In this document: in pieces, positions 1 through 32,181 of the stretch
Layout: each line of letters starts with the position of its first letter
Position numbering within the stretch: the stretch's first letter is position 1
NCBI GenBank assembly: GCA_021821365.1
Contig: JAKACN010000027.1
Span: forward strand, 1 to 32,181
Origin: Pseudomonadota bacterium
GTDB lineage: Bacteria; Pseudomonadota; Gammaproteobacteria; Burkholderiales; Burkholderiaceae_D
Direction of reading: 5' to 3'
DNA: 32,181 bases
The notes under the pieces: model-generated
Databases searched by the model: none
What the model was told of the DNA's origin: nothing
What the model saw: the letters and a program-made list of their open reading frames with translations, nothing else
Position numbers and translations under genes: made by a program

Positions 1-94
1 GTGCTCCATCATGCGCCGCCTACATCACGCCAATTTGCCCAAAACGGGTCATTCTGATTTAGCCAGATCGAGACATTCTAATTTAGCCATTACA
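1..94. mobile_element. Terminal segment of a probable IS21-family insertion sequence
   Basis: The sequence holds two copies of a 15-bp motif, CATTCTGATTTAGCC at 50-64 and CATTCTAATTTAGCC at 74-88, differing at one base and spaced 24 bp apart. The stretch ends in CA at 93-94, so read from the other strand the element begins TGTAATGG. Multiple short subterminal repeats and TG...CA tips are typical of IS21-family ends. No transposase reading frame is visible because the element would continue past the left edge. DNA to the right is AT-richer than the rest of the window, consistent with an insertion-prone patch. The family assignment is inferred from end structure alone. Confidence 0.45.
50..88. 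repeat. Pair of 15-bp direct repeats at the IS-like end
   Basis: Positions 50-64 and 74-88 share 14 of 15 bases. They are probably transposase-binding sites of the element described at 1-94. Confidence 0.6.
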
Positions 95-114
95 CCTGTC
101 TCTCCGAAAATAAA

Positions 115-516
115 TCACCGTGCTTGCTGATATGCATAAGAGAAGTCGATCGGCGGCGAGGTCACAGATAAATAAACGAAAGGCTCATCCCCAGTATTTT
201 TTAACCCATGAACATCACCATCGGCAAAACGCACGACATCTCCCGCCGAAATTACCTTTCGCTCCGTGGCACCTAGCATCAGAGTCCCTTGACCTGAAAC
301 TGCTATCCATATTTGCTCAGATGTCGCGTGCGCATGTAGCGGCTGAATAGCCTCCGGTTCGACAATCACTCTCGTAATCGTCACCCTGACAGATGCGGAG
401 TTTTGCGGGGAAAGTAATTGCAAGGACGTGACGCCAGGATTGGTAAGCGCCTTAAAGTCGTCGTTCGTTAGGAACTCCACAGGGTCTCCAGAGTAATTCA
501 GCACCGCATCGAGCAC
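115..516 (-). CDS. Small cupin-domain protein
   Basis: 133 aa, a single-domain cupin. The conserved barrel motifs are visible: a first motif around residues 60-80 (HAHATSEQIWIAVSGQGTL, with the usual His-x-His and Glu metal ligands) and a second motif around 92-108 (GDVVRFADGDVHGLKNTG, with the second-motif His). These usually bind one divalent metal, and single-domain cupins range from enzymes to sugar or small-ligand sensors, so no substrate can be named. The frame opens with GTG at 516 and no in-frame ATG lies close by. It begins four bases after the stop of the small membrane protein at 521-742, so the two are probably co-transcribed. The DNA is AT-richer than the rest of the window. Confidence 0.75.
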   Translation of the reverse strand: MLDAVLNYSGDPVEFLTNDDFKALTNPGVTSLQLLSPQNSASVRVTITRVIVEPEAIQPLHAHATSEQIWIAVSGQGTLMLGATERKVISAGDVVRFADGDVHGLKNTGDEPFVYLSVTSPPIDFSYAYQQAR

Positions 517-520
517 ACGC

Positions 521-742
521 TCAGCCGGCTCTTCGTGATCTCAACCGCGAATATTCGACGATTGATACCAGCGCCCAGTAAGCGCAGCAAGCGATCGTTG
601 AATCGATGACGTCACTTGCATCGAGATGTTTAGTTCGAAGCCAATGAGATACCAATATCGCAGCCGCAATACCGAGCATTCCCCATCTACATTTACATAA
701 GGCGCTTACTGCTGCCAGTTTCAGGTCATGTAGCAACATCAT
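521..742 (-). CDS. Small hypothetical membrane protein
   Basis: 73 aa if the ATG at 742 is used; a TTG twelve bases upstream is possible but less likely. Not recognised. A hydrophobic stretch around residues 20-33 (WGMLGIAAAILVSHWL) and a second around 45-62 (STIACCAYWALVSIVEY) suggest two short membrane segments. The C-terminus is basic (SRLRSRRAG), which would favour the cytoplasmic side. A plausible promoter at 779-806 lies about 35 bp upstream, which supports this being a real gene. It directly precedes the cupin gene. It could still be a chance frame in AT-richer DNA. Confidence 0.4.
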   Translation of the reverse strand: MMLLHDLKLAAVSALCKCRWGMLGIAAAILVSHWLRTKHLDASDVIDSTIACCAYWALVSIVEYSRLRSRRAG

Positions 743-778
743 GGAATGCACCAAATGGCGACGAAAGATGTCACGCAG

Positions 779-806
779 TTTATACCGTTAATTGACATAA
801 ATACAA
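779..806 (-). promoter_or_regulatory. Probable sigma-70 promoter for the 742-115 gene pair
   Basis: On the minus strand, TTGTAT (801-806) and TATAAA (779-784) are separated by 16 bp. They match the -35 and -10 consensus at 4/6 and 5/6 positions. Transcription would start near 772, about 30 bp before the ATG at 742. The stretch 755-957 holds no gene that I can support. Confidence 0.45.
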
Positions 807-957
807 GAACACCAAGACTGCGCTACCAACCGAGGCGTTGCATACGGTACAAGCGCTACTGCCTGTGGCATCTAAAGACATGAAGACTTTCGAGTAACAG
901 GTATTTTTTTCCTGTCTTATGAATGCGAGGGAAATGGCAGCATCATTTCTCCCCCCA

Positions 958-1377
958 TCACGCCAACACCAGGCTCCTCTGCTGTTCCGGCAAAAACTCC
1001 CGAATATCCCGCGGCTTGCGGCGGCGCGGATGTTCGATCTCGTCGCGGCGCAGCGCCCTCGCCGCGCGCCAGATCAGGACGTCGTCTTCGTAGCCGCGCA
1101 GCGCGGAGGTCTTTTCCCACAGGACGCGCCGGTGCGTGATGAAATCCCAGCAGACCGGCGTCAGGCCTTCGAGCTGGCCTTCGGCCTGCAGCTTGAGGGC
1201 GAGGCCCATGACCGCGCCGGCGTGGGGGACGTCTTCGGGGAAATAAATGGAGTTGGCCCAGGCGCGGACGTCGCAGAAATCGAGGACCTGGCCGCGAACC
1301 GGTTTGTGCCACTGATCGGGGTGGGCGTTCTGGTTCGGCCAGCGGCCGGCGCCTACCCATGTGCCTGTCTTGAACAT
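958..1377 (-). CDS. Conserved-looking hypothetical protein under an SOS-type promoter
   Basis: 139 aa, not recognised. It is soluble, with no signal peptide or membrane segment. The N-terminal two thirds are rich in Trp and aromatic residues (WVGAGRW, WHKPVRG, AWANSIYFPEDVPHAG, CWDFITHRRVLWEK). The C-terminus is strongly basic (RALRRDEIEHPRRRKPRD). The start at 1377 is fixed by an exceptionally strong ribosome-binding site, AAGGAGGTGATC at 1379-1390, with 6 bases between GGAGG and the ATG. A LexA-type palindrome overlaps a good promoter about 105-145 bp upstream, so expression after DNA damage is likely. The gene stands alone, with no imuA, imuB or dnaE2 beside it. The basic tail would fit nucleic-acid contact, but that is only a guess. 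Confidence 0.7.
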   Translation of the reverse strand: MFKTGTWVGAGRWPNQNAHPDQWHKPVRGQVLDFCDVRAWANSIYFPEDVPHAGAVMGLALKLQAEGQLEGLTPVCWDFITHRRVLWEKTSALRGYEDDVLIWRAARALRRDEIEHPRRRKPRDIREFLPEQQRSLVLA

Positions 1378-1378
1378 C

Positions 1379-1390
1379 GATCACCTCCTT
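1379..1390 (-). promoter_or_regulatory. Exceptionally strong ribosome-binding site
   Basis: AAGGAGGTGATC on the minus strand matches the anti-Shine-Dalgarno end of 16S rRNA over 12 consecutive bases. It sits at ideal spacing before the ATG at 1377 and decides that start. Confidence 0.85.
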
Positions 1391-1481
1391 GTCGCTGGCA
1401 GCACGTGCCGTACTGCCGGAGCTGCCGTGAAAACAGGTGGATCACGTTCCTTCAAGGCCTGTTTTCCAGCACGCCACACTA

Positions 1482-1497
1482 CTGTTCATACGTACAG
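1482..1497. promoter_or_regulatory. LexA (SOS) box
   Basis: CTGTTCATACGTACAG fits the CTGT-N8-ACAG LexA consensus exactly. The flanking bases extend it to TACTGT...ACAGTA, as in the strongest known boxes. It overlaps the -10 element of the promoter reading toward the gene at 958-1377. The rest of 1378-1683 holds no gene that I can support; it is the divergent control region between this gene and the permease at 1684. Confidence 0.75.
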
Positions 1498-1523
1498 TAT
1501 ATCTACTTTTCGGCCTTTGTCCA
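1496..1523 (-). promoter_or_regulatory. Sigma-70 promoter overlapping the LexA box
   Basis: TGGACA (1518-1523) and TATACT (1496-1501) on the minus strand are 16 bp apart, and each matches consensus at 5/6 positions. The -10 shares bases with the LexA palindrome at 1482-1497, the classic arrangement for repression by LexA. The predicted 5' untranslated region to the ATG at 1377 is about 110 nt. Confidence 0.65.
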
Positions 1524-1683
1524 TGCGGGCCGCCTGCAAACCGGTCTGCATGCCGGAAACCGCCATCGCGGGTGTTTCGCCCCCGCTTCCGCGCAGCCAC
1601 ATTGCGACGCCGACGTGCCATAGGCACTCGCGCGCGAAATCGGGTCTAATAGGCAGCGCGATCAACCCAAACAAGGAGAAAAA

Positions 1684-2985
1684 ATGAGCGCGATGGACCG
1701 GTTCTTCAAACTGACCGAGCAGGGAACGGATGTCCGCACCGAGGTGCTGGCGGGCCTGACGACGTTCCTCACGATGGCCTACATCATCTTCGTGAATCCT
1801 TCCATTCTCGGCGACGCCGGCATGCCCAAGGATGCGGTGTTCGTGGCGACCTGCATTGCCGCCGCGCTCGGTTCGCTGGTGATGGGCTTGTGGGCCAACT
1901 ACCCGATCGCGATGGCGCCGGGCATGGGTCTCAATGCGTATTTCGCGTATGGCGTGGTGAAGGGCATGGGTTACAGCTGGGAAGCGGCGCTTGGCGCCGT
2001 GTGTATTTCCGGCATCCTGTTCGTGATCGTGAGCGTGCTGCGCATCCGGGAGATGATCGTGAACGGCATCCCGCATTCCGTGCGGACGGCGATCACCGCC
2101 GGCATCGGGCTGTTCCTGGCCATCATTTCGCTGAAGAACGCCGGCATCGTCGTAGCGCATCCGGCCACCTTCATCACGCTGGGCGACCTGCACAAGGCGC
2201 CGACGATCCTGGCGATCATCGGCTTCTTCCTGATCGTCGCGCTGGACCGCCTGCGCGTGAAGGGCGCGATCCTGATCGGCATCATCGTGGTGACGATTCT
2301 GAGTTTCATCTTTGCCGGCAATACCTTCCACGGCATCGTGTCGGCGCCTCCATCCATCGCGCCGACGCTGTTCAAGCTGGATATTTCCGCCGCGCTGTCG
2401 ATCGGCATCCTGAACGTGGTGCTGGTGTTCTTCCTGGTTGAACTGTTCGATGCGACCGGCACGCTGATGGGTGTGGCCGCCCGCGCGGGCCTGCTGAAGG
2501 CAGGCAAGATGGATCGCCTGAACAAGGCGCTGATGGCCGACAGCAGCGCGATTGTTGCGGGTTCTTTCCTCGGCACGTCAAGCACCACCGCGTATATCGA
2601 AAGTGCAGCCGGCGTGCAGGCCGGCGGCCGCACGGGTCTGACCGCGGTCGCGGTGGCCGTGCTGTTCCTCGCCTGCCTGTTCATCGCGCCGCTGGCCGGC
2701 GCGGTGCCCGCCTATGCGACGGCACCGGCGCTGTTCTTCGTGTCCTGCCTGATGCTGCGCGAGCTGACCGAACTGCAATGGGACGACAACACCGAAAGCG
2801 TTCCCGCGGTGATCACTGCGCTGATGATGCCCTTTACCTATTCGATCGCGAACGGCGTCGCATTCGGCTTTATCTCCTATGCCGGACTGAAGCTGTTCAC
2901 CGGCCGCGCAAAACAGGTGCCGGCCATCGTGTGGATCATCGCGGCAATATTCATTTTCCGTTACGTGTATCTCGGCGCGGAATAG
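1684..2985 (+). CDS. NCS2/AzgA-family guanine/hypoxanthine permease
   Basis: 433 aa inner-membrane protein, a proton symporter for nucleobases. It has the architecture of the AzgA subgroup of NCS2 transporters (E. coli GhxP, AdeP): N-terminal RTEVLAGLTTFLTMAYIIFVNP, the APGMGLNAYFAY motif around residue 78, and the hallmark SFLGTSSTTAYIESAAGV segment around residues 290-310, with about a dozen hydrophobic helices. Length fits the family (430-450 aa). The start follows AAGGAG at 1673-1678. A guanine deaminase follows 50 bp downstream, so guanine (or a close oxopurine) is the likely substrate; adenine specificity cannot be excluded from sequence alone. Confidence 0.9.
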   Translation: MSAMDRFFKLTEQGTDVRTEVLAGLTTFLTMAYIIFVNPSILGDAGMPKDAVFVATCIAAALGSLVMGLWANYPIAMAPGMGLNAYFAYGVVKGMGYSWEAALGAVCISGILFVIVSVLRIREMIVNGIPHSVRTAITAGIGLFLAIISLKNAGIVVAHPATFITLGDLHKAPTILAIIGFFLIVALDRLRVKGAILIGIIVVTILSFIFAGNTFHGIVSAPPSIAPTLFKLDISAALSIGILNVVLVFFLVELFDATGTLMGVAARAGLLKAGKMDRLNKALMADSSAIVAGSFLGTSSTTAYIESAAGVQAGGRTGLTAVAVAVLFLACLFIAPLAGAVPAYATAPALFFVSCLMLRELTELQWDDNTESVPAVITALMMPFTYSIANGVAFGFISYAGLKLFTGRAKQVPAIVWIIAAIFIFRYVYLGAE

Positions 2986-3035
2986 GCCCTGATGGACCTT
3001 GCATTGCTTTCATCAATTCGGAACGGGACAAGACC

Positions 3036-4352
3036 ATGACGTCGGACACCGCACCATCCATCTGTCAGGCGTACCGGGCGAGCATCCTGTATTTCAAGGC
3101 CGACCCGGCCTTCGAGCAAGACGCTTCCGTCTGGCATGAAGACGGCCTGCTCGTGGTCGAGCACGGCCGTGTCAAGGCCGTGGGCGATTACGCGCAGCTG
3201 CGCCCCGCCCTGCCGGAAGGCACGGCGATCCGGGAATTTCACGGCAAGCTGCTCGTGCCCGGTTTCATCGATACCCATATTCATTACCCGCAAACCGATG
3301 TGATCGCCTCGCCGGCGCGCGGCCTGCTGCCATGGCTGGAAACCTATACCTTCCCGGCGGAACACCGCTTCGATGACGAAGCGCATGCGCGCGAGGTGGC
3401 GCGCTTTTTCCTGGACGAACTCCTGCGCTGCGGCACGACGACGGCCATGGTGTATTGCACGGTGCATCCGGCGTCGGTCGATGCGTTCTTCACCGAGAGC
3501 GCACAACGCGGCCTGCGCATGGCGGCGGGCAAGGTGATGATGGACCGCCACTGTCCATCCTTCCTGAGTGACGATGCGCAATCGGGGCTGCGCGCAAGCG
3601 AAGAACTGATCGGCAGGTGGCACAATCGTGAACGCCAGATGTACGCCATCACGCCGCGCTTCGCTGCGACGTCGAGCGACATGCAACTGGCGGCAGCAGG
3701 CGAGCTGGCGCGTGCGCATCCGGACGTGTTCGTGCAAACGCATGTCGCGGAAAACACGGAGGAAGTGGCGTGGGTCAAGTCGCTGTTTCCGGAGGCGCGC
3801 AGCTATCTCGATGTGTACGATCGCTACGGCCTGCTGCGTCCGCGCGCCATGTTCGCGCACTGTATCTGGCTCGATGAACACGACCGCGCGCGCATGCGGG
3901 AAACGCAGGCGGCGGCGGCGATCTGCCCCACGTCCAACCTGTTCCTCGGCAGCGGCCTGTTCGATTTCGCGCTGGCCGATGCGGCGCGCATGCCCTTCTC
4001 GCTCGCGACCGACGTCGGCGGCGGCACCTCGTTCTCAATGCTGCAAACGATGAACGAAGCCTACAAGGTCGCGCGCATGCGCGGCACGCATCTGCCGGCG
4101 CTGCGCATGTTCTACCTCGCCACCCTCGGTAGCGCGCGGTGCATGCAGCTCGATGGGACGATAGGCAGTTTCACCGCCGGTGCGGAAGCCGATTTCATCG
4201 TGCTCGATCCGGTCGCGACGCCCTTGCTGGCGCGGCGCACCGCCCGCGCGGAAAGCCTGGAGGAATTACTGTTCGCCTTTGCGCTGCTCGGCGACGATCG
4301 GGCGGTGCTGGCGACGTACAGTGGCGGGAAGTGCATGCACGCGCGGGAGTGA
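3036..4352 (+). CDS. guaD: Guanine deaminase
   Basis: 438 aa amidohydrolase that converts guanine to xanthine plus ammonia with one zinc. The metal-binding PGFIDTHIHYPQTD motif typical of GuaD lies around residues 75-90. HTHVAENTEEVAW near 235 gives a zinc-ligand His, and AHCIWLDEHD near 270 another. The CPTSNLFLGSGLFDF stretch and ATDVGGGTSFSMLQTMNEAYKV, which holds the catalytic Asp, are diagnostic. The ATG at 3036 was chosen because it opens the recognisable N-terminus and follows the permease by 50 bp; the frame stays open further upstream only because it runs antiparallel to other codons of the permease. It forms a purine uptake and breakdown operon with the permease. Confidence 0.92.
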   Translation: MTSDTAPSICQAYRASILYFKADPAFEQDASVWHEDGLLVVEHGRVKAVGDYAQLRPALPEGTAIREFHGKLLVPGFIDTHIHYPQTDVIASPARGLLPWLETYTFPAEHRFDDEAHAREVARFFLDELLRCGTTTAMVYCTVHPASVDAFFTESAQRGLRMAAGKVMMDRHCPSFLSDDAQSGLRASEELIGRWHNRERQMYAITPRFAATSSDMQLAAAGELARAHPDVFVQTHVAENTEEVAWVKSLFPEARSYLDVYDRYGLLRPRAMFAHCIWLDEHDRARMRETQAAAAICPTSNLFLGSGLFDFALADAARMPFSLATDVGGGTSFSMLQTMNEAYKVARMRGTHLPALRMFYLATLGSARCMQLDGTIGSFTAGAEADFIVLDPVATPLLARRTARAESLEELLFAFALLGDDRAVLATYSGGKCMHARE

Positions 4353-4503
4353 TCCGGTTGTTGAATGGTCGTGGTGCCGGGCGCACGGACTGCAGCTCCT
4401 GGATGCATTTCGTCGATGGCTTCTGATCGTGCGTATGGCGCGCGCTACATCCTGTGTCCGATCTACTGATGGAGCATGGAATTCGCACCCCTTGCCGCCA
4501 CCT

Positions 4504-4968
4504 TCACCCCTGCCCCACGTAAAACTGCAGCGAATCCACGATCGGCGCGAAGTAGTCGAGCGAAGCATCGTAGTCGCTGCAGGCATAGTCGTGGAAGGTG
4601 GCGCGAATGACGACCGGCGGTGCGACGAGGATCTTTCCGATTGCGCGATGGGTCTTTTCGGCTTCGAGGTAGTCGGCGATGGAAACGCAGGCGTTGCCGG
4701 TACCGCGGCTGAGCTCGGCCATGATCTTCCAGCGATAGCCGGCCATGTTCACCAGCGACCTCAGGTCGGCTTCGCGGAATGCGGCGGCGACTTCCTCGGC
4801 CGGCCTGTCCTCATCCTCGCTCAGCGTCCAGGCCGTGAGATAGGCCCCCTTGGCGCCGTCGGCGGATTCGAGGTAGATCGATTTTCCGTCGCCAGTCGAA
4901 CGCTCGGACCAGTCCGGCGGCACTTTTATGAGCCAGAAGTCGGTGTGGATCGTTTTGGTGTCTGTCAT
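4504..4968 (-). CDS. Hypothetical protein, DcrB/DUF1795-like
   Basis: 154 aa, with no signal peptide or membrane segment. It begins with an ordinary globular start (FWLIKVPPDWSERSTGDGKSIYLES) and ends DYFAPIVDSLQFYVGQG. The arrangement, a 'fits-the-membrane-stress' type domain with a closing 'IVDSLQF' strand, faintly recalls the DcrB/DUF1795 fold, where a protein begins with a P-x-x-W motif and ends in a terminal I..SL.F strand. That resemblance is weak. It starts six bases after the end of the hybrid kinase at 4975-7824 and is probably co-transcribed with it. No function can be given. Confidence 0.65.
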   Translation of the reverse strand: MTDTKTIHTDFWLIKVPPDWSERSTGDGKSIYLESADGAKGAYLTAWTLSEDEDRPAEEVAAAFREADLRSLVNMAGYRWKIMAELSRGTGNACVSIADYLEAEKTHRAIGKILVAPPVVIRATFHDYACSDYDASLDYFAPIVDSLQFYVGQG

Positions 4969-4974
4969 TGTTGT

Positions 4975-7824
4975 TCAGCGGGGATATCCGCCGGCGTGCA
5001 GCGTCAGCACGGGTCGCGGGCCGGGCCCGGCATCGGCTGCCACCACCTGCGCAGTCGGCTCTTCCAGCAGGCTGCGCAAGCGCGCAAGGTCGATCGGCTT
5101 GGTGAGATGATGATCGAAACCGGCGGCGAATGCGAGGTTTTTATCTTTCTCCTGCCCCCATCCCGTCACGGCGACGAGCACCGTGCCGCTCCCCTGCGGC
5201 ATGCGACGGATGCGCTGCGCCACTTCATTGCCGCTCATGCCGGGCATGCCGATGTCGAGCAGGACGACTTCCGGTGCAAATTCCGCAAAGGCGGACAGCG
5301 CGCCTTCGCCATCGTAGGCGATGCGGACTTCGTGTCCTTGCAGGCGCAGCAGTTCGGCCAGCGTCTCCGCGGCGTCGCGATTGTCGTCTGCAACCAGCAC
5401 GCGTCGCCCCCGCACTGGCGGGGAAGGCGTTTCCCCGTCCGCATCGCGCTCCGGCGCGGCCGCGATGCGCACCGGCAGGCGGACGGTGAAACGGCTGCCC
5501 AGCCCCGGTCCCGCGCTGCTGGCCGCGATGCTTCCGCCATGCAGCTCGATCAGGCCCCTGGCCAGCGCCAGCCCGATGCCGAGTCCGCCGCTGGACCGAT
5601 CCTGCGTCGAACGCACCTGGGTGAACATCCGGAAGATTTCTTCCAGCGCATCGGGCCGGATGCCGACGCCATTGTCGATGACACTGATCGCGATTTCGCG
5701 CGGGCTCGCCTCGGCATGCAGGCAGATCGTCCCGCCGGGATCGGTATATTTCGCCGCGTTGGTGAGCAGGTTGGCCAGGACCTGCGCCACGCGCAACTGG
5801 TCGGCCTCGAAATACACCGCGTCCGGCGGCAGGTCGATGCGCAGCAGGTGCTGCCGCGCATCGATGATCGGCCGCGCCGTTTCGACCGCGGCCTCCACCA
5901 CGGATGACAGCTCGGCACGCGCCATGCGAAGGTGAAGCATGCCGCGGGTGATGCGCGACACGTCCAGCAGGTCGTCGAGCAGGAGGGACATGTGGCGCAC
6001 CTGCCGGTCGATCACATCATGGCTCCAGCGTTTCTGGGCTTCGGTTGCGCTGGACGAATTGGAGATGAGCGCCGCCTGACGGATCGGCGCAAGCGGATTG
6101 CGCAATTCATGCGCCAGCGTCGCGAGGAATTCGTCCTTGCGGCGGTCCGCGTCCCGCAACGCCTGCTCGCTCTGCTTGCGCTCGGTGATATCCGCGAACC
6201 AGGCCGCCACCGATCCCTGCAACGGCGACGCGACGATATGGAACCATCCCTCGATGCCGTTCAATTGCGCCTGGTATTCGAACTCGCGCGTCTCGGCGGC
6301 TTCGGCCACGTCGACGAAATTCGAGAACAGTTCGGCATCTTCCCAGGTGCCGGGCAAGACATCCCTCACCCGTTGCCCGATCAGCGCCTCGACCGGCTTG
6401 CGCATAACACGCGCGGCCGCATGATTGACGTAGGTCCATTGAAAATCGACGATGCCACCCTGCCTGTCCCGCACCGGCATGAGCACGTTGAACGGCACGG
6501 CGGAAGATTCGAGCACGACGCGGAAACGCTGGTCGCTGGACTGCGCAATGGCTTGCGCGCGCGCCCTTTCGGTAAACACCGAGGCCTTGCCCGCGCAGAT
6601 GTCGGCCATCCGCATCTCGCGCTCGGTGGGCCTGCGCGGCGCGGGCATATGTACCGAGATGACGCCCATCACCACGCCGCTGGCACTGATCAGCGGCGTA
6701 CTGTGTACCGCCCGGAAACCTTCATCGCGCGCCAGTTGCCGCCAGGCCGCGAAGCACGGGTCGACTTCCGTGTCTTCCACCACCACGCGGTGCCGCTCGC
6801 CGCAGGCGAGGCCGCAAGCGCCCTCGTCGATCGGCACCATCGACAGTTTCCGCAGCGCGCTTTCGCTGAAGCCGAGGCTGGCACGCGCGACCAGGCAGCC
6901 GCGGTCGGGATCGAACAGCGACAGCAGCCCCTGCCTGCATCCATGGAACTCGGCAAGCGCTTCGAGAATGACCTGCAACTGGCTTTGCAGCTCGTTCAGC
7001 TCCAGGACCCGACCTGCAAGCACGTGCAGGCGCTGCAGGTCCGCCACCTGCTGCGTGAGCTCGCCTTGCGTGCGTTCGAGCAAAGCCACCATGCGCTTGC
7101 GTTCGCTGACGTCGAGCGATGCGCCGCGCAGGCGCAAGCCGCGGCCGGCGGAATCCCTGTCGATATGGGTCTTCGTGAGCAGCCAGCGCCGTTGGCCGTC
7201 CGGCAAGGTCACGCTGTGCTCGCGCGCATAGTTGTCGGCTTTCCGCGCCAGCGCCTCTTTCAGCGCGCGGCGCGCCTCAGCCAGTTCTTCGGCGCGGAAC
7301 ATGGCGTTCCATTCGTCGAGGGGAAGATGCCGCGCATGGTTGCCGTCGGACGGGGGATGGCCCAGCAGGCGCTGCAAGGTGGCGGACGCGAACACGGTCC
7401 GCCGGGCAAGGTCGACCTCGAACAGCCCCACGCCCGCATTTTCCTGCGCGAGGGCGAGCAACTGCTCCGCTTCGGCGGCACGGTGCGTCACCAGGCGGAA
7501 CCGCCCGCCGAGGAAAACGAGCAGCAGGCCAGCCACGATGTAGGCCAGCAGCACCGCGCGATCGGGGGCATCGGCAATCCAGATCTGCCCGACCGGATCG
7601 AGCAGCAGCGCACCGTTGATCATGCCGATGACAAGCACGGCGAATGCCGGTCCCCGGCCGGCGATCATCGCGGTGCCAAGCAATGCCGGCAGGAAGATCA
7701 GGAAGGGACTGCGCGTGCCGACCCATGGCTGCAGTCCCCAATGCATCACGGCGGCAACAATGCCGAGGAGCGCGGCCACCGCGTAGCGCGCGATGAGGGG
7801 TCGCTCGGGAAATGAAAATACCAT
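4975..7824 (-). CDS. Membrane-bound hybrid sensor histidine kinase (DUF4118-PAS-GAF-PAS-HisKA-HATPase-REC)
   Basis: 949 aa. Residues 10-110 hold four closely spaced membrane helices of the DUF4118/KdpD-like sensor type. A PAS domain follows (about 120-245), then GAF (265-415), a second PAS (430-555), HisKA with the phosphoacceptor His in TLAHELRNPLAPI, HATPase_c with N-box LLTNAAKY and G-boxes DNGVGI and GGLGIGLA, and a C-terminal receiver (about 815-930) with VLLDIGMPG as phosphorylation site and LTKP as the conserved Lys. All residues needed for autophosphorylation and internal relay appear intact. No separate Hpt protein or response regulator lies beside it, so its output partner is elsewhere. 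The ligand is unknown. It is followed by the small unknown protein at 4504-4968. Confidence 0.93.
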   Translation of the reverse strand: MVFSFPERPLIARYAVAALLGIVAAVMHWGLQPWVGTRSPFLIFLPALLGTAMIAGRGPAFAVLVIGMINGALLLDPVGQIWIADAPDRAVLLAYIVAGLLLVFLGGRFRLVTHRAAEAEQLLALAQENAGVGLFEVDLARRTVFASATLQRLLGHPPSDGNHARHLPLDEWNAMFRAEELAEARRALKEALARKADNYAREHSVTLPDGQRRWLLTKTHIDRDSAGRGLRLRGASLDVSERKRMVALLERTQGELTQQVADLQRLHVLAGRVLELNELQSQLQVILEALAEFHGCRQGLLSLFDPDRGCLVARASLGFSESALRKLSMVPIDEGACGLACGERHRVVVEDTEVDPCFAAWRQLARDEGFRAVHSTPLISASGVVMGVISVHMPAPRRPTEREMRMADICAGKASVFTERARAQAIAQSSDQRFRVVLESSAVPFNVLMPVRDRQGGIVDFQWTYVNHAAARVMRKPVEALIGQRVRDVLPGTWEDAELFSNFVDVAEAAETREFEYQAQLNGIEGWFHIVASPLQGSVAAWFADITERKQSEQALRDADRRKDEFLATLAHELRNPLAPIRQAALISNSSSATEAQKRWSHDVIDRQVRHMSLLLDDLLDVSRITRGMLHLRMARAELSSVVEAAVETARPIIDARQHLLRIDLPPDAVYFEADQLRVAQVLANLLTNAAKYTDPGGTICLHAEASPREIAISVIDNGVGIRPDALEEIFRMFTQVRSTQDRSSGGLGIGLALARGLIELHGGSIAASSAGPGLGSRFTVRLPVRIAAAPERDADGETPSPPVRGRRVLVADDNRDAAETLAELLRLQGHEVRIAYDGEGALSAFAEFAPEVVLLDIGMPGMSGNEVAQRIRRMPQGSGTVLVAVTGWGQEKDKNLAFAAGFDHHLTKPIDLARLRSLLEEPTAQVVAADAGPGPRPVLTLHAGGYPR

Positions 7825-8088
7825 CAGTATCTCGTATCGAGTATGCAGATCAGTCTAGACCAGGCCGGTCCGCACAGCCAGACGGCTTCCGCCGGAATTT
7901 CCCCGCGAGCGAGCCGCTTTCCGGAAACGGAATTCGTCGGTGTTCCAGGCCCGAGGCGTCATGCACATCGACCAAATGTTTCAACACAGGGATGAGCGTA
8001 ACCGGCGCCACGCAGGCAACCTTTGCGCTTGCATCAATATCCTTCGAAAAACCATGCCGCCGGCCGGCTGCGCGTCTTCCCTGCCGCA

Positions 8089-8556
8089 TCAAGCCGGCTT
8101 GGCAACCATCAGGTAATACACGATCACGAACGCAATGAACGCCGGAATGCCGAGCAGGACCCAGATCCAGAAATAGCGCCAGTAGGAAAACGCCAGCGGC
8201 GCCTTGCGCTCGACCGCCTCGCGCGCCAGCTTGCGCATGCGCATCTGCAACCACACGACGGGAAGCCAGCATGCCACGGCGACGCCGTACAACGCGAGCG
8301 ACCAGGCAATCCATTGGGTGCGCATCGAGAGCCCTCCCAGCTGCACCATGTAGATGCCGGTCAGGGGCTGGATCACCACCGTCGTGGTGGTAAATATCCA
8401 GTCGGCCAGCACCACCAGGCGCGTCACGACCGCGATGGCGCGCACGTCGCGGCTGATGCTGGCGAACAGCAGATAGAAAGCGGAGCCGACGCCGGTGCCG
8501 AATAGAAAGGTGGATGCAAGGATATGCAACCACTTCACGGTGATGTAATCCATCAT
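8089..8556 (-). CDS. DUF2269-family integral membrane protein
   Basis: 155 aa with four hydrophobic helices. The opening YITVKWLHILASTFLFGTGVGSAFYLLFA is characteristic of DUF2269 proteins, as is a central TTTVVIQPLTGIYMV segment. The first ATG (8556) overlaps the stop of the upstream SDR-DoxX gene as ATGA, so the two are translationally coupled; a second ATG directly follows. The family's biochemical role is unknown. Paired with an SDR-DoxX fusion, it may belong to a membrane redox or electron-transfer system, but that is inference. Confidence 0.85.
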   Translation of the reverse strand: MMDYITVKWLHILASTFLFGTGVGSAFYLLFASISRDVRAIAVVTRLVVLADWIFTTTTVVIQPLTGIYMVQLGGLSMRTQWIAWSLALYGVAVACWLPVVWLQMRMRKLAREAVERKAPLAFSYWRYFWIWVLLGIPAFIAFVIVYYLMVAKPA

Positions 8557-9827
8557 CGATCCTCCAGCTCCAGCAGGAGAAAGATGGCGGCGAGCATCGG
8601 GAGGTTTTTCAGCAAGGGACCGTAGGGGTGCAGCCAGAATTCCGGCAGTCGCCAGCTGATGATCACGCTGTAAAACAGGATCACCGCCACCTGCGCCAGC
8701 CACAGCAGGCGGCGTCGCCGCAGCGTGATCGTGGCAACGCCGAAGGCAAGGTCGAGCGCCGCGGCGCCGTAGAGCATGACGGGCGCCAGCGCGCCGGCGA
8801 TACCGACGCGCGCCAGCAAGGCATAGCTGTCGGCAACCGGATACAGGCCGAACGACACGATGCCGGTGACGATCCACACCACCGCAATCGACAGGCGCAG
8901 CAGCGGCAACAGCCAGCCGAGTTGCGCCTGCAGACGTTCCGCGCGGGCATGGCGTTGCGCGATGAATCGGTGCGGCGCACGCGGCGCACGGCCGAGCAGG
9001 CCAGCGATCTGCCGTGCGTCGGCAGTGTTGCCGCGTTCGAGCATCTGCAGGGTTTCCGCGTCCAGCAGGCTGCCCGGCAGGCGGGACGCGACGGATGCCG
9101 TGGCCTGAATCAGGCCCATCGGCACCGGCAGGAAGTGCGGCCGGGGCAATTCCATGGCATGGCGCAATGCGGTGAAGAAGCCGCGCAGCGTGATCGGTTC
9201 CGGCCCGACGAGTGCGACGCGCGTGCCGCTCGGTGGCGGCTGTTCGATGAGCGCAAGGATCGCCGCGACCACGTCGTCGATATGCACCGGCTGGATGCAT
9301 TGTTCGCCGTTGCCGGGAAGTCCGATCAGGGGCAGGGTTGCCAGCGCGTTGAACAGGCGCGCGCTGCCGCCGCCGGGGCCATAGACCAGCGAAGGCTGCA
9401 CGATTGCCGAATGCACCGGCAGGCGGCACAGGAAATCGTCCGCGACTTTCTTGCTCAGGTGATAGCGGCTCGCCGCATGTTCGTCCGCGCCGAGCGCGGA
9501 AATCTGCACGACCAGCCGCACGCGGCTGGCGGCGCAGGCAGCAAACAGCGCCGCCGGAGCGCGTTCATGGATAGCCTCGAATGTTTGCGCGCCGTGTTCG
9601 CGGATGATGCCCACCGCGTTGATCGCGATGTCGACGTCGCGCACGCGCGGCATCCAGTCTTCGATCTCGAAGTCACGCGTGAAATCGGCTGCGATGGTGC
9701 GCACGTGCGGATGGTTTGCCGGACGGGGATGCCGTGAAGCACAGATCACCCGATGTTGCGCCGCGACCAGCGCGCGCGCCAGGTTCTGTCCGATGAATCC
9801 GCTCGCTCCGGTCAGCAGCACGACCAA
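8553..9827 (-). CDS. NAD(P)-binding SDR/epimerase fused to a DoxX-like membrane domain
   Basis: 424 aa. Residues 1-290 form an atypical short-chain dehydrogenase or complex-I NDUFA9-like Rossmann domain. It begins VVLLTGASGFIGQNLARAL, has an NAVGI strand, and has ISALGADEHAASRYHLSKKVAD in place of the classical YxxxK site, with Tyr and Lys present in SRYHLSKK. Residues 300-424 contain four hydrophobic segments resembling DoxX/DoxD. The fusion places a nucleotide-binding domain on a small membrane quinone-type domain. The substrate is unknown. It is upstream of and overlaps the DUF2269 gene, a pairing seen in other Burkholderiales as far as I recall. Confidence 0.88.
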   Translation of the reverse strand: MVVLLTGASGFIGQNLARALVAAQHRVICASRHPRPANHPHVRTIAADFTRDFEIEDWMPRVRDVDIAINAVGIIREHGAQTFEAIHERAPAALFAACAASRVRLVVQISALGADEHAASRYHLSKKVADDFLCRLPVHSAIVQPSLVYGPGGGSARLFNALATLPLIGLPGNGEQCIQPVHIDDVVAAILALIEQPPPSGTRVALVGPEPITLRGFFTALRHAMELPRPHFLPVPMGLIQATASVASRLPGSLLDAETLQMLERGNTADARQIAGLLGRAPRAPHRFIAQRHARAERLQAQLGWLLPLLRLSIAVVWIVTGIVSFGLYPVADSYALLARVGIAGALAPVMLYGAAALDLAFGVATITLRRRRLLWLAQVAVILFYSVIISWRLPEFWLHPYGPLLKNLPMLAAIFLLLELEDR

Positions 9828-10282
9828 TTTCGCGTCCTTTTTTTCCGCGGGAACCCGGTCCCGGCTTTATGCGTCACATGTACGAACCTGTCAAGCCGTC
9901 GGCTTCGCCATGTGCTGAACTGACAAAAGCGATGGATGTTCGCATCAGGCCAGGCCTCGCCGGCCGCGCGCATTGCAGCGATATACCGCAGCGATAGCGG
10001 CTATCGCGAGGATATGCAATAACGCATGATGCGACAAGACACGTTTTTGTGTTCGATCAATGGCGAAGCAGACCACCAGGTTCCAGCGCAACTGCCTGCG
10101 ACATGATGCGGTTGTCGTGTTTCCTTATGTCAGTGGCGCCCGGTATCCTGCGGGTTCCGGTGCCGGGCACCTGTCGGCAAGATGCCGGAACAGGCTCTGG
10201 TGATCCGTTCTCATACGATACGACCGGCAAGCGGGACGCGTAGTTCAGTTGTGCCCATCCTGCCGGATTGCACGAGGAAAGC
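9828..10282. other. Intergenic region without a supported gene
   Basis: This 455-bp gap lies between divergent genes. I see only an interrupted inverted repeat, GTTCCGG at 10154-10160 and CCGGAAC at 10185-10191, and a GTGCCGGGCAC palindrome between its arms. No convincing promoter, small gene or terminator was identified. Confidence 0.5.
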
Positions 10283-10789
10283 ATGAAAAGCTGGCGGGAA
10301 GCAATTCGCGATGGCGCCATTTCCGGCAGCATCGCAAGCCTCATCTCCACCGTCGCATTGGGCGGTCGCGGCCGGCGCGACACTGGCACCTCCTATGCGC
10401 CGACCAATGCGATCAGCCACTGGATCTGGGGCGATGGCGCGACCGATCATGACGAGCCGAGCGCGCGTTACACCGGCATCGGCTACCTCATCCACCATGC
10501 ATCATCCACCTGGTGGGCGGTGTTCTACGAGAAATGGTTCGGCCGCGCCGCCGAGCGCGGCGACGCCCGCCGCGCGGTGGGCGGCGGCGCCATGATCGCC
10601 GCACTCGCCTGTTTCGTGGATTACCGGCTCACGCCACATCGCCTGCAACCGGGCTTCGAAAAGCGCCTGTCGATGCCATCGATGTTCCTGGTCTATGCCT
10701 CGTTCGGACTCGGACTGGCGCTACGCGGACTGGCCGCATCGCGCAGCGCGTCCGGCAAGACGGCTCCGGTTTCCCGCTCGACAAGATGA
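10283..10789 (+). CDS. Hypothetical small membrane protein
   Basis: 168 aa. The start at 10283 follows GAGGAAA at 10274-10280; a TTG 15 bases upstream in the same frame is less likely. Hydrophobic segments lie around residues 8-24 (AISGSIASLISTVAL), 105-120 (GGGAMIAALACFVDY) and 138-155 (MFLVYASFGLGLALRGL), so it is probably an inner-membrane protein. An HH pair (YLIHHASSTWWAVFYEKWF) and several Trp lie in the middle. I recognise no family. Its downstream neighbour, a diguanylate cyclase 135 bp away, need not be functionally linked. Confidence 0.7.
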   Translation: MKSWREAIRDGAISGSIASLISTVALGGRGRRDTGTSYAPTNAISHWIWGDGATDHDEPSARYTGIGYLIHHASSTWWAVFYEKWFGRAAERGDARRAVGGGAMIAALACFVDYRLTPHRLQPGFEKRLSMPSMFLVYASFGLGLALRGLAASRSASGKTAPVSRSTR

Positions 10790-10924
10790 AATGAATCGAT
10801 GCGTGGCAATTCGTCCGCACACATACCATTCCCGCTCGGAATTGTTGAGACCGGCGGCGACTCCTCCGCAATTTCCTGAAGGCAAGCGGTACAATGAACC
10901 GGAAGAAATGAACCATGAGTCCGC

Positions 10925-12499
10925 ATGCTGAACGGTCCCGGCAAACGCATTGGCTACGCCTTGATGGCGGTGACCGTCATTGCCCTTTCGACCTATTTCT
11001 CCTGGTCGGCAAGCCGGCGGGACGGCATCGCCGACCTTGGTCGCGAAGCCGCATATCACCTCGAACTGTCGCGCGCGACCCTGTTTGCCCCGACCGACAA
11101 GTTCGGCTTCCTGCCTGAAGTCGTCGCCAATCATGCGACGGTTCTCGATGCGTTGCGGCATGCGGACGATCCGGCATCGCTTGCACGCGCCAACCAGTTC
11201 CTCGAACAGACCAACAGTACCGCGAAATCGGCCGTGATCTACCTGCTGGACCACGCCGGCCTGGTGATCGCCGCCAGCAACTGGCGGGAGCCGGACAGTT
11301 TCGTCGGACAGAATTACGCGTTCCGTCCTTATTTCCAGGATGCCATCGCGCGTCGCACCGGGCGGTTTTATGGAATGGGCACTACCAGCATGCGCCCCGG
11401 CTACTATCTGTCGCATCCCGTGCTCGCGGGGAATCAGGTGATCGGCGCTGCCGTAGTCAAGATCGACATGAGCGACCTTGACCAGGGCTGGGGCAGGAGC
11501 CGCGAAGAAGTCGCGGTCGAGGACGGCAACGGCGTGATCTTCCTCAGCTCGCGGCCGGAATGGAAATACCGGCCGATGCAGGCGCTGACGAAAGAAGCCG
11601 GGGAACAGCTCCGGCGCACGCACCAGTATGACAAGGTGCTGATGCCCGCGCTTCCCATGTCCTTGCTGGAGCAGTTGCCGGGCGGCGAGCAGATCGTGGA
11701 GGTACGCCCTGGCGACATGGACGGCAGCGCATTGGAGCGCTTTCTGCTCAAGTCGGGCACGCTGCCCGGTTCCGACTGGACCATCCACGTATTCGCGCCC
11801 ATGAAGCAGGCCGACATGGTCGCCAGGCGCGTGGCGCTACTTACCGCCGGCGCATTGGTACTGCTGGCGCTCGCCCTCCTCTATCTGCAGCAGCTGCTCG
11901 ACCGGGCGCGCGAGCGCGAAAGGTCGCGCAAGGCGCTGGAGGAAGCGCACCAGGAGCTGGAACACAAACATCGGGAGTTGCAGCAGCTGAGCGAAGAACT
12001 GCACATTGCCTCGATCACCGATCCGCTGACCGGAGCGTACAACCGCCGCTTCTTTTTCGAAACGATTCCCAAGCTGGTGAGCGCCGCGAACCGGCATGAC
12101 TTTCCTCTTTCCTTCATCGCCATCGACGTCGATCATTTCAAGCGCATCAATGACATGTACGGCCATCCTGCCGGCGACAAGGTACTGCAGATGCTGACCG
12201 GCATATGCAAGGATTCACTGCGCGAGGCGGACGTCTTTGCGCGTTTCGGCGGCGAGGAATTCATGATGGCGCTGCCCAATACCCATGCGGAAGATGCGCG
12301 CCTGGTGGCCGACCGCCTGCGACTGCTCCTCATGAACCGCCCTGTTGAAATCCGGGGCGATGCGCTGGTCATCAGCGTCAGTTGCGGCGTCTCCGCGTAC
12401 CGCGCGGGAGAGGACGATGCCGGCCCTGCTCTCAAGCGTGCCGACGATGCGCTTTATGTTGCGAAGAGCAACGGCCGCAATCGGGTGGTCGTGGAATAG
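10925..12499 (+). CDS. Membrane diguanylate cyclase with DctB-like periplasmic sensor
   Basis: 524 aa. A membrane helix at 9-26 and another at 303-322 bracket a periplasmic double-Cache domain. Its sequence (RRDGIADLGREAAYHLELSR, AASNWREPDSFVGQNYAFRPYF, MRPGYYLSHPV) closely recalls DctB-type C4-dicarboxylate sensors. A charged coiled coil (325-362) leads to a GGDEF domain with active site GGEEF at 442-446 and metal-binding DVDHFKRIND at 401-410. RxxD at 433-436 is a product-inhibition I-site at the canonical distance. It should therefore synthesise c-di-GMP in response to a dicarboxylate-like ligand and be feedback-inhibited. The ribosome-binding site before the ATG is weak, so the start is moderately certain. 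Confidence 0.92.
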   Translation: MLNGPGKRIGYALMAVTVIALSTYFSWSASRRDGIADLGREAAYHLELSRATLFAPTDKFGFLPEVVANHATVLDALRHADDPASLARANQFLEQTNSTAKSAVIYLLDHAGLVIAASNWREPDSFVGQNYAFRPYFQDAIARRTGRFYGMGTTSMRPGYYLSHPVLAGNQVIGAAVVKIDMSDLDQGWGRSREEVAVEDGNGVIFLSSRPEWKYRPMQALTKEAGEQLRRTHQYDKVLMPALPMSLLEQLPGGEQIVEVRPGDMDGSALERFLLKSGTLPGSDWTIHVFAPMKQADMVARRVALLTAGALVLLALALLYLQQLLDRARERERSRKALEEAHQELEHKHRELQQLSEELHIASITDPLTGAYNRRFFFETIPKLVSAANRHDFPLSFIAIDVDHFKRINDMYGHPAGDKVLQMLTGICKDSLREADVFARFGGEEFMMALPNTHAEDARLVADRLRLLLMNRPVEIRGDALVISVSCGVSAYRAGEDDAGPALKRADDALYVAKSNGRNRVVVE

Positions 12500-12584
12500 G
12501 CCGGGTGCCGGCGGGCAGGACGCTGCCGTGTCGCGATCAGAGGGGCAACATGCGCAAGCGGTGGCGTGCCAATTTTCTTTCCTG

Positions 12585-12621
12585 AAAAAAACGCCCCGCA
12601 TCCAGGGAAGCGAGGCGTTTT
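12585..12621 (-). terminator. Rho-independent terminator between convergent genes
   Basis: On the minus strand, CGCCTCGC pairs with GCGGGGCG (one T-G wobble) around a short loop. The stem is preceded by A4 and followed by a run of seven T. It sits 38 bp after the YC-repeat gene. The plus strand also reads into a short T run, so it probably serves the diguanylate cyclase gene as well. Confidence 0.8.
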
Positions 12622-12658
12622 GTCCCGAATCGCGGGACGCTGCCGGATTGCCGGCGGA

Positions 12659-13468
12659 TCAGTGCGCTGCAGTGAGGTGCTGCACAGCCTTGCCGCCTGC
12701 CACTGCGCAATAGGCAGCCCGCTCCGCCTTCTTGCCTGCGGCGACTGCGCAATACGCTGCGGCCTCGACCTTCTTGTCTGCCGCAACCGCGCAATACGCC
12801 GCCTTGTCCGCAGCAACCGCGCAATAGGCGGCCTGCTCCGCCTTCTTGCCTGCGGCGACTGCGCAATACGCTGCGGCCTCGACCTTCTTGTCTGCCGCGA
12901 CCGCGCAATACGCCGCCTTGTCCGCAGCGACCGCGCAATAGGCGGCCTGCTCCGCCTTCTTGTCTGCGGCGACTGCGCAATACGCTGCGGCCTCCGCCTT
13001 CTTGTCTGCCGCGAGCGCGCAATACGCTGCCTTGTCCGCAGCAAGGGCGCAATAGGCGGCTTTCTCCGTCCCGACGCCGCCGAATTCCTTCTCGTACAGG
13101 CGGCGGCCGGCGGCAACGGCTTCCTCCTGGCGGGCAGCATCCTCTTCGCCGCGCAATCCGAAATAGGGGTAGTGATGGAGGAAATAACCGAACACCTTTT
13201 CGCAATCGTCGGCATATTTCATCGTATCGAGAATGTGGGCGTGCCAGAACTTGTCGACGCTCACGCTGGGCACAATCGTCTCGTCCGGATACTTCACCAC
13301 CAGCGCCAGGAAGCGCCTGTATTCCTGCTCGTAGTGGTCGGCCTGCTCCTTCGACCAGCCGTATCCGTCCTCCTTGCTCATCAGCTTGAATTTGATCGGT
13401 TCGAGGTCCAACGCGAAAATCGCTGCAACGGTTTTTTCCACTGTCTGGGTTTCGGTGTTCTTGTTCAT
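12659..13468 (-). CDS. GRDP/DUF1399-like protein with ten C-terminal AAYCA repeats
   Basis: 269 aa, soluble, without signal peptide. Residues 20-130 form a domain reminiscent of the N-terminus of glycine-rich domain proteins (DUF1399-like): YPDETIVPSVSVDKFWHAHILDT, with a WHAH motif at 75-78, then FGYFLHHYPYFGLRG. Residues 137-258 are almost pure Ala/Lys/Asp/Glu with ten AAYCA(V/L)A units. The ten Cys lie at 140, 150, 164, 178, 188, 202, 216, 226, 240 and 254, that is with spacings 10-14-14 repeated three times (38-residue super-unit). The repeat is predicted to be helical. No modifying enzyme, secretion system or oxidoreductase partner lies beside it. Possible roles (metal binding, thiol chemistry, peptide precursor, structural) cannot be separated here. 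The family assignment is tentative; the reading frame itself is firm. Confidence 0.85.
   Translation of the reverse strand: MNKNTETQTVEKTVAAIFALDLEPIKFKLMSKEDGYGWSKEQADHYEQEYRRFLALVVKYPDETIVPSVSVDKFWHAHILDTMKYADDCEKVFGYFLHHYPYFGLRGEEDAARQEEAVAAGRRLYEKEFGGVGTEKAAYCALAADKAAYCALAADKKAEAAAYCAVAADKKAEQAAYCAVAADKAAYCAVAADKKVEAAAYCAVAAGKKAEQAAYCAVAADKAAYCAVAADKKVEAAAYCAVAAGKKAERAAYCAVAGGKAVQHLTAAH
12695..13060. repeat. 114-bp tandem repeat encoding the YC units
   Basis: Near-identical 114-bp units begin at about 12722, 12836 and 12950; for instance the marker CTCCGCCTTCTTG recurs at exactly these positions. Each unit encodes three AAYCA motifs (38 residues). The high base identity, including at third codon positions, indicates recent expansion, and copy number may vary between strains. 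Confidence 0.9.
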
Positions 13469-13819
13469 TGGTGCCGCCCTTTCGGTAACGATGGATGGAG
13501 ACGTCGCGCCGATGAAAACTTGCCGCTGTTCATCGACGTGCGGCTTACTCTAGCACAAGGAAATATTAGCAAACTGGTAAGTTTATTGATGCAAGTCAAA
13601 CGGCGTATGCGCCGGCTTTTGCATGCGTCATGATGCCGATAGAGGGAAAATGGCGGTGCACGGAAGCGCCCGGACCCGGCCGGCCTTCTGAAAATCCCAA
13701 GCGGAATGGAAAAGTTATACACTCCCGATTTCGGCCATATCCTGAAAGAATCGCAAGCTTCCGGAGCGTGCCGCTGCGCGGATGCCGGCAACACGGTTTC
13801 CTCGCCGTCCTTGAGCAAC
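13469..13819. other. Divergent control region between the YC-repeat gene and the CHASE kinase
   Basis: No gene supported. It contains a perfect inverted repeat AAACT-GGTA-AGTTT at 13571-13584 in an AT-rich patch about 105 bp upstream of the YC-repeat gene, a possible operator. The kinase frame is open from 13706, but that N-terminal extension is unlike kinase sequence and is not included. Confidence 0.4.
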
Positions 13820-16027
13820 ATGACTGAACGATCTCCGATGCGCATCTCCCAACGATTCTTCAAATCCCTTTTCTCGTCCACGGTCTGGTGGGCGGGCATG
13901 GCGATTTCGTTTGCGCTTTCCGTACTCACGACCAGGGCGATCGAGGACAAGAACGAAACGCACTTCGCCTACCAGGCCAATAACGCGCAACTCGCGATCC
14001 AGGCGCGTGTCCAGTCCTACATCGACGTGCTGCGCGGGGTCCGGGCACTGTTCTATACCAGCGACCGGATCACGCGTGAGCAGTTTCATGCCTACGTGCA
14101 GAAGCTGAATCTGGAGAAAAGCTTCCCGGGCATCAAGAGCCTGAACTTCGCGCCGCGCATACTTCCGCATGAGAAGAAAGGGTTCGAGGCGGCGGTGCGC
14201 AAGGACACCAGCCTCGACCCGCGCGGCTATCCGGATTTCACGATCAAGCCGGCAGGCGAACGCAGCGAGTATCACGTGCTCACCTATCTTGAACCGATGC
14301 AGATCAACCAGGTCGTGTTCGGGTCGGACATGTGGGCGCTGCCTGCGGCGGCCAAGGCCCTTGCCGCCTCACGCGACACCGGCAAGCTCGCCTCCTCCGG
14401 CAAGCTGATAGAAATCGACGGCGCCGACCCCCATGTCGGCCTCGCGATGCGCCTGCCGCTCTACCGGCGCGGCAGGCCGCTCGATACGGTCGAACAGCGG
14501 CGCGCCGCCTATTATGGTTCGGTCGGCGCCGGGTGCGATGGCAGCGACGTGATGCTCGACGCCGTCGACCGGGGTACGCTGAACTATGTACGGGTCCGGC
14601 TGTACGACGTCGGCCACCATAACGAGCCGCTTGCAGCGGGCACAACCGACCCGAAGCACTTGCTGTTCGACAGCGCGGCGCCGGTCGGCACCCTGCATAT
14701 CCAGCCGCCCTCGCTCATGGGCGAACTGTTCGTCAAGCGTGTCACCATGCCGGTCGGCCCGCGCGTATGGGAAGCCGAGTTCTCGGCCAGCAAAGCGGAG
14801 ATGGTGGACAGCTTCGACACTTACCTGCCGTGGATGGTGCTGGTCGGCGGATTGCTCAGTACCGTGCTGCTGTACGCCATCTACTACTCGATGATGACTG
14901 CGCGCCGTCGCGCGGTGGAACTGGCGCAGGAAATGACCAAGGACCTGCGCACCAGCGAGGCGAGCCTGGCGGAAGCGCAGCACATGGCGCGCCTCGGCAG
15001 CTGGGTACTGGAGCCAGGCGGCGGAAAAATGAAATGGTCCGCCGAGACCTACCGCATCTTCGGCGTCGACCGCCTGCTGGACGAGCCGCACTATGAATTC
15101 TTTCTGAACCACATCCATACGGAGGACCGGCCGAAAGTGCGCGCCGGGCTGGACCATTCGATCATCACCGGAGAAGAATTCACGCTGGAGCATCGCATCG
15201 CGCTGGCCGACGGCTCGGTGCGCTGGGTGCAAACGATTTCGCGCCTCGGGCATGACGAGCGCAACATGCTGCTGCGCGGCACCATCATGGACATTTCCGA
15301 ACGCAAGCACACGGTCGAAGCACTGAAGCGCTCGCAGGAACTGCTGCGCGAGCTGACCGCCTACCAGGACCGGGTGAAGGAGGACGAACGCAAACGCATC
15401 GCGCGCGAAATCCACGACGAGCTCGGCCAGACCCTGCTCGCCCTGCGCATCGATGTTTCCATGCTCGATGCGCGCACGGCGCATTCGCATCCGCGCCTCA
15501 ACGAGAAAGTGCGCGGCGCGCTCAACCACATCGATGCCACGGTCAAGACTATCCGCACCATCATCAACAACCTGCGCCCGGCCGTGCTCGACCTCGGCCT
15601 GACAGCGGCCATCGAATGGCAGGTCGCGGAATTCCGGCGCCGCACGGGCATCGAATGCGACCTGCTCATCGGCGACAAGGAATTCGTGGTGGACGATGCC
15701 CGCGCCACGTCGCTGTTCCGCATCCTGCAGGAATCGCTCACCAACGTGATCCGCCACGCCAACGCCACGCATGTGACGATCGAGCTATACCAGGAAGACA
15801 ACCGCCTGGTCATGACCGTCACCGACAACGGCGTCGGCATTTACCCGGACCGTCGCAAGGCGTCCCAATCGTTCGGACTGGTCGGCGTGGAAGAGCGCAT
15901 CCACGCGCTCAACGGTGAGTTCCATATCGACAGCACGCCCGGCAGGGGCACGACGCTGACGATCTACCTTCCCCTGGGAACGGAAAAAGAAACGACTTAT
16001 CCAGCCAGGCTGGTCAGCTCGAATTGA
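13820..16027 (+). CDS. CHASE-domain sensor histidine kinase, NarX/HisKA_3 type
   Basis: 735 aa from the ATG at 13820; an ATG at 13838 (MRISQRFF) is an alternative. A membrane helix at about 20-40 is followed by an extracytoplasmic CHASE domain (about 70-320: YIDVLRGVRALFYTSDRITREQFHAYVQKL, FPGIKSLNFAPRI) and a second helix at about 337-362 (LPWMVLVGGLLSTVLLYAIYY). A PAS fold then follows (LGSWVLEPGGGKMKWSAETYRIFGVDR), then HisKA_3 with RIAREIHDELGQTLLALR, and HATPase with DNGVGI. The HDELGQ box is the NarX/DegS signature. A partner would be a NarL/FixJ-type regulator, and none lies in this window, so the kinase is orphan. CHASE domains sense low-molecular-weight ligands outside the cytoplasm; the ligand is unknown. 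Confidence 0.93.
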   Translation: MTERSPMRISQRFFKSLFSSTVWWAGMAISFALSVLTTRAIEDKNETHFAYQANNAQLAIQARVQSYIDVLRGVRALFYTSDRITREQFHAYVQKLNLEKSFPGIKSLNFAPRILPHEKKGFEAAVRKDTSLDPRGYPDFTIKPAGERSEYHVLTYLEPMQINQVVFGSDMWALPAAAKALAASRDTGKLASSGKLIEIDGADPHVGLAMRLPLYRRGRPLDTVEQRRAAYYGSVGAGCDGSDVMLDAVDRGTLNYVRVRLYDVGHHNEPLAAGTTDPKHLLFDSAAPVGTLHIQPPSLMGELFVKRVTMPVGPRVWEAEFSASKAEMVDSFDTYLPWMVLVGGLLSTVLLYAIYYSMMTARRRAVELAQEMTKDLRTSEASLAEAQHMARLGSWVLEPGGGKMKWSAETYRIFGVDRLLDEPHYEFFLNHIHTEDRPKVRAGLDHSIITGEEFTLEHRIALADGSVRWVQTISRLGHDERNMLLRGTIMDISERKHTVEALKRSQELLRELTAYQDRVKEDERKRIAREIHDELGQTLLALRIDVSMLDARTAHSHPRLNEKVRGALNHIDATVKTIRTIINNLRPAVLDLGLTAAIEWQVAEFRRRTGIECDLLIGDKEFVVDDARATSLFRILQESLTNVIRHANATHVTIELYQEDNRLVMTVTDNGVGIYPDRRKASQSFGLVGVEERIHALNGEFHIDSTPGRGTTLTIYLPLGTEKETTYPARLVSSN

Positions 16028-16031
16028 GACT

Positions 16032-16152
16032 TTGTCCACAAAAGACACAAAAATCACAAAAATAAAATCCTGGATATCACCACTCCGGATGGGTCCAAAA
16101 ACGGTGGTATCAACAAAGATTCTTTCGTGCCTTTTGTGTCTTTCGTGGACAA
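16032..16152. repeat. Inverted-repeat intergenic element, copy 1
   Basis: The element begins TTGTCCACAAAAGACAC and ends GTGTCTTTCGTGGACAA, near-perfect inverted arms rich in A/C on one strand. A second internal pair, GATATCACC and GGTGGTATC, lies between. It fills the gap between the convergent kinase and methyltransferase genes and shares its arms with the two units at 31786-32181. No protein is encoded. A terminator-like or nonautonomous mobile role is possible. Confidence 0.75.
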
Positions 16153-16169
16153 GTATTTCTTGATCCCGT

Positions 16170-16880
16170 CTACGCCACATCCTTGCGCAACAGGTCGACG
16201 CGCATCGGCACCTTGAACACGGCGCCCTCGGACGTCATGTGCCGCTCGAACTTCGCGCGCACCTCGTCATACAGTTCCGGCGACAGCACGTGGCTGGTGT
16301 GCGTGACCTTCAGCACCGCGCGATCGAATTGCGCGAAGTCCTGGTAGCGCACCGTCGCGTTGAAAAACACTTCCCGTTCGAGGCGCAGTTGCCCGGATTC
16401 GACCGATTGCCTGATGGCCTCGAACGCGGCCTTGCGCACAGCTTCCTCGTTGTGAAAGAGACGCAGGATGTCGTTGTAATCGCCGGCGAAGATCGGTTCC
16501 GACAGATAGGCCAGCCCGCCCGGCTTGAGCACGCGGCGGATTTCCTGCAGGGCGCTGTCCATCTTGTCCACCGGAACATGATGCAGCGACTTGAACATCA
16601 TGACGACGTCGAAACTCGTATTGTCCGCCGGAATTTCTTCCGCGCCGCCGAGCGCGAAGCGGACATTGGGCAGGTCGGCGATCTGCATGTTCCTGTCGTG
16701 CTGGATGCGGTCGACTTCCAGCGCGAGAATGAAGTCCGCCTTGCCACCCTGCGCGATCTGGCGTGTCTTGTCGGCCTTGCCGCAGCCGAGTTCGAGCACG
16801 CGCGCGCCCTGCGGCAGGATCTCGTTGACCAGTTGCATTTCATCGAGTGCGAGATCGATTCGATCCGGAGCCAGTTGCAT
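16170..16880 (-). CDS. Class I SAM-dependent methyltransferase
   Basis: 236 aa with a Methyltransf_11/25-type Rossmann fold. Motif I is VLELGCGKADKT around residue 28, an acidic strand end LALEVDRIQ gives the ribose-binding residue, FDVVMMFKSLHHV is motif IV, and VLKPGGLAYLSEPIF is the post-motif. A helical C-terminal half (ATVRYQDFAQFDRAVLKVTHTSHVLSPELYDEV) would bind substrate. Start supported by GAGAGGAAAAG just upstream. Substrate unknown. It lies 72 bp downstream of the TRAP binding-protein gene on the same strand, and might be the last gene of that operon, but it has no obvious part in itaconate metabolism. Confidence 0.85.
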   Translation of the reverse strand: MQLAPDRIDLALDEMQLVNEILPQGARVLELGCGKADKTRQIAQGGKADFILALEVDRIQHDRNMQIADLPNVRFALGGAEEIPADNTSFDVVMMFKSLHHVPVDKMDSALQEIRRVLKPGGLAYLSEPIFAGDYNDILRLFHNEEAVRKAAFEAIRQSVESGQLRLEREVFFNATVRYQDFAQFDRAVLKVTHTSHVLSPELYDEVRAKFERHMTSEGAVFKVPMRVDLLRKDVA

Positions 16881-16952
16881 CTTTTCCTCTCATCATCAAA
16901 TGGAAATGGCACGCAGAAGCTGCGTGCCATGTGCGCCACATCCAGCTTTATA

Positions 16953-17960
16953 TCACTTGTAGCCCAACGCTGCCGCTTCCTTGTTGACGGCCTGGATCAG
17001 GTTCTTGCCGATGCGGCTTTCCATTTCCTTCTGCACCGGCAACAGCGCCTTGCGCCATTCCGCCTTCTCCTTGTCGGACAAAGTGTAGACCGTGGTCTTG
17101 CCGGACTTCTTGATGGCTTCCAGCGCCGCGTCGTTGTCGATCTGTGAAATCGAGTTGGCGTACTTGGTGGCGCCGCGCATCGCCTCTTCCAGTTGCGTGC
17201 GGATGTCGGCCGGCAGGCCGTCCCAGAACTTCTTGTTCACGATCACCGCATAACCGATGTAGCCGTGGTCCGATACCGTCAGGTGCTTCTGCACTTCATG
17301 CATCTTCTGCGTGTAGACATTGGACGGCGTGTTTTCGCCGCCATCGACCACGCCAGTCTGCATGGCCTGGTAGACCTCGGAGAAAGCCAGCATCTGCGGA
17401 TTGGCGCCGAGCGTGCGCATCTGCGCGTCGAGCACCTTGGACGACTGGATGCGCATCTTCAGGCCCTTGAAGTCGGCCGGCGCATGCATCGGGCGATTGG
17501 CGGTCATCACCTTGAAGCCGTTATCCCAGTATGCCAGTCCGGTGATGCCCTTGGACTCCAGTTTCTGAAACAGTTCCTTGCCGATCGGGCCTTCGGTCAC
17601 GCGATACAGTACCGCCTTGCTCGGGAAGATGTACGGCAGGTCGAATACCTCGAATTCCTTCGCGCCCAGCGGGCCGAACTTGGAGACCGACGGCGCCAGC
17701 ATCTGCACCGCGCCCAGCTGCAAGGCTTCCATCTCTTCCTTGTCCTTGTACAAGGTGCTGTTCGGATACACCTCGACCTTGACGCGGCCGTTGGTCAGCT
17801 TCTCGGCAAGTTCCTTGAAGCGCTCCGCGCCCTTGCCCTTCGGCGTATCGTTGGCCACCACGTGGCTGAATTTGATCACGATCGGCGCCTGCTGGGCCAC
17901 GGCACTGCCGGCCAGGGCGAACGTTGCCAGGGCAATCAAGGTAAAACGTGTTTTCTGCAT
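16953..17960 (-). CDS. dctP: TRAP transporter substrate-binding protein, DctP family
   Basis: 335 aa periplasmic protein with a Sec signal peptide (residues 1-22, ending GSAVAQQ). The mature part matches DctP/SBP family 7: VIKFSHVVANDTPKGKGAERFKEL, VEVYPNSTLYKDKEEMEALQLG, LPYIFPS, and FKGLKMRIQSSKVLDAQMRTLGANPQML with the carboxylate-binding Arg (KMRIQ). It should bind a dicarboxylate, plausibly itaconate or a C4/C5 acid given its neighbours. Start supported by AAGGAG. It is the end of the itaconate-type cluster, 43 bp after the lyase. The DctQ and DctM membrane partners that normally follow are absent here; the next gene is a methyltransferase. Confidence 0.92.
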   Translation of the reverse strand: MQKTRFTLIALATFALAGSAVAQQAPIVIKFSHVVANDTPKGKGAERFKELAEKLTNGRVKVEVYPNSTLYKDKEEMEALQLGAVQMLAPSVSKFGPLGAKEFEVFDLPYIFPSKAVLYRVTEGPIGKELFQKLESKGITGLAYWDNGFKVMTANRPMHAPADFKGLKMRIQSSKVLDAQMRTLGANPQMLAFSEVYQAMQTGVVDGGENTPSNVYTQKMHEVQKHLTVSDHGYIGYAVIVNKKFWDGLPADIRTQLEEAMRGATKYANSISQIDNDAALEAIKKSGKTTVYTLSDKEKAEWRKALLPVQKEMESRIGKNLIQAVNKEAAALGYK

Positions 17961-18003
17961 GTCGGTCTCCTTTGTTGTTGAAATGCTGCCACCAGAATGG
18001 CGT

Positions 18004-18846
18004 CTAATGCACAGCTCGCTCTGCTTCGCTCACGATCTCCTCGGCCTTTCGAATCACCGGAAGATCAACCATCTTTCCGTCCAGCGCGACGGCCGCGCCC
18101 TGCGCCGCCTCCGCCGCCTGCAGCACCCGGCGCGCCCAGGCGATGTCGTCCTCGTTCGGCATGAAATGCCGATTCACCGGCTCCACCTGCTTCGGATGGA
18201 TGCACAGCTTGCCGCCGAAGCCGAGCCGGCGCGCGCGCTGCGTATCGGCACGCAACTGCTCCGGATCGTCGATGGCGGTCGTGACGCCATCCACCGGCGA
18301 CTGGATGCCGGCCACGCGCGACACCAGCACCAGTTGCGAACGCACATACAGCAACTCATCCACGTCGCCATCGATGCCGGCGTCGAGCTGGAAATCGATC
18401 GAACCGAACATCAGGCGCTGCACGCCGGGCGCCGTTGCCAGCGCATGCGCATTCCACACGCCTTGCGCGGTTTCGATCAGCGGCAGCACCAGCGCCGCGC
18501 CCGCCGCCTGGATGCGGGCGACGTCAGCCGGATGCTCTGCTTTCGGCAGCACGATGCCCGCCACGCCGGGCAGTCCGCACAAGACCAGGTCGTCGGCGAA
18601 CCATGTGCTTCCGGCGCCGTTGATGCGCACGAAGACCGGATGATCGGGCGACACCCAGTCCGCCACCGCCGCGCGTGCCGCCTGCTTGCCGGCGGGCGGC
18701 ACGGCATCTTCCAGGTCGATGATCACCGCATGCGCGCCGGCGGCGCAGGCCTTGGCGAAGCGTTCGGGGCGGTCGCCGGGAACGAACAGATAGGAGCGCG
18801 CAACGTTCTCAACGTTCTCAACGTTCTTTTTCATGCGCATCCCCAT
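18004..18846 (-). CDS. ccl: CitE-like (S)-citramalyl-CoA lyase
   Basis: 280 aa member of the HpcH/HpaI aldolase-citrate lyase beta family. Hallmarks: RSYLFVPGDRPERFAKA around residue 17, VIIDLEDAVPP (metal-binding Asp and Glu), VRINGAGS with substrate Arg, LIETAQGVWNAHAL (second Glu ligand), MFGSIDFQLDAGID and CIHPKQVEPVN. Position in a cluster with a CaiB transferase and an itaconyl-CoA hydratase-like protein makes (S)-citramalyl-CoA cleavage to acetyl-CoA and pyruvate the best call; malyl-CoA activity is an alternative. The first ATG overlaps the upstream stop as TGATG. A 9-bp repeat at 18801-18827 encodes ENV tripeptides in the N-terminus, so alternative starts (MRMKK, MKKN) near it remain possible. 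Confidence 0.85.
   Translation of the reverse strand: MGMRMKKNVENVENVARSYLFVPGDRPERFAKACAAGAHAVIIDLEDAVPPAGKQAARAAVADWVSPDHPVFVRINGAGSTWFADDLVLCGLPGVAGIVLPKAEHPADVARIQAAGAALVLPLIETAQGVWNAHALATAPGVQRLMFGSIDFQLDAGIDGDVDELLYVRSQLVLVSRVAGIQSPVDGVTTAIDDPEQLRADTQRARRLGFGGKLCIHPKQVEPVNRHFMPNEDDIAWARRVLQAAEAAQGAAVALDGKMVDLPVIRKAEEIVSEAERAVH
18801..18827. repeat. Three tandem copies of CAACGTTCT
   Basis: CAACGTTCT occurs three times in a row within the first codons of the lyase gene and encodes NVENVENV. The period is nine bases, so copy-number change adds or removes three residues without shifting frame. Confidence 0.85.
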
Positions 18847-20201
18847 CAGGCGAAGAATCGGCCGACCGTGCCGGCCTGCTCAAGATTCCAGATCCGCGCG
18901 AAGGCTGAGCGCATCTCTTCCGCCGTGGCCGCCTGACTGAATTCCGCCAGGCGCAAGGCCTTCTGCTCCAGCTCGTCGCGGCTCAGGGTATTGCCGGGAT
19001 CGCCCTTCGGTTCGTCCACGCGGCCGCGCAGCACGCGTCCGTCGGCCGTCTCCACCGTCACCTTGCCGATCCAGCGCGCCGGGTAGGCAGTGTCCACTTC
19101 GCTGTCGAGTTCCATGTGCACCTTGCCGCGGAACTCCGCGATGCGCGCATCGTTGTAGGCCTCCTCGAATTCCTTCAGACCGGCGCGCTGGAAATGCGCG
19201 ATCAGGCCGAGCACCGTGCCCATCGAGAACTTGGCCTGGTGCACCGTCTGCGGATTCACCACCGGCCCAAGCACGTCGATCGCGCCCTGGTGCACGTGCG
19301 CGGTGACGCGCGCGATCTGCTGCGGCGCCAGCTTGTGCTCCAGCACCACCTGCAGCAGCGCATCGGCAGCCGGGTGCGTGTGACGGCAGGACGCATGGAA
19401 CTTGAAGGACGTCTCCGCCAGTGCCCAGCGTTCGCCGAGCCGGTCGGTCAGGCGTGCCGGGTCGGCATCGCTCGACATGCCGGCCGCCATGCCCTGCTTG
19501 CCTTCAAGGATGTGCTTCGCGCCGCTGAAACCATCCTTCGCCAGATAAGCGGCCATCAATCCGGCGGCGGCGGCGTGCGCCGTGTGCAGCTGCTTGGAGT
19601 CGGCGGCGTCGCGCAGGAATTCCCACAGTCCGGCCGCTTGCGTGCCGGCGGAGCCGATAGCATCGTGCATTTGCTCGGGCGTCAGTTGCAGCAGGCGGCC
19701 GACGGCGGCAGCCGCCGCCACCGTGCCCGCCGTGCCGGTGGTATGGAAGATGCGGTAGTGCGAGCGGCCGAGAAATTCGCCGACGCGGATGCCGACTTCA
19801 TAGCCCGCCACCGACGCAGCGAGCAATTCGCGGCCGGAGCAGCCGAGCGCCTGCGCGACCGCGAGCACCGGCGAAAACACCACGGTCGCCGGATGGAACA
19901 CGGAGCCGTTGTGCACATCGTCCTGCTCGACGACATGCGATGCGGCGGCGTTGACCATGGCTGCGAACAGGGGCGTGGTGCGGCGGCGCGAGATTAATAC
20001 TTCCGAGTCGCCGTTGCCGGGCCCCATCTGCATCGCGAAACGCTCGATGGTTTGCACCGGGCGCGCGCCCTTGCCGGCCAGCGCGGAACCGAACCAGTCG
20101 AGGAACAGATCTTCCGCGCGGCGCACCACGGGTGCGGGAATGTCTTCAAAACGCAGGTTGGCGGCAAAGGCGGCCAGTGTCTTGCTGGGGTGATTGCTCA
20201 T
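18846..20201 (-). CDS. MmgE/PrpD-family protein
   Basis: 451 aa. The MmgE/PrpD family includes 2-methylcitrate dehydratase and cis-aconitate decarboxylase (Irg1/CAD). Family features are present: VVEQDDVHNGSVFHPATVV (paired Asp and His), YRIFHTTGTAGTVAAAAAV with the conserved His, ADSKQLHTAHAAAAG with the conserved Lys, and FKFHASCRHTHPAADAL. These residues are shared by both enzyme types, so sequence does not decide between them. In the P. aeruginosa itaconate cluster an equivalent gene (PA0881) lies at the same place. The frame is open upstream, but MSNHPSKTLAAFAANLRF at 20201 matches family N-termini. It overlaps the lyase gene. Confidence 0.87.
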   Translation of the reverse strand: MSNHPSKTLAAFAANLRFEDIPAPVVRRAEDLFLDWFGSALAGKGARPVQTIERFAMQMGPGNGDSEVLISRRRTTPLFAAMVNAAASHVVEQDDVHNGSVFHPATVVFSPVLAVAQALGCSGRELLAASVAGYEVGIRVGEFLGRSHYRIFHTTGTAGTVAAAAAVGRLLQLTPEQMHDAIGSAGTQAAGLWEFLRDAADSKQLHTAHAAAAGLMAAYLAKDGFSGAKHILEGKQGMAAGMSSDADPARLTDRLGERWALAETSFKFHASCRHTHPAADALLQVVLEHKLAPQQIARVTAHVHQGAIDVLGPVVNPQTVHQAKFSMGTVLGLIAHFQRAGLKEFEEAYNDARIAEFRGKVHMELDSEVDTAYPARWIGKVTVETADGRVLRGRVDEPKGDPGNTLSRDELEQKALRLAEFSQAATAEEMRSAFARIWNLEQAGTVGRFFA

Positions 20202-20227
20202 GCTTGTTCTTTCCGAATTCAGATTGC

Positions 20228-21406
20228 TCAAATCGCTTTCTCTTCCCGCAGGGCCGCAATGGCCGCAGCGTCGTAGCCGAGTTCGGCCAGGATCGCTCCG
20301 GTGTGCTGGCCGAGCGCCGGCACCGGGTCCATGCGCGGCTCGTAGGTATCGGGCACGCCGGGCGGCAGCAGCGCCGGTATCTTGCCGGCAGGCGTATCCA
20401 CGTCCACCCAGCGTTCGCGCGCCTTCAATTGCGGGTGTTGCCACAGGTCGTGCATGTCGTTCATGTGGGCGTTGGCGATCAGTGCCGCATCCAGCCGTTC
20501 GATCACCTGTTCCACGGTCAGCGTCGAGAATACGTCGACGATGATCGCGCGCAGTTCGGCGCGCGCGGCGCTGCGGGCGGAATTGTTGAAGAAGCGCGGA
20601 TCGGTGGCGAGCGCGGGCTGCTGCAAAACCTTGTCGCAGAACAGCAGCCACTCACGTTCGTTCTGCAGGCCGAGCATCACGGTCTTGCCGTCGCCGGCGG
20701 GGAACGGACCGTAGGGATAGATCGTGGCGTGCGAAGCGCCCGCGCGCGGCGGAGGCGGGGCGTCGTCGAAGGCGTAGTACAGCGGATAGCTCATCCATTC
20801 CGCCATGCCTTCGAGCATGGAGACATCGATATGGCTGCCGCGCCCGGTCTTGCCGCGCTGGATCAGTGCGGCGAGCACATTGGTGTAGGCGTACATGCCG
20901 GCGGCAATGTCCGCGATGGAGCAGCCCGCCTTGGCCGGTTCGTCCGGCGTGCCGGTGATGGAGAGGAAACCGGACTCGCTCTGGATCAGCAGGTCGTAGG
21001 CTTTCTTGTCGCGGTAGGGGCCGTCGTTGCCATAGCCGGAAATGTCGCACACGATCAGGCGCGGATATTTTTCCTGCAGCGCTTCGTAGGACAGGCCGAG
21101 ACGCTCCGCGGCGCCGGGCGCGAGGTTCTGCACCAGCACATCGGCGCCGGCCAGCAGCTTGTGCAGGACGCGATCGGCTTCTTCATGCTTGACGTCGAGC
21201 GTCAGGCTTTCCTTCGAACGGTTGGTCCAGACGAAATGCGAGGCAAGGCCGTGCACGCGCGTATCGTAGGCGCGCGCGAAGTCGCCCACGCCGGGCCGCT
21301 CGACCTTGATCACGCGGGCGCCGAGATCGGCCAGCTGGCGCGTGCAGAACGGCGCGGCGATCGCGTGTTCCAGGGTGATGACGGTGATTCCGTCGAGAGG
21401 ACGCAT
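20228..21406 (-). CDS. ict: CaiB/BaiF-type CoA transferase, probable itaconate CoA transferase
   Basis: 392 aa class III CoA transferase that moves CoA, in this pathway from succinyl-CoA to itaconate. Visible motifs: LDGITVITLEHAIAAPFCTRQLADLGARVIKVERPG at the N-terminus, FVWTNRSKESLTLDVK around 65-80, CDISGYGNDGPYRDKKAYDLLIQSESG with the catalytic Asp in YDLLIQ, and GSHIDVSMLEGMAEWM. The ATG at 21406 was preferred over an upstream one because AGGAGA lies eight bases before it. It starts the second block of the cluster after a 180-bp gap that holds a palindromic repeat, and ends 26 bp before the MmgE/PrpD gene. Substrate assignment rests on neighbours. Confidence 0.85.
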   Translation of the reverse strand: MRPLDGITVITLEHAIAAPFCTRQLADLGARVIKVERPGVGDFARAYDTRVHGLASHFVWTNRSKESLTLDVKHEEADRVLHKLLAGADVLVQNLAPGAAERLGLSYEALQEKYPRLIVCDISGYGNDGPYRDKKAYDLLIQSESGFLSITGTPDEPAKAGCSIADIAAGMYAYTNVLAALIQRGKTGRGSHIDVSMLEGMAEWMSYPLYYAFDDAPPPPRAGASHATIYPYGPFPAGDGKTVMLGLQNEREWLLFCDKVLQQPALATDPRFFNNSARSAARAELRAIIVDVFSTLTVEQVIERLDAALIANAHMNDMHDLWQHPQLKARERWVDVDTPAGKIPALLPPGVPDTYEPRMDPVPALGQHTGAILAELGYDAAAIAALREEKAI

Positions 21407-21443
21407 TCTTTTCTCCTGCCATTCCTGTGTCATTCGAACTGCT

Positions 21444-21556
21444 CCTTCCCCCTTGCAGGGGGAGGGTTGGGATGGGGGTAGCGTGGCGACGCTATCGTAT
21501 TCGATGGTTCAAACACTCTACCCCCACCCTGCCCCTCCCCCTGCAAGGGGGAGGGA
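21444..21556. repeat. Palindromic REP-like element with C/G-run arms
   Basis: Two ~39-bp arms (about 21444-21482 and 21518-21556) are inverted copies with roughly 34 of 39 matching bases. Each carries CCCCCTTGCAGGGGG-like or CCCCCTGCAAGGGGG cores, which are themselves short palindromes. The loop is about 35 bp. It fills the only sizeable gap of the itaconate-type operon and could stabilise or attenuate the message, as extragenic palindromes often do. Confidence 0.8.
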
Positions 21557-21586
21557 ATTAAAAAGATATTTTTTGCCGAATCCGCG

Positions 21587-22747
21587 CTAAAACGATCGCG
21601 GCAATCCAAGCACATGCTCTGCCACGTACGACAAAATCAGATTGGTCGAGATCGGCGCAACCTGGTACAGGCGGGTTTCGCGGAACTTGCGCTCAACGTC
21701 GTATTCGCAGGCGAAGCCGAAGCCGCCGTGGAATTGCAGGCAGGCGTTGGCCGCTTCCCACGACGCGTCGGCGGCCAGCATCTTGGCCATGTTCGCCTCG
21801 GCGCCGCAGGCCTTGTGCGCGTCGAACAGCTGGCAGGCCTTGTAGCGCATCAGGCTGGCCGCTTCCACGTTCACATAGGCTTTCGCGATGGGGAACTGCA
21901 CGCCCTGGTTCTGGCCGATCGGACGGCCGAACACCATGCGCTCGTTCACGTATTTCGTGACCTTGTCGATGAACCAGTAGCCGTCGCCGATGCACTCGGC
22001 GGCGATCAGCGTGCGCTCGGCATTGAGGCCGTCGAGGATGTACTTGAAGCCCTTGCCCTCCTCGCCAATCAGATTCTCCGCCGGGATCTCGAGGTTCTCG
22101 AAGAACAGCTCGTTGGTCTCGTGGTTCACCATGTTGAGGATGGGCTGCACCGACATGCCCTTGCCGATCGCTTCATGCAAGTCGACGATGAAGATCGACA
22201 TGCCTTCCGATTTCTTCTTCACGTCCGCTAGCGGCGTGGTGCGCGCCAGCAGGATCATCAGGTCGGAGTGCTGCACGCGCGAGATCCATACCTTCTGGCC
22301 GTTGACCACGTAACGGTCGCCCTTCTTCACGGCGACGGTCTTGATCTTCGTGGTGTCGGTGCCGGTGGTCGGCTCGGTGACGGCCATCGACTGCAGGCGC
22401 AGCTCGCCGCTGGCGATCTTCGGCAGGTAGGCGCGCTTCTGCGCTTCCGAGCCGTGGCGCAGCAGCGTGCCCATGTTGTACATCTGGCCGTGGCAGGCGC
22501 CGGAGTTGCCACCCGCGCGGTTGATCTCTTCCATGATGACGGAGGCTTCCGTCAGGCCGAGGCCGGAGCCGCCGTATTCCTGCGGGATCAGCGCGGCCAG
22601 CCAGCCGGCCCTGGTGAGCGCGTTGACGAACTCCTCGGGATAGCCGCGCGCTTCGTCGATCTTGCGGAAATATTCGGCCGGGAATTGCGCGCACAAATCG
22701 CGGATCGCGTCGCGCACATCCTGGTACTGGTCGGTGGCTTGCAACAT
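21587..22747 (-). CDS. Acyl-CoA dehydrogenase
   Basis: 386 aa FAD enzyme. Features: YGGSGLGLTEASVIMEEINRAGGNSGACHGQMYN, then LQSMAVTEPTTGTDTTKIKTVAVKKGDRYVVNGQKVWIS (the usual middle beta domain with flavin contacts), AERTLIAAECIGDGYWFIDKV, and ANACLQFHGGFGFACEYDVERKFRETRLYQVAPISTNLI at the C-terminus. The catalytic base, normally a Glu near the C-terminal helix, cannot be placed with certainty. Start supported by AAGGAAG. The same type of gene (PA0879) lies beside ich in P. aeruginosa. It is not one of the three enzymes shown to degrade itaconate, so it may handle a related branched acid. Confidence 0.9.
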   Translation of the reverse strand: MLQATDQYQDVRDAIRDLCAQFPAEYFRKIDEARGYPEEFVNALTRAGWLAALIPQEYGGSGLGLTEASVIMEEINRAGGNSGACHGQMYNMGTLLRHGSEAQKRAYLPKIASGELRLQSMAVTEPTTGTDTTKIKTVAVKKGDRYVVNGQKVWISRVQHSDLMILLARTTPLADVKKKSEGMSIFIVDLHEAIGKGMSVQPILNMVNHETNELFFENLEIPAENLIGEEGKGFKYILDGLNAERTLIAAECIGDGYWFIDKVTKYVNERMVFGRPIGQNQGVQFPIAKAYVNVEAASLMRYKACQLFDAHKACGAEANMAKMLAADASWEAANACLQFHGGFGFACEYDVERKFRETRLYQVAPISTNLILSYVAEHVLGLPRSF

Positions 22748-22769
22748 CTGTTTCTTCCTTTTTTTGATT

Positions 22770-23618
22770 TCAGGCGAGCGTCGCGCTCGCTTCCATGGTC
22801 AGCGCCCCGCGCTCGTCCTTCGCCCACAACGCGACTGCCTTGCCGTCGCCTTCGACCTTGCCGCACACGAAGAACGGCGCAATATCAAACAGCGGCTTGA
22901 TCGCGCGGAAGGAAAACTTCATGACCACGGCATCCGGCAGGTTCCTGCGCAGCAGGTCCAGCAACAGGGTCGCGATCAGCGGACCATGCACGACGAGGCC
23001 GGGATAGCCTTCGACCCCGGTGACATAACGGCGGTCGTAATGGATGCGATGCCCGTTGAAGGTCAGCGCGGAATAGCGGAACAGCAGCACGTCGTCGGGC
23101 CGGATCTCGCGCATCCAGTCATGGTCGCCGCGCGCGGCCACCGGCTTCGGCGCCGGGTCGTCCGGCTTCGGATTGTCGCGGTAGACGATGTCATGTTCCT
23201 CCGTCAGCGCGACGCCGTCCGCGTTGCTCACCTCATGCCGGACCAGCACGAAGACCAGCGGGCCGCTACGGCCTTCCTTGTAGCTGACGTCGACGATGCG
23301 CGACTCGCGGGTGATCGCCTCGCCCACCCGCAGCTGATGATGGAACTGCAGGCGTCCGCCGGCCCACATGCGGCGCGGCAGCGGCACCGGCGGCAGGAAG
23401 CCGCCGCGCGCCGCATGGCCATCCGGGCCGAGCTCCGACTGCCGGTGCACGGGTAGGAAAAACAGCCAGTGCCATAGCGGCGGCAGGATGTCGCCCTTGC
23501 GCGGCGGCGCGTCCGGCCGATCGAGTGTCGCCGACAAGGCGGCAATGGGAGTGCGCGTCACCTCGTCCTCACAGGTCTCGGTGCGGCCAAGCCACTCGCG
23601 CAGATAAGGCATGTCCAT
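22770..23618 (-). CDS. ich: Itaconyl-CoA hydratase-like MaoC-family protein
   Basis: 282 aa double hot-dog hydratase of the mesaconyl-C4-CoA/itaconyl-CoA hydratase group. The N-terminal FAS1-like dehydratase half has PPLWHWLFFLP and GGFLPPVPLPRRMWAGGRLQFH. The C-terminal half carries the R-hydratase motif YSALTFNGHRIHYDRRYVTGVEGYPGLVVHGPL (catalytic Asp/His types in N-H-x-x-H-x-D). It would hydrate itaconyl-CoA to (S)-citramalyl-CoA. It is the first gene of the cluster and lies 22 bp before the acyl-CoA dehydrogenase. The start at 23618 has only a weak ribosome-binding site, and a second ATG two codons on is possible. Assignment between itaconyl- and mesaconyl-CoA depends on context. Confidence 0.85.
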   Translation of the reverse strand: MDMPYLREWLGRTETCEDEVTRTPIAALSATLDRPDAPPRKGDILPPLWHWLFFLPVHRQSELGPDGHAARGGFLPPVPLPRRMWAGGRLQFHHQLRVGEAITRESRIVDVSYKEGRSGPLVFVLVRHEVSNADGVALTEEHDIVYRDNPKPDDPAPKPVAARGDHDWMREIRPDDVLLFRYSALTFNGHRIHYDRRYVTGVEGYPGLVVHGPLIATLLLDLLRRNLPDAVVMKFSFRAIKPLFDIAPFFVCGKVEGDGKAVALWAKDERGALTMEASATLA

Positions 23619-23924
23619 ATTGTCAATTGCTCACGGTTGGGAGGCGGCGCAAGGACCGCCGGAATAGGGGAAAGACAAGCGCCAAGTGTGCGCGATGTGC
23701 CGGAATGACACAATTTGGAAATCCGAAAGGGCCACTTCGGCTGCGTTGAAGGCCGGGGCCTGAATATATTCCGCAGTCTTGCCAGCTTTGCATTTAACGC
23801 AATATTTACTTGTGGCAAGATGTCGCCTGATCCCACCTTCTTCCCGCCATGATGCCAATGCCGACCATTCCAGCCGTGCCCGCATTGGCCCCGGCACGCC
23901 TGGCACATTGAGAGGGCCGCTGCC
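23619..23924. promoter_or_regulatory. Divergent control region of the ich cluster and the kinase operon
   Basis: No gene seen. An inverted repeat TGTG-N9-CACA lies at 23696-23712 about 80-95 bp upstream of ich; the inner bases also fit the T-N11-A pattern that LysR regulators prefer. No LysR gene lies next to the cluster here. Convincing -35/-10 boxes could not be placed. Confidence 0.35.
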
Positions 23925-25544
23925 ATGCCTTTCCGACACTCTGTGCAGGATGTCATCGGCGCCTCGCTGGTCGTGGCCTTGTCCACCGCCGCGGTCATCT
24001 ACGGATTGAATGGCTGGTCCAGCCAGAGCGCGCAGGCGGAACTCATGTTGTCCAGGCTGCAGGACAGGTTGCACAGGCTGGAGGCGCTTGAGTGGAAGAC
24101 CGTCGCCACGCGCATCATCGACGAGGACACCAGTGCGGAATTCGCCATCGTCAAGAGCGATACGAACGAAACGATGGACACCATCCAGGCCATCGTCGGC
24201 CAGGACCTTTCCTCCGGCTTCGTCCGGAACTACCGGGATTACCTCGGTGCCGTCGACCAGGAATTTTCGCTCATCAGCGCCGGCAGGATCGACGACGCGA
24301 TCCGGTTTGACAACGAGACGGTCGATCCATCGTTCGATCGTCTCGATGGCGAGATCTCCCGATTGCAGAAAGTGAAGGCGGGCGAGGCGCGGCGCATCGG
24401 CCTGCTGGCGAACCTGGGCGTGGCCCTGTCAATGCTGCTCGCGGCGGCGTCCATCTCCTACCTGTTCTTCCGCTTCCATGCGTCTCTGAGCAGGCAGGCG
24501 CGGGCACTGCAGGATGCCCTGACGAATCTGCAGCGCGCGCAGCATTACCTCGTGCAATCCGAAAAACTGTCCGCGCTCGGGCAACTCGCTGCCGGCGTGG
24601 CGCATGAAGTGAATACGCCACTGGGCGCCATCCAGGCCGCCGCCGGCAACAGTGCCAGGTCGCTCGATGCCATGCTGGAAGGCTTGCCCAGGTTGTGCCG
24701 CTCGCTCGACGCAACGGCGCAGGCGTCCTTCTTCGCGCTGCTCGCCATTCGGCCGGCCAGGGAGCTGATCACGGCCAGCGAGCGCCGCCCTGCCCTGCGT
24801 GCGCTGGAACAAGAACTGGAAGCCGCCGGCATCGACCATGCTCGGCGGCTGGCCGACCTGCTGCTCGACATCGGCATCCGGGAGGATCTGACCCCGGCAC
24901 TGCCCTTGCTGCGGCATCCCGGCCGGGAATGGCTGCTGGCGCTCGCCTGCGACATGCGCCGCGTGCAGGGCAACAACGATACCGTGATCGCCGCCGTGAA
25001 TCGCGCGTCGAAAGTGGTCGCCGCACTGAAGAATTATGTGCACGTCGACCATGCCGCCGATACGACGCTGGTCGATCTCCATGAAAGCCTGGAGACGGTG
25101 GTGGCGCTGTACAAGAACCAGATCTGTCACGGCATCGAACTGGAGCGCGCGTTCGATCCGGTTCCGCCTGTCGCAGCCCATGCCGACGAGCTGATCCAGG
25201 TATGGACCAATCTCATCCAGAACGCCATGCAGGCAATGAACGGCCAGGGCACGCTGCGCCTTGCCACGGCGCGGCGCGATGGCGAAGTCGCGGTGAGTGT
25301 CACGGACTCGGGGCCGGGCATCGCCGCCGACGTGCAGCGGAAAATCTTCGAACCCTTCTTCACGACCAAGCGGCGCGGCGAAGGAAGCGGTCTCGGGCTG
25401 CACATCTGCAACCAGATCGTCGGCAAGCATGAGGGAAGAATGCAGGTTTCCAGCGAGCCGGGCCGCACCACCTTCACAGTCTGGCTGCCGGCGGCGACGC
25501 CCGACCAGGCATCGCAACCGGCGAACCTGGGAGCCGTGTCATGA
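23925..25544 (+). CDS. Membrane sensor histidine kinase
   Basis: 539 aa. Membrane helices at about 10-29 and 160-183 bracket a small mostly helical sensor domain (residues 35-155, rich in D/E/R, like a four-helix bundle of chemoreceptor type). Then come a coiled coil and HisKA with the phosphoacceptor His227 in AAGVAHEVNTPLGAI. An insertion of over 100 residues (about 245-345, PRLCRSLDATAQASFFALLA...) separates this from the rest of the dimerisation region. HATPase follows with LIQNAMQAM, DSGPGI, GEGSGLGLHI. The stop overlaps the start of the response regulator gene (ATGA), so the two form one two-component pair. Ligand unknown. Confidence 0.92.
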   Translation: MPFRHSVQDVIGASLVVALSTAAVIYGLNGWSSQSAQAELMLSRLQDRLHRLEALEWKTVATRIIDEDTSAEFAIVKSDTNETMDTIQAIVGQDLSSGFVRNYRDYLGAVDQEFSLISAGRIDDAIRFDNETVDPSFDRLDGEISRLQKVKAGEARRIGLLANLGVALSMLLAAASISYLFFRFHASLSRQARALQDALTNLQRAQHYLVQSEKLSALGQLAAGVAHEVNTPLGAIQAAAGNSARSLDAMLEGLPRLCRSLDATAQASFFALLAIRPARELITASERRPALRALEQELEAAGIDHARRLADLLLDIGIREDLTPALPLLRHPGREWLLALACDMRRVQGNNDTVIAAVNRASKVVAALKNYVHVDHAADTTLVDLHESLETVVALYKNQICHGIELERAFDPVPPVAAHADELIQVWTNLIQNAMQAMNGQGTLRLATARRDGEVAVSVTDSGPGIAADVQRKIFEPFFTTKRRGEGSGLGLHICNQIVGKHEGRMQVSSEPGRTTFTVWLPAATPDQASQPANLGAVS

Positions 25545-27697
25545 AGCCTGCCGCGAACGAAAGGCCTGTCATCGTCTGCGTCGACGACGATATGCTGGTC
25601 CTGCGCAGCCTGCGCGAACAATTGCAGCGCGGACTGGACTCCGCCTGCGACATCGAACTGGCGGGCAGCGGACAGGAAGCTCTGCAACTGCTCGACGAGC
25701 TTGCCGCGGATGGTGCGGACGTGCAGCTCCTGATTTCGGACCATGTGATGCCCGGACTGCGGGGCGCACAGCTGATGGCGCAGGCACACCAGCGCTATCC
25801 GGAGATGCTCAAGATCATGCTCACCGGGCAGGCCGACGGCGAGGCCGTCGGCCACGCCGTCAATCACGCCAACCTCTACCGCATGCTCGGCAAGCCCTGG
25901 CAGGAGCACGACCTCGTACTCACGGTGCGCGAAGCGCTGCGCAGCGTGCAGCAGGACCGCGAGGTGAAACGGCATGCGGCGGCGCTGGCTTCGGTCAACC
26001 GCGAGCTGGCCCATTCGGTGCAACTGCTGCACGCGACCATGAATGCGACGGTGGACGGCATCCTGGTCATCGACGAGGGCGGTCGTGTTGTCCAGTGCAA
26101 CCGGCAGTTCCTCGACCTGTGGCGGGTGCCGGCCGGTGTCGCCGTCGCCGGCCCGGCCGATCCGTTGCTCTCTCACCTGCGTTCCGTGCTGGTCGAACCG
26201 CGGCAACTCGCCTTGCATGGCGTCCCCGTCCTGCAGCCCGTCGTGCTGGCGCTGGCCGACCAGCGCCTCATCGAGTATTCGAGCCGGGCACACTGCATCG
26301 ATAATTGTCAGACGGGAACGGTGTACAGCTTTCGCGATGTGACGGAGCGCGAACGCAGCGTCGCCGTGATCAATCGCCAGGCAACGAGCGACACGGTCAC
26401 CGGCATGGCCAACCGTTTCTGCTTCGACAATGCCCTCGAGCGCGCCGTCGAACGCGCCAGGGAAAACGGCAGCCTGCTCGCCGTGATGTTCATCGATCTC
26501 GACCGCTTCAAGCGCATCAACGATGAACTCGGGCATGCCGTCGGCGACGAACTGCTGCGCTGCGTGGCGGAGCGGATGCGGCATTGCGTGCGCGACGACG
26601 ATCTCGTTGCGCGCTGGGGCGGCGATGAATTCACCATCCTGCTGCCGCGCATCCAGTCGGCCGAGGAAGTGGCGCTGGTGGCGCAGCGCATTCTCGATAC
26701 GCTCAAGTCGCCGTTGAGAATCGGCGAGCATTCGCTGCAGGTCAGCGCCAGTATCGGCATCGCCGTCCATCCCGACGAGGGCGGCGATGCTACCACCCTG
26801 CTCAAGCGCGCCGACCTCGCGCTCTACCGCGTCAAGGAAAACGGCCGCAACGGCTTCCTGCGATATTGCGACGACCCCAGGCCGAAAGACGATTCGGTGC
26901 TGACGCTGGAAGCCGAGCTGTATCACGCCTTCGAACATGGCGAGCTGGAACTGCATTACCAGCCCCAGGTGGACACGGCGTCGGGCGTCATCACGCACGT
27001 GGAAGCACTGGCGCGATGGCATCATCCCCGCCACGGCTGGATCGCGCCGGGCAGGTTCATGCCCTTGCTGGATGAAATGGGCCTGGCGGTGCCGTTCGGC
27101 GAATGGGTGCTTGCCGTCGCGGCGGCGCAAGCGGCGCGCTGGCATGCCGAGGGCTATCGCGGCCTGGGCGTGGCGGTGAACATTTCAGCCTCGCAAGTCA
27201 AGCGCAGCGACCTGCGCGCGGCAACGCGCCGCATCCTGGCGCAGGCCGGCCTCGATCCGCACCAGCTGGAGATCGAGATCACCGAAGCATTCGCCTTGCG
27301 CGATCCCGAGAAGGCCGCCGGCGTTCTGCGCGAGCTGCAGGAGGATGGCATCCGGATCGCGCTGGATGATTTCGGCGCCGGGTTTGCATCGTTGAGCTAC
27401 CTGAAGCAGCTGCCCTGCCAGACGCTCAAGATCGACCGAATGTTCACCAGCGAACTGGGCAAGGCGCCGCGCGATGCCGCCGTGGTCAGTGCCGTGGTAA
27501 CGCTGGCCCGCGGCTTTGGGCTGCGGGTGGTGGCGGAAGGCGTGGAAACGGCCGAAACGCGCACCTGCCTGCAGGAACTGGGTTGCTGGAACATGCAGGG
27601 CTATCTCTTCAGTCGCGCAGTGCCGGCGGCGGTCATGTCGGAGCAGTTGCGCCGTTACGCCGCACAGGGCGGTTCATCGACGTCGAACCGCGCGTGA
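25541..27697 (+). CDS. Response regulator with REC-PAS-GGDEF-EAL domains
   Basis: 718 aa. The receiver (8-130) has acidic VDDD, phosphoacceptor Asp67 in LLISDHVMPG, Thr in MLTGQAD and Lys in LGKPW. A PAS-like domain spans about 150-265. The GGDEF domain (about 275-435) has RWGGDEF and an RxxD I-site at the canonical position. The EAL domain (about 450-705) has VEALARW, a NISASQ Asn, EIEITE Glu, ALDDFGAGF Asp pair, LKIDR Lys and VAEGVET Glu. Synthetic and degradative residues are both intact, so it may be bifunctional in c-di-GMP turnover. Phosphorylation by the overlapping kinase should set the balance. It resembles HD-GYP-free RpfG-like regulators in receiver sequence only. Confidence 0.93.
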   Translation: MKPAANERPVIVCVDDDMLVLRSLREQLQRGLDSACDIELAGSGQEALQLLDELAADGADVQLLISDHVMPGLRGAQLMAQAHQRYPEMLKIMLTGQADGEAVGHAVNHANLYRMLGKPWQEHDLVLTVREALRSVQQDREVKRHAAALASVNRELAHSVQLLHATMNATVDGILVIDEGGRVVQCNRQFLDLWRVPAGVAVAGPADPLLSHLRSVLVEPRQLALHGVPVLQPVVLALADQRLIEYSSRAHCIDNCQTGTVYSFRDVTERERSVAVINRQATSDTVTGMANRFCFDNALERAVERARENGSLLAVMFIDLDRFKRINDELGHAVGDELLRCVAERMRHCVRDDDLVARWGGDEFTILLPRIQSAEEVALVAQRILDTLKSPLRIGEHSLQVSASIGIAVHPDEGGDATTLLKRADLALYRVKENGRNGFLRYCDDPRPKDDSVLTLEAELYHAFEHGELELHYQPQVDTASGVITHVEALARWHHPRHGWIAPGRFMPLLDEMGLAVPFGEWVLAVAAAQAARWHAEGYRGLGVAVNISASQVKRSDLRAATRRILAQAGLDPHQLEIEITEAFALRDPEKAAGVLRELQEDGIRIALDDFGAGFASLSYLKQLPCQTLKIDRMFTSELGKAPRDAAVVSAVVTLARGFGLRVVAEGVETAETRTCLQELGCWNMQGYLFSRAVPAAVMSEQLRRYAAQGGSSTSNRA

Positions 27698-27746
27698 AGC
27701 GCGGGGCGGAGCGCATTGCGATGCGTGCCGCCATCACGCGCCACCA

Positions 27747-28649
27747 TCACTCCCCGGCAGCGTCCCGCACCAGCATCTCCACCAGGTCGCGCGCGAAATG
27801 CGGCAGCAACCGCATGCTCCGCACGCAGATCTGCAGCTTGCGCAAGGCCCACTCGTCGCTCAACTGCACGATCCGGATCGCCATCGTCTGCGCATGCCGC
27901 CGCGCGGAGGACTCCGGCAGCATGCCAATGCCCACGTTCGCCTCGACCATGCGGCACACCGCTTCGAAGTTGCCGACGCGAATGCGCGTCTTCACGGCCT
28001 TGTTCAGTTCGTCCGCCGCGCGATTGACGAAGGCATGGATCGCGCTCGATTCGTGCAGCCCCACGTGGTCGTATTCGAGCGTGTCCTCGAAGCTCGTCGC
28101 ATTCTTGTGCGCCAGCGGATGCGCCAGCGCCGTCACGAGCACGAGCCGGTCTTCCCGGTAGGGAAGCGCCTCCAGCCCTTCCGTGCGCACGTTGCCGGCC
28201 ACGATGCCGATGTCGGTCTTGCCTTCGCTCACGGCGCGCACGATGTCATGGCTGAGCCGCTCGCGCAGATCGACGCTGACATCGGGATGACTGGCGAGGA
28301 AGGCCGGCAGGATCGCCGGCAGGAACTCGGTGATCGCGGTGGTGTTGGCGGACACCCGCACGTGGCCCTTCATGCCCTGCGCATATTCCTGCAGTTCGCT
28401 GCGCAGGTATTCCAGCTGCTGCAGCACCAGGCGCGCATGGTGCAGGAACGCCTGCCCCGGCGGCGTGAGCGTGACGCCCTGGCTGGTGCGGATGAGCAGC
28501 TTGGCGCCGACGCTGTCTTCCAGGTTCTTGATGCGCGTGCTGACGGCGGGCAGCGACATGTGCGAGCGCTCGGCGCCGCGCGTAAGACTGTTCTCCTCGG
28601 CGATGTTGACGAAGAGGCGCAGGTCGGTCAGGTCGAAATGCATGGCCAT
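27747..28649 (-). CDS. LysR-family transcriptional regulator
   Basis: 300 aa. The N-terminal winged helix-turn-helix (residues 5-62) reads DLTDLRLFVNIAEENSLTRGAERSHMSLPAVSTRIKNLEDSVGAKLLIRTSQGVTLTPPG. A periplasmic-binding-protein-like effector domain spans about 90-295. The ATG at 28649 (MAMHFDL) was preferred, with MHFDL at 28643 close behind; the longer in-frame extension upstream is unlike LysR N-termini. It converges on the REC-GGDEF-EAL gene with a 49-bp gap and diverges from leuA. LysR regulators usually act on the divergent gene, so leuA or its leader is a candidate target, but the effector is unknown. Confidence 0.92.
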   Translation of the reverse strand: MAMHFDLTDLRLFVNIAEENSLTRGAERSHMSLPAVSTRIKNLEDSVGAKLLIRTSQGVTLTPPGQAFLHHARLVLQQLEYLRSELQEYAQGMKGHVRVSANTTAITEFLPAILPAFLASHPDVSVDLRERLSHDIVRAVSEGKTDIGIVAGNVRTEGLEALPYREDRLVLVTALAHPLAHKNATSFEDTLEYDHVGLHESSAIHAFVNRAADELNKAVKTRIRVGNFEAVCRMVEANVGIGMLPESSARRHAQTMAIRIVQLSDEWALRKLQICVRSMRLLPHFARDLVEMLVRDAAGE

Positions 28650-28723
28650 GGAAACTGGCGGAAAGCGTGGTCGGTTGCGGAAGGTTTCATTGTGGCACAG
28701 GTGCCGGTTCGCCGCCGGGAAGC

Positions 28724-28753
28724 TTGACACTCTCGCCATCCATGACTTAGATT
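28724..28753 (+). promoter_or_regulatory. Probable promoter of the leuA leader
   Basis: TTGACA at 28724-28729 is a perfect -35. A weaker -10, TAGATT at 28748-28753, follows after 18 bp (TTAGAT at 28747 after 17 bp is an alternative). Transcription would begin near 28760, the first base of the leader peptide ATG. Confidence 0.5.
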
Positions 28754-28759
28754 GTTCGC

Positions 28760-28843
28760 ATGTTCACGTCGCAGGCCATCCTCCTGTCCCTCCCGGCGGC
28801 TCGTTCCGAGCCGGGTCTGCTACTGCGCGGTCCGCGCGCATAA
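28760..28843 (+). CDS. leuL: Leucine-rich leader peptide upstream of leuA
   Basis: A 27-aa frame begins MFTSQAILLSLP and ends GLLLRGPRA, with three consecutive Leu codons (CTG CTA CTG) near the end and six Leu plus one Ile in all. It precedes the 2-isopropylmalate synthase gene by about 220 bp, as expected for a leader that senses charged Leu-tRNA by ribosome stalling. No Shine-Dalgarno sequence lies before the ATG, and the predicted transcription start falls on it, so it may be translated leaderless. The symbol leuL is used by analogy with other attenuated leu operons. Confidence 0.7.
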   Translation: MFTSQAILLSLPAARSEPGLLLRGPRA

Positions 28844-28875
28844 ACCCTTCCCCTCTCCTGTCGGCTGTCTGAGTC

Positions 28876-29009
28876 CCTGCTTCAAGAGCAGGCAGCAGCA
28901 CCTTGTCCAACCCTTGCGAGGAATGCCATGGTTTTCTTCCATCCCGCTTCAAGAACGCTACGACTACTCCCCGGTTGCCAGGCCATGCGCCCGTGGCAGC
29001 CTGGCAACC
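28876..29009 (+). promoter_or_regulatory. Structured leuA leader RNA (candidate attenuator)
   Basis: Two hairpins follow the leader peptide. CCTGCT/AGCAGG at 28876-28892 has a 6-bp stem and 5-nt loop. A larger one at 28973-29009 has a perfect 11-bp stem, GGTTGCCAGGC with GCCTGGCAACC, and a 15-nt loop. Neither is followed by a T run, so if they attenuate they do so by a Rho-dependent or translational mechanism rather than by a classical terminator. The only T-rich stretch, GGTTTTCTT near 28931-28939, has no good stem ahead of it. Confidence 0.5.
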
Positions 29010-29061
29010 GCTGCGCCACTCCCCAATACCATTGTCGAAGTTGAACGCAAGGAGCAGTTCC

Positions 29062-30768
29062 ATGTTGAAGAATCCCGCAAGCAAGTACCGAACCTTTTCC
29101 CCGATCAGACTCACCGACCGCACCTGGCCCGATCGGGTGATCACGACCCCGCCGGTCTGGATGTCGACCGATCTGCGCGACGGCAACCAGGCGCTGTTCG
29201 AACCGATGAACATCGAGCGCAAGATGCGCATGTTCCGCACCCTGGTCGACGTCGGCTTCAAGGAAATCGAAGTCGCCTTTCCATCCGCCTCCGACACCGA
29301 CTTCGCCTTCGTGCGCAGCCTGATCGACAACAATGAGATTCCTGCGGATGTCACCATCGAAGTGCTCACGCAGGCGCGCGACCACCTGATCGAGCGCACC
29401 ATGGAATCGCTGCGCGGCGCGCGCCGCGCCATCGTCCATTTGTACAACGCCACCTCGCCCAATTTTCGTCGCACGGTGTTCGGCCTGGACAAGGCCGGCG
29501 TGAAGGAAGTCGCGGTCAGCAGCGCGAAGCTGATCAGGCGGCTCGCGGCGCAACAATCCGATACCGAATGGGTATTCGAGTACAGCCCCGAAACCTTCAG
29601 CGGCACCGAGCTGGACTTCGCCAGGGAAGTCTGCGATGCGGTGGTCGAAGTGTGGGACGCGACGCCGCAGCGGAAAGTCATCATCAACCTGCCCGCCACC
29701 GTCGAGCTCGCGACACCGAACATCTATGCCGACCAGATCGAATGGATGCACCGCCATCTCGCGCGGCGCGACGCCATCGTGCTGAGCGTGCATCCGCACA
29801 ATGACCGCGGCACCGCCGTGGCAGCCGCCGAGCTGGCCGTGATGGCCGGCGCCGACCGCATCGAGGGGTGCCTGTTCGGCAACGGCGAGCGCACCGGCAA
29901 TGTGGATCTCGTCACGCTCGCGCTGAACCTGTACACGCAGGGCATCGATCCCGGCCTCGATTTCTCCAACATCAACGAGGTCGCGCGCACCGTCGAGCAT
30001 TGCACGCAACTGCCGATCCATCCGCGCCATCCCTATGTCGGCGACCTCGTGTTCACCGCCTTCTCCGGCTCGCACCAGGATGCGATCAGTAAAGGTTTCG
30101 CCGCGCAGTCGCCGGATGCAATCTGGGATGTTCCCTACCTGCCGATCGATCCGGCCGACGTGGGGCGCACCTATGATTCGATCATCCGCGTCAACAGCCA
30201 GTCCGGCAAGGGTGGCGTCGCTTACCTGCTGGAGACGGAATACGGCCTCGTGATGCCGCGCCGCTTGCAGGTGGAATTCAGCGCCGCGGTGCAGGAGCTC
30301 ACGGACCTCACCGGGCAGGAAGTCACGGCGAAGGACATCTGGACGCTGTTCCGCGAGGAATACCTTGAAACAGCGGAGCCGTTGCAGTACGTGAGCCACC
30401 ACCTGTTCGAACACGGGCAGCGCCAGGGCGTGGAACTGAAGGTGAAACTGTTCGAGCGCGAAGTCAGCTTGCGCGGCGAAGGCAACGGGCCGATCGATGC
30501 ATTGCTGCAGGCGCTGCACGTACCCGCCCGGCTGCACAGCTATGAAGAGCGCGCGACGGGTCACGGCGCCGATGCAAGCGCCGCGGCCTTCGCTGAAATC
30601 GTGGCGGACGGCATGCCCGGCAGCACGTTCGGCGTCGGTATTCACCAGAACATCGTCACCGCTTCCGTGCTGGCCGTGATCAGCGGCATCAACCGCGCGT
30701 TCGGCAAGCTGGCGCGAGACGACCAGGCCGGCTTCTTCCGTCTGCAGCAATCGGAAACGCCAGTCTGA
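29062..30768 (+). CDS. leuA: 2-isopropylmalate synthase, type 2
   Basis: 568 aa, the long form of the enzyme that condenses acetyl-CoA with 2-oxoisovalerate as the first step of leucine synthesis. Visible: [30 protein letters not shown] with the catalytic metal-binding Asp, [24 protein letters not shown] with the two metal-ligand His, and [11 protein letters not shown]. The C-terminal part (about 430-568) fits the LeuA dimer and allosteric domain that binds leucine. The ATG at 29062 is preferred because AAGGAG precedes it and the sequence matches the family N-terminus; the frame is open further upstream through the leader. It is not followed by leuB/C/D; the next gene is a stress protein. Confidence 0.95.
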
Positions 30769-30940
30769 TGTCTTGAGTTTCATGCGGGCACTTGATGTGA
30801 GACAAGTTCCGTCCATCTTGCTGCCCGCACCGCCGACCGGCTTATTGCAAATGCGACGGATAGGGCTTAGCTTGATATGGAAACCGGATAACTGCGGCCG
30901 GTCGCCATGCGCCGGCACTCTCATCACGCGGGAGGACAAC

Positions 30941-31780
30941 ATGCCCTACAAAACCATCCTGGTCCATGTGGACGGCTCCAGCCATCTCGATCACCGGGTC
31001 GGCATCGCGGCGAAACTGGCGATTGCCGAAGGCGCGCACCTGGTCGGCGCAGCCGTTACCGGCGTCTCGAAAATCGTGTACGAATCCGTGGCCTTCGGCC
31101 AGGTCGATCCCTATTTCGACAAATACCTGAAGATCGCGCAGGACCGCGCCAACCAGGCGCTCGACCGCTTCGAAGCACTCGCCAACGCGGCCGGCGTCGC
31201 ATCCTTCGAGCGTCGCCTGGTCGACGACGAACCGCTCGGCGGCATCAGCGTGCAAGGCCGCTACGCCGACCTCGCGATCATCGGTCAATTCGATCCGGAG
31301 GAGCCTTCGCCGATGCTGTACGGGAACTTCCCCGAATACGTCGCGATGAATTGCGGCTGCCCGGTGCTGATCGTTCCTTACGCGGCCGAGCGCATGCAAA
31401 CCGGCGACAACGTCCTGATCGCCTGGAACGCGAGCGCCGAATCCACGCGCGCCGTCCACAGCGCCATTCCGATCCTGCGCCGCGCGAAGATCGTACGCGT
31501 CGCCGTGTTCAACCCCAACGACCTGCCTGACGCGCACGGCGAGCAGCCCGGCGCCGACATTGCGCTGTTCCTCGCGCGCCACGGCATCAAGGTCGAAGTC
31601 ACCCAGGAAGCCTCGGACATCGATGTCGGCGAAGCCCTGCTTTCGCTCGCCGCCGACCTCGGTTCGGACATGATGATCATGGGCTGCTACGGCCATTCGC
31701 GCTTTCGCGAAGTCCTGCTCGGCGGCGTTACGCGCACCATGCTGAATTCGATGACCGTGCCGGTGTTCATGGCGCATTAG
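30941..31780 (+). CDS. Universal stress protein with two tandem Usp domains
   Basis: 279 aa, two Usp domains (about 1-142 and 155-279). The second carries the nucleotide-binding loop GCYGHSRFREVLLGGVTRTML, fitting the G-2x-G-9x-G pattern with the last Ser/Thr replaced by Gly, and ends NSMTVPVFMAH. The first begins MPYKTILVHVDGSSHLDHRV but lacks the glycine-rich loop, so only the second half may bind ATP. Start at 30941 decided by GGAGG at 30931-30935. It stands alone after leuA with a 172-bp gap that holds an imperfect GCGGGCA...TGCCCGC inverted repeat. Role: stress tolerance, by family analogy. Confidence 0.9.
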   Translation: MPYKTILVHVDGSSHLDHRVGIAAKLAIAEGAHLVGAAVTGVSKIVYESVAFGQVDPYFDKYLKIAQDRANQALDRFEALANAAGVASFERRLVDDEPLGGISVQGRYADLAIIGQFDPEEPSPMLYGNFPEYVAMNCGCPVLIVPYAAERMQTGDNVLIAWNASAESTRAVHSAIPILRRAKIVRVAVFNPNDLPDAHGEQPGADIALFLARHGIKVEVTQEASDIDVGEALLSLAADLGSDMMIMGCYGHSRFREVLLGGVTRTMLNSMTVPVFMAH

Positions 31781-31785
31781 TTGTC

Positions 31786-31996
31786 GTCCACGAAAAACAC
31801 GAAACTTTGACCTCCCGCAGTGCCGCGTCCGGTGCCGATTCAAACCGGCGCCGGTAATGTGCGGGAACAGCGAATTGTCCACAAACAACACAAAAGTCAC
31901 TAAAGAATAAAGAGGCAAAGAATTTTTGTGCTTTTTGTGTTTTTCGTGGACCCTCGCCTTTGACGTCCTGCGCATGGCTGCATGCCGGAAAAATCT
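31786..31996. repeat. 211-bp tandem unit 1 of the inverted-repeat element
   Basis: The unit begins GTCCACGAAAAACAC and contains the inverted arm GTGTTTTTCGTGGAC ending near 31951. A central hairpin is formed by CCGGTGCC and GGCGCCGG, enclosed by CCCGCA and TGCGGG. The last 45 bp (CCTCGCCTTTGACGTCCTG and following) form a linker to the next unit. It shares its outer arms with the element at 16032-16152. It does not encode a plausible protein. Confidence 0.85.
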
Positions 31997-32181
31997 GTCC
32001 ACGAAAGGCACGAAACTTTGACCTCCCGCAGTGCCGCGTCCGGTGCCGATTCAAACCGGCGCCGGTAATGTGCGGGAACAGCGAATTGTTCACAAAAAGC
32101 ACAAAAGTCACAAAAGAATAAAGAGGCAAAGAATTTTTGTGCTTTTTGTGTTTTTCGTGGACCCTCGCCTTTGACGTCCTG
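31997..32181. repeat. 211-bp tandem unit 2, cut by the window edge
   Basis: It starts GTCCACGAAA exactly 211 bp after the first unit and follows it almost base for base (for example the central CCGGTGCC hairpin and the GTGTTTTTCGTGGAC arm) to the end of the window, where it stops at the GACGTCCTG linker also found at 31962-31970. More units may lie to the right. Confidence 0.85.

Follow-up and report, generated by a model that had tools for sequence, protein, structure and literature searches.

Repeat-tailed GRDP-like proteins are encoded beside CHASE receptors, and their aromatic-Cys/Ser units follow the receptor sensor

The window, the whole stretch of 32,181 nucleotides analysed here from a Pseudomonadota bacterium of the family Burkholderiaceae_D (GCA_021821365.1, contig JAKACN010000027.1), encodes on its minus strand (from an ATG at 13468 to a stop codon whose last base is 12659) a protein comprising a conserved N-terminal domain (N-domain) and a repetitive tail, located between a divergent CHASE sensor kinase gene and a convergent GGDEF diguanylate cyclase gene (Table 1). 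Ten AAYCA units were identified in this protein, with Tyr-Cys pairs at residues 139, 149, 163, 177, 187, 201, 215, 225, 239 and 253, corresponding to spacings of 10, 14 and 14 three times over. All ten aromatics and all ten cysteines of the tail (138 residues) fall inside these units, and the sole cysteine outside them, C89, lies in the N-domain. The tail is rich in alanine (59/138 residues, with 5 glycines), and even five Tyr-Cys pairs were reached in only 1/20000 shuffles of its sequence, placing the observed array above chance. Copies of the underlying 114-bp repeat show 94% matches (Tandem Repeats Finder), and Tyr is encoded by TAT and Cys by TGC in 10/10 cases each, as expected of a recent expansion. 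An earlier, sequence-only reading of this DNA had proposed the unit spacing, the association of a conserved domain with a repeat tail, and an expansion at the DNA level that kept its frame, and each of these proposals is borne out. The source genome carries a single copy of the gene, and given that relatives possess arrays of other lengths and unit sequences, the array is not peculiar to this assembly. A separate tandem repeat of 211 bp (1.9 copies, 96% matches) occupies window positions 31786-32181 and reaches the contig end.

Table 1. Features at and around the repeat-tail gene, in window positions.
Feature	Position	Strand	Basis or remark
Repeat-tail protein gene, 269 aa: GRDP-like N-domain and array of ten AAYCA units	12659..13468	-	
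N-domain, residues 1-136 (end about 131-136), six predicted helices	13061..13468	-	Alignment and AlphaFold2
Repeat tail, residues 137-269, predicted disordered	12662..13060	-	pLDDT block means about 24-34
114-bp tandem repeat, 3.2 copies, codes for most of the tail	12705..13068	-	Tandem Repeats Finder
Terminator-like hairpin, downstream of repeat gene	12594..12607	-	Consensus match only
CHASE-PAS-HisKA_3-HATPase sensor kinase, divergent neighbour of repeat gene	13706..16027	+	Pfam; conserved adjacency
GGDEF diguanylate cyclase, convergent neighbour	10925..12499	+	Sub-threshold dCache match, 33.7 bits (cut-off 45)

The GRDP-like family corresponds to Pfam PF07173 (DUF1399) and includes, for example, Arabidopsis GRDP2; its domain is defined by a W-H-x-H core, and a glycine-rich C-terminal region is expected of its proteins from the family name. 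Alignment of 30 N-domains revealed the conserved pattern D-x-FWHxHILDT..Y..DC...FG....HxP, with D70, F72, W73, H74, H76, D79, T80, Y83, D86, C87, G92, H97 and P99 among the invariant residues (numbered by the aligned fragment; protein numbering is +2). The W, H and H of the core were unchanged in 30/30 rows, with WHAH beginning at residue 75 of the window protein. PF07173 matched the window protein over residues 48-88 at 19.9 bits, below the Pfam cut-off of 22.7; the protein is thus a distant relative and not a member of the family, and its earlier description by eye as GRDP/DUF1399-like stands to that limited extent. It shares with GRDP-like proteins this weak profile match and the W-H-x-H core, and with other bacterial ones their often low-complexity, Cys-containing tails, but differs in its score below the cut-off, in an aromatic-Cys/Ser rather than Gly-rich tail, and in its CHASE partner. 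AlphaFold2 modelling with seven sequences predicted six helices for the N-domain (mean pLDDT 85.5). A Foldseek search of the PDB with this domain returned 41 matches at E up to 10, the best at 1.6 and none below 0.001; comparison with VIA-align reached a best Z of 4.6, and a PDB sequence search gave one match at E 0.44. None of these PDB matches is persuasive for the N-domain as modelled; by sequence it is distantly related to a known domain of obscure function.

With the window protein as query, matches were identified in 198/392 genomes of its family, covering 13/44 genera, although in 16 of the 198 these were distant relatives only (E 3e-7 or weaker). Matches to an N-domain profile, most of them distant, were found in 46/300 genomes of the order and 29/398 of the phylum. 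A mobile-element origin was rejected, with 29/72,556 plasmid records matching, none of which covered 80% of the query, and 1/50,697 phage records. For comparison of tails we assembled 113 distinct members from 85 genomes, after removal of duplicates, short domain hits and X-containing rows, together with a set of 46 tails from which duplicate sequences and short domain hits had been dropped; the loci derive partly from shared genomes (e.g. L039 and L040).

An array of three or more units of the form A-[Tyr/Phe/Trp]-[Cys/Ser]-small was found in 108/113 members, and the five members with fewer than three units, including both Moritella proteins, which have no array, were excluded from classification. 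All six combinations of aromatic with Cys or Ser are present among the 1016 units: YC 304 (a share that may be inflated, since most members were chosen from a list made with a Tyr-Cys-tailed query), WC 228, YS 223, FC 147, FS 101 and WS 13. Individual tails are largely uniform, with 96/104 of those possessing four or more units being at least 90% one class, and across the 113 members the units hold 1016/1274 tail aromatics and 679/704 tail cysteines. What stays constant, by these counts, is a small residue followed by an aromatic and then Cys or Ser, in most cases with another small residue after them. Ser-type tails account for 37/108 of those classified, and 5/46 tails retain the array and its aromatic with zero Cys; cysteine is therefore dispensable, and neither Tyr-Cys as the constant feature nor metal or thiol binding as the general function, both suggested by the sequence-only reading, can be upheld. 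That reading had also named homologues without a Cys-Tyr tail as grounds against its proposal. Such homologues do exist, as Phe, Trp and Ser tails, as the Moritella proteins and as short-tailed relatives outside the family, but the generalised motif is kept within the family.

Spacing between units ranges from 6 to 36 residues in relatives, mostly 8-22; a coiled coil, which the 10-14-14 spacing might have suggested, was rejected given this range and the predicted disorder of the tail. In 46/113 members, but not in the window protein, the C-terminus carries an RPx[L/S] motif, a possible docking or processing site. This motif lies within the last 25 residues and resembles FYxxRPRL or GKGRPxL.

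The sequence-only reading had advised a search for a conserved neighbour, and had missed the one directly adjoining the gene. A CHASE receptor gene was present in 42/46 long loci (42/44 without the two Moritella loci) and within 1.6 kb of 107/113 members; in the window kinase (13706-16027) the CHASE domain spans residues 121-308. The long loci without a CHASE gene are both Moritella loci, L040, in which the repeat gene adjoins a GGDEF-EAL gene whose dCache match is sub-threshold, and L043, in which the repeat gene lies beside a GAF-like-GGDEF-EAL gene that is at the contig edge and so possibly cut. The six members without CHASE within 1.6 kb comprise both Moritella proteins, L040, a second gene in G045 (at 2.1 kb) and two seen only in short loci, one of them in G297. 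Of 104 repeat genes paired with a CHASE gene, 94 lie downstream of it in the same direction and 10 are divergent, as in the window. The output part of the receptor also varies: CHASE-PAS-GGDEF-EAL in L005 and CHASE-PAS-GAF-GGDEF-EAL in L187 replace the kinase, indicating that what these receptors share is the sensor rather than the kinase, and a CHASE-PAS-GAF-GGDEF-EAL gene lies directly upstream of the repeat gene in the short locus of G297. CHASE matches were found in 335/392 family genomes, compared with 198 for the repeat protein, so CHASE also occurs without the repeat gene; this, like the arrangement in L040, weighs against a receptor-matched module. GGDEF-EAL genes adjoin the repeat gene in L005, L040, L043 and L187.

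Whether the GGDEF cyclase at 10925-12499 belongs to the module is uncertain; in Noviherbaspirillum denitrificans (L003) the corresponding position is occupied by a similar gene. When 26 loci were compared all-against-all by BLAST, no other neighbour accompanied the repeat gene across genera, save for matches due to shared signalling domains, and no exporter, protease or modifying gene was found to go with the pair. Domain scans of neighbours covered eight window proteins and ten further neighbours. Regional neighbours in one genome group include GlnRS, DnaJ-domain, epimerase-like and ferredoxin-reductase-like genes, as well as an MFS transporter (L049:3270-4538) with a similar open reading frame in 11 other loci.

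Several genomes possess two or three modules of receptor and repeat gene in tandem, and these revealed a pattern of constant middles and variable ends. In L053, for example, both the kinase cores and the N-domains of the two modules are 100% identical at the DNA level, whereas their CHASE sensors share 62% protein identity and the tail units read TAFCAGPH in one module and TAYCAGPR in the other. The same pattern, in varying degree, was observed in L048, L052, L137, L138, L139, L140 and L142. In eight of nine within-genome loci, amino acid identity between modules was 53-66% for the sensor, 92-100% for the kinase core and 84-100% for the N-domain, with tails carrying different units; the ninth, L056, has an interrupted sequence and lower identity values. 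Identity windows along six tandem loci resolved two constant blocks separated by diverged intergenic sequence, a pattern that indicates gene conversion; on account of this divergence, one uninterrupted conversion tract spanning kinase core and N-domain was rejected. Decayed-looking modules, in which the repeat tail was lost or the gene broken, were also identified (L179 in G019, and L055:8169-8643).

We examined the relationship between tail type and receptor using 103 of the 104 paired genes, one CHASE protein without a kinase motif being excluded. For the 73/103 modules with their own receptor (30 sharing a receptor were excluded), 17 changes of aromatic were required on the sensor tree, compared with 22 each on the kinase-core and N-domain trees. 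Shuffles of tails within genomes matched the true value in 1/500 cases for the sensor, 207/500 for the kinase core and 282/500 for the N-domain. Furthermore, in a set of 18 modules drawn only from the eight genomes that have at least two modules with their own receptor, the nearest relative in another genome carried the same aromatic in 18/18 cases by sensor, 7/18 by kinase core and 8/18 by N-domain. Across all 103 paired rows the changes numbered 26, 33 and 32, respectively. In a 24-row subset with Ala-Gly/Ser-Pro flanks, sensor clades coincided with units YCAGPW (6/6), YC[AG/AS]PR (6/6), FC (5/5), WC (3/3) and WCASPG (2/2). Taken together, the nearest-sensor and tree results indicate that the tail of a tandem module tracks the sensor encoded by the next gene better than it tracks its own covalently joined N-domain. 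A strict one-to-one pairing is not general, however, given the 17 changes on the sensor tree and the 15 receptors with two repeat genes downstream, whose tails differ in aromatic in 7/15 cases; the two repeat genes of G350 likewise have one receptor in common and differing tails. If sensor and tail descend vertically and conversion acts only on the middle blocks, the same pattern could arise without any contact between tail and sensor.

The unit motif is under strong purifying selection. Between copies within one tail, pN/pS was 0.062, 0.012, 0.017 and 0.060 at positions -1, 0, +1 and +2, rose to 0.20-0.23 at +3 and +4 and reached 0.48-0.93 in the outer spacers; units were recognised by [YFW][CS] and the profile is so conditioned, positions +2 to +4 being unconditioned. 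A flank-anchored check found [YFW][CS] missing in 8/804 units (~1%), and synonymous codons were variable at the fixed unit residues in most tails.

The pair is thus characterized by CHASE adjacency, co-duplication, a tail type that follows the sensor, and an output part that is swapped between kinase and GGDEF-EAL. Given the selection on the unit, its copy number, its constancy per receptor lineage in the best-sampled clades, and the occurrence of CHASE with two output types, the unit is most simply explained as a ligand or recognition element of the module. Our tentative preference is for a receptor-matched two-gene signalling module in which the units are the recognition element and the protein is possibly a multi-copy precursor of a peptide signal. 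A CHASE membrane receptor would be paired with a protein lacking an apparent leader, whose tail, predicted to be disordered, would present many copies of one short linear motif; this repeated unit would be the functional element and would correspond to the receptor lineage. The cognate CHASE domain may then recognise as its signal the units themselves, freed or displayed as peptides, while the shared N-domain, predicted to be helical, would handle the multi-copy precursor. We infer accompanying steps in which the tail meets the sensor, the protein or its peptides leave the cytoplasm, and the N-domain processes or escorts the tail. The precursor-like look remarked on in the sequence-only reading was in this respect right. 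A broader proposal, which we regard as possible but doubtful, is that these modules constitute an undescribed communication or self-recognition system of CHASE receptors and multi-copy aromatic-Cys/Ser precursors, in which aromatic and flank form a receptor-specific code and tandem modules are kept distinct while their kinase cores and N-domains are homogenised by conversion.

Among the known kinds tested, none accommodates the repeat code and its link to the receptor. Agr, ComQXPA and ComCDE are peptide pheromone-receptor loci with pherotypes, and resemble the present modules in having a variable sensor and a variable peptide beside a constant kinase core; here, in contrast, no leader, exporter or protease is apparent, the sensor is a CHASE domain, and each protein carries many copies of the unit. 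In Dictyostelium, as described in PMC7316887 and PMC1863423, SDF-2 is made from AcbA and sensed by the CHASE kinase DhkA. The likeness is that a CHASE kinase recognises a peptide derived from a larger protein, as proposed here, but the system is eukaryotic and uses an acyl-CoA-binding protein as precursor in place of a repeat array. Many bacterial CHASE receptors are described as orphan receptors in PMC1863423, and PcrK, a bacterial cytokinin receptor, is named in the reference list of PMC7316887. A title-level literature search, mostly without subscription papers, gave no description of the gene pair among the matches listed. The gene was found in 198/392 sampled family genomes (16 distant), nearly always beside a CHASE gene at the loci examined. 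If the unit is what the receptor senses, these proteins would provide natural ligands for bacterial CHASE receptors, and same-genome paralogues differing mainly in sensor and repeat would represent a natural experiment in ligand-receptor specificity. Even if the unit is not sensed, the constant/variable architecture makes the function of the GRDP-like domain directly testable.

Against a peptide signal, no export or processing gene appears to accompany the pair and no signal peptide is apparent, the N-terminus of the window protein lying inside the folded domain of the AlphaFold2 model. The closest rival is accordingly placed in the cytoplasm: an intracellular output or adaptor protein, whose N-domain would dock on the constant signalling part while its multivalent tail recruits a module-specific target. 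We consider this a serious alternative, albeit an unlikely one. It would accommodate the missing leader and explain copy number through multivalency, and the constant kinase core and constant N-domain would offer a natural interface. In addition, no LuxR-type response regulator was recognised in the 46 loci, using a crude pattern without a positive control, so that another output is conceivable. However, GGDEF-EAL can replace the kinase, such that docking on the kinase core would not be general, and no second gene kept beside the pair across genera, which might encode the target, was found in the loci compared.

The predicted disorder of the tail, the mostly 8-22-residue spacing of its units and the interchange of Tyr, Phe and Trp are also consistent with a condensate scaffold, in which evenly spaced aromatic stickers separated by small or charged spacers would promote phase separation close to the receptor, with Cys oxidation or Ser as the tuning element. 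The residues following the aromatic are nevertheless kept per receptor lineage (YCAGPW in 6/6 rows of one sensor clade), which would be needless for generic stickers, and the existence of Ser tails means that oxidation cannot be general; we therefore view this role as improbable.

A RiPP-like multi-core precursor, its Cys/Ser or aromatic residues modified either by its own N-domain or by the product of a gene located elsewhere, appears no better placed and is in our view likewise improbable. Its appeal lies in the conserved His/Asp/Cys pattern of the N-domain, the interchange of Cys and Ser, a SAM methyltransferase-like gene in the window (16170-16880), and the Gly/Cys tails of other GRDP-like proteins, two of which, when scanned, match TIGR04222. 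Members of the TIGR04222 group are in part proposed as MNIO substrates in PMC12452194, and the likeness to the proteins described there is a low-complexity C-terminal Cys tail. The window protein, by contrast, has no apparent transmembrane segment and gave no match in an NCBIfam scan at E 0.1, TIGR04222 included. No modifying gene kept beside the pair was found among the loci compared and the neighbours scanned, and the methyltransferase has a counterpart in 1/25 other loci compared. A genome-wide test of modifying enzymes, which covered MNIO only, found this gene (PF05114) to be common in the family (263/392 genomes) but present in only 3/8 same-genus genomes with a strong repeat-protein match; an obligatory MNIO substrate was rejected, given its absence from the other 5/8. 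The single MNIO match of the source genome is on contig C105, and the window on contig C6. This match (C105:15712-16497, L116) falls within an open frame of 552 aa, roughly double the model length, and similar long frames occur in a number of relatives.

A metal or thiol buffer would suit the ten cysteines of the window tail, but the Ser-type tails and the arrays that keep the aromatic with no Cys render it very unlikely. Near-neutral repeat expansion with a functionless unit, for which DNA-level tandem repeats that readily change copy number might speak, is hardly credible given the pN/pS profile, the residues fixed despite varying synonymous codons, and the rarity (1%) of degenerate units.

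Outside the family, close relatives (L060-L063, L090 and L092) carry short Cys tails and no array, and the sequence of L091 ends at the contig edge. A conserved short tail, C-x-x-HACH...CACR.PGACK, was identified in GRDP-like proteins of L006 (5950-6432), L007 (5986-6468), L060 and L061, the last of which weakly matched the FibroRumin Cys-rich RiPP model (16.7 bits, cut-off 45). Gly/Cys-rich ends, e.g. CGGCGGGGD, occur in many of the more distant GRDP-like proteins of bacteria (L064-L115), and the two with long C-terminal parts that were scanned, L094 and L098, also match TIGR04222. The association of a GRDP-like domain with a Gly/Cys tail is thus wider than this family.
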